DNA of 64,000 nucleotides, from the NCBI RefSeq assembly GCF_015711015.1, contig NZ_CP064653.1:3472001-3536000 (forward strand), read 5' to 3'. This document shows positions 1-64,000 of this stretch, one piece after another. Numbering within the stretch: position 1 is the stretch's first letter; the number at the start of each line of letters is the position of its first letter. The notes below the pieces were generated by a model. The model searched no databases. It saw only the letters and a list, made by a program, of their open reading frames with translations, and had not been told where the DNA came from. A program made the translations under genes and the position numbers. This stretch comes from Methylomonas sp. LL1 (GTDB taxonomy: Bacteria; Pseudomonadota; Gammaproteobacteria; Methylococcales; Methylomonadaceae).

Positions 1-957
1 GCCTTTGTGATGCGCGCGCGGGCCGTGTAAAGCTTCCGCCAGTTCTTCGGTATTGACGGTGGCGGTGCCCATCTTGCCGACCACGATGCCGGCACCGACG
101 TTGGCCAGTTGGGTGGCTTCGGCCAGGGATTTTTTTGCGGCTAGGCTAGCGGCCAATACCGAAATCACCGTATCGCCGGCGCCGGTGACATCGAACACTT
201 CGCGGGCGTGGGTCGGCAGATGCAACGGCTCGGCTTCCTTACTTAATAAAGACATACCGTGTTCGCCGCGCGTCACCAACAAGGCCTCCAGTTCCAATTC
301 AGCCATCAAATTCAAGCCGCGTTCGACGATTTGTTGCTGGTCGGCGCAACGGCCAACCACCGCTTCGAATTCGCTCAAATTGGGCGTGATCAAGGTCGCC
401 TGTTGGTAAATGGAGAAATCGCTACCCTTGGGATCGACCAGCACTGGCTTTTTCAATTGCTTGGCTAATCGGATGAATTGCGGCACCTGACTCAACGTGC
501 CTTTGCCGTAATCGGACAGCACCACCACTTGCGACTGCATCATTTCCGCATGATATTGATGTAATAGCGTATCGCTATCTACGTCCTGAAAACCATCCTC
601 GAAATCCAGCCGGATCAATTGCTGATGCCGGCTCATCACCCGCAACTTGGTAATGGTCGGATGATGCGGCACACCCTGAAACAGACACAATACGCCGGCT
701 TTTTTCAACAAGGTTTCCAACGCCACCGCGGCTTCGTCCTCGCCGGTAAAACCCAATAGGGAGGCTTTTGCCCCCAGCGCGGCAATATTCAAGGCCACGT
801 TGCCGGCGCCGCCGGCGCGTTGCTCGTCGTGCTTAACATGCACCACCGGCACCGGCGCTTCCGGTGAGATACGTGAAGTAGGGCCGTGCCAGTAGCGGTC
901 CAGCATCAGATCGCCGACCACCAGCACGCGGGCCGAGGAATAATTGGGTAATTGCAT
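1..957 (-). CDS. hldE: D-glycero-beta-D-manno-heptose-7-phosphate kinase (HldE/RfaE kinase part), 3' end outside window
   Basis: The reading frame begins at the ATG at 957 (protein start [20 protein letters not shown]) and runs off the left edge, so 319 codons are visible. It is a PfkB-family sugar kinase: the N-terminal GDLMLDRYW substrate-side motif is near residue 15, the [10 protein letters not shown] glycine-rich stretch near 48, and the DVTGAGDT anion-hole/catalytic motif near 265. In the family this enzyme phosphorylates heptose 7-phosphate at C1 in ADP-heptose synthesis for lipopolysaccharide core. Whether the second, adenylyltransferase half follows (bifunctional HldE) cannot be seen here. 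It is divergent from arsC. Confidence 0.9.
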
Positions 958-1027
958 GGCTTTGTACGCGGTGAAAAAAACGGAATGCTATTATAACGGC
1001 TTGTCGAGAGTCTAAGGGGTGTAAACC

Positions 1028-1971
<944 letters not shown>

Positions 1972-2022
1972 TCCAATCTCTCAAGGATTCCCGGTAAAAA
2001 TTAGGCGTTGGTTCGTTGGCGG

Positions 2023-3402
<1,380 letters not shown>

Positions 3403-3555
3403 GGCTCACCTGATGAGAGTAAAAAAGATTCACTACGAATTTACACGGTGTATCAAGCAATCACCATACCACCATGCTGAAAATCGCGATCACACAATCA
3501 GTACAGTGTATTTAGGATAAAATGCGCGCCTTCCAAACCTCGCCTACCCGCCGCT

Positions 3556-4803
3556 ATGCCCGATTATCCTTCTCCGCAAGTTGCCATTATCGGTGGAGGG
3601 CCGGCCGGGTTGATGGCCGCCGAAGTCCTTAGCCTTGAAGGCTTGCAAGTAGATGTTTACGACGCCATGCCATCGCTTGGCCGCAAGTTTTTACAGGCCG
3701 GCGTCGGTGGTTTGAATATCACTCATAGCGAAGCCTACCAGGCCTTCCGCGCTCGCTATGGCGATAGGCAGCCACTGATGCAAGCGATGCTGGACAGATT
3801 CCCCCCGAGCGAACTGCGCTCGTGGGTACACGCACTGGGTATCGAGACCTTTGTCGGCAGCTCTGGCCGAGTATTTCCCACCCGGATGAAAGCCGCGCCG
3901 CTATTACGGGCTTGGCTGCATCGTCTGCGCAGCGGCGGTGTGCGCCTGCATGTGCGTCACCGCTGGCTAGGCTGGGATGCCGATGGCGGATTGAGATTGG
4001 CCAATCCGGACGGCGAAATTTCGATCAAGCCGCAAGCGACGGTATTGGCACTGGGCGGTGCCAGTTGGCCGCAACTAGGGTCGGACGGGGCCTGGGTGCC
4101 GTGGTTACAGACTAAAGGCGTAGAAATCGCGCCATTGCAAAGCGCCAATTGCGGTTTCGAGGTGGCATGGAGCGCGCATCTACGGGACAAATTTGCCGGC
4201 GCACCGCTCAAATCGGTAGCCCTGACCTTTACCGACGCATTGGGCCGCAGCGAACAGCGCCAGGGCGAAATGGTGATCAGTGCGCATGGCGTGGAAGGCA
4301 GTCTGATTTACGCGTTTTCGCGGCGACTGCGCGAGCACCTGAATACCCACGGCAGCGCCACATTTACGATTGATTTGGCCCCTGGACGCGCTGCTGAACG
4401 GGTGCTGGCCGAAGTCAACCACCCTCGCGGTTCCCGATCTTGGTCTAACCATTTGCAAAGCCGCGTCGGACTTAACAGCATCAAAGTGGCATTGCTGCAC
4501 GAGGTTCTCGGCAAGAACCAATTGGCCGACACGGCCACATTGGCGGCGGCGATCAAGGCCTTGCCGATCACCGTCCGCGCAACCCGCCCCATCGCCGAAG
4601 CGATCAGCACCGCCGGCGGCGTGTGCTTTAGCAGCCTTGATCAAAACCTCATGCTCACCACAATGCCCGGCGTGTTTGTCGCCGGCGAGATGTTGGACTG
4701 GGAGGCACCTACCGGCGGTTATTTACTCACAGCCTGCTTCGCCACCGGTGTTTGCGCGGGGCATGGCGTGCGTAACTGGTTAACTCTCGGCAATTCGTCT
4801 TGA
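3556..4803 (+). CDS. TIGR03862-type FAD-dependent flavoprotein (HI0933/BaiN-like)
   Basis: The 415-residue protein opens with a Rossmann dinucleotide-binding motif IGGGPAGLMAAEVLSLEGLQ (about residues 11-30) followed by GRKFLQAGVGGLNITHSE, characteristic of the HI0933/YhiN-like flavoproteins. The C-terminus has the second FAD-contact motif PGVFVAGEMLDWEAPTGGYLL. The biochemical role of this subgroup is not established; related enzymes are oxidoreductases with a bound FAD. It stands alone between a divergent sdaA and the TonB receptor operon. The start ATG follows a gap without a clear Shine-Dalgarno sequence. Confidence 0.85.
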   Translation: MPDYPSPQVAIIGGGPAGLMAAEVLSLEGLQVDVYDAMPSLGRKFLQAGVGGLNITHSEAYQAFRARYGDRQPLMQAMLDRFPPSELRSWVHALGIETFVGSSGRVFPTRMKAAPLLRAWLHRLRSGGVRLHVRHRWLGWDADGGLRLANPDGEISIKPQATVLALGGASWPQLGSDGAWVPWLQTKGVEIAPLQSANCGFEVAWSAHLRDKFAGAPLKSVALTFTDALGRSEQRQGEMVISAHGVEGSLIYAFSRRLREHLNTHGSATFTIDLAPGRAAERVLAEVNHPRGSRSWSNHLQSRVGLNSIKVALLHEVLGKNQLADTATLAAAIKALPITVRATRPIAEAISTAGGVCFSSLDQNLMLTTMPGVFVAGEMLDWEAPTGGYLLTACFATGVCAGHGVRNWLTLGNSS

Positions 4804-5100
4804 TAAATAACTGGAATGCGGAACGCCCGGAGGCACTAGCCCACCAGCTTAATTTGTAGTTTTTAGCTTGCATAAGGATTAACGGCGTCTAATTTATCAG
4901 AACTTGTTGGTTATCCGTATCACTGTAGTGATACGATTAAGCCCATCTAAACACCACTCATTACAAACAGAACGCAAAACGTTTCAGTCGGGCTTGATCC
5001 GATCATCGGTCCGCCATTTACAGGCCGATGATTCAATGAATACCTTGCCGTGGCGATGAATAAATACGATCAAGCTTCCCTATAAACCCGGTTATGACCC
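4804..5100. other. Intergenic region before the TonB-receptor operon
   Basis: About 300 bases without a credible gene. The only structured element I see is the 20-base inverted repeat at 4916-4935. The promoter of the downstream three-gene operon must lie here. Confidence 0.6.
4916..4935. promoter_or_regulatory. Inverted repeat, possible operator upstream of TonB-YfiR-kinase operon
   Basis: CGTATCACT and AGTGATACG form perfect 9-base arms around a 2-base centre. This geometry suits a dimeric DNA-binding regulator better than a terminator, since the loop is too tight. It lies about 165 bases ahead of the receptor start codon. The binding protein is unknown. Confidence 0.35.
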
Positions 5101-7128
5101 ATGTTTTTTTCTGTTGATTGCCGCAAAGCCAGCTTGTTATTTTTTTTGCTGAACTTGATGTATCGGGATGTGTTCGCCGCCGAAAATACCGCTGACGCAC
5201 TGCAATCAACCAGCGAACTATTGCCGTTAAGCTGGGAAGAGCTGACCGAACTTGATGTTTCCAGTCTGGCCCGGCAGGAACAATCGGTAAAAAACAGCCC
5301 GGCCGCGGCATTTGTGATAACCGCGGAAGACATTCGCCGTTCCGGCGTAACCAGCCTGCCAGAAGTGCTGCGGATGGTGCCTGGCATGAATGTGGCCAAA
5401 ATCAATGCCTGGAACTGGGCGGTCAGCGCGCGCGGCTTCAACGATCTGTATGCCAATAAACTACAGGTAATGATAGACGGCCGCAGCATTTACGACCCAT
5501 TGGTAAGCGGGGTGTATTGGGGCCAACAAAATCCGGCTCTGCAAGACATCGAGCGCATCGAGGTTCTGCGTGGCCCCAGCGGTAGTTTATGGGGAGCCAA
5601 TGCGGTCAACGGCACCATCAACATCGTCACCCGTTCCGCGCGCGACACCCAGGGGGGTCTGTTGTATGGCGGCGGCGGCACCGAGGAACGCGGTTTTGGC
5701 GGCGTCCGCTACGGTACAAAACTTTCCGACTCGACCTATTTGCGCGGTACCCTGAGCACTATCCACCGCGATGCCAGCATCGACCTGGCCGGCGATCAAG
5801 ATACTCACGACACGGGCGATACCCAAACCGGTAATTTTCGGCTCGACAGTCAATTGAGCGAGCACGACCAATTGATGCTGGAGGCCAACGTAACCCGTTA
5901 CCGTCAACACGGCTATTTTATCGGGGTAACCTCATTGAATCCGCCCAGTTGGCGAAACGACGACTTTGGCCGGGATGGCGTGATGGGCAGCCTGCAAGGC
6001 AGTTGGAAACATCAAACCGACAGCGGCCATAATTGGAATCTGAATACGGCTTTCACTCAAACCAACTGGTTGTTGGCGGTAAATGAGATGAGCCGTTCCC
6101 AATATGTACTGGATTTCGAACACAGCCTTCCGGAATTTGATGACCATCATCTGATGTGGGGGCTCAATTACCAATACATCGACGACCAGTTTGACAATAG
6201 CCTGACCCTGGGTTTCGAACCCGATCAATTCACCCAACACAATGTCGGCGTGTTTTTACAAGATCAAATCGATTTGTTGGACGATTTGAAATTGACCCTT
6301 GGCAACCGCGTCGAGCACTTCACCTTCACCGGCTGGGAAACCGAGCCGAATGCGCGCCTTTTGTGGACGCCCAATAAACAGCACAGCCTATGGGCCGCGG
6401 TTTCCAGGGCGGTCGTACTACCCAACCGGGCACAACACGGCATTCGTCTGTTCAAACCCATTCCCGGCACCAATACCTTTTTCGAGGCCAAAGCCAATCC
6501 CGACATGAAGACCGAAAATCTGTTGGCTTATGAACTGGGCTGGCGTTGGCGGATAGCCAATAACCTGGATGTCGACACGGCCTTGTTTTATAACATCTAC
6601 GACCGCATGCAAGGCACTAAATTTACCGGCATCACATTGGATGACCCCATAGCCGGCACCCGGCAGGCCACGGTCGGCAATTATCGGCAAGTTAAGAGTT
6701 ACGGTCTGGAAATGTCGTTGGATTATCGGGTCAGTCACGACTGGCGCTTACAAACCTCATATAGCGCCACCCAATTCGATGTGATTTACGACCCAAGCCA
6801 ACCTTGGTTTCGTGACCCGCTGACCGAACAAAATTTCAATCCCAGCCAGAGCGTATCCCTACGTTCGCTATTCAATCTGACCGATGAAATCGAGCTGGAT
6901 GCCTGGGGGCGCTTTGTGGATGAATTGACTATCGACCGGCGCAGTATTCCGGCCTATTTCACGCTGGACTTGCGCTTGGGATGGCATCCGCATAAAGACC
7001 TCGAATTATCGCTGAGCGGCCAAAATCTACTCGATAATCAGCACCCCGAGTTTAGCGATATTCTGTATATTCCGGTCGCCAGCCAAATCCAACGCGGCTA
7101 TCTGGCGCAACTTTCTTGGCGGTTTTGA
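5101..7128 (+). CDS. TonB-dependent outer-membrane receptor
   Basis: The 675-residue protein has a signal peptide-like N-terminus (hydrophobic LLFFLLNLMYRDVFAA, likely cleavage near residue 26), a plug domain (about residues 60-175; QSVKNSPAAAFVITAEDIRRSG, then the typical GRSIYD and IERIEVLRGPSGSLWGANAVNG motifs) and a beta-barrel ending in a C-terminal aromatic residue (LSWRF). It has no N-terminal signalling or carboxypeptidase-like extension. Such receptors import ligands across the outer membrane with TonB energy; the ligand cannot be read from sequence. It is first in an operon with a YfiR-type protein (11 bases downstream) and a CHASE8 hybrid kinase, suggesting a sensory rather than purely nutritional role. 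Confidence 0.9.
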   Translation: MFFSVDCRKASLLFFLLNLMYRDVFAAENTADALQSTSELLPLSWEELTELDVSSLARQEQSVKNSPAAAFVITAEDIRRSGVTSLPEVLRMVPGMNVAKINAWNWAVSARGFNDLYANKLQVMIDGRSIYDPLVSGVYWGQQNPALQDIERIEVLRGPSGSLWGANAVNGTINIVTRSARDTQGGLLYGGGGTEERGFGGVRYGTKLSDSTYLRGTLSTIHRDASIDLAGDQDTHDTGDTQTGNFRLDSQLSEHDQLMLEANVTRYRQHGYFIGVTSLNPPSWRNDDFGRDGVMGSLQGSWKHQTDSGHNWNLNTAFTQTNWLLAVNEMSRSQYVLDFEHSLPEFDDHHLMWGLNYQYIDDQFDNSLTLGFEPDQFTQHNVGVFLQDQIDLLDDLKLTLGNRVEHFTFTGWETEPNARLLWTPNKQHSLWAAVSRAVVLPNRAQHGIRLFKPIPGTNTFFEAKANPDMKTENLLAYELGWRWRIANNLDVDTALFYNIYDRMQGTKFTGITLDDPIAGTRQATVGNYRQVKSYGLEMSLDYRVSHDWRLQTSYSATQFDVIYDPSQPWFRDPLTEQNFNPSQSVSLRSLFNLTDEIELDAWGRFVDELTIDRRSIPAYFTLDLRLGWHPHKDLELSLSGQNLLDNQHPEFSDILYIPVASQIQRGYLAQLSWRF

Positions 7129-7138
7129 GATAAAGACC

Positions 7139-7660
7139 GTGGCGAAAATCCTTCTTACCTGGTTGCTACTGAGCATTGGCGTTTGCTTATACAGCAACAG
7201 TCAAGCGAACGAAGACATTAGCGTCAACAACCGCGAGTATCAGCTGAAAACCGCTTACCTGCTGCATTTTGCCGAATTGACGGAATGGCCCGAATTGAAA
7301 CCGGTGACGATTTGTTTGGAGGGCTCCAGTGCCTTGCGCACCTATTTGCCAATCCTGGAAGGCATGAAAGTCAATAACAATGCGGTGCATGTCATTGTTG
7401 GCGAATACCGGCCCAACAATGATTGTCGAATCCTGTTTCTTAGCGAGCTGACGGCGCTTACCAAACCAATACGGGAGCAGGCCAAAATTCGCCACATCCT
7501 TTTAGTCAGCGATGCCGAAAATTTTGCCGTAAATGGCGGAATGATTCAATTTTCCTTGCGCGACAACAAGCTAAAGTTGGTCGTGAATTTATCCTCGGTC
7601 AAGGATGCCGGATTAAAACTGAGTTCAAAACTACTGCGCATGGCGGAAATACTGGAATGA
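7139..7660 (+). CDS. YfiR-family periplasmic regulator (DUF4154)
   Basis: This 173-residue protein uses a GTG start placed 10 bases after the receptor stop. A signal peptide (ILLTWLLLSIGVCLYSNSQA) is followed by the YfiR core: EYQLKTAYLLHFAELTEWP, then CLEGSS, DCRILFLSEL, ILLVSDAENFAVNGGMIQFSLRDNKLKLVVNL and a C-terminal GLKLSSKLLRMAEIL. In Pseudomonas, YfiR is a periplasmic repressor that binds the periplasmic part of the CHASE8 diguanylate cyclase YfiN. Here the following gene has the same kind of sensor module on a histidine kinase, and the genes overlap by four bases, so YfiR probably controls that kinase. Confidence 0.87.
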   Translation: MAKILLTWLLLSIGVCLYSNSQANEDISVNNREYQLKTAYLLHFAELTEWPELKPVTICLEGSSALRTYLPILEGMKVNNNAVHVIVGEYRPNNDCRILFLSELTALTKPIREQAKIRHILLVSDAENFAVNGGMIQFSLRDNKLKLVVNLSSVKDAGLKLSSKLLRMAEILE

Positions 7661-9576
7661 ATACGAGCCCAATCCCCCGGATATCCATCACCCAAAAGCT
7701 GGCGAGAGTTTTGCGTCTGATGGCCGCCATGACGCTGCTGGTGGCGACCCTAACCCTTTTGATTCGCGAGTACGAAACCCTGCAGGGAAATCTCGCCAAC
7801 AGGCTTGCGCTGACCGCCGACATGATCGGACATAACAGCAGCGTCGCGTTGATCTTCGAAGATAAAAAAACCGCGCGGGAAGTGCTTGCCGCGTTGGAAC
7901 ACGATCCGGATATCATTGCCGCCGTAATACAAACCAGTTCCGGCGAAGTGTTTATTGCTTATTCTAAATCCGGTCCTCCTTGGCAAGACTGGTGGCCCGA
8001 CTTTCTGCCTAAAACTCGCCAAATCCGCCGACCTATTTATTATGACAATCAAACGATTGTCGGCCATATCACGCTAACGGCGGATTTGGGCCGACCTTAT
8101 CATGCTCTGCTGCGCAACACCGCTATCAATGCCGGGATAGTGACGCTGGCATTAGGCTTGGCGGCATTGTTCGTACTGCGCCTGCAACGCTCGTTGCTGC
8201 GGCCTATTTTGAAATTGGCCGATACTGCCCGCCAAATCGAGCGGGATCATGATTACAACAAACGCTCCAACTATGAAGGCAACGATGAAATCAGTGATTT
8301 ATCGGACGCATTCAACAGCATGCTGACCCAAATTCAGCTCAACGAAGCTTATCTGGAAAATAAGGTATTTACCCGCACCCGTGAATTGGAATTGGCCAAA
8401 CAGGATGCCGAGACCGCTAATCGGGCCAAGGGCCAATTCCTAGCGAATATGAGTCATGAGATCCGCACACCGATGAACGCGATTGTCGGCTTGGTGGAAC
8501 TGTGTCTTAACAGTCCCCTAACCGCCAAGCAGCGCATCTATTTGCAACGAGTGGAAACCGCCTCCCGTTCGTTGATGACCATCATTAACGATATTCTGGA
8601 TTTTTCCAAAATGGAAGCCGGCAAAATGCAGCTGGAACAGATTCCGTTTTTGCTGGAGGAAATGCTGGATCAGGTTTATTCCACCATGACCCAGTTATCC
8701 GCTCGTAAAGGCCTTAAATTAATCCATCCCGCGACAGAGCATTATCACGCCGTGGTTGGCGACCCAAATCGTTTACGACAAGTGCTGATCAATCTGATCG
8801 GCAACGCGATCAAATTTACCCCGCGTGGCGAGGTCGGCATCAGCCTAACCGAACTCTGCCGTAATGCCGATAAAGTCTGTTTGCAATTTTGTGTCAGCGA
8901 TACCGGAATCGGCATCGGCGCGGAACAACAAAAGCAGTTGTTTCAAGCGTTCGGACAAGGCGACAGTAGCGTGACCCGTAACTATGGCGGTACCGGTTTG
9001 GGTCTGGTGATTTCGAAACAGCTCATCGAGCAAATGGGCGGCACGATTAGTTTCACAAGCCAGGAAAATGTCGGCACTAGCTTCACGTTTACGGTGACAT
9101 TAGGAGTCTGTGACCCGGCCAGTATCCGCCGCATGGAACAAAAGCATTCTAACCCGGTTGACAACCCCCGCTATGCAACGCTTCGCGGTGCGCGCGTGCT
9201 ATTGGTCGAAGACAACGATATTAATCGGATGGTGGCGGTGGAATTATTGGAAAAACTTCATCTGGAGGTTGATATAGCCGAAAACGGTGCGATTGCCCTC
9301 GCTAAATTGCGGCAAACCGATTACGACTGTGTATTAATGGATGTGCAGATGCCGATAATGGACGGCTGCATGGCGACTCGCCAGCTAAAACAAATAGAAA
9401 CCTGCCGAGACTTACCCGTGATTGCGATGACCGCCAACGCCATGAACGATGACAGGGCCAAGTGTCTGGATGCCGGCATGGTGGATTACATCAGTAAACC
9501 CATTCTGCCGGATACCCTGTACCAGGTACTGTCCAAATGGATCAAACCCGGCAAGGATGTACGGCAAATTACCTGA
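7657..9576 (+). CDS. CHASE8-HAMP hybrid sensor histidine kinase with receiver domain
   Basis: The 639-residue membrane kinase begins in ATGA overlap with yfiR. Order: TM1 about 23-37; a short periplasmic CHASE8-like sensor (about 40-145; SVALIFEDKKTAREVLAALEHDPDI matches that family); TM2 about 152-172; HAMP to about 230; coiled linker; HisKA with SHEIRTPMNAIVGL (His about 267); HATPase with NLIGNAIKF, DTGIGI and GGTGLGLVISK; and a C-terminal receiver (about 508-630) with phosphoacceptor Asp in CVLMDVQMPIMDG. No HPt domain is visible, so the phosphate probably passes to a separate protein. No output regulator is adjacent. The sensor half is that of YfiN-type cyclases, joined here to a phosphorelay instead of GGDEF. 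Confidence 0.92.
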   Translation: MNTSPIPRISITQKLARVLRLMAAMTLLVATLTLLIREYETLQGNLANRLALTADMIGHNSSVALIFEDKKTAREVLAALEHDPDIIAAVIQTSSGEVFIAYSKSGPPWQDWWPDFLPKTRQIRRPIYYDNQTIVGHITLTADLGRPYHALLRNTAINAGIVTLALGLAALFVLRLQRSLLRPILKLADTARQIERDHDYNKRSNYEGNDEISDLSDAFNSMLTQIQLNEAYLENKVFTRTRELELAKQDAETANRAKGQFLANMSHEIRTPMNAIVGLVELCLNSPLTAKQRIYLQRVETASRSLMTIINDILDFSKMEAGKMQLEQIPFLLEEMLDQVYSTMTQLSARKGLKLIHPATEHYHAVVGDPNRLRQVLINLIGNAIKFTPRGEVGISLTELCRNADKVCLQFCVSDTGIGIGAEQQKQLFQAFGQGDSSVTRNYGGTGLGLVISKQLIEQMGGTISFTSQENVGTSFTFTVTLGVCDPASIRRMEQKHSNPVDNPRYATLRGARVLLVEDNDINRMVAVELLEKLHLEVDIAENGAIALAKLRQTDYDCVLMDVQMPIMDGCMATRQLKQIETCRDLPVIAMTANAMNDDRAKCLDAGMVDYISKPILPDTLYQVLSKWIKPGKDVRQIT

Positions 9577-9643
9577 TAACAATAATCCGGTTGAGCCTAT
9601 CTTTCTATATTACTCGGCGCAACCAAATCGGAATGGATCCGCC

Positions 9644-10291
9644 CTATTTACCCTGTTCGGTCACAATCACACCGATACCATTCTTTTGCAGCAATTCCTT
9701 GATAGTCGAAACGCTGGAGGGATTGTCGTAAGGGCCGATTTTGATCCGGTGCCATATCACATTGCCGACTTTGGCTTTTTCCACCCAAGATTCTATGCCG
9801 AGCAAGGCCAGTTTGGCCTTATGGCGCTCGGCTTCATCAGCTTCGCGGAAAGAACCGGCCTGCATCACATACTTAGTGGCCTTGGTTTTGCCCACCAACT
9901 CTTCACGCACCCGACTCTTGATTTCATAATCCGGTACCACGGTTTCCGCTTGCGGCAGGATCGTGTAGAAATCATAGCGAGGTTCTTCCGGTTGCACCGG
10001 CTCCGGCTCGGGCTCAGCTTTCTTTTCCGGCTCGGCGGTGGCGACCTCAGGTTTGGCCTGTACCTGAACTTCCTGGGTAATTTTTTGCGCTGGCTGGGCC
10101 GTTTCCGATTCCGGCTTGCCGGCAATCAGTTCGGAAACCATATTCCGCACCATGTTCAAGAACACTACAAACGCCACAACCAGCACGGCAACCAGCAACC
10201 AGCGCCACCATAGAGTCGGCGCTTTCTTGCCTCTTCTACGATTGCCGCCGTAACTGGGGTTCTGGACGCGGTGTTTGTAGTCTCTGGCCAT
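9644..10291 (-). CDS. SPOR-domain protein, FtsN-like
   Basis: I place the start at the ATG at 10291, which overlaps the argS stop by one base (TAATG), giving 215 residues; an upstream in-frame start would lie inside argS. A basic cytoplasmic head (YGGNRRRGKKAPT) precedes one membrane helix (about residues 28-47), a proline/glutamate-rich periplasmic linker and a C-terminal SPOR domain (about 140-215; KYVMQAGSFREADEAERHKAKLALLG) that binds denuded peptidoglycan. The argS-SPOR arrangement is that of FtsN-like proteins in pseudomonads, suggesting a septal cell-wall role. It converges on the hybrid kinase. Confidence 0.87.
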   Translation of the reverse strand: MARDYKHRVQNPSYGGNRRRGKKAPTLWWRWLLVAVLVVAFVVFLNMVRNMVSELIAGKPESETAQPAQKITQEVQVQAKPEVATAEPEKKAEPEPEPVQPEEPRYDFYTILPQAETVVPDYEIKSRVREELVGKTKATKYVMQAGSFREADEAERHKAKLALLGIESWVEKAKVGNVIWHRIKIGPYDNPSSVSTIKELLQKNGIGVIVTEQGK

Positions 10292-12051
10292 TACATCGAT
10301 TCGGGAGTATTGATTTTCAGCAAGGTCAGGGCATTGGCCAATACCTGTTTCACCGCGCAAATCAGGTTGAGACGGGCATTGCAGACCTTGTCATCTTCCA
10401 CCAAAAATTGATGGGCGTTGTAATAACTGTGGAATTGATTGGCTAATTCACGCAGGTACTGAATCAACTGGTGCGGCTCGTACTGCTGCGCCGCGCGTTC
10501 CAACACTTCCGGATATTTCGACAGCGTGGTCAACAACGCCGTTTCCTGTTCCTCGGTCAACAGATTCAAATGCTCCATGCCCAGGAGTAGATTGCGCTCG
10601 CGGCCTTTTTCGTCCAACTGCCGTAACACACTACAAACCCTGGCATAAGCGTATTGCACATAATAAACCGGGTTCTCGTTGCTTTTGGACGTCGCCAGCT
10701 TCAGGTCGAAATCCATGTGCTGCTCGGATTTACGCATCACGTAGAAGAAACGGCAGGCATCCTTACCGACTTCGTTGCGCAATTGGCGCAGAGTGACAAA
10801 CTCGCCGGAACGGGTAGACATCTGCACTTTTTCGTCGCCGCGATATAACACCGCGAATTGAACCAACAGCACTTTCAACTTGGATTCGTCGGCACCCAAG
10901 GCTTGCATCGCCGCTTTTACTCGCGGGATATAACCATGATGATCGGCACCCCAGATATTGACGATCCGATCGAAACCGCGATCCAACTTGTTCATGTGAT
11001 AGGCAATGTCGGAAGCAAAGTAGGTACTTTGGCCGTTGTCGCGAATCACGACCCGATCTTTTTCGTCACCCAAACGGCTGGAGGCAAACCAGGTAGCGCC
11101 TTCCTGTTTATATAGATAGCCGGCGTCATCCAGCCGTTGCAAGGCTTGCTGAATGGAACCGTCGTCCATCAACAGGCGTTCGGAAAACCATTGTTGGTAG
11201 CTGACGCCGAATTCGGCCAGATCGTCCTTGATGTCGGCCAGTATGTCATCCAGGCCTGCCTGAAAAATATCGCTATATTGCGCCGGCCCCAGCAGGGTTT
11301 TCGCCCGCTCGATCAAGGCGTCGATATGTTTTTCCTTGTCGCCACCCTGGTTTTCGTCGGCGGGAATGTCCTCCAACACCAGATCAGCCGGCCTGCGGTA
11401 ATCATTACCAGCTTTTTGGTGCAGATTGACGGCGATTTCGCGCACATATTCGCCGCGATAACCGTTGCAAGGGAATGGCAGCACTTCGCCGCACTCTTCC
11501 AGATAGCGTAGCCAGACGCTGGTAGCCAGAATATCCATCTGCCGGCCAGCATCGTTGACGTAATATTCGCGCTCGACCTTGAAACCGGCCGCCTCCAACA
11601 GGTCCGCCACCGCGGAACCATAGGCCGCGCCGCGGCCATGACCGACGTGTAACGGTCCGGTGGGGTTGGCCGAAACAAATTCGACCTGTATCCGTTTGCC
11701 ATTGCCGATATTGCTCAAACCAAATTTGGGGCCGGCATCGTGAATCTGTTTGACGATCTGAAACTGGCTATCGGGATTGATAAAAAAATTGATGAAGCCG
11801 GGGCCGGCGATCTCGACCTTGCTGACCAAGCTGTGTGCGGGAATTTCGGCGACGATTTTTTCCGCCAGTTGCCTTGGATTGGTCTTGGCCGGTTTGGCTA
11901 GCAACATGGCCAGATTGGTGGCGAAATCCCCATGCTGGGTATCGCGAGCGCGCTCCAAAACTACTTGCACCGCCAGCTCGCGTTCAAGAACACCTTGCGT
12001 TTTCAGGGCTTCGACAGCGTGTTGCAACAGGTATTCGAGCTTATGTTTCAT
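10291..12051 (-). CDS. argS: Arginyl-tRNA synthetase
   Basis: The 586-residue class I synthetase has an N-terminal Add-1 domain, the HIGH-like signature [13 protein letters not shown] (about residues 130-142) and the KMSKS-equivalent [13 protein letters not shown]. The C-terminal anticodon-binding helical domain ends [10 protein letters not shown]. The length matches the bacterial family. It charges tRNA-Arg. It is co-translated with the SPOR gene. A perfect 9-base DnaA-box sequence stands just upstream (12069-12077). Confidence 0.96.
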
Positions 12052-12068
12052 TATCGGAGCAAAGAAGA

Positions 12069-12077
12069 TGTGGATAA
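12069..12077 (-). promoter_or_regulatory. Solitary DnaA-box match upstream of argS
   Basis: TGTGGATAA on the plus strand (TTATCCACA on the minus strand) is a perfect consensus 9-mer 18 bases ahead of the argS start. A single box can occur by chance; it may allow DnaA to influence argS transcription. Confidence 0.3.
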
Positions 12078-12099
12078 AAAATAGTCATTATTATCCATT

Positions 12100-12126
12100 A
12101 AAAAGCCCCTAATAGCTACCAAGGGC
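12100..12126 (-). terminator. Probable rho-independent terminator downstream of yggS
   Basis: Read on the minus strand, GCCC (12126-12123) pairs with GGGC (12108-12105) with further weaker pairs inside, and the stem is followed by five T (complement of AAAAA at 12100-12104). It would end the hisE-tatABC-yggS transcript just ahead of argS. Confidence 0.5.
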
Positions 12127-12148
12127 CCGGTAACGGATGGAACGAGGT

Positions 12149-12826
12149 TTATAGCCGTTCGCCGAACAGCGCCGTGCCTATCCTGACCATGGTCGCGCCT
12201 TCCATGATAGCCGCCTTCAAGTCGCCACTCATTCCGAAGGAAAAACTGTCCAACGTTGGGTCGTTGAGTTGCCCCACGGCCTGATATAACTGGCGATACG
12301 GTTGGCGCTGCTTGGGATAGCTGGTTTCCGGTTCCGGAATTGCCATCACGCCGCGTAAACGTAAACCCGGTAATGCGCGCACGGCTTGGACCAGCTCCGG
12401 CAATTCGTCGAGACTAACGCCTGATTTACTGGCTTCACCGCTGATATTGACCTGCAGGCAAATATTCAGCGGCGGCAAATGGGCCGGGCGCTGTTCACCA
12501 AGGCGTTGGGCGATTTTCAAACGATCGACGCTATGCACCCAGTCGAAATGGCCGGCTATCGGCTTGGTTTTATTGGATTGAATCGGTCCGATGAAATGCC
12601 AGGTAATATTGAATGCGGCCAAGTGCTGTTGCTTGGCCAAGGCTTCCTGCAGATAATTTTCGGCGAAATGCCGCTGCCCGAGCCGATACAGCGCGGCAAT
12701 ATCGGTTGCCGGCTTGGTTTTGCTGACGGCCAGTAATTGCACGCTATCGCGCGGCCTGCCGGCAATGCCGATCGCATGCCTGATCTGGCTGCGTATATGT
12801 TGAAACCGCTCGGCCACATTTTCCAT
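12149..12826 (-). CDS. yggS: YggS-family pyridoxal-phosphate homeostasis protein
   Basis: The 225-residue single-domain, alanine-racemase-like TIM barrel binds PLP through the lysine in LLAVSKTKPATDI (about residue 37). ENYLQEALAK, WHFIGPIQSNK, VHSVDRLKIAQRL and the C-terminal FSFGMSGDLKAAIMEGATMVRIGTALFG are all family hallmarks. The protein buffers PLP levels and has no known strong catalytic activity. It follows tatC by only a few bases and is likely the last gene of the hisE-tat operon. Confidence 0.93.
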   Translation of the reverse strand: MENVAERFQHIRSQIRHAIGIAGRPRDSVQLLAVSKTKPATDIAALYRLGQRHFAENYLQEALAKQQHLAAFNITWHFIGPIQSNKTKPIAGHFDWVHSVDRLKIAQRLGEQRPAHLPPLNICLQVNISGEASKSGVSLDELPELVQAVRALPGLRLRGVMAIPEPETSYPKQRQPYRQLYQAVGQLNDPTLDSFSFGMSGDLKAAIMEGATMVRIGTALFGERL

Positions 12827-12829
12827 GGC

Positions 12830-13573
12830 TTAACCATCCCGTCTTTTGCCGACAAAAAGCCTGGAAAATAACAAGCCGGACTCGAATAACAGACACATCG
12901 GCACCGCCAGCAAGGTTTGCGACAAAGCATCCGGCGGCGTCAGGAACATCGCAACCACAAACACACCGACAATCACATAGGGACGTTTATCCGCCAGACT
13001 CTCCGGGGTGGTAATTCCCGCCCAGACCAGCACTATGGTGAAAATCGGTATTTCGAACGATATTCCGAACGCAAAAAACATCGCCAGAATAAAATCCAGA
13101 TACGTCGCTATATCGGTCATTACCGCCACACCGGTCGGCGCGGCAGAAGTCAAATAACCGAACACCAGCGGAAACACCACGTAATAGGCAAACGCGGCAC
13201 CCGCGTAAAACAATACCGTGCTGGCGATTAACAACGGCAGCACCATCAGTTTTTCATGGCGGTACAGGCCCGGGGCCACGAAGCCCCAGAACTGATACAA
13301 AATATAAGGCACCGAGATGAACGCAGCCACCACGAACGCCAATTTGATAGGCGTGAAAAACGGCGAAGCCACGTCTATCGCGATCATGGTGCTGTTTTTC
13401 GGCATATGTTGCAGCAAGGGTTCGGCCAGATATTGATAAATCTCGTTGGCATAAACCGCCGTGCCGATAAACACCAGCAACACGCATAAAATCACCCGTA
13501 ACAACCGATCGCGCAGTTCAATCAAATGGCTGATGAAGGGTTGTTCGCCTAGCGGATCAAACTGGTTTGTCAT
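12830..13573 (-). CDS. tatC: Sec-independent protein translocase subunit TatC
   Basis: I choose the ATG at 13573 (MTNQFDPLGEQPFISHLIELRDRLLR), giving 247 residues; the longer frame adds an unlikely N-terminal tail within tatB. The conserved cytosolic N-terminal HLIELRDRL motif precedes six predicted membrane helices. TatC is the receptor for twin-arginine signal peptides in the inner membrane. Its start overlaps the tatB end by 17 bases, which argues for tight co-translation. Confidence 0.94.
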   Translation of the reverse strand: MTNQFDPLGEQPFISHLIELRDRLLRVILCVLLVFIGTAVYANEIYQYLAEPLLQHMPKNSTMIAIDVASPFFTPIKLAFVVAAFISVPYILYQFWGFVAPGLYRHEKLMVLPLLIASTVLFYAGAAFAYYVVFPLVFGYLTSAAPTGVAVMTDIATYLDFILAMFFAFGISFEIPIFTIVLVWAGITTPESLADKRPYVIVGVFVVAMFLTPPDALSQTLLAVPMCLLFESGLLFSRLFVGKRRDG

Positions 13574-13874
13574 CGTTTTGGCTGTTTTCGTTGCCGTTTT
13601 GAATACTGGTTTTGATCTCATCCACCGTAGCCTGGGTGTCGCCGGCTATTTGCCGCAACTCATCGGCGATGGAATGTTGCTGTTGTAACAGCTGCCGCAT
13701 TTCCTCGGCATGCAATTCCTGTTTGATTTCCGCCTTGACATTGGCGATGGTCGTGCGAGTTTTGCCCAGCCAAAAACCTGCAATCCGCGCCGCTTTTGGT
13801 AAACGTTCCGGGCCGATCACCAACAAGGCAATCAACCCCACCATGATTAATTCAGAGAAACCGACATCAAACAT
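13557..13874 (-). CDS. tatB: Sec-independent protein translocase subunit TatB
   Basis: The 105-residue protein has one short N-terminal membrane helix (MFDVGFSELIMVGLIALLVIGPERLP), the TatB-specific GPERLP hinge, then an amphipathic helix and a charged tail (KAEIKQELHAEEMRQLLQQQ). The TatB glutamate in FSEL is present, distinguishing it from TatA. With TatC it forms the substrate receptor complex. It sits between tatA (8 bases upstream) and tatC. Confidence 0.93.
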   Translation of the reverse strand: MFDVGFSELIMVGLIALLVIGPERLPKAARIAGFWLGKTRTTIANVKAEIKQELHAEEMRQLLQQQHSIADELRQIAGDTQATVDEIKTSIQNGNENSQNDDKPV

Positions 13875-13882
13875 GGTTAGAA

Positions 13883-14098
13883 TTAGGCCTGATCTTTTTC
13901 TTTATGAGTTACTTCACCTTCCAGGGTCTCGCCTTCCTTTTCGGCCAGATTTTTTTCCGCGCCACCTTCTTTCATCGCGCTACGAAAACTTTTAATGGCA
14001 TCGCCCAGGTCGCTTCCGACATTTTTCAGCCGCTTAGTCCCGAACACCAAAATCACAATAACCAGTACGATTAACAATTGAGTCATGCTAACGCCCAT
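13883..14098 (-). CDS. tatA: Sec-independent protein translocase subunit TatA
   Basis: The 71-residue protein has a short N-terminal membrane helix ([14 protein letters not shown]), the GTKRL hinge and the amphipathic helix [20 protein letters not shown] typical of TatA/E, followed by an acidic-lysine tail. It polymerises to form the Tat translocation pore. A strong Shine-Dalgarno AAGGAG lies 6 bases ahead of the ATG. It follows hisE, the usual order in gammaproteobacteria outside the enterics. Confidence 0.94.
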
Positions 14099-14123
14099 CT
14101 TTCACTCCTTATTATATAAATGA

Positions 14124-14444
14124 TTAGGACGAACCGCGTTGCGCCTTTTCCCGTAGGCCGGACAGGCCGAAACGGCGTTGTAATTCGTTGATGACCAATT
14201 CCGGACCCAGACCCTGATCGGCCAGCATTACCATACAGTGAAACCACAAATCGGCGGTTTCATAAATAATTTTATCCTTGTCGCCGTCTTTGGCTGCTAT
14301 TACGGTTTCCGTAGCCTCTTCGCCGATTTTTTTCAGAATATGATCCAGGCCCTTGGCATACAGGCTGGCAACATAGGATTGATCGGCTGATTGTTGTTTG
14401 CGTTGTTCCAGAACTTCGGCCAACTGTTGTAAAACATCATTCAT
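14124..14444 (-). CDS. hisE: Phosphoribosyl-ATP diphosphatase
   Basis: The 106-residue MazG-like all-alpha enzyme carries the metal-binding motif [15 protein letters not shown] and the downstream [13 protein letters not shown]. It hydrolyses phosphoribosyl-ATP to phosphoribosyl-AMP in the second step of histidine synthesis. HisI and the rest of the his pathway are not adjacent in the window; the gene leads the tat block. An independent terminator (14513-14546) separates it from the small membrane-peptide gene upstream. Confidence 0.94.
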
Positions 14445-14512
14445 TAACGCTTACTCTTGATTGAATACTCAAAAAATCATAACACGTTGAGCAGCCAGCT
14501 AAAACGACAGAC

Positions 14513-14546
14513 AAAAAAAACCTCCCAATGCTTGCGCAGAGGGAGG
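14513..14546 (-). terminator. Strong rho-independent terminator after the 50-residue membrane peptide gene
   Basis: On the minus strand the stem ACCTCCC / GGGAGGT (plus-strand arms 14521-14527 region and 14541-14547) encloses an inner TGC-GCAA-GCA stem with a GNRA tetraloop and is followed by eight T (complement of the A-run at 14513-14520). Geometry and T-run are those of an efficient intrinsic terminator. Confidence 0.8.
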
Positions 14547-14624
14547 TAAAAAACCAAGCAGAGTGCTATGAGGAGATTCCGCTTGTTATTACAACACCAG
14601 GAGGTAGTTACAAATTCTTTAGCT

Positions 14625-14777
14625 TCAGCCGTTGATATGCGCCTTGCCCGCCATATTGCTGAACAAGGAGGTAGTGGCAAAAATCACGGTTGAAATCACA
14701 AACAAACCCGAGATAAAGCTCCAAATACCTGCTATAAACAGGGAGCCAATCAGGACATCTTTGCTTAAGTCGTTCAT
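14625..14777 (-). CDS. Unrecognised 50-residue single-span membrane peptide
   Basis: The frame from the ATG at 14777 to the TGA at 14625-14627 encodes MNDLSKDVLIGSLFIAGIWS, then a hydrophobic stretch, and ends SNMAGKAHING. Residues about 8-38 form one long membrane helix with a short acidic N-terminus. AGGAAA precedes the ATG by about 12 bases. The gene has its own promoter-like sequence (14851-14878) and its own strong terminator, so I believe it is a real monocistron. I do not recognise the family. Its 3' untranslated part holds repeated CCTCC motifs (see findings). Confidence 0.6.
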   Translation of the reverse strand: MNDLSKDVLIGSLFIAGIWSFISGLFVISTVIFATTSLFSNMAGKAHING

Positions 14778-14850
14778 TTAGTTTTAATTTCCTATTAAAT
14801 TAAAGCTTATCTTGACAAAGCAGCTTTGCTTTGCTCTTCAGTTGCTGCAT

Positions 14851-14878
14851 ACTATACAGTATAAAAAAATGTTTACAA
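14851..14878 (-). promoter_or_regulatory. Sigma70-like promoter for the small membrane-peptide gene
   Basis: On the minus strand, -35 TTGTAA (14878-14873) and -10 TATAGT (14856-14851) are separated by 16 bases. This would give a 5' leader of about 65-70 bases before the ATG at 14777. Confidence 0.45.
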
Positions 14879-14897
14879 TTAGGTGTTTATAAAATAA

Positions 14898-14909
14898 ATT
14901 GTATACAAT
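14898..14909. promoter_or_regulatory. Palindrome in the lysR / small-peptide divergent region
   Basis: ATTGTATACAAT is a perfect 12-base palindrome between the two divergently read genes, about 60 bases ahead of the lysR start and just upstream of the small-gene promoter. It is a plausible operator, possibly for the adjacent LysR protein, but the region is AT-rich, so chance is not excluded. Confidence 0.3.
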
Positions 14910-14970
14910 AAAGAAACAATTAGAATGTCAAACATTTTTTTACTTAACCTTATTCTCGCGTGAGCCGCTT

Positions 14971-15876
14971 ATGGACAAATTAACCAGCATGAACGTGTTT
15001 GTTCGCGTCGCCAAGGCCGGCAGCTTTGCCGGTGCCGCCAAGGATCTGGACATTTCCAGAGCCATGGCAACCAAACACATCATGCAACTCGAGAGCGAGT
15101 TGAACACTCGCCTGTTTAACCGCACGACACGCAGCTTAAGTCTGACCGAGGCCGGCGAGGAGTACCTGGAACGTTGCCAACAAGTCCTGTTGGATGTAGC
15201 GGAAATGGAATCGGCCGTCACCAAGCTGCAAACCGAACCGCGCGGAGTACTAAAAATCTGCGCACCGCCTGTGATAGGTGCGACCCATATCGCCCCTGGG
15301 CTAACCGAATATCTAAAGAGTTATCCTGATCTTTCAGTTGATATGATACTAAAGGGTGGACAAGTCGATTTGATCGACGAAGGCGTCGATATCGCCATTT
15401 ATCTGGGCCAACTGACCGATACCAGTTTGGTGGCTCGAAAATTGGCCAGCTCGTCGCTGGTAGTTTGCGCATCGCCGGATTATCTGAAGGCCCACGGTAC
15501 GCCGCAAGATCCGGAGGATTTGGCGGATCATAGTTGTCTAATCAACTGGGCGATTCCGCCTCGAAATAAATGGCGATTCAAAGGTATACTCGGCGACCGC
15601 ACAGTCACTATCACCGGCCGCATGCAAGCCAATATGGCCGACCCGGTTCGCAACGCCGCCGTCAACGGGCTTGGCCTAATCATGTTGCCTCGCTACATTG
15701 TAGGGCGCGACATCGAACTGGGCCGTTTACAGGTGATCATGGAACAATATGCCATCAGCCCGCTGGCCATATATGCGGTCTATCCGCATCGTAAATACCT
15801 GTCGGCCAAGGTTCGCTCGTTTCTGGACTTCATCCAAGCCTGGTTGCCGCACCGCATCGGCATGGATCCGCCTTGA
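14971..15876 (+). CDS. LysR-family transcriptional regulator
   Basis: I start at the ATG at 14971 (MDKLTSMNVFVRVAKAGSFA), which begins the winged helix-turn-helix at the usual position; 301 residues follow. HTH: about residues 18-37 (SFAGAAKDLDISRAMATKHI). The substrate-binding domain (about 90-295) resembles that of the AaeR/PA0477-like LysR group. Target and ligand are unknown. It is translationally coupled to a methyltransferase and a rhodanese gene downstream, an unusual arrangement because LysR genes are more often divergent from their targets. Confidence 0.88.
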   Translation: MDKLTSMNVFVRVAKAGSFAGAAKDLDISRAMATKHIMQLESELNTRLFNRTTRSLSLTEAGEEYLERCQQVLLDVAEMESAVTKLQTEPRGVLKICAPPVIGATHIAPGLTEYLKSYPDLSVDMILKGGQVDLIDEGVDIAIYLGQLTDTSLVARKLASSSLVVCASPDYLKAHGTPQDPEDLADHSCLINWAIPPRNKWRFKGILGDRTVTITGRMQANMADPVRNAAVNGLGLIMLPRYIVGRDIELGRLQVIMEQYAISPLAIYAVYPHRKYLSAKVRSFLDFIQAWLPHRIGMDPP

Positions 15877-16460
15877 TTGAGTTGCAGGCAAAATGGGATG
15901 CGATTTATAGCGGCCATCAACCGGAATTTAACGTCGCCGACGTGCTATCGAACAACCGCCATCTATTACCCAATCATGGCGCAGCATTGGATTTGGCCTG
16001 CGGTTCCGGAGGCAACGCCTTATTTTTGGCGGAACACGGCTTGCATGTCGATGCCTTGGATATTTCACCGGTGGCGCTGGCCTGCTTGCAAGATCAAGCC
16101 GGCCAGCGCCAACTATCGGTCACGACTCGTCAAGGCTTTATCACCCCCGATAGCCTTGATCAAGATCATTATGACGTGATTGTCATCAGTCGTTTTCTTG
16201 ACCGTTCTCTGTGTAATGCGATAATGTCGGCTTTAAAATCCGAAGGCCTGTTGTTTTATCAAACATTTACCCGTGACAAGCTTGATCAACATGGCCCCAG
16301 CAACCCGGACTATTTGCTGGAACGCAACGAACTATTGGACTTGTTCTCCCCATTAACCCTTGTCTATTATCAAGAAAATGCCGGAATCGGCGACTTGCGA
16401 CACGGCAATAGAAACGAAGCCTGCTTCATCGGACATAATATCGACCCGGTATCAAAATGA
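15873..16460 (+). CDS. Class I SAM-dependent methyltransferase (TehB-like)
   Basis: Translation seems to begin at TTG 15873, overlapping the lysR stop TGA by two bases. The 195-residue protein has SAM motif I ALDLACGSGGNALFLAEHG (about residues 39-57), acidic motif II VDALDIS, and a post-I region DVIVISRFLDR. The small single-domain form resembles TehB/thiopurine-type methyltransferases that act on small molecules. The substrate is not identifiable. It is followed in ATGA overlap by a rhodanese, hinting at sulfur or chalcogen chemistry, which is inference only. Confidence 0.82.
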   Translation: MIELQAKWDAIYSGHQPEFNVADVLSNNRHLLPNHGAALDLACGSGGNALFLAEHGLHVDALDISPVALACLQDQAGQRQLSVTTRQGFITPDSLDQDHYDVIVISRFLDRSLCNAIMSALKSEGLLFYQTFTRDKLDQHGPSNPDYLLERNELLDLFSPLTLVYYQENAGIGDLRHGNRNEACFIGHNIDPVSK

Positions 16461-16849
16461 TAGAAAATCTCGACCCCAAACAAGCCTGGGCTGTGCTGCG
16501 GGACAATCCGGCAGCCGTACTGATCGACGTTAGAACCAGCATCGAACACAGCTTTGTCGGCCATCCGCCTAAAGCCATCCATATCGCCTGGAAAGAATTC
16601 CCCGGCATGCAGTTGAATAACGCCTTTGTCGAACAAGTACAGCAACACGTCCCCGATAAATCGGCCCCGGTCTTATTATTGTGCCGCAGCGGAGTACGTT
16701 CGGTGGATGCCGCCAAGGCACTGGAAGCCTGCGGCTACCAACACCTGATCAATATTCTGGATGGTTTTGAAGGCCCGCTGGATGAAAACAAACATCGAGG
16801 TACAGTCGGTGGCTGGCGTTTTCATGGCTTGCCTTGGCAACAAAGTTAA
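16457..16849 (+). CDS. Rhodanese-like sulfurtransferase
   Basis: The 130-residue single rhodanese domain has the N-terminal AVLIDVRTSIEHSFVGH motif and the active-site loop LLLCRSGVRSVDAA, with the catalytic Cys about residue 74. CRSGVRS is a six-residue active-site loop of the sulfur-transferring type. No signal peptide is seen, so it is cytoplasmic. It overlaps the methyltransferase by 4 bases and is last in the lysR operon. Confidence 0.86.
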   Translation: MIENLDPKQAWAVLRDNPAAVLIDVRTSIEHSFVGHPPKAIHIAWKEFPGMQLNNAFVEQVQQHVPDKSAPVLLLCRSGVRSVDAAKALEACGYQHLINILDGFEGPLDENKHRGTVGGWRFHGLPWQQS

Positions 16850-16928
16850 TCCCACGAAATTTTAATTATTGGTTGGGCTAACGCTGCCCATTCCACTTTT
16901 TCCTTACCCAAAATCCCAAGTAAATCCT

Positions 16929-18737
16929 GTGATAGAAAAACTTAGAAACATCGCGATCATCGCCCACGTCGACCACGGCAAAACCACGTTAGTCGACCAA
17001 CTTTTACAGCAATCCGGTACCTTCGACGCCCACACCAAAGTCGACGAACGGGTCATGGACTCCAACGCGCTGGAAAAAGAGCGCGGCATTACCATCTTGG
17101 CGAAAAACACCGCGATCGACTGGAACGGCTATCACATCAACATCGTCGACACCCCAGGCCACGCCGATTTCGGCGGCGAAGTCGAGCGGGTGTTATCGAT
17201 GGTGGATTCGGTTTTATTGTTAGTGGATGCCGTTGATGGCCCAATGCCGCAAACCCGCTTCGTGACCAAAAAAGCCTTTGCCTTGGGTTTAAAACCCATT
17301 GTCGTAATCAATAAAGTGGATCGCCCCGGCGCCCGCCCGGATTGGGTGGTTGATCAAACCTTTGATTTGTTCGATAACTTGGGCGCAACCGATGAGCAAT
17401 TGGATTTCCCTATTGTCTATGCCTCGGCGTTGAATGGTTTTGCCGGATTGGAAGCCGATGTGTCGGGCGGCGATATGACACCGCTGTTTCAAACCATTGT
17501 CGACAAAGTAGCCCCACCTCCGGTTGAAGTCGATGCACCGTTCCAAATGCAGGTCATCAGCCTGGATTACAACTCTTATGTCGGCGTCATCGGTATCGGC
17601 CGTATTCAACATGGCAAAGTCACCCGCAATATGCCGCTAACCATCGTCGATAACGAAGGTAAAACCCGTAGCGGCCGGATGTTGAAACTCTACGGTTTCC
17701 ATGGTTTGGAACGGGTTGAAGTGGAAACCGCGCAAGCGGGCGACATTATTGCCTTCTGCGGTATTGAGAATCTAAAAATCTCGGAAACCTTGTGCGACCC
17801 TAATAATGTAGTTGCCTTGCCGCCACTATCGGTCGATGAGCCGACCGTCAGCATGACCTTCCAGGTCAATAACTCACCGTTTGCCGGTAGAGAGGGTAAA
17901 TTCATTACCACCCGCCAAATTTATGACCGCTTACAAAAAGAGTTACAGCACAACGTAGCCTTGCGGGTTGAAACCACCGATGATCCGGATAAATTTAAAG
18001 TATCGGGTCGTGGCGAATTGCATTTATCGGTCTTGATCGAAAACATGCGACGCGAAGGTTTCGAGATGGGCGTTTCACGTCCACAAGTGATTATCAAGGA
18101 AATCGATGGGGTTAAATCGGAACCCTATGAAAATGTCACGATTGAAGTGGAAGAGCAACACCAAGGCGCGATCATGGAAAAACTGGGCGACCGCAAGGGT
18201 GATCTAAAAGACATGGTGCCGGATGGTAAAGGCCGTATCCGTTTGGAATATGTGGTGCCTTCGCGTGGCTTGCTGGGCTTCCAAACGGAATTCCTGACCG
18301 CAACGTCCGGATCGGGTTTGTTCTATCACGTATTCGACCATTACGGCCCGGTGAAAGAAGGTGCCGTGGGTAATCGAATTCGTGGCGTTTTGATCTCTAT
18401 GTCCAAGGGCAAAGCGGTAGATTATTCTTTATATCCACTACAGGCTCGCGGTGAGCTATTAGTGGTGAATGGTGATGAAATCTACGAAGGTCAATTAGTT
18501 GGTATCCATTCGCGTAGCAATGATTTGGTGGTTAATCCAACCAAACCCAAGCCATTAACCAACATTCGCGCAGCAGGTACCGATGACAGTTTGACCTGCG
18601 CCAAAATACAAAAAATGACTTTGGAGCAAGCTTTGGAATTTATCAGCGACGATGAACTAGTCGAAGTCACACCGAAGTCGATTCGATTACGTAAAATTTT
18701 ATTGACTGAAAACGACAGAAAACGCGCCTCTCGCTAA
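16929..18737 (+). CDS. typA: Translational GTPase TypA/BipA
   Basis: I choose the GTG at 16929 because the family begins [21 protein letters not shown]; this gives 602 residues, the usual size. G1 is [10 protein letters not shown]2 ERGITI, G3 [12 protein letters not shown] and G4 NKVDRPGA. Elongation-factor-like domains II, III and V follow, and the TypA-specific C-terminal domain ends [19 protein letters not shown]. It binds the ribosome and helps 50S assembly, stress and low-temperature growth. It is a single gene, ending in a hairpin shared with the convergent EAL gene. Confidence 0.95.
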
Positions 18738-18752
18738 GCGGAATAAACGCGA

Positions 18753-18776
18753 CCGTTCCCATAGATATGGGAACGG
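18753..18776. terminator. Hairpin between convergent typA and the EAL-domain gene
   Basis: Arms CCGTTCCCATA (18753-18763) and TATGGGAACGG (18766-18776) are perfect over 11 bases; the innermost pairs must open to form a loop. There is no long T-run, so it may work as a bidirectional 3' end stabiliser as well as a terminator. Confidence 0.5.
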
Positions 18777-18823
18777 CTTCCTATCCTACCCTTGAATATT
18801 TCAAACCGCGGTCATAGCGCGAG

Positions 18824-21127
18824 TTAATTAGCGCCACAATGTGAACTTTCCAGCTGCGCTTGATTGGCTTGCAACAAGCGCGATAGTTCACGATTCTCCC
18901 GTTGCAACTCGTAAATATCGAAAGCATCCTTGATATGCTGGCACAGCGCCTCGTCTTCCCAGGGCTTGGTCAGAAACTTGTAAACCGCGCCCTGGTTCAC
19001 CGCATCGATCACCGAATTCAGTTCGGCATAACCCGAAAGCACCATGCGCATCGTGTCTGGATAAATTTGCTTGACCCGGCGCAGGAATTCGGTACCGGTC
19101 ATTTCCGGCATGCGCTGGTCACAAAGCACAACTCCCGGCTGATAAGTGGCCATCAAATCAAATCCTTCTCTGGCACTGGTGGTACTGAGGATACTGAAAC
19201 CTTTACGGCGCAACGAGCGAGTCAGTGCGGAAATAATATTCGGCTCATCATCCACCAACAGCAACACCCGTTCGGGTTTATCGATCTGTCCAGGCGGTAT
19301 GCTGCGCCCCTCGCGCAATAGTAAGGCAAAGTCATCCGCAAGCAACGGACGGCTGAAGAAATAGCCCTGAATTTCCTCGCAGCCCACCCCGCGCAAAAAT
19401 CCTAGCTGACCTTCGGTTTCGACACCTTCGGCGATGACGGTCAAGCCCAGACTGTGGGCCATCCCGACAACGGCACGGACGATGGCCGCGTCGCTGGGAT
19501 TGGAGGTAATATTGGTAACGAACGATCGATCGATCTTGATACGAGCGGCTGGCAGCCGCTGCAAATAACTCAATGAAGAATAGCCGGTACCGAAATCATC
19601 CAACGCGAAACTGACACCATCCGCATTCAAGTCGTGCATGGTGCGGATTACATTATCGGCATTCAGCAGCACGATACTCTCGGTCAGCTCCAACTCCAAC
19701 CATCTCGGTTCAAGACCCGACTCATCCAGAATACGTCCAACCATGGCCCGAATATCGCCGCTGAGAAACTGCCTGGCCGAAAGATTGACCGCCATCCTGA
19801 TCGGCGGCAATCCTTCGTTCTGCCAATCTCGAGTGCAACGGCAGGCCTCCTGTAACACCCATTCACCGACTTCGCTGATCAGTCCATTCTCTTCCAATAA
19901 TGGAATAAAATCCTGGGGCGATACTAAACCGTAATCACGACTCTGCCAGCGCAACAAAGCCTCCGCACCGATAATTTTACCGGTGGACAGTTCCAACTGC
20001 GGTTGAAAATGCAGGATGAACTCATTGCGTTCCAATGCCCGGCGCAGGGCGGTATCGAGATTTAACTGCCGACGCGACCCTTCATCCATGTCGGCAAAAA
20101 AGAAACGGCAGGTGCTGGTTGTGTCCTGGGTAGATGCCGCCTGTATGGCATGCTTCAATACCTCGGCCGGTTCGCCATCCAAGGGATAACGCGCGATGCC
20201 AATGAATGGGTCGAGGAAGAATTCCTGATGATTGACCGCTATGGACTCAGCCAATCCCTTATGAATCCGCCATGCCATCTCTTCGACTAGATCGAGTCCT
20301 TCGGGATCTAGCAGCATGAGCGCGAATTTGGATTCGGTGATACGCGCTACAGTAACGCCGGTCACTACCGTTTCCAGCCTGCTTCCCATGGCTCGAATGA
20401 TGTCTTGGCCGGCATCGGGCCCCAACAATTGCACGATGCCATGAAAGCGACGCAGATTAACAACAACCACGACCACCTGCTGAGCGGCTCCATTCTTACA
20501 CGCCTCGATTAGCCGCTCCTCGAATAATGCTCGGCTGGGCATGCCGGTTTGGGAATCATAGTAAACCAGATAACGCATTTTACTTTCGGCGGCGATGCGT
20601 CTTTCCTCAAGCCTGATCACATCGAGAGCAAACGAAATATCATCCACCACTTCCACCAGCAAATTGACTTCCGCTTCACGAAAAATCCCGGCCTCGGTAG
20701 CCGCAACATTGAAAGCGCCGATGATTTTACCTTCTAGCCGGATAGGGAAGGAACTTCCCGCATGTAAGCCCAACTGCTCGGACATATTGCCCCATGTAGT
20801 CCTACACAGATCCTCGCTGGCTTCCTTGTCGCCGCTAAAGGCTACGGTGTTGCATTTATTCAGCTTCTTCAGTTGCGATATCGTGATTGCACCGGCCGAG
20901 GCAACCGGAATAACGTCATCCATTTCTGGATTGAGTAATCCAACCCACGCCAGCGCAAAACCGCCTTGTTCGACGGCGATACGGCAAGCGGCACGGTAAA
21001 GCTCTTGCGGATCCTTTGTACGAATAATAATCCGGTTGATATGACTCAGCATGGCATAAAGCTGCATCTGGCGTTTCAGCTCGGTTTCCGCATTGATCGA
21101 TTCAATCCGCAAATCACTCGCTTCCAT
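18824..21127 (-). CDS. GAF-GGDEF(degenerate)-EAL-REC cyclic-di-GMP phosphodiesterase
   Basis: I start at the ATG at 21127 (GGGAGAC lies ahead), giving 767 residues. The GAF domain spans about 20-165 and the GGDEF-like domain 175-330, where the signature is replaced by ITESK, so cyclase activity is not expected. The EAL domain (340-595) has GAEALLRW, NLSARQF, ELTESIVL, ALDDFGTGYSSLSYL and KIDRSFV all intact, so it should hydrolyse c-di-GMP. A receiver (about 605-725; VLLLVDDEP, phosphoacceptor Asp in VVLCDQRMPEMTG, KPWEDE) and a coiled tail are at the C-terminus. A receiver placed after EAL is unusual. No kinase gene is adjacent. Confidence 0.9.
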   Translation of the reverse strand: MEASDLRIESINAETELKRQMQLYAMLSHINRIIIRTKDPQELYRAACRIAVEQGGFALAWVGLLNPEMDDVIPVASAGAITISQLKKLNKCNTVAFSGDKEASEDLCRTTWGNMSEQLGLHAGSSFPIRLEGKIIGAFNVAATEAGIFREAEVNLLVEVVDDISFALDVIRLEERRIAAESKMRYLVYYDSQTGMPSRALFEERLIEACKNGAAQQVVVVVVNLRRFHGIVQLLGPDAGQDIIRAMGSRLETVVTGVTVARITESKFALMLLDPEGLDLVEEMAWRIHKGLAESIAVNHQEFFLDPFIGIARYPLDGEPAEVLKHAIQAASTQDTTSTCRFFFADMDEGSRRQLNLDTALRRALERNEFILHFQPQLELSTGKIIGAEALLRWQSRDYGLVSPQDFIPLLEENGLISEVGEWVLQEACRCTRDWQNEGLPPIRMAVNLSARQFLSGDIRAMVGRILDESGLEPRWLELELTESIVLLNADNVIRTMHDLNADGVSFALDDFGTGYSSLSYLQRLPAARIKIDRSFVTNITSNPSDAAIVRAVVGMAHSLGLTVIAEGVETEGQLGFLRGVGCEEIQGYFFSRPLLADDFALLLREGRSIPPGQIDKPERVLLLVDDEPNIISALTRSLRRKGFSILSTTSAREGFDLMATYQPGVVLCDQRMPEMTGTEFLRRVKQIYPDTMRMVLSGYAELNSVIDAVNQGAVYKFLTKPWEDEALCQHIKDAFDIYELQRENRELSRLLQANQAQLESSHCGAN

Positions 21128-21744
21128 GATTGTCTCCCAACAGTTTATTGATACAAGCCTGCATACCCAACGATCCAATGGTTTAGTAACGATCTCAAAT
21201 ATCCCGGCAGGGCCAGACAGGCTTGAGAACCATCATCGAGAGTGATCACCATAACGATAGGATTATTAGTAGCAACCAACGGCTACTTAGGCTAATCGAT
21301 AACTTCATCCCCGGACTAGCAAGACTGATGAAGTGAGTAAAATCCGCTCGAAACATGTGGAGCTTTCTTCATGTTGAGTAATACACGTTGGTTGCGATAC
21401 CTATTTAATCGGATACATCGATGCAACCTAAATTAATCAGAGCTATGAATTTCGGTAGCTGGCGGATTTGGGTAGCTTATCGAAATTTCAATTTTGCGTA
21501 AGATTTTCTAACATCAATTCTCTTGCTAAGCCGTAAGGAATGCAAGCCTTTTCCTTGCAAAGCTCTATCAGGAAATGTTATGAGATTTGTATGATTGGAT
21601 AAGCGAGGCTGGTTGGCTCGGAATGTATTTCCCGCTAAACCCAACTTGGCCAATAGATTGGCAATCAGTCCGATTCTAGATCCGGCTTCAGCCGCAATTC
21701 AAAGTTAACTATTGCGCTTGAAGCCGTTTCTTAAGAAACCACTG
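21128..21744. other. Long intergenic region, no gene seen
   Basis: About 600 bases between two genes read on the minus strand. I find no credible open frame with a ribosome-binding site and no tRNA-like fold. A short perfect palindrome GTTTCTTAAGAAAC lies just past the TauE stop (about 21728-21741). The region must contain the promoter of the EAL gene at its left end. Confidence 0.5.
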
Positions 21745-22557
21745 TTATTGAAGAACGAACTTGAAACCGATAACCATCAACAAAGTCGCCAGCACCGGCC
21801 GCAAAAAATATTCCGGTATTTTGGCGCTCAAATGGCTCCCTATCCATATGCCAGGTACAGAACCCAACAACAAGCTCCCCAATAATTCCAGATCGAAATT
21901 TCCCATGCTCAAATGGCCTAATCCCGCCACGGCCGTCAACGGAATCGCGTGGGCAAGATCGGTACCGACCACCTTTACCGTGGTCATACGCGGGTAAAGA
22001 AACAACAAGGCTACCGTTCCCAGTGCGCCGGCGCCTACGGAAGATAGTGTTACCAATACACCTAACACCATACCGGTCAATACCGTGGCAATTTTTTCCC
22101 AACGCGGTGAAAAACGGCCACTGTTCTCCGGGGTACTATGCTCGTCATCGACTAGCTCCTGTTTCGCCGCTCTATGCAACAGCACGCTACGCACCAACAA
22201 TGCGGATGCCGTCAACAACAAGGCTATTCCCAGGGTGAAAGTAATCATGCCGGTGATTTCCTTGCCCACGTCCATCAAGTTTTTCAGCACATAAAGGGTA
22301 ATGCCGGCAAACGGTAAACTTCCCAACGATAACCAACCCACGATTTTCCAATCCACCGATTGATGTTTGCCGTGATGAACAAACACGCCGGCGGATTTGG
22401 TTATTGCCGCATAGAGCAGATCGGTACCCACCGCTACCGCCGGTTTGAAGCCGAACAAAAATACTAGCAACGGTGTCATTAAAGAGCCACCGCCAACTCC
22501 GGTGATGCCGACCAGGAAACCGACCCCAAATCCGGAAGCCGTGTACAGTAAATTCAT
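21745..22557 (-). CDS. TauE/SafE-family sulfite or anion exporter
   Basis: The 270-residue protein has seven to eight membrane helices in two halves. The N-terminal FLVGITGVGGGSLMTPLLVFLFGFKPAVAVGTDLLYAAITK and the internal repeat VLVTLSSVGAGALGTVALLFLYPRM...VVGTDLAHAIPLT are the two TauE/SafE signature segments. The family moves sulfite, sulfonates or other organic anions; the substrate here is open. It is a single gene. Confidence 0.88.
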   Translation of the reverse strand: MNLLYTASGFGVGFLVGITGVGGGSLMTPLLVFLFGFKPAVAVGTDLLYAAITKSAGVFVHHGKHQSVDWKIVGWLSLGSLPFAGITLYVLKNLMDVGKEITGMITFTLGIALLLTASALLVRSVLLHRAAKQELVDDEHSTPENSGRFSPRWEKIATVLTGMVLGVLVTLSSVGAGALGTVALLFLYPRMTTVKVVGTDLAHAIPLTAVAGLGHLSMGNFDLELLGSLLLGSVPGIWIGSHLSAKIPEYFLRPVLATLLMVIGFKFVLQ

Positions 22558-22771
22558 GAATCTAGTCCTTCAAAAATAGCTATGTTAGAAAATACTATAT
22601 CAGTCGGACCATTGAATACTTAATGATTAATCGACATATCCCTATTCAATTTTTAGATAAGCAGCCATCGAATATTATCCCAGCCTTGATCGCCAATTAC
22701 TTGAAAACAGACAATTCATCCTAACAACAGCCGAATGCGTCAAGCCCGACACAAGTTGCCGTTTACCCGTA

Positions 22772-23698
22772 TCATTGTAAAGACTGTACAAGCAATTCCA
22801 ATGGCGACAATGAAATGATTGCTCTGAACAGTAATACATTATTGCTGCCGACCAAACCGAAACATTCATAGTCCAACGCCGTAGCGGACGGCTCACCAAA
22901 ATCGTGTTCAGACGAATTCCGAGCCGGTTTGATCAAAATATGCAGCGCATCGGTGCTTTTCAGTTGGGACAACCCAGTTCGATCAACACTGATTTTATGT
23001 GAAGTGAAAACCATCGGATTTTTTTCGAAATCGTGACGTTTTTTCAAGGCCTTTTCCAACAAGGCGCTGGACAGCAAAGAACAAGGAAACATCTCCGGAA
23101 AAACGACCTTATCCTGTAATTCATCGAAAAACTCGGTTTGATCCCGCAAGGAACCACACAGAAAATTTTTTGCGTTACTGGTGGTCATGAATTTACGTTT
23201 TAAAAAATGCCCGCTAGCGAGAAAAGTTCGATCGGGTTCAGACCGTAAATCGCCCATTCCGGAAAAATCCGCATCGGCCAGATACAGGGGTTCCGCGCTT
23301 TCCTTTTTATACCCCAGCAAGGCCAGACTAGCATCGCTTTTGACCATGATCCGATTACTCAACATAGGCAAGGGCTGCGTTTTGAACTGAGAAGCCTTGA
23401 TCTCCACTTCAACGAACTGGCCAGGTTTGATGGCGCTGGCGAATGAAAACTGATAATTACTGAAGTTCAGCCCATGTTGTTCGATCAAGCCATACTCATC
23501 GGCTTGACGCCGGTAGGCGGCTATCTTGCCTTCCACCAGCGATTCCAATTGAAAACCTAGCGTTATCGGCCCGTTGAAAGGATTGCCCTTGATCTTGTGC
23601 CAGTTTCTGCTGTCATGAAACAGGTTGAAATCATCCGTGGAATTTCGGGCAACATCGATATGAAGTTGAGTGAAAATATCTGCGTTGATCTCATACAT
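22772..23698 (-). CDS. Uncharacterised protein, possible double-hotdog (MaoC-like) fold
   Basis: The 308-residue soluble protein has no signal peptide. I do not recognise a named family. Residues about 20-48 (NSTDDFNLFHDSRNW, then NPFNGPITLGFQLESLVE) resemble the hydratase-2/MaoC pattern in which an Asp and His (here DFNLFHD) and a downstream GPI.LG segment form the active site. A second half with similar secondary structure could be the partner hotdog. This is a weak, pattern-based suggestion. It stands alone beside the left origin-like module. Confidence 0.6.
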   Translation of the reverse strand: MYEINADIFTQLHIDVARNSTDDFNLFHDSRNWHKIKGNPFNGPITLGFQLESLVEGKIAAYRRQADEYGLIEQHGLNFSNYQFSFASAIKPGQFVEVEIKASQFKTQPLPMLSNRIMVKSDASLALLGYKKESAEPLYLADADFSGMGDLRSEPDRTFLASGHFLKRKFMTTSNAKNFLCGSLRDQTEFFDELQDKVVFPEMFPCSLLSSALLEKALKKRHDFEKNPMVFTSHKISVDRTGLSQLKSTDALHILIKPARNSSEHDFGEPSATALDYECFGLVGSNNVLLFRAIISLSPLELLVQSLQ

Positions 23699-23847
23699 AG
23701 TTGATTCCTCTGTCTATGAAGCACGGTCAATGTGACAAAATTTTAACATCCGCTATGGCGAAAACCATTAGGCACCACCCCAACTCAGAAAACCCGTCTA
23801 TCTTAAGCACAGCTGTTAGCAGCTTGTGTGAAGTAATTAGCCAAAGC

Positions 23848-24030
23848 TGTGGATAAACTGCTGTAAAAAATACCATCTCAAGTTATCCACAATCAGTAAA
23901 CAAGCACGAACCCGGACAAACCACAATATTATTTTTCATACAAAGCTATGATTTTTATTAAAAATAATAGCTTTTCCACAACAAACATCAATGCTAGTAG
24001 TAATAATTAAATAAAGATATTTATATGTTT
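23848..24030. other. Origin-like module A (candidate oriC)
   Basis: Two perfect DnaA boxes, TGTGGATAA (23848-23856, reverse) and TTATCCACA (23883-23891), are followed by TTTTCCACA (23972-23980, one mismatch), then after 14 bases TAGTAGTAA (23995-24003), then an AT-rich tail ending ATATTTATATG near 24027. The dnaA-dnaN gap has the same elements at the same spacing (35, 88-89 and 23 bases start to start). The similarity continues a little past the ATG into ATTATTAAGCA, which resembles the first codons of dnaN. It fits an origin with an unwinding element; function is inferred. Confidence 0.6.
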
Positions 24031-24096
24031 ATAATTATTAAGCAACGGCAGTCTTACGGCAAACAACCTTGTTTAAACCTTGATGAATTGGTCAAG

Positions 24097-25443
24097 CTAA
24101 CTGCCTTGATCTTGCTGCATTTGCTCGGTCAAACTTTTTGGCAACTTCTTCTTGACCTTCACGCCTAATTCCTCAAAAGCGCTGGCTTGACGGAGCAGAT
24201 TGCCACTGCCGGTACTCAGTTTGTTGACAATACCGTCGTAAGTCTTGTGGACAGTGTTGAGCTGGTTGCCGAGTTTTTCGATGTCTTCCACGAAGCCTCT
24301 GATCTTGTCGTACAAACTGCCGGCCTTATCGGCGATCAGTCTGGCGTTTTCGTTCTGTTGCTCGTAGCGCCAGATGTTTTGCACGGTGCGCAGCGTCGCC
24401 AGCAAGGTGGTCGGGGTGACGACGACGATCTTGTGTTCGAAGGCATCGTTGAACAGCTTTTCATCGGCCTGAAACGCAGCCATGAAAGCGGCTTCGATCG
24501 GCATGAACAGCAACACGAAATCCAGCGAGCGCAGGCCTTTCAGGCTGGAATAATCCTTGTTGCTCAGGCCCTTGATGTGGTTACGCACCGCTTCGGTGTG
24601 CTGTTTCAAGGCTTCGATACGCTGGTTGTCGTCTTCCGCCGAACAATAACGCTCATAGGCCAACAAGGATACTTTGGAATCGATGATCACATCCTTGTTT
24701 TCCGGCAGGCGGACGATGACGTCGGGCTTGAACAAGCGGTTGTCTTCGTCGCGGAACGCGCCCTGGGTTTGATATTCGATACCCTTGCGTAAACCGGATT
24801 GCTCCAGCACTTTTTCCAAAATCATCTCTCCCCAGTTGCCCTGGGCTTTGTGATCGCCTTTCAAGGCGCGGGTCAAATTCAGCGCTTCCTGGTTCATTTT
24901 GGCGGTATCGCGGCGTAGGGAAACGATTTCCTCGCGCAGACTGATCCTGTCCTTGGTTTCGTTGTCGTAGACGCTTTCGACGCGGTTTTTGAATTCACCA
25001 AGTTGCTGTTTCAGCGGTTCGACTAAGGTTTCTATGCTGACTTTATTGTGTTCTGCAAATTGCTTGCCGCGTTCTTCAAAGATCTTGTGCGCTAGACTCT
25101 CGAACTGGGCTTTTAACTGATTTTCCGCATCTTGCAGCAAGCGAATTTTTTCGGCATTGCTTTTATGTTGTTCCTGCTGGCGGGCGTTGAGATCGGCGTT
25201 TTCGGTTTTCAGTTGTAACAATTGCTGTCGCAGGGTCTCCAGCTCGGCTTCCTTGGTTTGCAACAAGGTCAGTCTTTCCTCGGCCACCGCCAGTTTTACG
25301 GCTTGTTGCTGGAGTTGCTGTTGCTGCTCTTCGATTTGCCGGCTTAGTATCAACCGGCGTTTGCCAGTTAGCCAGGCGCTAACGCCATATCCAACCAATG
25401 CAGCAAGCACTGTGGTTATTGGCAAAATCCAAGTTTCAATCAA
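24097..25443 (-). CDS. rmuC: DNA recombination protein RmuC
   Basis: I place the start at the TTG at 25443, which follows GGAGCAAGGA, giving 448 residues; another TTG 14 codons upstream has no ribosome-binding site. An N-terminal membrane anchor (WILPITTVLAALVGYGVSAWL) is followed by a long coiled coil (about 40-150) and the RmuC nuclease-like domain with GDHKAQGNWGEMILEKVLEQSGLRKG, PDVIVRLPENKDVIIDSKVSLLAYERY and FMPIEAAFMAAF. RmuC limits DNA inversions at short repeats. Its 3' end lies about 70 bases from origin-like module A. Confidence 0.9.
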   Translation of the reverse strand: MIETWILPITTVLAALVGYGVSAWLTGKRRLILSRQIEEQQQQLQQQAVKLAVAEERLTLLQTKEAELETLRQQLLQLKTENADLNARQQEQHKSNAEKIRLLQDAENQLKAQFESLAHKIFEERGKQFAEHNKVSIETLVEPLKQQLGEFKNRVESVYDNETKDRISLREEIVSLRRDTAKMNQEALNLTRALKGDHKAQGNWGEMILEKVLEQSGLRKGIEYQTQGAFRDEDNRLFKPDVIVRLPENKDVIIDSKVSLLAYERYCSAEDDNQRIEALKQHTEAVRNHIKGLSNKDYSSLKGLRSLDFVLLFMPIEAAFMAAFQADEKLFNDAFEHKIVVVTPTTLLATLRTVQNIWRYEQQNENARLIADKAGSLYDKIRGFVEDIEKLGNQLNTVHKTYDGIVNKLSTGSGNLLRQASAFEELGVKVKKKLPKSLTEQMQQDQGS

Positions 25444-25969
25444 AATCCTTGCTCCAAGATGATAACAACGACGATAGTCGGCCAATGCATCTCCGCCCAG
25501 CCATTATCAAATTATGCATTCGTTCCGCTGCGAAACCTTGGAAACGAAGCGTTAGCGAGTGAAGGTTGAGTAGTCCCTGGAAGCCGTAGCGCCGGGCGGT
25601 TTTTCGACTAGAAAAACTGCAAGGCATCGCGAAACGGCGTCGAGTCATGCGAGAGCCAAGGCTTTGATCCCCTTGTTGGGTCAAAGGCGAGGCGACGCGG
25701 ACGGCCAGGGCCGCCGCAGGCAATCACGTGGCGGTGTAGGCGCGATTGCTAGCCAGGGATGGCTAGCAATCTTTCCCGCCGGAAGCCGACACTCGCCGAC
25801 TGGTTCCCACGCGCTGTGTGGTAACCCAGATTTCGCCGCGCTGCGGCGAGAAAGCCCGGCATTCCCTTGCAGCGAGTGGGAATGAGGAATAACAGCTGTC
25901 ATAGGGCAGATATCCGCCCTTGTACGGGTTACACGTTGCGGAAAGCAGGTCGCGGTGTCGCCCACTAGA
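25444..25969. repeat. GC-rich stem-loop region between lprI-like gene and rmuC
   Basis: No convincing gene; short open frames here have no ribosome-binding site and low-complexity composition. At least three stem-loops are visible: GATTGCTAGCC / GGCTAGCAATC (25744-25771, perfect 11-base arms, 6-base loop), CGCCGC / GCGGCG (25834-25848) and CATTCCC / GGGAATG (about 25859-25884). It reads like a cluster of interspersed palindromic repeats. Confidence 0.45.
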
Positions 25970-26359
25970 TTAGAGGTCACTGTCGCTCCCTTCCCCAGCA
26001 AGCTCTTTAAGTTCCTCAAGACGCTCAGACGTGATTCTAGAAACGCACCGCCCATAGCTAACGGAGTTGATCCCTCCATGAACTATTTGCTCAAGATCAC
26101 ATTCAGACTTTTTGTATTTGACCCAACTCTCCTGGGATTTAACCAATGAGTCTCGTGCATTATCCATTTTATTTTTCTTGTATTCGACCAGGAGTTGTTT
26201 GTACAAAACATTAATTTTTGATTGACCGTCATCAGCGCTCTTCCTGGCAATACACGCAGAAAAATAAGTGCTCCCGTCAGCCTCTCCGCAGTCGTCAAAG
26301 GAATAGGCTTGAGATGCAAATAATGCTGTAAAAAACATAGCTAAAACTCTAATGCCCAT
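25970..26359 (-). CDS. LprI-like (DUF1311) periplasmic protein
   Basis: The 129-residue protein has a signal peptide (VLAMFFTALFASQAYS, cleavage near residue 20). The DUF1311 pattern follows: a cysteine-containing head (DDCGEADG, FSACIARKSAD), a helix INVLYKQLLVEYK, then DSLVKSQESWVKYKKSECDLE and a final cysteine in YGRC. Some members inhibit lysozyme, but most are uncharacterised periplasmic proteins, so no function is claimed. It lies 55 bases downstream of hemL on the same strand and may be read through from it. Confidence 0.8.
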   Translation of the reverse strand: MGIRVLAMFFTALFASQAYSFDDCGEADGSTYFSACIARKSADDGQSKINVLYKQLLVEYKKNKMDNARDSLVKSQESWVKYKKSECDLEQIVHGGINSVSYGRCVSRITSERLEELKELAGEGSDSDL

Positions 26360-26414
26360 GTCGCAACCTCTAACAAGTAATCAAAAAATTTCCGCATATC
26401 ATCCCAAATCAACC

Positions 26415-27695
26415 TCACAACCCCTTAAACACCTCACCCGCAGCATCCACAGTCGCCTGCAAATCCTGATCCGTATGCGCCGCCGAGACGAAACCAGCCT
26501 CAAATGCCGAAGGCGCCAGATACACGCCTTGTTCCAGCATGCCATGGAAGAAGCGTTTGAAACGGTCCTGATCGCACTTCATCACCTGGGCGAAACGGCT
26601 GATGGATTTTTCCTCAGTGAAGAACAAACCAAACATCGCGCCAACCTGATTGGTGGTGAAGGCGATGCCGGCCTGGTCGGCGGCAGCTTGCAGGCCGGCC
26701 AGCAATTGCGTGGTTTTGGAGGTCAAGGCCTGATAGAAACCCGGTGCGCTAATCAATTCCAGGGTTTTCAAACCCGCCGCCATTGCCACCGGATTGCCAG
26801 ACAAGGTGCCGGCCTGATAGACCGGACCCAGCGGGGCCAGATGTTCCATGATCTTGCGGCTGCCGCCGAAGGCGCCGACCGGCATGCCGCCGCCGATGAT
26901 CTTGCCCAGCGTGGTCAGATCGGGTTTGATGTTGTATAGGCCTTGCGCGCTATGCAGATCTACTCGGAAACCGGTCATCACTTCATCGAAAATCAGCACG
27001 CTGCCGTATTGGTCGCAGACTTCACGCAAGGTTTGCAAAAAGCCCGGTTTCGGCGGAATGCAGTTCATGTTGCCGGCCACCGGCTCGACGATGATGCAGG
27101 CGATCTTGTCGCCGAGTTCGACGAAGGTGCTGCGTACCGCGTCGCTGTCGTTATAGGTCCGCGTGATGGTGTCGGCGGCGACAGAGGCCGGCACGCCGGG
27201 CGAGCTGGGCACGCCGAAAGTCAATGCGCCGGAACCGGCCTTGACCAATAAAGAATCGGAATGGCCGTGGTAGCAGCCCTCGAATTTGACGATCTTGTCG
27301 CGGCCGGTGTAGCCGCGCGCCAGACGCAAGGCGCTCATGGTGGCTTCGGTGCCGGAGCTGACCATGCGCACCATGTCTATGGACGGCAGCATTTCGCAGA
27401 CTTTTTGCGCCATGCGGGTTTCGATTTCGGTCGGTGCACCGAAGCTCAGGCCTTTTTCGGCGCTTTGCTTGACGGCTTCAATGACATCCGGATGGGCGTG
27501 GCCCAGGATCATCGGTCCCCAGGAACCGACGTAATCGATGTAGCGTTTGTTTTCGCTGTCATAGACGTAGGCGCCCTGGGCGCGGTCGAAGTAGACCGGC
27601 GTGCCGCCGACGCCGCTAAAGGAGCGCACAGGGGAATTAACGCCGCCGGGGATGAATTTTTTGGCTTGGGTGAATAGGTCGCTGGATTGTGTCAT
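26415..27695 (-). CDS. hemL: Glutamate-1-semialdehyde 2,1-aminomutase
   Basis: The 426-residue PLP-dependent class III aminotransferase-fold enzyme has an N-terminal [48 protein letters not shown] and the PLP-lysine motif [18 protein letters not shown], with the [17 protein letters not shown] partner loop. It makes 5-aminolevulinate from glutamate-1-semialdehyde in the C5 pathway to tetrapyrroles. Full length. It is separated from the upstream lipoprotein gene by tandem inverted repeats. Confidence 0.96.
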
Positions 27696-27727
27696 GGAGA
27701 ATCAGAAATTTGGCTTAATCGGAAGGC

Positions 27728-27798
27728 TTGGGTTAGCTCGAAAAAGACTAACCCAAAACTCAGGCTGACAGGTTGGGTTACGGCTTATTAAACCCAAC
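27728..27798. repeat. Two inverted repeats sharing the TTGGGTT core
   Basis: TTGGGTTAG / CTAACCCAA (27728-27736 and 27748-27756) and GTTGGGTT / AACCCAAC (27772-27779 and 27791-27798) are both perfect. They lie between the lipoprotein stop and the hemL start, all on the minus strand. The arms share the same core, so alternative pairing between the hairpins is possible. No T-run follows. Confidence 0.55.
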
Positions 27799-27810
27799 TG
27801 AATAATATGA

Positions 27811-28269
27811 CTACTTGCCGAACAAATGCGGTCCCTTGGGTTGCGGCTTGTTTTGCAGACAGAAAAAAGCGGCGGCGTCGAACTTGATTTGCAAGGTATG
27901 GGTATCTTCGTGATCATCCAGATATTTCTCGGCATCCACTTCGGCCAAGTCTTCGACAATATGTTCGGCGATACAACCGCAGGATTCGGTAAAGCGTTTT
28001 TCGTCGATGTCTTTATTGACCGAATTTTTCATTTCCCGAGTCACGCAATTTTTGGCGAAGGTTTTTACGAATTTTTGTTTAACCGTATCGCTAGCTTCAC
28101 CGGCATCGACGTTGTTATTGTTGACCGGTTTGGTTTTGGCGGCGGGTTTTTCCGGTGCGGCAGTGTCTGGTTTGTCGTCTGAACAGGCAGTCAGCAAGAT
28201 TGCCGACATCGAAATTATTAACAAACCCAGAAACCTTTTTGTACTTTTTGTGTTTTTCATCATTGTCAT
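27811..28269 (-). CDS. Small cysteine-containing lipoprotein of unknown function
   Basis: The frame has 152 residues; translation may begin at any of the first three Met codons. A lipoprotein signal peptide ends in the lipobox LLTAC (Cys about 29), and the mature protein starts SDDKPD, so it is anchored to a membrane. A proline/lysine/asparagine linker leads to a globular part with four cysteines (NCVTRE, SCGC, FFCLQ), a spacing that could hold two disulfides. I do not recognise a family. It follows gmk by 7 bases and is probably co-transcribed with it. Confidence 0.72.
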   Translation of the reverse strand: MTMMKNTKSTKRFLGLLIISMSAILLTACSDDKPDTAAPEKPAAKTKPVNNNNVDAGEASDTVKQKFVKTFAKNCVTREMKNSVNKDIDEKRFTESCGCIAEHIVEDLAEVDAEKYLDDHEDTHTLQIKFDAAAFFCLQNKPQPKGPHLFGK

Positions 28270-28276
28270 CTATTGA

Positions 28277-28909
<633 letters not shown>

Positions 28910-29016
28910 TCAGTGCGGCCGTCATTTTTTTCTGATAACGTCCAAGAGTCAAGCCAAAAAACCGTCCGGCGGGGGGGCTGTGGTATTATGAACAGCCTTT
29001 CCAACCCCATTTATAC

Positions 29017-30339
29017 ATGCCAATGAGCGCTATTTGGAACAATTGTCTGGCCAAACTTGAGCACGAAATACCTACGACCGATTTCAGTACCTGGATAAGG
29101 CCATTACAGGCCGTGGAAACCGATAGCCAGTTGAAATTGCTGGCCCCCAACCGTTTCATCATCGACCATATCAAGCAACATTTTTTTTCCGCAATAGAAG
29201 ACGCGGTTAATGAATTTTCCAATGCAACCCTGGCCGTGCAATTTGAAATCGGCAGCAAAAAAGCCCCAGCCATCAAGGCTCCCACGCTGAACAAAAGTCC
29301 GACTCAAAAAAAGAACCAGCCTAATTTTTTGAACAAAGCTTTTACCTTTGAAAGCTTCGTCGAAGGTAAATCCAATCAACTGGCCAGAGCCGCATCGGTG
29401 ACGGTTTCCGATAATATCGGCAAAGTCTATAACCCGCTGTTCATTTACGGCAGTTCCGGTTTGGGCAAGACTCATTTGATGCATGCGATTGGCAATGCCG
29501 TGTTGCTGAAAAATCCCAATGCCAACATCGTTTATCTGCACTCGGAAAAGTTCGTGCAGGACATGGTCAAAGCCTTACAACAAAACAGCATCAATTACTT
29601 TAAAGACTACTATCGTAACATCGACGTATTGTTGATGGATGACATCCAGTTTCTGGCCGGCAAGGAACGTTCACAAGAAGAGTTTTTCCACACCTTTAAT
29701 AATTTGTTGGATCAAAAACATCAAGTGGTACTGACCTGCGATAAATATCCCAAGGAAATCGTTGGTCTGGAAGACAGACTGAAATCGCGTTTCGGCTGGG
29801 GTTTGCCGGTGGCGATCGAACCGCCCGATTTGGAAACACGCACCGCGATTTTGATCAAAAAAGCCATGCAGGCCGGCGTAACCCTGGAACAGGAAATAGC
29901 CTTCTTCATCGCCAAACGCATTCCTTCCAATGTTAGAGATCTGGAAGGCGCATTAAGACGTGTGGTTGCCAACTCGCAATTTACCGGCCGTGAAATCACC
30001 CTGGAATTTACCAAGGAAGCCTTGCACGACTTGATCAGCCTGCAGGATAAACTGGTTAGCATCGACAACATTCAAAAAACCGTGGCCGAGTATTTCAAAA
30101 TCCGCGTGGCGGATTTGTCAGCCAAAAGCCGTAAACAATCGTTGACCCGCCCCCGGCAAATTGCCATGTGTCTGGCTCGAGAATTAACTTCGCATAGTTA
30201 TCCGGAAATCGGCGATGCCTTTGGCGGTCGCGACCACACCACGGTCATCAACGCTTGTAAGCGGGTTGCCGAGTTGAAAGACGACGATGTAAAAATTGCC
30301 GAAGACTATAAAAACCTGTTGAGAACTCTATCGCATTAA
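29017..30339 (+). CDS. dnaA: Chromosomal replication initiator DnaA
   Basis: The 440-residue protein may begin at 29017 or at the ATG two codons later ([13 protein letters not shown]); neither has a clear Shine-Dalgarno sequence. Domain I is about 1-80, with a lysine-rich linker to about 105. The AAA+ domain III (about 105-320) has Walker [11 protein letters not shown] and Walker [12 protein letters not shown]. Domain IV (about 350-440) has the box-binding signature [37 protein letters not shown]. It binds DnaA boxes and opens the origin. A possible -10 TATTAT lies at 28984-28989. It heads dnaA-dnaN-recF-gyrB. Confidence 0.97.
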
Positions 30340-30340
30340 T

Positions 30341-30530
30341 TGCGGATAAGTTGGGGATAAACCGGGGTGAAATCGTGCTAGTTGAGTTATCCCCAATCCT
30401 CCAACAGGCTAAATTTGAGATAAGCAACAAGTTAAAACTTAGCTAAACTTATGTTTATTCAGTATAAACAATGGTTTTCCACAGCTTTTTGTCTACATAG
30501 TAGTAACAATAAATAAAAAATATTTATATG
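30341..30530. other. Origin-like module B in the dnaA-dnaN gap
   Basis: It contains TGCGGATAA (30341-30349), TGGGGATAA (30352-30360), TTATCCCCA (30387-30395) and TTTTCCACA (30475-30483), each one base from the DnaA-box consensus. After 14 bases comes TAGTAGTAA (30498-30506), then an AT-rich stretch running into the dnaN start codon. Layout and spacing match module A at 23848-24030. It probably doubles as a DnaA-regulated promoter region for dnaN. Confidence 0.6.
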
Positions 30531-31631
30531 AAATTTATTATAAGCAGAGATCAAATCTTAGCGCCGCTACAACAAATCGTCAGCGTGATCGAGAAACGGC
30601 AAACCATGGTCATCCTGTCCAATGTGTTGCTGCAAGTAAACGATGGACGCTTGGTAATGACCGGCTCGGACACCGAAATTCAGATTGTCAGCCAGCTTAA
30701 TCTGGAATTACCGGCGGACGATGGCGAAATCACGGTTCCAGCCCGTAAATTTTTGGATATTTGTCGCTTACTCCCTTCCGGCGCCGAAATTAAATTTGAA
30801 CTACAGCAAGACAAAGTTAAATTGGCATCGGGACGCAGCCGATTTTCATTAAGTACCCTTCCCGCCGAAAATTATCCCGAGTTCAACGAGTCCGAATTTG
30901 ACTATCAGTTTTTCCTAAATGCTGGAAAATTCAAGAAAGGTTTGGATAAAACGCTGTTTTGCATGGCTAACCAGGATGTGCGCTATTACCTAAATGGTTT
31001 GTTACTGCATGTCAGCAACTCCAAACTGAAATTAGTCGCATCGGATGGCCATCGTTTATCGATTTTCGAAGGCGATATAGGCCAAGCCACGGGGTATGAG
31101 GCTCGTATCATCCTGCCTAGAAAGGCTGTTCAGGAAATCAACCGTTTATTGGATGATGTCGATGCCGAACTCAACATCCAGTTTTCCAATAATCACATCC
31201 GTATTTTGTATAAAGACGTGGTGTTCTCGTCGAAACTGATCGACGCAAAATTCCCCGACTTTAGCAAAGTGTTTAACCAATCCTTCATGAGCCCTTTACT
31301 GATTCAAAAGCAATTGTTGAGAGAGGCACTGACTCGTGTGGCGATTCTCTCCAATGAAAAATACAAGGGGGTGACATTTGATATTGGTGGCGACTTATTA
31401 AAACTCAGCACGCATAATCCGGAGCATGATGAAGCCGAGGAAGAATTGATCATCGACTATCAGGGACAGTCATTGAACATTGCTTTTAATTCACAATACA
31501 TGTTGGATGCGGTTTCCAATCTGGATTCAGAACTGGCAGTGATGACAATAGCCAGCAATGCCAGCAGTTGCATCATAGAGGAACCCGAACAACCTTTATT
31601 CAAGTTTATTGTGATGCCGATGCGGATGTAA
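30528..31631 (+). CDS. dnaN: DNA polymerase III subunit beta (sliding clamp)
   Basis: The 367-residue protein has three clamp repeats: N-terminal MKFIISRDQILAPLQQIVSVIEKRQTMVILSNVLL, central FDASDGHRLS-type segment (LVASDGHRLSIFEGD) and a C-terminal NAQYMLDA-type segment (NSQYMLDAVSNLDSE), ending with the canonical FIVMPMRM. As a dimer it encircles DNA and tethers the polymerase. The start ATG is embedded in the AT-rich tail of origin-like module B, so translation start and possible unwinding element coincide. Confidence 0.97.
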   Translation: MKFIISRDQILAPLQQIVSVIEKRQTMVILSNVLLQVNDGRLVMTGSDTEIQIVSQLNLELPADDGEITVPARKFLDICRLLPSGAEIKFELQQDKVKLASGRSRFSLSTLPAENYPEFNESEFDYQFFLNAGKFKKGLDKTLFCMANQDVRYYLNGLLLHVSNSKLKLVASDGHRLSIFEGDIGQATGYEARIILPRKAVQEINRLLDDVDAELNIQFSNNHIRILYKDVVFSSKLIDAKFPDFSKVFNQSFMSPLLIQKQLLREALTRVAILSNEKYKGVTFDIGGDLLKLSTHNPEHDEAEEELIIDYQGQSLNIAFNSQYMLDAVSNLDSELAVMTIASNASSCIIEEPEQPLFKFIVMPMRM

Positions 31632-31640
31632 GCACCAATC

Positions 31641-32714
31641 ATGACCTTGTTAAAACTGGATGTTTTGTCGGTTAGAAACATTCAATCGGCTAGTATTTTG
31701 CCTTCACCAACAATCAATTTCATCACCGGTGACAATGCCAGCGGTAAAAGTTCGTTATTGGAGGCAATCTTTATTTTGGGCAGAGCCCGCTCATTCCGCA
31801 CCCATCACATCAGACAATCCATCAGCTTCGAGCAACCGGGCTTGATAGTGGCCGCGCAACATCGTCAACACACTGGCTCTGTCAGCAGTATCGGCATCAA
31901 GATCGATACCAAACAATGCGAAATTCATATCGATCAGGAAAATTGTCAAAAAGCCGAGTTAGCCTACAGGTTGCCGGTACAATTGATACACCCGAAAAGC
32001 TATCGGTTATTGGATGCGGGTCCGCAAATCCGCCGCGAATTTCTGGATTGGGGGATTTTTAACCACAGCAAAAACTTTTTACCTAATTGGCGAAAATTCA
32101 GCAAAGCGCTTCAACAGCGCAATGCCTTACTTAAGACTCGTCAGGTAAAACAGCTTTCTGCTTGGGACAAGGAACTGGTCGAGTACGGCAGCGTGGTAAA
32201 CGATTTCCGGAATGAATACCTCCAAGCCCTACAACCGGTGTTTTTAGACTTGGCTAGGCAATTTCTCGACACGGCACGGATCGAGTTTCGTTTTAGTTGT
32301 GGTTGGGACGCTAAAAGTAGCTTGGAACAAATACTGAAAACCGATCTTGAAAAGGATCTGCGTTACGGTTTTACCCATAGTGGTCCGCATAGGGCTGACT
32401 TTCAAGTTCTGCATAATTCAAGAATCGCTAAGGATTATCTATCGCGCGGGCAGCTAAAACTGTTAATGCTGGCTTTAATGTTGTCGCAAGTTAGTTTGCT
32501 AAACCTCGAAGGCCAAAATGACTGCTGTATCTTGATTGATGACCTTACCGCCGAATTGGATACAGAAAACAGGGCAAAATTGCTAAAATACCTGGCTAGG
32601 ATCGGATGCCAGGTTTTCATGACCAGTACCGAACTAGCCGATTTCGGCGATTTGATTACCCTAAATAATTATAAAGTGTTTCACGTGGAACACGGTTGCA
32701 TCCGGCAATTTTAG
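31641..32714 (+). CDS. recF: DNA replication and repair protein RecF
   Basis: The 357-residue SMC-like ATPase has Walker A ITGDNASGKSSLLEAI (about residues 29-44), the ABC-type signature region YLSRGQLKLLMLAL and Walker B CILIDDLTAELD. It loads RecA at gapped DNA with RecOR. It starts 9 bases after dnaN. The last codons contain a parS-like sequence (32677-32692) and a perfect parS follows the stop. Confidence 0.95.
   Translation: MTLLKLDVLSVRNIQSASILPSPTINFITGDNASGKSSLLEAIFILGRARSFRTHHIRQSISFEQPGLIVAAQHRQHTGSVSSIGIKIDTKQCEIHIDQENCQKAELAYRLPVQLIHPKSYRLLDAGPQIRREFLDWGIFNHSKNFLPNWRKFSKALQQRNALLKTRQVKQLSAWDKELVEYGSVVNDFRNEYLQALQPVFLDLARQFLDTARIEFRFSCGWDAKSSLEQILKTDLEKDLRYGFTHSGPHRADFQVLHNSRIAKDYLSRGQLKLLMLALMLSQVSLLNLEGQNDCCILIDDLTAELDTENRAKLLKYLARIGCQVFMTSTELADFGDLITLNNYKVFHVEHGCIRQF
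32677..32692. promoter_or_regulatory. parS-like site inside the 3' end of recF
   Basis: TGTTTCACGTGGAACA differs by one base from the classic parS palindrome TGTTTCACGTGAAACA and keeps the central CACGTG. It encodes recF residues near VFHVEH. It is likely bound by ParB for origin segregation. No parAB genes are in the window. Confidence 0.75.
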
Positions 32715-35236
<2,522 letters not shown>

Positions 35237-35237
<1 letters not shown>

Positions 35238-35530
35238 TGATGAAGCCGTCGGAAGCCTTGGAATCCAAGCGCATGGTGATTCGCCAGTTGGTCGGTCGGT
35301 TCCGGGCGGCCAACCCAAGAGTTTTTGGCTCGGTGCTTTACGGCACCGACCGCGACGGCAGCGATCTTGATTTGTTGGTGGATACGCTGCCCGGAGCGAC
35401 CTTGTTTGATCTCGGCGGATTGCAACTTGAACTAGAAGATTTGTTGGCAGTTCCCGTCGATCTGCTGACTCCCGGCGATCTTCCTTCGAAATTCCGCGAT
35501 CGGATATTGGCCGAAGCCCAACCAGTATGA
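35237..35530 (+). CDS. mntA: MntA-type nucleotidyltransferase antitoxin
   Basis: The 97-residue minimal nucleotidyltransferase has the motif FGSVLYGTDRDGSDLDLLVD (GS-x-SD-x-D, two metal Asp) and a third acidic position in VPVDLLTP. In characterised MntA-HepT pairs this enzyme attaches AMP to a tyrosine of the HEPN toxin and so neutralises it. The start overlaps the gyrB stop by one base and its own stop overlaps hepT (ATGA), so the pair rides on the gyrB transcript. The unusual location suggests acquisition directly behind an essential gene. Confidence 0.85.
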
Positions 35531-35892
35531 TTGTCAATCGCCTTGCCGATTATCTCGACCACATGCAACAAGCCGCATCCGATGCTTGTAGTTTTGTCGA
35601 AGGTTTGAGCAAGGAAGAATTTCTTAGCGATAAACGCACGCAACAAGCGGTAGTGATGAGTTTGATCATCATCGGTGAAGCCGCAACCAAGGTGATGGAT
35701 CGTTATCCCGCCTTCATCGAAAAGCATTCGAATGTGCCCTGGCGGAACATGCGCGGCATGCGCAATCGGATTGCCCACGGTTATTTTGAAATCAACTTCG
35801 AAGTGGTTTGGGATACGGTTTGTTCTGCTTTGCCGGAGCTATTGAGTCAACTGTCGTTGGTGCGTAGCGATGCCGATGCAGAAGATGATTAG
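35527..35892 (+). CDS. hepT: HepT-type HEPN ribonuclease toxin (DUF86)
   Basis: The 121-residue all-helical HEPN protein carries the catalytic and regulatory motif RNRIAHGYF, fitting R-x4-H-x-Y, with the tyrosine as expected AMPylation target. IIIGEAATKVMDRYP and WRNMRGMRNRIAHGYFEIN are typical DUF86/HepT segments. The family cleaves RNA and arrests growth when free of MntA. The tail is acidic (RSDADAEDD). It forms a two-gene toxin-antitoxin operon with the preceding gene. Confidence 0.86.
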   Translation: MIVNRLADYLDHMQQAASDACSFVEGLSKEEFLSDKRTQQAVVMSLIIIGEAATKVMDRYPAFIEKHSNVPWRNMRGMRNRIAHGYFEINFEVVWDTVCSALPELLSQLSLVRSDADAEDD

Positions 35893-36002
35893 CGCCCACG
35901 GTTTTTTCACATAAAGCCGGAAAATCCTGCTCAAAATGTTTTTATAGCGGATCCATTTCGTTCAATTTAGTCTGCGTTCCCAGCCTTCTCATAAAGGATT
36001 AC

Positions 36003-39000
36003 ATGAAGTTTACCGAAGATACGCGCGTCAAGATTCCAGTCATCCTGCATTTGGTTCGTCTCGGCTACCAATACTTATCACTGAAGGAACAGCGATGGGA
36101 TTTGGAGAGCAACTTATTTCCCGATTTGTTTAAAGCCGCAATCAGCAAGATCAATCCCGGTATGGCCGATGCGGACGTAGATCGTTTGTTCGCGGATGTA
36201 AAACTCACGCTGGACAACGACGACCTCGGCCAAGCTTTCTACCAAAAACTGATAGACCGCTCCGGCACCAAGCTGATCGACTTCGAGAACTTCAACAATA
36301 ATAGCTTCCACGTCGTTACCGAGCTAACCTACCAAAACGGTGACGAAGAATTCCGGCCCGACATCACCTTGCTGATCAACGGCATGCCGCTGGTGTTTAT
36401 CGAAGTTAAAAAGCCTAACAACCGCGAAGGCATACTCGCCGAACGAGACCGCATCAATAAACGCTTCCAAAACGCCAAGTTCAAGCGTTTCGTCAACGTC
36501 ACTCAGTTGATGATCTTCTCCAACAACATGGAGTACGACGACGGCGACGTTCAGCCGATTCAGGGCGCGTTTTATGCCAGCCCGTCTTATCTGGAACCGC
36601 AATTCAACTATTTCCGCGAAGAAGAAGTGTTGAATTGGACGGCTATGCTCAAGCCCTTATCCGACGAGACGGAACGGAATGTCCTGAAAGACAATAATCT
36701 GGAAGTCATCCGCAGCAATCCGGAATTCATCACCAATAAAGACCCTAACAGACCAACCAATCGGATTTGCACCTCGTTGTTGAGCCGAGAGCGGCTGGCG
36801 TTTGTATTACGTTACGCCTTGACCTACGTTCATGAAACCGACGGCTTGCAAAAGCATGTCATGCGTTACCCGCAGCTATTCGCCACCAAAGCCATCGAGC
36901 GTAAACTCAACGATGGTATTAAGAAAGGCATCGTCTGGCACACCCAGGGCAGCGGCAAAACCGCGCTGGCCTATTACAACGTGCGTTTTTTGACCGATTA
37001 CTTCCAACAGCGGCAAATCGTCCCCAAGTTCTATTTCATCGTCGACCGTATCGACTTGCTGACTCAAGCGCACCGGGAATTCACCAGTCGCGGCTTGACC
37101 GTGCATACCATCGACTCGCGCGAAGCCTTCAGCCGCGACATCAAAGCCACGCAAGTGATCCACAACCATTCCGGCAAGCCCGAGATCACCGTCGTCAACA
37201 TCCAAAAATTCAAGGATGACCCGGATGTGGTTTCCACCAAGGATTACGACGTTGCCATTCAGCGGGTGTACTTTCTGGATGAAGTACACCGCAGCTACAA
37301 CCCCAAAGGCAGCTTCCTGGCCAATCTGGACCAATCCGACCGCAACGCCGTCAAAATCGGCCTGACTGGCACGCCGTTGCTGGGCGACGATTACAACTCC
37401 CGCACCCTGTTCGGCGACTATATCCACAAGTATTACTACAACGCCTCTATTGCCGACGGCTACACCTTGCGACTGATCCGGGAAGAAATCGCCACCAACT
37501 ATAAAATCGCCCTGCAACAGGCACTGGCGGAAGCGGAAGTATTACAAGGCGACGTCGACAGGAAACTGGTCTACGCTCATCCTGCCTTCGTCGAACCGAT
37601 GCTCGATTACATCGTCACCGATTTCGAAAAAAGCCGAGGCGCGCTGAACGATGCCAGTATCGGCGGCATGGTGATTTGCGACAGCGCGGAACAAGCCCGG
37701 CAACTGTTCGAGCTATTCAATGCCAAATACGCAAAAGCCCCTGTTCCGGCAGAAGCAGCCGCCAATGATCCCGACTTTCCCCAGTTAAAACAGGCAGCCG
37801 AAACGTCCGGCTTTTACCGAGTCAAACGCAAACAAGATAACAAGGTCAGATCGGCGGCCTTGATTCTGCACGATGTCGGCGGCAAGGAAGAACGCAAGGA
37901 TTGGGTGGAGGATTTCAAGGCCGGCAAAATAGACTTCCTGTTCGTATACAACATGTTGCTCACCGGTTTCGATGCCAAGCGCCTGAAGAAACTCTACCTG
38001 GGCCGGGTGATCCGTAAACACAACCTGCTGCAAGCCTTGACGCGGGTCAACCGCACCTACAAAGACTTTCGCTATGGCTATGTGGTGGATTTTGCCGATA
38101 TTCGCCAGGAGTTCGATGCCACCAACAAGGCCTATTTCGACGAACTGCAAGCCGAACTTGGCGACGAGATGGAGCATTACTCCCACCTGTTTAAATCCCA
38201 GGAGGAAATCGCCGCTGAAATCGAACATATCAAGGATATGCTGTTTCGATTCGATATTGAAAATGCCGAAGTGTTTTCCCAACAGATCAGCGCCATACAA
38301 GACCGGGAAACCGTACTGGCCTTGAAAAAATCCCTGGCCGATGCCAAGAGCCTGTACAACCTGATCCGCTTGCAGGGCGAATACGGCTTTTTGGAACAGC
38401 TGGATTTTCAAAAACTCAATCAGCTCTACCGGGAAACCAGCAATCGCCTGGATTTGCTCAATCTCAAGGAAACCATCGAACAGGGCAGCGATACCATCAA
38501 CCTGCTGAACGTCGCGTTGGAAGAAGTGATCTTCAAGTTCATCAAGATCGGCGAAGAAGAGCTGGTATTGGCCGACAAGCTGAAAAACACCCTGCGCCGC
38601 ACCCGTGAAGCGCTGGCCAGCAACTTCGACCAACAAGACCCCAAGTTCGTCACCTTAAAGGAAGAGCTGGAACGGCTGTTCAAGAAAAAGAATTTGTCCG
38701 AAGTGACGCAGGATGACATGAACGCCAATATCGACGCCCTGAACAAAATTCATGAGCGCATCAAGGAACTGAACCGCCAGAACCAGCAACTGCGCGATAA
38801 ATACCACGGCGATGCCAAATACACCCGCATTCATAAACGCCTGATCGAACACGGCGGCCTGTCCGATTCCGAACGTCAAATCTTCGCGGCACTGACCGGC
38901 ATCAAACAGGACGCCGACCAGCAAGTGCTGCAAAATACCCAAATGCTGGATAATGAAAGTTATTTCGAGCGCACCATGATGCCGATTGTCATCAACCGCT

Positions 39001-39110
39001 TCATGAAACAGCAACACATCAAACTCAATCCTGACGCCAGCCATTACATCAACCATCTGGTCGTCGCGGAATACCTGAAAGAATTTAATACCGGAGCAAG
39101 TAATTGGTAG
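36003..39110 (+). CDS. hsdR: Type I restriction enzyme, endonuclease/translocase subunit R
   Basis: The 1035-residue protein has an N-terminal PD-(D/E)xK nuclease (about 110-150; FRPDITLLINGMPLVFIEVKKP) and a helicase-like motor with motif I WHTQGSGKTALAYY (about 310-323), motif II YFLDEVHRSY and motif III GLTGTPLLG. The C-terminal half is a long helical coupling region. It translocates DNA and cleaves when unmethylated sites are met. A gap of 110 bases follows hepT. Its stop overlaps the TTG start of hsdM, a reversed order (R-M-S) common in this subclass. Confidence 0.94.
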   Translation: MKFTEDTRVKIPVILHLVRLGYQYLSLKEQRWDLESNLFPDLFKAAISKINPGMADADVDRLFADVKLTLDNDDLGQAFYQKLIDRSGTKLIDFENFNNNSFHVVTELTYQNGDEEFRPDITLLINGMPLVFIEVKKPNNREGILAERDRINKRFQNAKFKRFVNVTQLMIFSNNMEYDDGDVQPIQGAFYASPSYLEPQFNYFREEEVLNWTAMLKPLSDETERNVLKDNNLEVIRSNPEFITNKDPNRPTNRICTSLLSRERLAFVLRYALTYVHETDGLQKHVMRYPQLFATKAIERKLNDGIKKGIVWHTQGSGKTALAYYNVRFLTDYFQQRQIVPKFYFIVDRIDLLTQAHREFTSRGLTVHTIDSREAFSRDIKATQVIHNHSGKPEITVVNIQKFKDDPDVVSTKDYDVAIQRVYFLDEVHRSYNPKGSFLANLDQSDRNAVKIGLTGTPLLGDDYNSRTLFGDYIHKYYYNASIADGYTLRLIREEIATNYKIALQQALAEAEVLQGDVDRKLVYAHPAFVEPMLDYIVTDFEKSRGALNDASIGGMVICDSAEQARQLFELFNAKYAKAPVPAEAAANDPDFPQLKQAAETSGFYRVKRKQDNKVRSAALILHDVGGKEERKDWVEDFKAGKIDFLFVYNMLLTGFDAKRLKKLYLGRVIRKHNLLQALTRVNRTYKDFRYGYVVDFADIRQEFDATNKAYFDELQAELGDEMEHYSHLFKSQEEIAAEIEHIKDMLFRFDIENAEVFSQQISAIQDRETVLALKKSLADAKSLYNLIRLQGEYGFLEQLDFQKLNQLYRETSNRLDLLNLKETIEQGSDTINLLNVALEEVIFKFIKIGEEELVLADKLKNTLRRTREALASNFDQQDPKFVTLKEELERLFKKKNLSEVTQDDMNANIDALNKIHERIKELNRQNQQLRDKYHGDAKYTRIHKRLIEHGGLSDSERQIFAALTGIKQDADQQVLQNTQMLDNESYFERTMMPIVINRFMKQQHIKLNPDASHYINHLVVAEYLKEFNTGASNW

Positions 39111-40741
39111 AGCTGGAATTTCAACAAAAAACCAAAGCCCTGATCGACAGCCTGAAAGCCATTTGCGCCAATTATGGCCTGGGCAATGACGGCAACGAAT
39201 TCAAAATCATCACCCAGACTTTTCTCTACAAGTTCTTAAACGACAAATTCGCTTTCGAAGCCAAAAAGCTGGATGCATCCATCGCCAAGGCCGACAAATG
39301 GGAAGAGGCGCTGGCCCAACTCAGCGCAAACGATCTGGAAATGCTGCAATTGCAACTGGGCCCGGACACCGCGCGCCTGAAACCCAGCCATTTCATCAAT
39401 TACCTGTTCAGCCAGCAAAACGCGCCGGACTTCGCTAAGCTGTTCGACGACACCCTGATGGACATCGCCATCAGCAACAACGACGTGTTCGCGGTCAAAA
39501 CCGACGGCGGCGCGAAAGTGGTGCTGTTCGACCGCCTCAGCAACTACATCGCCGACGATTCCAAACGCGACGAATTCTGCCGCGCCATTATCAACAAACT
39601 GGTGGAGTTCAGCTTCGAGCGCATCTTCAATCAAAAATTCGACTTCTACGCCACCATCTTCGAATACCTGATCAAGGACTACAACAGCAACAGCGGCGGC
39701 AAATACGCCGAGTATTACACCCCGCACGCCGTGGCCCGCATCATGGCGGCGATTTTGGTGCCGGAAGATCAACAAGGCATCGTCAAAAACGTCAGCGTCT
39801 ACGATCCGTCGGCGGGTTCCGGCACCTTGTTGATGAACGTCGCCCACGCCATCGGCGAAAACCGTTGCTCGATATTCACCCAGGACATTTCGCAAAAATC
39901 CTCCAACCTGCTGCGCCTGAATCTGATCCTCAATAATCTGGTGCATTCCATCCCCAACGTCGTCCAGGGCAACACCTTGCTGCACCCGTCGCACAAGGAC
40001 GGCGGCGAACTCAAGCGTTTCGATTACATCGTCTCCAATCCGCCGTTCAAAATGGACTTCAGCGATTTCCGTGACGACCTCGACACCAAAGCCAACAAGC
40101 AACGCTTTTTTGCCGGTATCCCCAAGATCAAGGCCAAGGCCACCGACAAAATGGAAATCTACCAGTTGTTCCTGCAACACATCATTTACTCGCTTAAACC
40201 CAGTGGCAAGGCGGCGGTCGTGGTGCCGACCGGCTTCATCACCGCCCAAGCCGGCATCGACAAAGCCATCCGCGAACATCTGGTCAACAATCAAATGCTG
40301 GCCGGCGTGGTGTCCATGCCCAGCAACATCTTCGCCACCACCGGCACCAACGTTTCCATCCTGTTCATCGACACCCTGAATCTGGGCAAGGTGGTGATGA
40401 TCGACGCCTCCAACCTGGGCGAGAAGATCAAGGACGGCAAAAACCAGAAAACCGTGCTCACCGCCGCCGAAGAGCAACGCATCATCGACGTCTTTAACGG
40501 CAAGCAGCAGCAGGACGATTTTTCGGTGGTGGTCAGCTACCGCGACATCGCCGCCAAGAATTACTCGCTCAGCGCCGGGCAGTATTTCGATGTGAAGATT
40601 GAATATGTCGATATAACGCCGGAGCAGTTTGCCGAGAAGATGCGGGTGTTTAATGAAAATTTGGATAGTTTGTTTGGTCAGTCGCGGGAATTGGAAGCCG
40701 AGATTAAAAAACAGATTGCAGGGTTAAAGTTCAATGCCTAG
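39104..40741 (+). CDS. hsdM: Type I restriction enzyme, methyltransferase subunit M
   Basis: Translation appears to start at TTG 39104, preceded by GGAG and overlapping the hsdR stop by 7 bases. The 545-residue N6-adenine methyltransferase has motif I YDPSAGSGTLLMNVA (about residues 228-242) and catalytic motif IV SNPPFKMDF (about 310-318), with KYAEYYTPHAVARIMA ahead of the SAM motif. The last codons overlap the ATG of a broken hsdS remnant by 8 bases, the kind of overlap usual between intact hsdM and hsdS. Confidence 0.94.
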   Translation: MVELEFQQKTKALIDSLKAICANYGLGNDGNEFKIITQTFLYKFLNDKFAFEAKKLDASIAKADKWEEALAQLSANDLEMLQLQLGPDTARLKPSHFINYLFSQQNAPDFAKLFDDTLMDIAISNNDVFAVKTDGGAKVVLFDRLSNYIADDSKRDEFCRAIINKLVEFSFERIFNQKFDFYATIFEYLIKDYNSNSGGKYAEYYTPHAVARIMAAILVPEDQQGIVKNVSVYDPSAGSGTLLMNVAHAIGENRCSIFTQDISQKSSNLLRLNLILNNLVHSIPNVVQGNTLLHPSHKDGGELKRFDYIVSNPPFKMDFSDFRDDLDTKANKQRFFAGIPKIKAKATDKMEIYQLFLQHIIYSLKPSGKAAVVVPTGFITAQAGIDKAIREHLVNNQMLAGVVSMPSNIFATTGTNVSILFIDTLNLGKVVMIDASNLGEKIKDGKNQKTVLTAAEEQRIIDVFNGKQQQDDFSVVVSYRDIAAKNYSLSAGQYFDVKIEYVDITPEQFAEKMRVFNENLDSLFGQSRELEAEIKKQIAGLKFNA

Positions 40742-40892
40742 AAATGTCGAATTGGCTTGTAATATTACGACTGGAAAGCTAGATACCAATTGGCTTGTAG
40801 GATGTGCCGACGCAAGGAGGCGCATCGATCGCGACCGATGCGCTTCACGTAGTTCAGCACATCCTACGTCCTTAAGGCTGGTGAGAAAGTAA
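40734..40892 (+). pseudogene. Remnant of an older hsdS 5' end, run into a palindromic repeat
   Basis: An ATG at 40734 overlaps the hsdM stop. The first 20 codons read MPRNVELACNITTGKLDTNW, which has the TGKLDxN pattern found at the start of many HsdS target-recognition domains. The frame then enters palindromic repeat R1 (40797-40867), translates it as junk and stops at TAA 40890-40892, immediately before the ATG of the present hsdS at 40893. I read this as the residue of a previous recognition-domain start; its translation may still hand ribosomes on to hsdS. Confidence 0.55.
40797..40867 (+). repeat. Palindromic interspersed repeat, copy R1
   Basis: Outer arms GTAGGATGTGC (40797-40807) and GCACATCCTAC (40857-40867) are perfect. 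Inner arms GCGCATCG (40820-40827) and CGATGCGC (40836-40843) form a second stem. The same element occurs at 43568 (same orientation) and 44324 (opposite orientation). REP-like or MITE-like; no transposase is nearby. Confidence 0.8.
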
Positions 40893-42233
40893 ATGCAAGC
40901 ATATAAAACCAAGCCTTTAGGCGAATTAGCAAATGACATTACCGTTGGATTTGTTGGCACTATGGCAAGTGAGTACGTTTCAAATGGAATACCTTTTCTC
41001 CGATCATTAAATATTAAGCCGTATAGGTTTGAATCAACGGACCTGAAATATATAACAAAAGAGTTTCATGAGAAGATTAAAAAGTCGGCCTTAAAACCCG
41101 GAGACGTAGCTGTAGTAAGAACCGGAAATCCTGGAGCATCATGCGTCATCCCTGATTCTCTTGCCGAGGCAAACTGCTCAGATTTAGTAGTGATTAGATG
41201 CGGAGAAAATTTAGATCCTCACTTTGTTTCTTATTATATAAATTCGGTAACTCATTCACATGTTAAAAGTCAGCTTGTTGGTGCTATTCAAAAGCATTTC
41301 AACATTGGGTCTGCTAAAGAATTGGCGTTCCCGAATTTAACAAAACAAAGGCAATCTGAGATTGCATCAATATTGAAGATACTCGACGCCAAAATCGAAC
41401 TCAACAACCGCATCAACGCGGAGCTGGAAGCGATGGCGAAGTCCTTGTATGACTACTGGTTTGTGCAGTTCGACTTTCCCTTCGACTTCGCTTCCTGCCC
41501 TGAGCGGAGCCGAAGGGAAGGCAAGCCTGCCGCCAACGGCAAACCCTACAAATCCTCCGGCGGCAAAATGGTCTACAACCCAATCCTGAAACGGGAAATA
41601 CCGGTGGAGTGGACTGTTAAAAATTTAAATAATTGTGTTGATACAATTCTTGACCATCGGGGTAAAACACCAACAAAACTAGCTGGCGAATGGTGTAATG
41701 ATGCTGACGGAATAATAGCTATTTCTGCAAAAAATATAAAAAATGGAAAACTAGTTAATCTTGAGTCTGCAAATAAAGTTAATCATGAATTGTTTAACAA
41801 GTGGATGCCCGATAAGCTGAAAGAAGGCGATATTCTGATGACATCTGAAGCACCTGCGGGTGAATTCTACTTCATCTTAGGTGAAACTAAATACTGCATG
41901 AGTCAAAGGATTTTTGCCATAAGAGCTAACTTAAGTGTCATTTTTCCTTCAGTGCTTTATTTTGAACTATCAAAAGGTAACGGACTTAGCCAAATATTAT
42001 CAAGTTTGAGTGGTAGTACTGTTTTTGGCATCAGACAGGATGTGTTAAGAGAAATAAAGGTTTTGGTTCCAGAAATTTATTTGCAAGAATTATTCAATAG
42101 CATCGTATTGCCACAATTAAAGAAAATAGAAATTATCGATCAAGAGACCAAGCACTTGGAACAAATTCGTGACTGGCTCCTCCCCATGCTGATGAACGGT
42201 CAGGTAACGGTTCAATCATCGACGGGTGGCTAA
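40893..42233 (+). CDS. hsdS: Type I restriction enzyme, specificity subunit S
   Basis: The 446-residue protein has two target-recognition domains (about 1-150 and 245-395), each followed by a conserved helical spacer. The central spacer has LDAKIELNNRINAELEAMAKSLYDYWFVQFDFPF, and the C-terminal one TKHLEQIRDWLLPMLMNGQV. KPYKSSGGKMVYNPILKREIPVEW is the usual lead-in to domain 2. Just before it is an in-frame palindromic insert (ASCPERSRREGK; 41476-41519). The coding of both recognition domains is more AT-rich than hsdR and hsdM, suggesting a separate origin. It sets the DNA target of the complex. Confidence 0.92.
   Translation: MQAYKTKPLGELANDITVGFVGTMASEYVSNGIPFLRSLNIKPYRFESTDLKYITKEFHEKIKKSALKPGDVAVVRTGNPGASCVIPDSLAEANCSDLVVIRCGENLDPHFVSYYINSVTHSHVKSQLVGAIQKHFNIGSAKELAFPNLTKQRQSEIASILKILDAKIELNNRINAELEAMAKSLYDYWFVQFDFPFDFASCPERSRREGKPAANGKPYKSSGGKMVYNPILKREIPVEWTVKNLNNCVDTILDHRGKTPTKLAGEWCNDADGIIAISAKNIKNGKLVNLESANKVNHELFNKWMPDKLKEGDILMTSEAPAGEFYFILGETKYCMSQRIFAIRANLSVIFPSVLYFELSKGNGLSQILSSLSGSTVFGIRQDVLREIKVLVPEIYLQELFNSIVLPQLKKIEIIDQETKHLEQIRDWLLPMLMNGQVTVQSSTGG
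41476..41519. repeat. Short palindromic repeat inserted in frame in hsdS
   Basis: Arms TTCCCTTCG (41476-41484) and CGAAGGGAA (41511-41519) flank a core containing TGAGCGGAGCCGAA. The core is nearly the same as in the hairpin at 51357-51382. It adds about 13 residues (SCPERSRRE type) to the spacer between the central helices and domain 2 without breaking the frame. Confidence 0.65.
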
Positions 42234-42302
42234 AAACACGGATTTTTTCAATAATAATGTCATCCGGCTATCGCCTAAAAAAACCGATCATTCTGAATAA
42301 AC

Positions 42303-43556
42303 ATGAATACCAATGACGTTCAAACCATTGCCCGCCAAAGCCGCGCGGCATCGCGCCAGTTGGGCTCAGCCCCCGAAGCCATGCGAAACCTGGCCCTGGC
42401 GAAAATGGCCGAGGCGCTGGAGTCGGTCAAGCAGCAGGTGCTGGAGGTCAATGCTCAGGAAATCGTCAAAGCCCGCGATGAGGGCCAACCGGATGCGATG
42501 GTCAAGCGGCTGACGATAGACGACAAAACTTTTAATTACATGTTGTCGCGCCTGAAAAAGGTGGCGCAGTTGCCGGACCCGCTGAATCGGATACTGACAG
42601 GCCACACCAATCCGGCCGGGCTGCGGGTCTATAAAAAATCGGTGCCGCTCGGCGTGATCGGCATCATCTATGAGTCTCGGCCCAACGTTACCACCGATGC
42701 CGCCGGCGTCTGCATCAAAAGCGGCAATGCGGTGATCTTGCGCGGCGGTTCGGAAGCGCTGCAAACCAATGCGATATTGACCGACGCGATGATAGCTGGC
42801 GCAGTCGCCGCCGGCCTGCCGCAACATGCGATCCAAATCATCCGCACGCCCGGCCACGAAGCGGTCGGCGAACTGCTGAAAATGGACGACTATATCGATG
42901 TGTTAATCCCGCGCGGCGGCAAAGGCCTGATCAAGCGCATCGCCGAAGGCACGCGGATTCCGGTCATCAAGCATTACGACGGCATTTGCCATTTGTATAT
43001 CGCCGTAGACGCCGATCCCGAGCAGGCCATCGCCTTAGCCGTCAACTCCAAATGCCAGAGCGTGCAGGTCTGTAACGCGCTGGAAACTTTGTTGGTCGAT
43101 CAACATTGTGCCGAACAACTGTTGCCGCTACTGCATGAAGCCTTTATCGCCAATAACATCGAGCTGCGCGGCTGCGAAGCGACGCAAAGGCTATTGCCCA
43201 ATGTCCAAGCGGCGACCGAAGAAGACTGGCATAGCGAATATCTGGCGCCGATCCTGTCGGTCAAGGTCGTCGACGGCATTCAACAAGCCATAGACCACAT
43301 CAATCACTATGGCTCGGGGCACACCGACGGCATTGTCACGCAAAGCCTGAGCATGGCTCGGCAATTTGAAGAACAGGTGGATTCGGCTTCGGTGATGATC
43401 AACGCCTCCACCCGCTTGTCCGGCGGCGGCGATTACGGCTTAGGCTCGGTAGTCGGCATCAGTACCGATAAACTTCATGTCCGCGGCCCGGTCGGACCAG
43501 ACGAGCTGACCACCTACAAATGGGTGGCTTATGGGGATGGGCATTTGCGGGGATAG
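42303..43556 (+). CDS. proA: Glutamate-5-semialdehyde dehydrogenase (gamma-glutamyl phosphate reductase)
   Basis: The 417-residue aldehyde-dehydrogenase-fold protein has PLGVIGIIYESRPNVTTDAAGVCIKSGNAVILRGGSEA (NADPH/substrate region) and the catalytic cysteine motif KCQSVQVCNALETLLV. It reduces gamma-glutamyl phosphate in proline synthesis. Full length. proB is not adjacent. It separates two defence/toxin clusters and is the only plain housekeeping gene between 35.2 and 45.8 kb. Confidence 0.96.
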   Translation: MNTNDVQTIARQSRAASRQLGSAPEAMRNLALAKMAEALESVKQQVLEVNAQEIVKARDEGQPDAMVKRLTIDDKTFNYMLSRLKKVAQLPDPLNRILTGHTNPAGLRVYKKSVPLGVIGIIYESRPNVTTDAAGVCIKSGNAVILRGGSEALQTNAILTDAMIAGAVAAGLPQHAIQIIRTPGHEAVGELLKMDDYIDVLIPRGGKGLIKRIAEGTRIPVIKHYDGICHLYIAVDADPEQAIALAVNSKCQSVQVCNALETLLVDQHCAEQLLPLLHEAFIANNIELRGCEATQRLLPNVQAATEEDWHSEYLAPILSVKVVDGIQQAIDHINHYGSGHTDGIVTQSLSMARQFEEQVDSASVMINASTRLSGGGDYGLGSVVGISTDKLHVRGPVGPDELTTYKWVAYGDGHLRG

Positions 43557-43567
43557 AAAACAGTGCC

Positions 43568-43633
43568 GTAGGATATGCCGACGTAAGGAGGCGCATTGAT
43601 CGCGATCCATGCGCTTCACATTGTTCAGCATAT
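43568..43633 (+). repeat. Palindromic interspersed repeat, copy R2
   Basis: Matches R1 in the same orientation: GTAGGATATGC, then GACGTAAGGAGGCGCAT, GATCGCGAT, ATGCGCTTCAC and GTTCAGCATAT. The right outer arm has decayed. It lies 35 bases upstream of the PIN-toxin antitoxin gene. Confidence 0.7.
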
Positions 43634-43667
43634 ATATTTTTTCCATATTTTTTAGGAGTCGATCATC

Positions 43668-43904
43668 ATGTTGACCACGGTACAAGGCCATTATCATCAT
43701 GGTGTCATCCAACTGGATGAATTGCCGCCTGACTTGAGCGATGCACGCGTCATCGTCACTTTTCTGGTAGAAGCCAAATCCATCACCCCAAAAGCCAAGC
43801 GCCCGTTGGGATTGGCTCCGGATCGCGGACAAGCGTTGCCGACCGATTTCGATGCGCCATTGCCAGAGGACATCATGGCGGCTTTTAGTGGGCAAAACGA
43901 ATGA
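43668..43904 (+). CDS. Antitoxin of a PIN-domain toxin pair
   Basis: The 78-residue protein starts after a good Shine-Dalgarno (AGGAGTCG). The N-terminus MLTTVQGHYHHGVIQLDELPPDL with the following RVIVTFL is of the short beta-strand type found in several antitoxins before PIN toxins (DUF2281-like or VapB-like); the C-terminus EDIMAAFSGQ resembles a toxin-wrapping tail. Assignment rests on size and on the 4-base overlap with the PIN gene more than on sequence. It would bind and inhibit the toxin and repress the operon. Confidence 0.72.
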   Translation: MLTTVQGHYHHGVIQLDELPPDLSDARVIVTFLVEAKSITPKAKRPLGLAPDRGQALPTDFDAPLPEDIMAAFSGQNE

Positions 43905-44287
43905 AACTCCTGCTGGATACTTGTGCGTTTCTATGGATAGTGCGCGACGCACCTCAGCTTTCCGATAAGGCGCGCGCCTTGTTCGAGGAGCCGGATCACG
44001 AGGTTTATCTTAGTGTCGTTTCCGTATGGGAAATTGCGGTAAAGCATCGTCTGGGACGTTTGCCCTTGGCCGATCCCCCTGGAATCTATATTCCCCGCGA
44101 ACGCGAAAGGCATGGCATAACGCCGCTGATACTGACGGAAACCGATGCCTTGGAGCTGGAAAAACTACCGGATCACCATCAAGATCCCTTTGATCGCATG
44201 CTGATTTGTCAGGCAAAAGCTAATGATTTGGTATTGTTGACACCCGATAGATGGATTCAAGCTTATCCGGTTGCTACAGCTTGGTAA
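43901..44287 (+). CDS. PIN-domain ribonuclease toxin (VapC-like)
   Basis: The 128-residue PIN protein has the metal-binding acidic residues in order: Asp in LLLDTCAFLW, Glu in SVVSVWEIAVK, Asp in DPFDRMLICQA and Asp in LLTPDRW. This pattern, with HGITPLILTETDALELEKLPDHHQDPFDRM, matches the Sll0205-like PIN subgroup. Such toxins cut RNA, often tRNA or rRNA. It is translated from ATGA overlap with its antitoxin. The pair is bracketed by inverted palindromic repeats R2 and R3. Confidence 0.85.
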   Translation: MKLLLDTCAFLWIVRDAPQLSDKARALFEEPDHEVYLSVVSVWEIAVKHRLGRLPLADPPGIYIPRERERHGITPLILTETDALELEKLPDHHQDPFDRMLICQAKANDLVLLTPDRWIQAYPVATAW

Positions 44288-44323
44288 CGTTTGAAATAGT
44301 AAAGCAAGGGAATGATGAGTGCC

Positions 44324-44391
44324 GTAGGATGTGCTGAACAGCGTGAAGCGCATCGGTCGCGATCAATGCGCTTCGCTACCGCTCAGCATAT
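44324..44391 (-). repeat. Palindromic interspersed repeat, copy R3 (inverted)
   Basis: GTAGGATGTGCTGAAC, then GTGAAGCGCATCGGTCGCGAT and ATGCGCTTC match the reverse complement of R1. It lies 36 bases after the PIN toxin stop. Together with R2 it frames the toxin-antitoxin pair in inverted orientation. Confidence 0.7.
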
Positions 44392-44395
44392 AGCA

Positions 44396-44746
44396 TCATT
44401 CGACAGCTGATTTCGCGTATAAAACCAATCCGAGCGCACTTCCAGCCGCCGCGACCGCATATAAACCCAAGCCGGTGGCGTATAAAAAGGTCCGGAAGGC
44501 ATGCCCCAGGGATGCGGTGCTACCCTCCGTGCTTTTGAATGCGCCTTCAAACCTGTCGGCCGTGTCTTCCAGGTTGGCGAAGGTGCGTTCCTGACAGTGG
44601 GATATGCCTTCGGGAGTGTTTTATACGCACTCGGGACTGTTTAGGATGCCTTCGCGAGCGTCGGAAACCCGCCCGGATGCTTCGGAAATCATAACAAGGC
44701 GATTGGTCATGCCTTCGCCCGGTTTTATCGCTCCACGGCGCGGCAT
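44396..44746 (-). pseudogene. Broken small membrane-protein frame
   Basis: From the ATG at 44746 the minus strand reads MPRRGAIKPGEGMTNRLVMI, continues through DAREGILNSPECV, hits an in-frame TAA, and resumes NTPEGISHCQERTFANLEDTADRF to a C-terminal hydrophobic segment (FLYATGLGLYAVAAAGSALGLVLYAK), stopping at 44396. Continuity of sensible sequence on both sides of the stop suggests one gene with a nonsense mutation. There is no clear ribosome-binding site and I do not recognise a family. Confidence 0.35.
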
Positions 44747-44905
44747 TTTGCCGCACTTGTAGAAGAGGAGAGCTTGCCTATAATTCCCGGTGACACAGTC
44801 TTAATGTTAGAAATCCTGTCGATCGTTTATGACCGCTCTGTCGGCTTTCGGATTCGCCGATTGCCGCATGGCTTGAATATCTTTGTTTTAAAAGGAGAGC
44901 ACCCT

Positions 44906-45526
44906 ATGGCTAAATCGGATTATTTTCCGCGTCCCGATGGCGAGTTATTGATATGGCATGACCGATTTATCTTGAATCTTGCCAGTTTGAAAACGCAGTT
45001 GGGCTTATCGGATGAGGATATTGCAGGTTGCGGTAGCGACAATAAAGAGCTGCACGGCAAAGTGGCCGCCGCCAATATTGCCGCGGCGGCCTCCCATCAT
45101 GCCACCGCCGAGAAGCAAGCCTATCGCGGCCAATTGGAAAATAGTGTAAGAGCATTGACTCGGCGTATCAAAGCCCATCCCAGTTATACGGAAGCACTCG
45201 GCAATCTGTTGGGTATCATCGGCCCGGAAAGCAGTATGGATTTATCGGATGCCAAACCGGTGCTTAAAGCCGCCGATCAGACGGGCGGTATTGTGATATT
45301 GAGTTTCCAAAAATTTAAAAGCGATGGCATCAATATTTATTCTCAGCGCGATAATGAAAGTGAATTTATATTTCTGGCGCGCGACACCCAAACCCGTTAT
45401 GCCGATAATCGTCCTCTATTGGTTGCCGGTAAGCCGGAGCTGCGCCGCTATACCGCTGTCTATGTGCATAAAGATGCGGAAGTCGGCCAATATAGCGATG
45501 AATTGGTCGTCAGCTGCGCGCCTTGA
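44906..45526 (+). CDS. Conserved hypothetical protein of 206 residues
   Basis: The start ATG 44906 is preceded by AAAGGAGAG, so I reject a longer frame that begins 132 bases upstream. The protein MAKSDYFPRPDGELLIWHDR is soluble with an alanine-rich helical middle (AAANIAAAASHHATAEKQAYRGQLENSVRALTRRIK) and a beta-rich C-terminus (LLVAGKPELRRYTAVYVHKDAEVGQYSDELVVSC) that looks like a fibronectin-type or similar sandwich. Proteins of this form are widespread, often in repeated copies, but without known function. It stands alone after the toxin cassette. Confidence 0.75.
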   Translation: MAKSDYFPRPDGELLIWHDRFILNLASLKTQLGLSDEDIAGCGSDNKELHGKVAAANIAAAASHHATAEKQAYRGQLENSVRALTRRIKAHPSYTEALGNLLGIIGPESSMDLSDAKPVLKAADQTGGIVILSFQKFKSDGINIYSQRDNESEFIFLARDTQTRYADNRPLLVAGKPELRRYTAVYVHKDAEVGQYSDELVVSCAP

Positions 45527-45826
45527 TCTGGCATCCATGGTCAGTTTGTCGGTTTTTGCAGGCTATTAAAGCTTAAAAATATCAGTGGGCATGGGTAAAA
45601 TCCGTTCGTGCTGAGGATTCGGTAACAAACAACTTACCGGTTGGACCTTGTGGGAGGGGCTTTAGCCGCGACGATAAGCCTCTTTGGTTGCGGCTAAAGC
45701 CCTTCCCACAATGGCGACATGCAATCGTCAAAAACAGGAAGTTATTTTTGGTGAAATCCTGCTCTTCGGCTACGCTCGGGAGAGCTTTATCGAAGCGCGA
45801 GCGAATTTTACCTCCAACTCATTGTG
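45527..45826. other. Intergenic region with one long hairpin
   Basis: Three hundred bases between a plus-strand hypothetical gene and the convergent M48 protease. The long inverted repeat at 45648-45711 is the only structured element seen, and no gene is supported. Confidence 0.55.
45648..45711. repeat. REP-like long inverted repeat
   Basis: The left arm TTGTGGGAGGGGCTTTAGCC (45648-45667, continuing GCGAC) pairs with the right arm GGCTAAAGCCCTTCCCACAA (45692-45711); over 25 bases the arms differ at two positions. The GGGAGGGGCTTTAGCCGCGA type of sequence is typical of extragenic palindromes. It lies between convergent genes. Confidence 0.75.
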
Positions 45827-46930
45827 TCATTCGGCGGCTTGCTTGACCTTGTACCAGTCCATGTCGAATTTGAATGTTTGTTTTGGCTCGGCGGCGGCGG
45901 ATACGCGTTTGATCCGTTCCTCGGACAACGGATGGGTTTGAAACAGTTCCGGAATGTCCCCCGAAATCGAATCCGCTTTTTGGATTTTTTCGAAAAAGGC
46001 CGCCAGATGTTGCGGGGATAAACCGGCGGCTGTCATGATTTTAATCGCTCCATCATCGGCATTGCGTTCCTGGCTGCGGTCGAAAGACAGGCTGTCCAGT
46101 TGCGAGCTTAATTCGATCAGTTGCGATAACGCGGTAACATCGCCGAACACGATGCCGATCAATACGCCCAATCCGGCCTGCCGTACTAATTTGCGCATGC
46201 CGTGGCGTTCCAGCACATGGGTTATTTCATGAGCCAGCACTCCGGCAACCTGGTCGGGGTTATCGGAATTTTTGATCAAGCCGGTCGTCACCACCACATA
46301 GCCACCCGGAAAGGCAAAGGCATTGATCATGTCCGCATCGACTACCGCCACTTGATAAACGATCTCGGCGCCGTCGAATTGGTCTATGCGATTGACGATG
46401 GTATTGACGGCGTCATTCACCGATTTGTCGCTGACGGTTTTTTTCCCGATTTGATAATTTTCAAAGGCAAAGGAACCGATTTTTTGCTCCCATTGGTAGG
46501 GAATCAAATCGGCAACCAGCGGCGCCGAATAATGTAGCGCGAAGTAGCCGCCGATAAAAAATACCGCAATAAGGCTCAAATAGAGCGGTACCCGGTGTTG
46601 TTCGCCCTTTAAGCCTTGTTGTTGCTTTTTTTGTAGCGTTGCTAGTTGTGCCAAAGTCGGAGCAGGCAAATTAAGCCTCAACAATGTGTCGAACAACGCC
46701 GGCTCCGGGCAGAGCAAGGCATGCCGACCGTTCTCGCCGTCCCAACTGATTTGCAATGTAGTTTGGGGATCGCCAATCAGGTCCAGTAAGGTATTGTGCA
46801 GGGAAATTTCCAATCTGTTTTGTTCACCGACTTCAATTTCCGCCACGCCATGCCTGGATATGGAAAACCGGACGCTAAATCTGTTACGTCCGGCATAATA
46901 CAGTCCATTGAAGTAGGTTTCTAAAGACAT
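45827..46930 (-). CDS. M48-family zinc metallopeptidase
   Basis: The 367-residue protein has an N-terminal domain of about 100 residues (HGVAEIEVGEQNRLEIS, beta-rich), one membrane helix near residue 120 (VPLYLSLIAVFFIGGYFALHY), then an M48 peptidase domain with NAFAFPGGYVVVTTGLI, the zinc motif VLAHEITHVLERHG and the third ligand in SQERNADDGAIKIM. The C-terminal PELFQTHPLSEERIKRV is typical of the BepA/YcaL group. It probably acts in the periplasm on envelope proteins. The extra N-terminal domain is uncommon in short M48 proteins. It precedes tightly no other gene. Confidence 0.88.
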   Translation of the reverse strand: MSLETYFNGLYYAGRNRFSVRFSISRHGVAEIEVGEQNRLEISLHNTLLDLIGDPQTTLQISWDGENGRHALLCPEPALFDTLLRLNLPAPTLAQLATLQKKQQQGLKGEQHRVPLYLSLIAVFFIGGYFALHYSAPLVADLIPYQWEQKIGSFAFENYQIGKKTVSDKSVNDAVNTIVNRIDQFDGAEIVYQVAVVDADMINAFAFPGGYVVVTTGLIKNSDNPDQVAGVLAHEITHVLERHGMRKLVRQAGLGVLIGIVFGDVTALSQLIELSSQLDSLSFDRSQERNADDGAIKIMTAAGLSPQHLAAFFEKIQKADSISGDIPELFQTHPLSEERIKRVSAAAEPKQTFKFDMDWYKVKQAAE

Positions 46931-46963
46931 ATCGGTTTGTTGATTGTTGAAGATTTCGGTGAT

Positions 46964-47644
46964 TTATCGGGTCGGAATAAACTGCCGAATCCATGAACCG
47001 AAACCGGGCGAATTGCGGGTTTGGATATAAACATCCCCCGGCCCATGAAAGCGGCAAACCAAGCCTTCGCCGCTGGTGAAACTGGAAACCCAGCCTTTCG
47101 AGGCTTTTTCGATTTTATAGTTGGCATTGGCGCTCCAGGCCACCATGTGGCTATTATCGATAATACGAGTTTCGCCCGGCGCCAGCGTGAGTTTTTGAAT
47201 GCCGCCGTAGGTACTGATCGCCAATTTTCCCCTCCCGCTGATACGCATCACGAAAAAGCCTTCGCCGGAAAACAAACCCTTGGTTAAATTCTGCGCCTTG
47301 GTGGCAACTTGCACCGAATGTTCGGCGGCCAAGAAACCGTCTTTTTGTAATAGGAATTCTTCCGAACCGTCCAGTTCCAGAATTTGAATTTCGCCGGGAT
47401 AAGATGACGCCATCATTACTTCACCGGGACCGCGCGAAGCGGTGATGGTTTGAAAAAACAAGGATTCGCCGGTCAGTAGTTTACGGGACAATCCGCCCAG
47501 CAAACCTTTTTCCATTTTGGAATCGACATCCAGGGTCTCGCTCATGGTAATCATGGCTCCCGATTCGGCCTTGATGGCTTCGCCTTGTTCGAGATGCACC
47601 AGCAATGTAGAAAAGGCCCCCGGATTGGTGATATTGAATTTCAT
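46964..47644 (-). CDS. AIM24/TIGR00266-family protein
   Basis: The 226-residue all-beta protein has MKFNITNPGAFSTLLVHLEQGEAIKAESGAMITMSETLDVDSKMEKGLLGGLSRKLLTGESLF as its N-terminal third and GEGFFVMRISGRGKLAISTYG further on, the consensus of TIGR00266. The bacterial function is unknown; the mitochondrial relative AIM24 affects membrane organisation. It ends GPGDVYIQTRNSPGFGSWI. It lies 33 bases upstream of the M48 protease on the same strand, so the two may form an operon. Confidence 0.87.
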   Translation of the reverse strand: MKFNITNPGAFSTLLVHLEQGEAIKAESGAMITMSETLDVDSKMEKGLLGGLSRKLLTGESLFFQTITASRGPGEVMMASSYPGEIQILELDGSEEFLLQKDGFLAAEHSVQVATKAQNLTKGLFSGEGFFVMRISGRGKLAISTYGGIQKLTLAPGETRIIDNSHMVAWSANANYKIEKASKGWVSSFTSGEGLVCRFHGPGDVYIQTRNSPGFGSWIRQFIPTR

Positions 47645-47882
47645 GAATCTCTCCTGTATTAATGATAATGAACGTCGAACCTAACAGTTATTATTATTCC
47701 AGTAATGCGCAAAATCTAATTTAAATTTTTATGCATTCGAAACCAGGTAAGGTGATTCTTGAGAAAGTTTGTAGCAATTGCCAATGTCAAATATGTGTCG
47801 TCCGCTCAGTCAACGGCAAATTGCTTGGATTGAGTACATTTATTGCCATAAATCGCCTAAGTCCGAAAGCGTCATGTCTATG
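47645..47882. other. Intergenic region, nothing recognised
   Basis: Between two minus-strand genes. Open frames on the plus strand here lack ribosome-binding sites. It should carry the promoter of the AIM24-type gene. Confidence 0.4.
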
Positions 47883-48563
47883 TCAGATACAGGTCATCCG
47901 TTTGACAAAATCCTGCAGACTTTGCCCTTCAACGTCGGTAAAGGTCGCGCTATCCGGCTCAATGTTTTGAATCCGATCCAGCCGGAAATTGCGAAAGTCG
48001 TCGCGCAGTTCGCACCAGCCGACCAAGGTCCAGACGTTCCCCCAAAAATACAAGCCTAGCGGGCGGATGCTGCGCAGGCTTTGTTCGCCGTCGGCACGGC
48101 AATAACACAAGCGTAACAGGCGTTTAGCATCAATGGCCTTGCGACAAATATCCAGGTTCACATCCAAATCCCGGCGCGGCGTGAATCGCAACGAAAACAG
48201 CTTGCTGTCTTCGATCTTGTCCCTCAGTTCGGCCGGGATCACGGCGGTAATCTTGTCCAGCGCCGATTGCGCCGAGTAACCCAGTTCGGTTCCGGCCCAC
48301 GTTTTTGCCATCCGCGCCCCGACCACCAATGCCTCGATTTCGTCCAAGCTAAACATGATAGGCGGAATATCGAGGGTGTGCCGTAACCGGTAGCCGACAC
48401 CGGCTTCGCCCTCGATCGGCACACCGGATAGGCTGAGATCTTGAATATCCCGATAGATGGTGCGCTCGGATACCTCCAGGCGCTCGGCCAGCGCCTTGGC
48501 GGTAACCAAGCGCTTGTTACGCAGGATTTGTACGATTTGAAATAAACGGTCGGCGCGGCGCAT
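47883..48563 (-). CDS. YafY-type transcriptional regulator (HTH_11 + WYL)
   Basis: I use the ATG at 48563 (MRRADRLFQIVQILRNKRLV), the normal start of the family; this gives 226 residues. An N-terminal winged helix-turn-helix (about 5-60; TAKALAERLEVSERTIYRDIQDLSLSG) is followed by a WYL ligand-sensing domain (about 130-215; LLRLCYCRADGEQSLRSIRPLGLYFWGNVWTLVGWCELRDDFRNFRLDRI). Such proteins often control a neighbouring gene; here the VOC-family gene is 48 bases upstream on the same strand and may be co-transcribed. Confidence 0.88.
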   Translation of the reverse strand: MRRADRLFQIVQILRNKRLVTAKALAERLEVSERTIYRDIQDLSLSGVPIEGEAGVGYRLRHTLDIPPIMFSLDEIEALVVGARMAKTWAGTELGYSAQSALDKITAVIPAELRDKIEDSKLFSLRFTPRRDLDVNLDICRKAIDAKRLLRLCYCRADGEQSLRSIRPLGLYFWGNVWTLVGWCELRDDFRNFRLDRIQNIEPDSATFTDVEGQSLQDFVKRMTCI

Positions 48564-48611
48564 GGTGTGGGGCAGGCGGTCTTGCTCGGACCACCTGCCG
48601 ATCAAGGTTGA

Positions 48612-48986
48612 TTAGGAGGGGGAATATAAGCCGACCCGGTTGCCTTCGCTATCCGAAAACAGCGCGAAGTAGCCGCATTCGCCGTCATGAATGGGTGTTT
48701 TAGGAACCAATACGCTGCTGCCCTGTTTGACCGCCCTATCCAACGGCATGCTCAAGTTTTCTCCACCGTTGAAATAAACCACCGCGCCGGTCTGGCTGGG
48801 CTGATACTGTTCGCCCAGAATCAGCATGCCGCTGACCGAGCCTTCGTCGGCATTGAAAATCGCCATCTGATAACCGCTCATAGTTTCGTCTTTGAAGGAT
48901 GCTTGCAGCACTTCTTGATAAAAGGCCTTGGCGCGCTGCATATCGGTGACCGGAAGTTCGAACCAGGTTGCTACATTATTGTTCAT
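48612..48986 (-). CDS. VOC-superfamily (glyoxalase-like) protein
   Basis: I start at the ATG at 48986, preceded by GGAG, giving 124 residues. The two beta-alpha-beta-beta-beta units of the vicinal-oxygen-chelate fold are seen from ATWFELPVTDMQRAKAFYQEVLQASF and VLVPKTPIHDGECGYFALFSDSEGNRVGLYSPS; the latter is the predicted enzyme PhnB/YjdN-like ending. Some members are metal-dependent lyases or dioxygenases, but substrate and activity are not predictable. It is followed by a WYL regulator on the same strand. Confidence 0.82.
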   Translation of the reverse strand: MNNNVATWFELPVTDMQRAKAFYQEVLQASFKDETMSGYQMAIFNADEGSVSGMLILGEQYQPSQTGAVVYFNGGENLSMPLDRAVKQGSSVLVPKTPIHDGECGYFALFSDSEGNRVGLYSPS

Positions 48987-49033
48987 TGTGATCTCCATCT
49001 AGCAAAAGTTAAGGAGTTGCCATGTTAGGCCAG

Positions 49034-49061
49034 CCCTCCTGACAGCGTGGTGTCAGGAGGG
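49034..49061. terminator. Strong hairpin between araC-type and VOC genes
   Basis: Perfect 11-base arms CCCTCCTGACA (49034-49044) and TGTCAGGAGGG (49051-49061) enclose a 6-base loop. Four T follow on the plus strand. It lies after the minus-strand AraC-type gene, where it should end or protect that transcript. Confidence 0.6.
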
Positions 49062-49113
49062 TTTTGAGAGTTCTGAAAATTTCGCTCGCGGGCGGAGCCT
49101 AAGCGCGCATCTC

Positions 49114-49920
49114 TCAGTGTTGCAACCTTGCCAATCGGTGCAAACCTACCGTCGGTTGCGCGCCGAAAGTCTTGCGGAATTCGTGGCTGAAATGGGCTGA
49201 ATCGGTAAAGCCTGTGGCATGCGCGGCGGTAGTAAAGTTGTGGCCTCTGATGATTTCGCGGATAGCTTGCCGCATCCGGTTCCAGCCCCGGTAGCGGCGG
49301 AACGGCACGCCGATTTGTTGGGTAAATAGGTGCTGAAACCGCGACGGCGATAGCCCGATCTGCCCGGCCAGTGTTGTCACCGAGGTCAGATCGTCACCGT
49401 TTGCGAATAAATATTCCAGCACTTGCGAGATGCGAGGATCGATAGCTGCGGCTCTTGCCCGCCGTTGGCTAAATCCCATCAGATCGGCCAACGGCTGTGC
49501 GTTCCAGTGTGGGTTATAACGGTCTTCGTAAAGCTCGCGCATGAAGGCTACCTCGCCACCGCTACCAACTAAGGCGCCGTTAACCTGGCGGCTGTTACGG
49601 ATGAGCGGCTTCAGAGCCTCGGCTCCGGCTATGGTCGGTTCGATATAAAACACCGTCAGCGGGTCGCCGCCGACATCCAGTTCGTGCAACACACCGGCTG
49701 GAATCACGGCGGTGCGGCAAGACAGCCAATTTCCACCCTGTAATTTCAAACGAAAATTGCCGTAAAGCCCGGCAAGAAACACCGGGGCGCCGTGCTGATG
49801 GCTAGCGTTATAGTACAGTGGCCCGCTAAAAAGGGTGCGCCCGTCGCTGATGTCCCAAAGGGCATCGAACGCGCTATGCATCGCCGTAGCACGTTCATAC
49901 AAGCGAGGTCTGTCGATCAT
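49114..49920 (-). CDS. AraC-family transcriptional regulator
   Basis: The 268-residue protein has an N-terminal cupin-like ligand domain (GPLYYNASHQHGAPVFLAGLYGNFRLKLQGGNW) and a C-terminal double helix-turn-helix (about 165-265; DLTSVTTLAGQIGLSPSRFQHLFTQQIGVPFRRYRGWNRMRQAIREI and ATGFTDSAHFSHEFRKTFG). It probably senses a small molecule and controls the membrane-protein gene read divergently at 50069, with both promoters in the 150-base gap. Confidence 0.88.
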   Translation of the reverse strand: MIDRPRLYERATAMHSAFDALWDISDGRTLFSGPLYYNASHQHGAPVFLAGLYGNFRLKLQGGNWLSCRTAVIPAGVLHELDVGGDPLTVFYIEPTIAGAEALKPLIRNSRQVNGALVGSGGEVAFMRELYEDRYNPHWNAQPLADLMGFSQRRARAAAIDPRISQVLEYLFANGDDLTSVTTLAGQIGLSPSRFQHLFTQQIGVPFRRYRGWNRMRQAIREIIRGHNFTTAAHATGFTDSAHFSHEFRKTFGAQPTVGLHRLARLQH

Positions 49921-50068
49921 TGTTTATGCTCCTTAGCGTCTCGATCCGTTCGCATGGGCGCAGTCTAGCCATTGCGGCCGTTATTGGCAATGCCGCAATA
50001 GGATCGGATAGCCGAGTTCGGCGAGCAACAACCAGAAATAAAAATCCCAAATAACGATGAGGACAAAT

Positions 50069-50551
50069 ATGACAACCCCTAAATCTTTATACGCACCTAT
50101 CGCAACGGCAAACTTTGTCTTGCTGGCCTTTGCCATATTCTGTCTTGCGATAGCGCTTGCCATTGCTTGGATGCTGGGCATCACGCTATTTTTTCCCGAC
50201 GGCAGGTTGGCGGGTCACCTAGTCGAGCGGTCCGACATCATCAGGGCGCATATCGACTATCTGATGATGGCGCAATTTCTATTCATCTTTTTCCTGTTGT
50301 TTCGACAGTACGCTATCAATCCACCCATCTGGCTGGTCGCCGCCTGCAGTTTCGGGGCATTTTTCAATCCATTGGCGTTTTTGATCAGGGGTTTGAGCGC
50401 GAAACCGGACGCCGTTGCCGCGGCGCTGGTCGAGCCGCACTTTCCGCTGCAAGCCGCGATCAGTTTTACGCTGACCACTGTCGGCTTTCTCGGCTCCACG
50501 CTGTTGGTCGGACGCGCGGCATGGCAATCGATTGCCGCGAGAACAGACTAA
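50069..50551 (+). CDS. Four-helix integral membrane protein of unknown function
   Basis: I choose ATG 50069 because GAGGACAAAT precedes it; 160 residues. Four membrane helices are visible (about 12-42, 63-87, 90-112 and 130-153). A conserved-looking RAHIDYLMM motif lies at the start of helix 2, and there is a cytosolic or periplasmic loop with FPDGRLAGHLVERSD between helices 1 and 2. The four-helix layout with a histidine at this position recalls styrene-oxide-isomerase-like proteins, but that is only a loose resemblance. It is divergent from an AraC-type regulator. Confidence 0.7.
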   Translation: MTTPKSLYAPIATANFVLLAFAIFCLAIALAIAWMLGITLFFPDGRLAGHLVERSDIIRAHIDYLMMAQFLFIFFLLFRQYAINPPIWLVAACSFGAFFNPLAFLIRGLSAKPDAVAAALVEPHFPLQAAISFTLTTVGFLGSTLLVGRAAWQSIAARTD

Positions 50552-50638
50552 TCCGCGTCGAAATCCGGTTTGCTTTTGGACCGAGCATTATTGAATAATC
50601 GAGTCTTTTGAATCAGCCTTGGTCTTTCGCAAAAACCT

Positions 50639-51313
50639 ATGTTCGAACTTTATTTAGATAGCGCAAATTTAGCCGAAATCCGGATTTTATCCGAAAGCTT
50701 GCCCTTGGCCGGCGTGACCACCAATCCATCGATTCTGGCCTCGGGTGGTGCGGGTTTGACACAAGTGCTGCCGGAGTTGGCGGAAATTTTGGGCTCCAAT
50801 AGCCGCTTTCATGTGCAAGTAATCAGTCACACGGTAGAGGATATTGTGGCCGAGGCCATGCAGTTGCATGCCCTGCCGTTCGACATTGTGGTCAAAATAC
50901 CGGCTCATGCCACCGGCTTGGCCGCGATCAAACAAATCAAGCAACACAATATTCCGGTATTGGCCACTGCGATATACAACGTTCAGCAAGGTATGCTGGC
51001 GGCTTTGAACGGTGCGGATTACTTGGCGCCGTATCTGAATCGCATCGATAACCTGGGATTCGACGGCATCGGTGTGGTGGCTGACTTGCAGGGCATGATA
51101 GACCGGTATCAATTACCGGCCAAACTGCTGGTCGCCAGTTTCAAGAACGTACAACAAGTGTTGCAGGTTTTAAAGCTCGGCGTAGCTGCGGTCACCTTGC
51201 CGTTGGATATTGCCCAGCAAATGCTGACCAATCCGGCCACAGATGCCGCCGTGGCGAAATTCGAACAGGACTGGCAAACGGTGTTTGCGGATAAGCTATC
51301 GTTCGAAAGTTAA
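50639..51313 (+). CDS. fsa: Fructose-6-phosphate aldolase / small transaldolase
   Basis: The 224-residue TIM-barrel has YLDSANLAEI (catalytic Asp about residue 7), GVTTNPSILAS and the Schiff-base lysine in FDIVVKIPAHATGLAAIKQI (about residue 85). The length and lack of the longer transaldolase extensions fit the FSA subfamily, which cleaves fructose 6-phosphate to dihydroxyacetone and glyceraldehyde 3-phosphate or works as a small transaldolase. In methylotrophs such activity can feed sugar phosphate interconversion. Single gene. Confidence 0.88.
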   Translation: MFELYLDSANLAEIRILSESLPLAGVTTNPSILASGGAGLTQVLPELAEILGSNSRFHVQVISHTVEDIVAEAMQLHALPFDIVVKIPAHATGLAAIKQIKQHNIPVLATAIYNVQQGMLAALNGADYLAPYLNRIDNLGFDGIGVVADLQGMIDRYQLPAKLLVASFKNVQQVLQVLKLGVAAVTLPLDIAQQMLTNPATDAAVAKFEQDWQTVFADKLSFES

Positions 51314-51356
51314 GGCGATTTATGGCAATAAATGTACCCAATCCAAGCAATTTGCC

Positions 51357-51382
51357 GTTGACTGAGCGGAGTCGAAGTCAAC
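51357..51382. repeat. Short hairpin repeat with TGAGCGGAGTCGAA core
   Basis: Arms GTTGACT (51357-51363) and AGTCAAC (51376-51382) flank a core closely matching the one inserted in hsdS at 41476-41519. It lies between the convergent aldolase and deaminase genes and may also act as a 3' end hairpin. A second stem GCTTCGG-like sequence and a T-run follow at about 51389-51409. Confidence 0.6.
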
Positions 51383-51499
51383 CGTTCGCTTCGGCTACTT
51401 CGGCTTTTTCCCAAAAATCACCTAAGTTCGCTGATTCCTAAGTGTAGGTAGATAGACCGCTGGCGGCGGAATGCCGGTCAGCAAACCAACCGAGACGGT

Positions 51500-51955
51500 T
51501 CAAACATGTTGAGCGCATTCGCCGATGTCTTCGAACCAGATATGCGGAGATTGCGCAATAAACCGCCGCATCAGCGCAGTGCATTGCTCGTCGTGCATTT
51601 CGATGACCTTGACCCCGGCTTCGCGTAGCCAGTCCAGATGGCCTTCGAAGTTTTCCGATTCACCTACCACCACGGTGCCGATATTGAACTGTCGGATCAG
51701 ACCGGAGCAATACCAGCAAGGTGCCAGCGTGGTGACCAAAATCTTGTCTCGATAATTGGTTTGACGGCCGGCCTTGCGGAAGGCGTCGGTTTCGCCGTGG
51801 ACGGATGGGTCGTTATCCTGCACCCGCCGGTTGCGTCCGCGTCCAAGCAGCTGGCCTTCGGCATCGAACAAGGCCGCGCCCACCGGCACGCCGCCTTCGT
51901 CGAATCCGGCCTGGGCTTCGGCAAATGCCACGCTCAACAGTGTTTCATAGTTCAT
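51500..51955 (-). CDS. Cytosine/guanine-type nucleoside deaminase
   Basis: The 151-residue zinc-dependent deaminase has the catalytic motif VHGETDAFRKAGR (His and proton-shuttling Glu, about residues 53-55) and the zinc cysteines in TTLAPCWYCSGLIRQ. SENFEGHLDWLREAGVKVIEMHDEQC is close to that seen in fungal-type cytosine deaminases (Fcy1), so cytosine to uracil is the most likely reaction; tRNA-editing TadA is less likely, given the C-terminal sequence. Single gene, about 75 bases downstream of the symporter gene on the same strand. Confidence 0.83.
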   Translation of the reverse strand: MNYETLLSVAFAEAQAGFDEGGVPVGAALFDAEGQLLGRGRNRRVQDNDPSVHGETDAFRKAGRQTNYRDKILVTTLAPCWYCSGLIRQFNIGTVVVGESENFEGHLDWLREAGVKVIEMHDEQCTALMRRFIAQSPHIWFEDIGECAQHV

Positions 51956-52031
51956 CGAGGTTCTCCAGGGTGTGATGCCAATACAGCGATTCGATATGCG
52001 GGGCTAAATTAGGATTTTCCTCGATCCGAGT

Positions 52032-53294
52032 CTATTGGGTCGAGTTTTTTTCATCGCGTGTTTGCCTATCCACCAAGGCGGCAATCACCAGATCGCCGCT
52101 AACGTTCAAGGTCGTGCGGCACATGTCCAAAAATCGATCCACGCCCAGAATCAAGCCCATGCCTTCGGCCGGAATGCCGATTTGCTGGGTGAGAATCATG
52201 ATCAGCGGTAATGAGCCCCCAGGCACGCCGGCGGTACCGATGCCGGCCAGAATCGCCATCAGCACCACTTGGATTTGCTGCGACAGGCTGAGATCGACGC
52301 CGTAGACCTGGGCCAGAAACAATACGGTAACGCCTTCGAACAACGCCGTGCCGTTTTGATTGGCGGTGGAGCCTATGGTCAGCACGAAGCGAGAGATTTC
52401 CGGCGCCAGCTTCAGGCGCTGCTCGGCCAGCTCCAGCGAGCGCGGCAAAGTGGCATTCGACGAGGCGGTGGCAAATGCGTAAAGATACACTTCGCGGCAT
52501 TGTTTAAAGAACGCCAGCGGCCGCAGATTGCCGAACAGGCGCAGCATTAGCGTGTAGACCACGCCTTGCTGCAATAACAGGCCAAACACCACGACCAGCA
52601 GATAAAAGCCTAGCGACAGTAAAATCTGATAGCCGAACTTAAAGGTCGATTGAAATACCAGCGCAAACACCGCCAATGGCGCGAATTTCATCACCGTATC
52701 GACGATCAGCATGCAGGCGGCATAGGTTTCTTCCAGCACTTCCACCCAGCGCGACGGCTTGCCGGCGCTGGTCAAAGCCAATGCCGCGCCAAACACCAGC
52801 GAAAAAAACATCAGCGGCAGCATGCCGCCTTCCAGTGCCTTGCCGGCGACATCGAACGGATTTTTCGGAATGATTTCGAGCAAGGCCTCCACCATCGGTT
52901 TGGCCTGTTCGGCGTTTTGCTGGATGTTGCGCACACCGGTAATATCGCCGTGTAGTTGCGGAATATCCATCCCCCTACCGGGCTGAAAAAAATTTACCAG
53001 CCCTACACCGATTACCACCGACGCCGAACTGGCCAGCACGGTAAAAAACAGTGTGCGTTTAGCTACCTGTGCCAGACCGTGATGACTGCTGAGTTGAAAC
53101 ACCCCCAGCATCAGCCCGCTGACCACCATCGGTGTCACGATCATGAAAATCAGCCGCAAAAACAACTGTCCGACCGGCTCTATCGCGTAACGGTTGAACT
53201 GTTGCAGAAGGTCATTCTCGCCGAATTGATGCAACGCCAGCCCGGCACAAGCGCCAAGCAACAGACTCAACAATAATCGGTGGTGATTTTTCAT
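52032..53294 (-). CDS. Dicarboxylate/amino acid:cation symporter
   Basis: The 420-residue DAACS-family transporter has about eight membrane helices and two re-entrant loops. The SNATLPRSLELAEQ serine-rich hairpin (in FATASSNATLPRS), the TIGSTANQNGTALFEGV motif (TM7 NQNGT, sodium site) and GIGTAGVPGGSLPLIMILTQQIGIP are classic. It takes up C4-dicarboxylates, glutamate or related substrates with Na+ or H+; the exact one is not determined. It is a single gene with a full-length protein. Confidence 0.9.
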   Translation of the reverse strand: MKNHHRLLLSLLLGACAGLALHQFGENDLLQQFNRYAIEPVGQLFLRLIFMIVTPMVVSGLMLGVFQLSSHHGLAQVAKRTLFFTVLASSASVVIGVGLVNFFQPGRGMDIPQLHGDITGVRNIQQNAEQAKPMVEALLEIIPKNPFDVAGKALEGGMLPLMFFSLVFGAALALTSAGKPSRWVEVLEETYAACMLIVDTVMKFAPLAVFALVFQSTFKFGYQILLSLGFYLLVVVFGLLLQQGVVYTLMLRLFGNLRPLAFFKQCREVYLYAFATASSNATLPRSLELAEQRLKLAPEISRFVLTIGSTANQNGTALFEGVTVLFLAQVYGVDLSLSQQIQVVLMAILAGIGTAGVPGGSLPLIMILTQQIGIPAEGMGLILGVDRFLDMCRTTLNVSGDLVIAALVDRQTRDEKNSTQ

Positions 53295-53330
53295 AGGCGA
53301 GTCGGCAAAGGCTGTTGGGGTTGGATTTAT

Positions 53331-53357
53331 CCTGGATTACACATCGGTTAATCCAGG
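53331..53357. repeat. Inverted repeat upstream of the symporter gene
   Basis: CCTGGATTA (53331-53339) and TAATCCAGG (53349-53357) are perfect 9-base arms over a 9-base loop. It may be an operator for the minus-strand symporter gene starting at 53294 or the 3' hairpin of a repeat. The rest of the gap to 53574 shows no gene. Confidence 0.4.
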
Positions 53358-53574
53358 TTACGATTTTTCCGAGATAATGGTTACTCAATAAAGTTGCCTA
53401 ATTACAAAGATGCTTCAGCTAATTCGAAAGTACGTCCCGTAAGTCGTCATTTCGGGAGGGGTTGCCGAAATCCAGTCCGCTTGGATAGCTCAAAACTTGC
53501 CATCCATGGCAGCTGGATGCTCGCACTTGTACCCTGGGGTTCCCTGAATGCATGGATGGACCTTTGGGTTTAGT

Positions 53575-54219
53575 TTAAGCATTAATCAGCAAGCTGTCTT
53601 CTGGTGGAGGGTTGTTCCGTAGGTAATCCCGTGCTTCGCAAATAATTTGCTCCGCCGTTTCCATTCTTGGTTGGCATTTTTCCGCCCAATGTCGACCAGG
53701 GTGTAATACATCCCAGCGAGGCCGAAGTCCGGCGTGTCTCCCGCTGCCAGGGTCGTGATTGCCAAATCCATCAATGAGTTTATTCCATAAGGGATCAAAC
53801 CTGGCGATTAGCAAAGATTCGCCGAGGGGAATCCATATATCGTCAACGATCAAATAACGGCAATGGAAATCAGCAATATCAAGGTTGGATGCCTCCTCGA
53901 TACTTTTAAAATGTTGCGTTAACCGGTTATATAAAACCTTACCAGGACTTGATTCCAGGTCGCCACCCTTGCGCGCGCCCTTGGGAACGGCTTTACCAAC
54001 ATAAATAGGCGCATTAAATTTGCCATTGGTATTACGCTGCGTAATGGCTTCATAGGCGGGAAATCCGCCCGAATAGTAAATGGCATAGATTCCGGCGCCT
54101 TCAAAAGTTTTCAGGTCGGTCATGGATGTCACGGCTTGCTGAAGCATTGCTTGGCCGACGCTTTCCCCCAAATGACGCTTGTCGAGAGGATTGAATGGAA
54201 TGATTTTCCTGATTGTCAT
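53575..54219 (-). CDS. Eco29kI-family type II restriction endonuclease
   Basis: The 214-residue GIY-YIG nuclease has the signature split as GIYAIYYSG (about residues 43-51) and PIYVGKAVPKGARKGG, the Eco29kI pattern, followed by LYNRLTQHFKSIEEASNL, the ESLLIARFDPLWNKLIDGFGNHDPGSGR segment with catalytic Glu/Asn, and RPRWDVLHPGRHWAEKCQP. Eco29kI itself cuts CCGCGG; that target is expected here but not proven. The gene overlaps its methyltransferase by 4 bases. Confidence 0.9.
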   Translation of the reverse strand: MTIRKIIPFNPLDKRHLGESVGQAMLQQAVTSMTDLKTFEGAGIYAIYYSGGFPAYEAITQRNTNGKFNAPIYVGKAVPKGARKGGDLESSPGKVLYNRLTQHFKSIEEASNLDIADFHCRYLIVDDIWIPLGESLLIARFDPLWNKLIDGFGNHDPGSGRHAGLRPRWDVLHPGRHWAEKCQPRMETAEQIICEARDYLRNNPPPEDSLLINA

Positions 54220-55427
54220 GCGCTACGCCTTTGCCTTGAACGAACAAGCGTACGCATTTGCGCTTCCGCTAACCGCTCCGCAATGGAAGCAGCCACTCGT
54301 CGTCCCAAGGTCACGGGTACCGCATTGCCCAATTGGCGCATGGTTTCGCTCCATGATCCGTGAAAAACGTATCCATCCGGAAAGGTTTGTAGCCTCGCCG
54401 ATTCGCGCGCGCTGAAATAGCGGACTTCCCCATTCTCGAAAACCATCATGTTTTCCCCGCCGGGCACGCCGTGATCTCCAGCCTTCAAAGTCTTTGCCGG
54501 CAAATCGAGAGGGCTGCCGGTATGACCCGGATACGCTCTTGCCCCACTCTGGAAATTGTGGTTTAAAAAATTGCGCGCATTGGCAAGGCGAGGGTCGGGA
54601 ATATCGATCAGGGCATCGCGGACGGTTCGCCAAGGCTTTTCCTCGGGCGGCAGGAGCGAAGAGAGCTTGCGAACGCTTGGCTCCAGCCGAGAGCAGAGTG
54701 GTGGTTTGTTATTGTTCCCGATTTTATGATGCTCCCAGTATTCTCCGGTAATCCATTGTGAGTACAACAGGGAATCGAGCCCATGCGTGGGGCGAGGAAA
54801 AGACCAGCGTACATCAAGATCGGAGCGGAATCCCACGATAAAAACCCTTTCTCGTTTCTGTGGTACGCCATAATCCGCGGCATTAACCAAAGTTGGGACG
54901 ACGCGATATGTCAAGCCGGATAAGTGTAGTGCTCCAGATGATTTTTCCGTTTGCAGTCGCTTTAGATGCTCCAGCCATGTTTCACCATCCTTGCGAGAAA
55001 CTTCCGGAAACTCTAGTTGAAGAAGAATGTATTGATAATAGTTGGCGAAGCTGGATCGAGTCAGGCCTTTGACGTTCTCGATAATGAATGACTTGGGACG
55101 CAGTTTTCTAACCACATCGACCGTAGCGGGAAACATGTCGCGATTATCGCCAAAGGCACGGTGTTTGCCGCCCATGGAAAAGGGTTGGCATGGTGGGCCG
55201 CCAGCCAATAAATCGATATTCTCGGGAATGGAGGACCAATCGAATAAACGAACATCGCCTTCCCATAAAGGCCAATCTTGGACAATTGGAAACCCACGTT
55301 TTTGGTTTTCCCGGATTGTGTCGCAAGCCCATTTATCCCATTCGACAACGGCCAAGGATTTAAATCCCGCGAGGGATATACCCATCGCCAGCCCACCAGC
55401 ACCGGCAAAAAGTTCAACTGATTTCAT
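54216..55427 (-). CDS. DNA (cytosine-5)-methyltransferase of the type II system
   Basis: The 403-residue enzyme has motif I ELFAGAGGLAMGISLAGF, motif IV GGPPCQPFS (catalytic Cys about 80), motif VI IIENVKGL, and motif VIII-X with QKRERVFIVGFR, TLKAGDHGVPGGENMMV and the C-terminal RQLGNAVPVTLGRRVAASI. It protects host sites from the adjacent Eco29kI-like nuclease. It begins within the last codons of vsr (14-base overlap), so vsr-M-R form one operon on the minus strand. Confidence 0.93.
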   Translation of the reverse strand: MKSVELFAGAGGLAMGISLAGFKSLAVVEWDKWACDTIRENQKRGFPIVQDWPLWEGDVRLFDWSSIPENIDLLAGGPPCQPFSMGGKHRAFGDNRDMFPATVDVVRKLRPKSFIIENVKGLTRSSFANYYQYILLQLEFPEVSRKDGETWLEHLKRLQTEKSSGALHLSGLTYRVVPTLVNAADYGVPQKRERVFIVGFRSDLDVRWSFPRPTHGLDSLLYSQWITGEYWEHHKIGNNNKPPLCSRLEPSVRKLSSLLPPEEKPWRTVRDALIDIPDPRLANARNFLNHNFQSGARAYPGHTGSPLDLPAKTLKAGDHGVPGGENMMVFENGEVRYFSARESARLQTFPDGYVFHGSWSETMRQLGNAVPVTLGRRVAASIAERLAEAQMRTLVRSRQRRSA

Positions 55428-55851
55428 TACTATTTACCTGTTCGGTGTCCAGAAATTCTTTAACTCGCAAAGATACAGTTTCAAGATCGTCCATTTCGCA
55501 TTCCCAAATAACCAAGACCCTCCACCCAAGTTCCCATAATTGTTTCTGGTGCGTTATGTCGCGCTGTTTATTGCCTTCCAATTTTTCAACCCAGAAATCC
55601 AGTTTGGATTTCGGCAGTCTGGCTAATTTACAACCGGGATGCCTATGCCAAAAACAGCCGTGCATGAATATTACCGAGCGTCTGCCTGGAAAAACCAAAT
55701 CCGGTTTTCCAGGCAGTTTGCCAACATGCAATCGATAGCGGTAACCCAAGCCATGAACCAGTCGTCGCAATTTCATTTCCGGGATCGAATCCTTGTTTCG
55801 AACCCTGGACATGCGCTCGCTTCGTTCTTCTGGAGAAAGCGTGTCGCTCAA
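55414..55851 (-). CDS. vsr: Very short patch repair endonuclease Vsr
   Basis: The 145-residue protein uses TTG at 55851 after GAGGTAAGG. MSRVRNKDSIPEMKLRRLVHGLGYRYRLHVGKLPGKPDLVFPGRRSVIFMHGCFWHRHPGC shows the Vsr fold, with the catalytic Asp in KPDLVF and zinc/active-site CFWHRHPGC. It nicks T:G mismatches left when 5-methylcytosine deaminates in the methylated site. Pairing with the C5 methyltransferase is the usual arrangement. A gap of 38 bases separates it from trpG. Confidence 0.93.
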   Translation of the reverse strand: MSDTLSPEERSERMSRVRNKDSIPEMKLRRLVHGLGYRYRLHVGKLPGKPDLVFPGRRSVIFMHGCFWHRHPGCKLARLPKSKLDFWVEKLEGNKQRDITHQKQLWELGWRVLVIWECEMDDLETVSLRVKEFLDTEQVNSNEIS

Positions 55852-55889
55852 GCCTTACCTCGGTAAAAAACTGCCCAGAAAATTAAGTT

Positions 55890-56480
55890 TTAGCGCTCCA
55901 AAAAATTCCTCAACATGTCATGCCCATGCTCGGTCAAAATCGATTCGGGATGGAACTGCACGCCTTCGACGTCCAGGGTTTTGTGGCGCACGCCCATGAT
56001 TTCATCAATGTTGCCGGCTTGGTCCTGGGTCCAGGCCGTCACTTCCAGGCAATCCGGCAAGCTGGTTTGTTCGATCACCAACGAGTGGTAGCGGGTCGCG
56101 GTGAAGGGGTTGCTGAGTCCTTTGAACACGCCGACATCCTTGTGATATACCGGCGACACCTTGCCGTGCATGATTTGCTTGGCGTGGATGATGTGGCCGC
56201 CGAAAGCGTAGCCTATGCTTTGGTGGCCTAGGCAGACGCCCAATAGCGGGATTTTACCGGCGTAAGTTCGGATAGTTTCGACCGAGATGCCGGCTTCCTT
56301 GGGCGTGCAGGGGCCTGGGGAAATGACGATCTTGTCCGGGCGCAAGGCTGCGATGTCATCGACGGTAACTTCATCGTTGCGTACTACGGTGACGTCGGCG
56401 CCGAGTTCGCCGAAGTATTGCACCAGGTTGTAGGTGAACGAATCGTAGTTATCGACCATCACCACTTTGACGGCGCTCAT
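55890..56480 (-). CDS. trpG: Anthranilate synthase component II (glutamine amidotransferase)
   Basis: The 196-residue class I amidotransferase has [18 protein letters not shown] at the start, the nucleophile in [17 protein letters not shown] (Cys about 82) and the His-Glu pair in [15 protein letters not shown]. It supplies ammonia to TrpE and may also serve para-aminobenzoate synthesis. It overlaps trpE by 4 bases. trpD and trpC, its usual followers, are absent; the vsr gene stands in their place. Confidence 0.95.
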
Positions 56481-57961
56481 GCTTTTCCTCCCAGACCGGC
56501 TTCGGCCATGCTGACGGCGCGGAACACCGCTCTACCTTTATTCATAGTTTCATCCCATTCGCTGCGCGGCACCGAGTCATAGACGATGCCGGCGCCGGCC
56601 TGGATGTGTAATGTTTGGTCCTTGATCACGGCGGTGCGGATGGCGATCGCGGTATCGAGATTGCCTGACCAGGAGATATAACCCACCGCGCCGGAATAAA
56701 TGCCGCGCTTGACCGGCTCCAGTTCGTCGATGATTTCCATGGCGCGGATTTTCGGCGCGCCGCTGACGGTGCCAGCCGGAAAGGTGGCCGCCAATACATC
56801 GAAGGCATTTTTGCCTTCCTGCAATTCGCCGGTTACGTTGGAGACGATGTGCATCACATGCGAGTAACGCTCGATGATCATCTTGTCGGTGAGTTTGACG
56901 CTGCCGATCTTGGCGACCCGGCCGGTGTCGTTGCGGCCCAGGTCGATCAGCATCAGATGTTCGGCGATTTCCTTGGGGTCGGCCAACAGCTCTTTTTCCA
57001 GTTCCAAATCCTGTTCGTGGGTTTCGCCGCGGCGGCGGGTGCCGGCGATAGGGCGCACCGTGACTTCGTTGTCTTCCAGCCGCACCAGAATTTCCGGAGA
57101 AGAGCCGACGATGTGGAAGTCTTCCAGATTTAGGTAATACATATACGGCGATGGATTCAGGCAGCGCAGCGCGCGGTAGAGATCGAGCGGCGAGGCGCTG
57201 AACGGTATCGACATGCGCTGCGACAGTACTACCTGCATGCAATCGCCGTCGGTGATGTATTGCTTGGCCTTGCGCACCGCATCCTCGAAACCCTGTTGGG
57301 TAAAACCGGAGACGAAGTCGTTTTCGTGGACGTGCTTGACCGACGCATGCGGTTGCGGATGGGCGTGGGGTTCGCGCAGTTTCGCCACCAGCCGATCCAG
57401 CCGGGCCTTGGCATTGTGATAGGCATTGTCCTGGGCAGGGTCGGCGTGAGTCAGCAGCAGCATTTTGCCCGACAGGTTGTCGAACACCAGCAAGTCCTGC
57501 GAAACCATCAACAAGATGTCCGGCGTGCCGATAGGGTCCGGCTTGGCGCTGGCTCGCAGGCGCGGCTCGATATAGCCTATGGTCTCGTAGCCGAAATAAC
57601 CGACCAAACCGCCGTTGAAACGCGGCAGCCCCGGCACGTCCGGTACTTGATATTGTTGGCGGAACTCTTCTATCCACTCCAATGGCTGGGCATGTTCGAA
57701 GGTTCGGGTGTCGCTACCGTCCTGTTCCACGGTGATCGTAAGCCCACTGATTTTGACCCTGGTTTTGCAAGGCAGGCCGATGATGGAATAACGTCCCCAC
57801 TGCTCGCCGCCGTGTACCGATTCGAATAAATAAGAATAAGGGCCGTCCGCCAATTTTAAATAAGCGCTGAGCGGCGTATCCAGGTCGGCCAGCACTTCGC
57901 GGCAGACGGGGATGCGGTTGAAGCCTTGTTGGGCGTATTCGGTAAATTCGGCGGGTGTCAT
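56477..57961 (-). CDS. trpE: Anthranilate synthase component I
   Basis: I start at the ATG at 57961 ([23 protein letters not shown]), giving 494 residues. The N-terminal domain has the tryptophan-feedback motif [18 protein letters not shown] (Leu-Glu/Ser loop). The chorismate-binding C-terminal domain has [22 protein letters not shown]-type [24 protein letters not shown] and [21 protein letters not shown]. It makes anthranilate from chorismate. The gene is co-translated with trpG. An inverted repeat (57973-57994) lies just upstream. Confidence 0.96.
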
Positions 57962-57972
57962 TGTTATTCTCT

Positions 57973-57994
57973 GGTTGCAACCGGTTATGCAACC
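57973..57994. promoter_or_regulatory. Inverted repeat just ahead of trpE
   Basis: GGTTGCA (57973-57979) and TGCAACC (57988-57994) face each other across 8 bases, ending 12 bases before the trpE ATG. In the mRNA this could form a hairpin close to the ribosome-binding site; as DNA it could be an operator. I see no tryptophan-rich leader peptide. Confidence 0.35.
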
Positions 57995-58107
57995 CAAGAT
58001 TGTAACGCACAACGCGCCGAGCAGCGACCCAAGCGGCTTAAAACAATTCGCCCAGCCAAAAGGATAGATGATATATAGCTACAAGGCTTTAGACGGTTGG
58101 CCATATA

Positions 58108-58884
58108 TCATTCGATGATGTTCTTGGCTTTTAGCGCTTCAAGGCTCAATTGCTGGCGCAACGGCAGGTCGGCTTCGCTACGGATGTCGATGCTGGTGGC
58201 GAAAAACCAGATGTCCCGCGTTGTTTCCACATAGCCGACATACCAGCCGGTTTGCGGCTGCGATCGCGCGGCCCAGCCGGTCTTGGCAAAGAGGGAAAAA
58301 GCCGGAGTCAGCTCTACCAACATGATCCGCCGTAGCGTTTGGTAGGACAAGGCACTGAAGGGCAACGAACGCTGATACAGTTTTTTCAGGAATGCCACTT
58401 GTTCCAGCGCGGAGATTTGTAGTGCGCCATCGAGCCAGAACGTAGTGAGATCGAAAGTCTCGGTTAGCTCGCCGTAAGCCGATTCCTGTAAGTAATACCG
58501 GTATTTTTCCACGCCAATCCGACGCGCCAACGCCTGAAAACACCAGACACACGACGTTTTGAAGGCGCTTGCCAGCGTCTGATCCTTATTCCATGCCGGA
58601 AATTCATAGTGTTGGCCATCCCACTTCAGCACCTGGTCTTCGCCCGCGATGGCCTTTTCTTCCAACGCAATCAGCGTGTTCAGTATCTTGAAGGTGGAGG
58701 CCGGCGATAGTTTTCGGTTGGCGCGGGCATCGTTGTGGATGAAAGTCTGACCGCCGCCGAGCGATGAGATCACCATCGTTCCGCCTACGCCTTGCCGGGC
58801 GAAGAGTTGGGTAATGGTTGCATCTTCGGCTGAGAGGCCGACTGAAAATAGACAGGCAAATAGGGTGAAAGCAAGTTTGGGCAT
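58108..58884 (-). CDS. Class D (OXA-type) beta-lactamase
   Basis: I start at the ATG at 58884 (MPKLAFTLFACLFSVGLSAED), giving 258 residues with a clear signal peptide; the longer TTG frame adds 12 residues. The nucleophile motif is SPASTFKILN (Ser-x-x-Lys), the second motif TSCVWCFQ (Ser-x-Val) and the third-box KTG occurs in FAKTGWAA; FWLDGALQIS holds the conserved Trp. The usual YGN is YGE (ESAYGELT). It is a periplasmic enzyme with possible activity on penicillins. It stands directly downstream of the RND efflux operon on the same strand, 50-90 bases after it. Confidence 0.88.
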   Translation of the reverse strand: MPKLAFTLFACLFSVGLSAEDATITQLFARQGVGGTMVISSLGGGQTFIHNDARANRKLSPASTFKILNTLIALEEKAIAGEDQVLKWDGQHYEFPAWNKDQTLASAFKTSCVWCFQALARRIGVEKYRYYLQESAYGELTETFDLTTFWLDGALQISALEQVAFLKKLYQRSLPFSALSYQTLRRIMLVELTPAFSLFAKTGWAARSQPQTGWYVGYVETTRDIWFFATSIDIRSEADLPLRQQLSLEALKAKNIIE

Positions 58885-58971
58885 AGTGAAATTGGAAGCT
58901 AATTCCGTTAGGTTAGGCAAAGCGAAGCATTTTGGGTTTAACCTAAGACTTCGATGATGGACATGCCGGTA

Positions 58972-61900
58972 TCAATCCGAAAATCTCGATTCGGCAACGG
59001 ATGCATTGGCTGTGAAGTAGCGTTTCCAAAGCGCCGAGCTCCAATTTTTGAAGTCGTCCAGATAGGTATAGGCCACCGGAATCACCAATAGGCTGAGCAA
59101 GGTGGAGGTCACCAGGCCGCCGATCACCGCAATCGCCATCGGGCTGCGGAAGGATGAATCGGCGTTTCCCATGCCGATCGCAATCGGCAGCATGCCGGCA
59201 CCCATCGCGATGGTGGTCATCACGATCGGTCTGGCCCGCTTATGGCAAGCATCCAGTAGCGCCTCCATGCGGCTCATGCCGTGCTCGCGCCGCGCGACAA
59301 TGGCGTATTCGACCAGCAGGATGGAGTTCTTGGTGGCGATCCCCATCAGCATCACCAGACCGATCAACGACGGCATCGAAAAGGCCTTGCCGGTCAACAA
59401 CAGCGCCACGAAGCCGCCGCCGAACGCCAGCGGCAGCGCCGCTAAAATGGTGATGGGTTGTAAAAAATCCTTGAACAGCAATACCAGCACGATAAAGATG
59501 CAAAGCACGCCGGTCAGCATCGCCAGGCCGAAGCTGCCGAACAACTCTCCCATCATTTCGGCGTCGCCGATGTTGACGCGCTTGACGCCGGCCGGCAAAT
59601 TCTTGATGCTGGGCAGATTTTCCACCGCGGCGGTGACGTCTCCCAGCGGCATGCCGGACAATTCGATTTCAAAATTGATATTGCGCGAACGGTCGTAGCG
59701 GACGATCACGGCCGGCCCGTTGGATAGTTCCAGCTTGGCCACTTGGCTGACCATCACCGCGCCGATGCCGGCTTTAGCGGACGGCACCGCCAGACGTTCC
59801 AACACGGACAGATCGTGCCGTCCTTCCGCGGCCAACTTGACGACCACCGGTACTTGGCGATTTGCCAGGTTGAGTTTGGACAAAGACCAATCGTAATCGC
59901 CGATCGTGGCGATGCGCAGGGTTTCCGCCAGTGCGGTGGTGGTGACGCCCAAATCGGCGGCGCGGGCAAAGTCGGGTCGTACCGCAATTTCCGGCCGCAC
60001 CAGCGCGGCGCTGGAGGCAATGCTGCCCAGGCCGGGAATGGTTCTAAGATCGCGCTCCAGGCTGCGGGCCGCGCTGCTCAAGGCTTGCGGATCGTCGCCG
60101 CTCAACACTAATATATACTTCTCGCCGGAAGCGCCCAGCCCGACTTTGGTGCGCACGCCGGGCAGCTTTTCCAGCGCCTTACGGATGTTTTGCTCGATGA
60201 CCTGCTTGCGCACCGGCCTATCTTGGCGATTGGCCAAGGTAATCGTCAGCGTGGCCTTGCGGACCTCGCCGCTGCCTTGGGCGCCAGCCATCGGGTCGGT
60301 GCCGGCGGAGCCGCCGCCGATGGTGGTGTAAACATTTTTCACAAAATCGATACCGGCGACCAATTGTCTGGCGGCTTCGGCCGATGCTCTGGTTTGCGCC
60401 AGGCTTGAACCCGGCGGCAATTCCACGAAAACCTGGGTTTGCGGATTGTCGTCCGCCGGGATGAAGCCGGTGGGAAGTAATGGAATCAAAAACAGCGAGC
60501 CGATAAAAAACGCCGCCGCACCGCAGATCGTGATTAATCTATGCTTCAAACACCAGCCGGCCGATTGCATATAGCTGCGCATCACGAAACCTTCCTTGGG
60601 CGCCGAGTGATTACTGCCTTTCAACAGATAGGCGGCCATCATCGGCGTCAGCATCCTGGCGACCACCAACGAGGCCAACACCGCCAGCGCCGCCGTCCAG
60701 CCGAATTGCTTGAAAAACCGGCCGGCGACACCACTCATGAAGGCGGTGGGTAGAAAGACCGCGACCAGCGCCAGGGTGGTCGCCACTACGGCCAGGCCGA
60801 TTTCGTCGGCGGCCTGCATCGCGGCTTGGTAGGGCGATTTGCCCATCCGCAGGTGGCGGACGATGTTTTCCACTTCGACGATGGCATCGTCCACCAAGAT
60901 GCCTATCACCAAGGACAAAGCCAACAGCGTGATCACATTGAGCGAGAAGCCCAAATAATCCATGCCCAGGAAGGCCGGAATCACCGACAGCGGCAGCGCG
61001 ACGGCGGAAATGAAGGTGGCCCGCCAGTCGCGTAAAAACAGCCAGACCACCAATACCGCCAGCAAGCCGCCTTCGTAGAGCATGGTCATCGAGCCCTGAA
61101 ACTCTTCCTCGACCGGGGTGACGAAGTTGAAGGCTTCGGTGAATTCGATATCCGGGTTGGCAACGCGCAGTTCGCTTAGCGCTTTTTGCACGCCGGCGCC
61201 AACTTCCACTTCGCTGGCGCCCCGGCTGCGGGTGACTTCGAAGCCGACGACCGGTTTGCCGTTCAGCATGGCCAAGGCGCGCGGTTCGGCGACCGAGTCG
61301 TCGACCTTGGCCACTTGATCGAGCCGGATACGGCGGCCGTCGGCCAAGGACAGTTGCAGCGGCCGCATTTCATCCACCGAGGCCACGTTCGCCATGGCCC
61401 GTAGCGGTTGTTCGCCGCTGCCCAAGTCGATGCGGCCGCCGGCGCTCTCGCGTTGCATTTCGTGCAATTGGCGGGAAATGTCGGCCGCCGTCGCGCCCAA
61501 GGCCTGCAGCTTGACCGGGTCCAGCGCGATGGTGATCTCGCGGCTGACGCCGCCCACCCGATTGACCGCGCCCACGCCGCGCACTGCCAACAGCCGTTTG
61601 GCGACCGTGTCTTCGACAAACCACGACAGTGCTTCCTCATCGCGTTGTGCGGAGCCGACCGTAAACGCCAAGATCGGCGAACCGGCCAAATCCAGCTTGG
61701 TAACGATGGGGTCGCGTAAATCGCCGGGCAAATCGGCGCGGACTTTGGACACGGCGGAACGTACGTCGTCCAAGGCTTCCTGCACCGGTTTTTCCAGGCG
61801 GAATTCGGCGGTCATTGTGACATTGCCGTCCTGAACGATGGAGCTAATGTGCTTCAAACCCTGCAAGGTGGCGATGGCGTTTTCGATTTTTCGCGCCACC

Positions 61901-62085
61901 TCGGTTTCCAGTTGCGACGGTGAAGCGCCGGGCAGCGATGCCGAGACGGTGACGGTAGGCAGCTCCAGATCGGGAAAATTCTGAATCTTCATGGCTTTAA
62001 AGCTGAGCATGCCGCCGAAACTGAGCAATACGAACAGCATCATCGCCGGGATCGGATTGCGGATACACCAGGCCGAGACGTTCAT
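58972..62085 (-). CDS. RND multidrug efflux permease (AcrB/HAE1 family)
   Basis: The 1037-residue inner-membrane pump has 12 membrane helices in two repeats with two large periplasmic loops. Helix 4 carries the proton-relay pair in GILVDDAIVEVENIVRHL; the lysine partner is expected in helix 10. The N-terminus AWCIRNPIPAMMLFVLLSFGG and the FLRDWRATFISAVALPLSVIPAF segment are typical. It overlaps the adaptor gene by 4 bases. Its substrates are unknown. No outer-membrane channel gene is present, so a TolC-type partner must be encoded elsewhere. Confidence 0.94.
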   Translation of the reverse strand: MNVSAWCIRNPIPAMMLFVLLSFGGMLSFKAMKIQNFPDLELPTVTVSASLPGASPSQLETEVARKIENAIATLQGLKHISSIVQDGNVTMTAEFRLEKPVQEALDDVRSAVSKVRADLPGDLRDPIVTKLDLAGSPILAFTVGSAQRDEEALSWFVEDTVAKRLLAVRGVGAVNRVGGVSREITIALDPVKLQALGATAADISRQLHEMQRESAGGRIDLGSGEQPLRAMANVASVDEMRPLQLSLADGRRIRLDQVAKVDDSVAEPRALAMLNGKPVVGFEVTRSRGASEVEVGAGVQKALSELRVANPDIEFTEAFNFVTPVEEEFQGSMTMLYEGGLLAVLVVWLFLRDWRATFISAVALPLSVIPAFLGMDYLGFSLNVITLLALSLVIGILVDDAIVEVENIVRHLRMGKSPYQAAMQAADEIGLAVVATTLALVAVFLPTAFMSGVAGRFFKQFGWTAALAVLASLVVARMLTPMMAAYLLKGSNHSAPKEGFVMRSYMQSAGWCLKHRLITICGAAAFFIGSLFLIPLLPTGFIPADDNPQTQVFVELPPGSSLAQTRASAEAARQLVAGIDFVKNVYTTIGGGSAGTDPMAGAQGSGEVRKATLTITLANRQDRPVRKQVIEQNIRKALEKLPGVRTKVGLGASGEKYILVLSGDDPQALSSAARSLERDLRTIPGLGSIASSAALVRPEIAVRPDFARAADLGVTTTALAETLRIATIGDYDWSLSKLNLANRQVPVVVKLAAEGRHDLSVLERLAVPSAKAGIGAVMVSQVAKLELSNGPAVIVRYDRSRNINFEIELSGMPLGDVTAAVENLPSIKNLPAGVKRVNIGDAEMMGELFGSFGLAMLTGVLCIFIVLVLLFKDFLQPITILAALPLAFGGGFVALLLTGKAFSMPSLIGLVMLMGIATKNSILLVEYAIVARREHGMSRMEALLDACHKRARPIVMTTIAMGAGMLPIAIGMGNADSSFRSPMAIAVIGGLVTSTLLSLLVIPVAYTYLDDFKNWSSALWKRYFTANASVAESRFSD

Positions 62086-63191
62086 GGGGTCACCACCCTG
62101 ACGCTATCGCCGTCGGCCAGGAAGGAGGCGCCGCCGGCTACCAGTTGGTCGTCAGGCTGAAGCCCGGACAAAATTTCCAATGCATCGCCGATTCTGCGGC
62201 CCAACTGTACTTTGACCTGCTGAACGCGTGCCCGGTCGCCGGCTTGATCGGCCAGACGGAATACATAGCTGAAGCCGTCCCGGAGCGACAGCGCTTCTTG
62301 CGGTACGGTCAGGCCGGCACTGGCGCCCAAGTGAAATTCGCCTCGGGCAAACATCCCGGCGCGCAATCCCTTGAGTGTGGCATCTGGCAAATCGACGTAG
62401 ACCAGACCGTTACGGTTTTGAACATCCAGGGTCGGGGCCAGAAAGCGCACAGCGCCATCAATGCTGCCGACATTGGGCACTTCGACCGTCACGCTAATAC
62501 CGGGCTTGAGTTGGGGCATTTCAGCGGCGGTGACTTCGCCGCGCCATTCCAGCCGGTTTTGCCGGATCAAGCGAAACAACTCCTCGCCCTTGGCCGCAAC
62601 CGCGCCCAAGGTGGCGCTGCGCGATGAAATCACGCCATCGTCGCTGGCCAATACCTTGGTGTATTTCAGCCGTAGCAATTGCGCATCCAGTTGCGCCTTG
62701 GCCAATTGCAGCTTGGCAAGGGCGGTTTTCTCGGTCGTCAGATATTGATCTACTTGTTGAGCACTTAAGGCCTTGCTGGCGAGCCTTGTTGCCCGATCGG
62801 CGTTAACCTTGGCATCCGCCAGGTTGGCTTCGGCCTCGGCCACGACCGCTCGGCTTTGAGCCACATCGGCCTGCACGCTTTCTTCGGAGAAAGTCGCCAA
62901 TATCTGGCCCTTCCTAACCGCTTCGCCCACCTGCACATTGACAGCGCTCAGGCGCAGCTCGCCCACTTCAGCGCCGATCACAGCCTCCTGCCAGGCCGCG
63001 ATCGAACCGTTTGCCGTTAGGCTAACCGGAATATCACGCATTTGCGGCCTGACTACCGAAACACTGAGCGCCGGATTGGCGGCTGGCGGCGCGTCCGGTG
63101 GACTTGGCCTGTTGGCGCGGCTGATTGCCACGCCAAAACCGACGAGTAATACTAGGGTGGCTAATAGCGTGGCTATTTTTCCTTGGGTCAT
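62082..63191 (-). CDS. RND efflux periplasmic adaptor (membrane fusion protein)
   Basis: The 369-residue adaptor has an N-terminal membrane anchor or signal (ATLLATLVLLVGFGVAIS) and a lipoyl domain split around a helical hairpin (SLTANGSIAAWQEAVIGAEVGELRLSAVNVQVGEAVRKGQILATF, then EESVQADVAQSRAVVAEAEANLADAKV). The beta-barrel and membrane-proximal domains follow (GVISSRSATLGAVAAKGEELFRLI; GRRIGDALEILSGLQPDDQLVAGG). It bridges the RND pump to the outer-membrane channel. It lies 60 bases downstream of the TetR gene. Confidence 0.93.
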   Translation of the reverse strand: MTQGKIATLLATLVLLVGFGVAISRANRPSPPDAPPAANPALSVSVVRPQMRDIPVSLTANGSIAAWQEAVIGAEVGELRLSAVNVQVGEAVRKGQILATFSEESVQADVAQSRAVVAEAEANLADAKVNADRATRLASKALSAQQVDQYLTTEKTALAKLQLAKAQLDAQLLRLKYTKVLASDDGVISSRSATLGAVAAKGEELFRLIRQNRLEWRGEVTAAEMPQLKPGISVTVEVPNVGSIDGAVRFLAPTLDVQNRNGLVYVDLPDATLKGLRAGMFARGEFHLGASAGLTVPQEALSLRDGFSYVFRLADQAGDRARVQQVKVQLGRRIGDALEILSGLQPDDQLVAGGASFLADGDSVRVVTP

Positions 63192-63251
63192 GATTTTCCA
63201 CCGATGAACAGGGCAAGATAAGTGAATGACCGGCGACGCGGCAGGAAAAAG

Positions 63252-63920
63252 TTATTCTTCATGAATGCCGCCCTCGGCACGGCGCGCGGCTTCGCCTGCT
63301 ATCATCGCTACCGCGTAGCCGGCCAGACGTTCGGCCAATACATCAACGGCTTTGGGGGCGCTCAAAATTTGCGGCGAGATGGCCGACACGATTTCTTGTC
63401 CGACATAAAAATGCACCGCCATGCCTATCATCGCGAAAACCAGCCTATGCAAATCCGCATCGATGCGGCGCAAACCCAAATGTTGTTTGAGCAGCGAAGC
63501 CAGCGCTTCATGTTGCGGCTTGATTTCCGCGTCGATTTCCTGTTGCCAGGCACCGGTCGGCTCGATCATTTCCCGGTAGTGCAGCTTCATCACCAGCCCC
63601 AACTCCTCGCCTTTTTTCAGAGGCTCGAGAAACTCGCTGAAAAATCGGCCCAGCACTTCGGCCAACGGTAAGTCGGCATAAGTTGCGACATTGGAACCAC
63701 AAGATGTGTCGCCCATCGGCTCGGTAAAGGCGGCACGATACAGGCCGGCCTTATCGCCGAAGTAATAACGTATGGCAGAAATATTTGCCCCCGCCGCTTC
63801 ACAGATATCTCGGGTGGAGGCGGCCTTGTAGCCTTTTTCGGCAAACAGCCGCAATGCCGACATCACCAGCCGGCTGCGGGCGTCGGGAGTTTCTGTTTCG
63901 GAATTTTCGCTAATGCCCAT
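63252..63920 (-). CDS. TetR-family repressor with DUF1956 ligand domain (CecR-like)
   Basis: The 222-residue protein has an N-terminal helix-turn-helix (about 15-60; RSRLVMSALRLFAEKGYKAASTRDICEAAGANISAIRYYFGDKAGLYRAAF). The C-terminal domain matches the CecR/YbiH group (LGLVMKLHYREMIEPTGAWQQEIDAEIKPQHEALASLLKQHLG). It heads the efflux operon, and two palindromes upstream (63950-63967, 63977-63994) are obvious operators, so it probably represses itself and the pump until an inducer binds. Confidence 0.9.
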   Translation of the reverse strand: MGISENSETETPDARSRLVMSALRLFAEKGYKAASTRDICEAAGANISAIRYYFGDKAGLYRAAFTEPMGDTSCGSNVATYADLPLAEVLGRFFSEFLEPLKKGEELGLVMKLHYREMIEPTGAWQQEIDAEIKPQHEALASLLKQHLGLRRIDADLHRLVFAMIGMAVHFYVGQEIVSAISPQILSAPKAVDVLAERLAGYAVAMIAGEAARRAEGGIHEE

Positions 63921-63949
63921 GCTGCCTCGGTAAAATGTCGGCTAGAAAT

Positions 63950-63967
63950 AAATCAATCGATTGATTT
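63950..63967. promoter_or_regulatory. TetR operator, proximal palindrome
   Basis: AAATCAATCGATTGATTT is a perfect 18-base palindrome centred at 63958/63959, about 30 bases ahead of the tetR start. The core AATCAATCGATTGATT recurs in the second site. Confidence 0.75.
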
Positions 63968-63976
63968 AAACGGTAT

Positions 63977-63994
63977 CAATCAATCGATTGATTG
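63977..63994. promoter_or_regulatory. TetR operator, distal palindrome
   Basis: CAATCAATCGATTGATTG is a perfect 18-base palindrome with the same 14-base core as the proximal one. The two centres are 27 bases apart, so two dimers could bind near each other on the DNA. It may also control a divergent gene beyond the window. Confidence 0.75.
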
Positions 63995-64000
63995 TCAATC

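Follow-up and report, generated by a model that had tools for sequence, protein, structure and literature searches.

Bacteria are normally expected to have one oriC, and the known split origins share its parts between two sites; DnaA-control sites of the datA/DARS kind are DnaA boxes without an unwinding region. We found no earlier reports on Methylomonas or Methylococcales origins in open-access text. In the bipartite origins of Bacillus subtilis and Helicobacter pylori, two DnaA-box clusters are separated by dnaA and joined by DnaA looping (PMC4285127, PMC8235120). Known bipartite origins carry the unwinding element in one half only and span up to about 2 kb (PMC4285127). For Pseudomonas aeruginosa, two autonomously replicating elements are described (Yee and Smith 1990; Jiang et al. 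2006, as cited in PMC4403523 and PMC4285127), and the DoriC database holds putative double origins, that is, more than one oriC-like region per chromosome, which stem from duplicated dnaA clusters or from distant predictions (PMC4403523). The DnaA-trio pattern consists of a box, a spacer of at most 16 bp and at least three NAN repeats with the consensus 3'-GAT-5' (PMC8287927), also given as 5'-YTD-3' on the box strand (PMC8235120).

We analysed a 64-kb stretch of the Methylomonas sp. LL1 chromosome (hereafter the window; positions 3472001-3536000 of 4.80 Mb). The initial annotation had placed here two sites with the same ordered boxes, TAGTAGTAA and an AT-rich tail, and the coordinates and spacings were confirmed on both sides (Table 1). 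In both the left module (M1) and the right module (M2), a reverse DnaA box is followed by a forward box at +35, a third box at +123/124, and then TAGTAGTAA and the AT-rich unwinding region. In M1, TAGTAGTAA begins at 23995, 23 bases past box 3, and the AT-rich tails of both modules read ATATTTATATG. The right module had been quoted as starting at 30341; the module itself is real, but its homologous start is 30352, and 30341 is an extra box 11 bases earlier. The two modules are separated by 6.5 kb and five genes, namely dnaA and four others. The 308-aa orphan protein encoded to the left of M1 is conserved in many Methylomonas genomes despite having no Pfam match.

Table 1. Features of the two modules and of the genes around and between them (window coordinates).
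Feature	Position	Strand	Remark
Orphan gene, 308 aa	22772..23698	-	left of M1; no Pfam match
M1 DnaA box 1, TTATCCACA	23848..23856	-	perfect
M1 DnaA box 2, TTATCCACA	23883..23891	+	perfect; +35 from box 1
M1 IHF-like site, CAAAGCTATGATT	23941..23953	-	1 mismatch; -31 from box 3, a position common to most modules
M1 box 3, TTTTCCACA	23972..23980	+	+89 from box 2
M1 unwinding region (predicted)	23982..24041	.	weakest 60-bp duplex of the 64-kb window
M1 trio-like repeat, TAGTAGTAATAATTA	23995..24009	+	contains left arm of inverted repeat
M1 inverted repeat, right arm, TAATTATTA	24032..24040	.	stretch resembling first dnaN codons
rmuC (PF02646)	24097..25485	-	3' end adjoins M1
hemL-like class-III aminotransferase gene	26415..27695	-	between modules
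Lipoprotein-like gene, 152 aa	27811..28269	-	between modules; no Pfam match
gmk, guanylate kinase (PF00625)	28277..28891	-	
dnaA, replication initiator	29017..30339	+	
Additional box, TTATCCGCA	30341..30349	-	upstream of M2, outside the shared layout
M2 DnaA box 1, TTATCCCCA	30352..30360	-	
M2 DnaA box 2, TTATCCCCA	30387..30395	+	+35 from box 1
M2 box 3, TTTTCCACA	30475..30483	+	+88 from box 2
M2 unwinding region (predicted)	30483..30542	.	second weakest 60-bp duplex of the window; extends into first dnaN codons
M2 trio-like repeat, TAGTAGTAA	30498..30506	+	23 bases past box 3
dnaN, sliding clamp	30528..31631	+	

Aligned base by base, as the initial annotation had proposed, M1 and M2 gave a full-module score of 114, compared with 47.5 ± 7.2 for 500 dinucleotide shuffles (shuffle maximum 74). 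The inverted box pair at 35 bp, with up to 3 mismatches allowed, occurs in exactly two places of the whole 4.92-Mb genome, M1 and M2, with no third copy at this threshold, and the reversed control pattern of the pair had 0 matches in the same 4.92 Mb. The three-box layout with up to 4 mismatches was likewise confined to these two places in 864 kb of the genome searched on both strands. A profile built only of dnaN-side modules from other genomes recovered M1 at E = 1.7e-20. When 60-bp stretches of the window are ranked by duplex stability, the lowest two places go to the unwinding regions, which start at 23982 and 30483; third from the bottom is 14853-14912, a stretch with no DnaA box cluster.

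Judged by its sequence, the left site qualifies as a full oriC module, the second of the chromosome: it has the inverted pair at 35 bp, a third box with an adjacent easily melted region, and homology to the profile. It lies 5 kb upstream of dnaA and thus outside the dnaA-dnaN gap, a location that is a usual rather than a functional mark of oriC, so the label "oriC module" follows from what the site contains and not from its place.

The perfect inverted pair was present in 19 of the 281 gammaproteobacterial genomes sampled, and the reversed control pair had no match among these 281. Besides the window's own, there are 18 pair loci, 17 with dnaA alongside and 16 of these also with dnaN; most of these dnaA-dnaN gap loci also match the Methylomonas module profile. 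Since the pair is almost always found beside dnaA, it is close to diagnostic of an oriC in this class, though most of the sampled genomes lack the perfect form. The exception is a distant gammaproteobacterium (G115; L284, G115:C6:185890-185933), in which a perfect pair lies 4.2 kb upstream of dnaA.

Within the order, two modules upstream of dnaN are also found in Methylovulum and some other Methylococcales, and Methylobacter usually has one. Methylobacter sp. BlB1 has a second oriC module (L163:450-614) about 8 kb upstream of dnaA, beyond genes resembling mnmE, yidC and rnpA, which may be an independent split. In other Methylococcales, stretches resembling the module but inverted were observed upstream of dnaN or dnaA (L183:9502-9652, L194:780-927, L185:1333-1422), and three loci (L165, L168, L170) contain three partial modules each.

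Relatives were found via dnaN, and the named ones are Methylomonas strains. The initial annotation had made its reading depend on conservation of the left module in close relatives, and the left module is indeed conserved there: both modules are kept in at least 29 genomes of Methylomonas. The split form (18 genomes) has M1 at the 3' end of rmuC (rmuC being absent in G026) and M2 between dnaA and dnaN, while in the tandem form (11 genomes) both modules lie just upstream of dnaN, about 345-440 bp apart, the M1 orthologue adjoining the dnaN-side module. The laboratory strain Methylomonas sp. LW13 is of the split type and has both M1 and M2. The intermodule spacing ranges from about 0.35 to 7.7 kb and never exceeds 7.7 kb in the genomes seen. 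By profile, three genomes (G001, G032 and G007) have one module only, indicating that two modules are not strictly essential in the group. The dnaA of G001 was matched in two adjoining pieces (L093:1532-2753), for which a broken frame or a MAG contig error may be responsible.

Among the M1 copies of relatives, box columns are 92-98% identical and spacers 45-55%. M1 and M2, as aligned, are strongly diverged except in their motifs. Conserved motif columns between unconserved spacers and this divergence make it hardly credible that M1 is a recent, decaying duplicate, and an assembly artefact is contradicted by the same left junction in independent assemblies of other species. A role for M1 as a promoter region through which DnaA regulates the orphan gene or rmuC is also very improbable. 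Although M1 lies about 150 bp upstream of the start of the 308-aa orphan gene, it is retained in G026, where both rmuC and the orphan gene are lost, and its orthologues lie elsewhere in the tandem genomes; rmuC, for its part, points toward M1, which therefore sits at the 3' end of that gene.

In a tree of the modules, the left (M1/T1) and dnaN-side (M2/T2) copies form two opposite clades across both arrangements, with one exception, the T1 copy of G003, whose misplacement suggests gene conversion. Because these clades span both arrangements, the duplication is older than the split. On these comparative grounds, the left module is ancient and selected. A one-time origin of the split arrangement was rejected, since the concatenated protein tree, built with FastTree, divides the split genomes into two well-supported clades with tandem genomes between them, which needs more than one change. 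The arrangement has thus changed more than once while both modules stayed; two split origins and a restored tandem are both compatible with this.

The box pairs of the two modules are unequal in 22 of the 27 genomes in which both were scored. In the window, the M1 pair is perfect and M2 has TTATCCCCA at both boxes, and M1 has the better pair in most of the window's clade and of the tandem genomes. In most of clade B the better pair belongs to M2, which is mostly perfect there, M1 mostly having one TTATCCCCA. This pattern, read from box sequences and not from affinity, suggests that one partner is strong and the other weak, and that the two can exchange roles. The same inequality, with the better module varying by clade, could also be expected of two independent alternative origins with shifting usage, of which M1 with its perfect boxes would be the main one in the window; each module is complete, with boxes, a weak duplex and mostly an IHF-like site. 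We regard this explanation as unlikely, as the modules lie within 7.7 kb of each other in every genome seen and share a single skew trough, as expected of one unit, and two free-running origins so near each other would be hard to keep in step.

GC skew was calculated from 20-kb samples at 20 spaced positions and from 464 kb of continuous sequence. At low coordinates it is positive, near 1.1 Mb it becomes negative, and the cumulative curve bottoms out in a broad plateau at about 3.50-3.54 Mb, with the actual minimum at 3539007, some 37 kb to the right of dnaA. The curve therefore places the origin in or beside the window and the terminus about half a chromosome away. As a check on the two sites, which the initial annotation had intended it to be, the cumulative skew succeeds in part: the trough includes the window, but at 6.5 kb the modules are too close for it to separate M1 from M2.

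dnaA and dnaN are not neighbours in eight Methylomonas genomes (loci L084, L085, L086, L088, L090, L097 and L222-L228); where measured, about 45 to 270 kb lie between them. The genomes with a moved dnaA include several of the tandem form. In G035, G011 and G020, gmk, the lipoprotein-like gene and hemL had travelled with dnaA, and no module was found beside dnaA at its new position. The skew minimum of G035 (3267002) is close to its modules (3271.6-3272.3 kb) and about 136 kb from dnaA, which had moved 140 kb. In G032, the minimum falls between 190 and 270 kb, the sole recognised module is at 271 kb, and dnaA is at 0, about 270 kb away. The minimum thus lies at or near the modules even where dnaA has moved, which ties the modules, and not dnaA, to the origin. 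Two samples of G032 on either side of the origin (L261, G032:C1:140001-160000; L266, 340001-360000) have unusually strong GC skew of opposite sign, -0.18 and +0.14.

The unwinding region of the left copies forms an inverted repeat, TAGTAATAA ... TTATTACTA. The mean inverted-repeat score of the M1 copies is 10.0, compared with 5.7 ± 0.25 for shuffled sequences, the copies being related sequences whose independence this comparison overstates. With 9 bp (p 0.025 against shuffles), the repeat of the M1 in the window is modest; across relatives it is clear. The M2 arms by themselves are weaker and overlap dnaN codons. The resemblance of M1 to the first codons of dnaN, pointed out in the initial annotation, is real, but what resembles those codons in M1 is the repeat's right arm, and the right arm of M2 overlaps the first dnaN codons, which explains why the left site looks like a dnaN start. 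A dnaN relic in M1 was rejected, since M1 copies that have no dnaN sequence at all still retain the right-arm repeat.

The supposed likeness to DnaA-trio elements holds in part: in the canonical reading after box 3 (CTA GTA GTA ATA on the box strand) the middle base is fixed, but the first base is degenerate and does not always fit, and TAGTAG has reverse polarity. Read by eye against the published pattern (PMC8287927), M1 has a 13-bp spacer followed by four repeats, GAT CAT CAT TAT, with this degenerate first base; trios nearer the consensus have reverse polarity (left arm) or lie some 40-50 bp off (right arm). An IHF-like site is located at -31 from box 3 in 45 of the 58 modules; in the window's M2, the best IHF-like match is not at -31. 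A homologue of ihfA, encoding the IHF alpha-subunit, is present and scores above the family cut-off.

These features also bear on the idea that M1 is a former origin copy turned into a DnaA-control site, serving titration or DnaA-ATP recycling in the manner of datA/DARS. In favour of this idea, DnaA should bind well to perfect boxes close to the origin, and one of the two modules is usually weaker. A control site, however, needs no unwinding region, whereas M1 has the weakest duplex of the window, repeat arms (10.0 against 5.7) and full spacing, and in the tandem genomes its orthologue directly adjoins the dnaN-side module. We consider such a role improbable.

The initial annotation had offered the left site as perhaps the true oriC or one half of a bipartite origin; as both modules are complete, neither is a mere half of an origin. 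The left site is probably a complete second oriC copy, anciently duplicated and kept by selection, that forms one twin-module origin with the right module. Layout, homology, conservation, co-retention and skew position were computed; the binding of DnaA and IHF, the opening and looping of the DNA and the joint firing of the modules we infer to run as follows. In each module DnaA would occupy the inverted pair; the DNA would be bent by IHF, whose site lies 31 bases ahead of box 3 in most copies; and DnaA would then spread from box 3 into the AT-rich repeats and open them. Of the window's two modules, M1, whose boxes are perfect, would be loaded first and would retain DnaA, and M2 with its TTATCCCCA boxes would be filled through cooperation over a 6.5-kb loop. 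Either unwinding region could open, and initiation would be shared and counted as one event. A more far-reaching proposal, which we put forward tentatively as possible rather than probable, is that Methylomonas has carried two oriC paralogues, each functional in its own right, from a time before the genus diversified, and that these alternate as the stronger one by lineage and are both required for normal initiation despite a variable spacing (about 0.35 to 7.7 kb) and a dnaA up to about 270 kb off.

Methylomonas thus offers a whole module that is duplicated, with old copies, in tandem and split versions among cultured, closely related methanotrophs. With these relatives one can ask directly why some origins are split and how two complete DnaA-opened sites come to be counted as a single origin. 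In this family, oriC annotation by dnaA position or skew can miss or misplace origins.

The oriC of the gammaproteobacterial dnaA-dnaN gap (Pseudomonas class; Yee and Smith 1990, cited in PMC4285127) has the same inverted pair, third box and trio-like AT-rich region, the pair being found in the dnaA-dnaN gaps sampled here; Methylomonas differs in having the whole module twice, the second one outside the gap. P. aeruginosa, as cited above, resembles Methylomonas in having two origin-like regions on one chromosome; the Methylomonas copies are ancient paralogues with one layout and with a tandem form in relatives. In contrast to the DoriC doubles, Methylomonas duplicates the non-coding module only, and retention is seen across the genus. 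M1 partly resembles the DnaA-trio basal unwinding system (PMC8287927, PMC6669920), with a box, a spacer within 16 bp and repeats with a fixed middle base, and departs from it in the degenerate first base of the repeats in canonical polarity. Unlike datA/DARS, M1 is more than a set of boxes, as it has an unwinding region. Finally, Methylomonas has, like the bipartite origins, two box clusters with dnaA (plus four genes) between them, but the unwinding region is present in both halves, and five genes and 6.5 kb separate them. We therefore do not file the Methylomonas origin as bipartite, although it may work like one.
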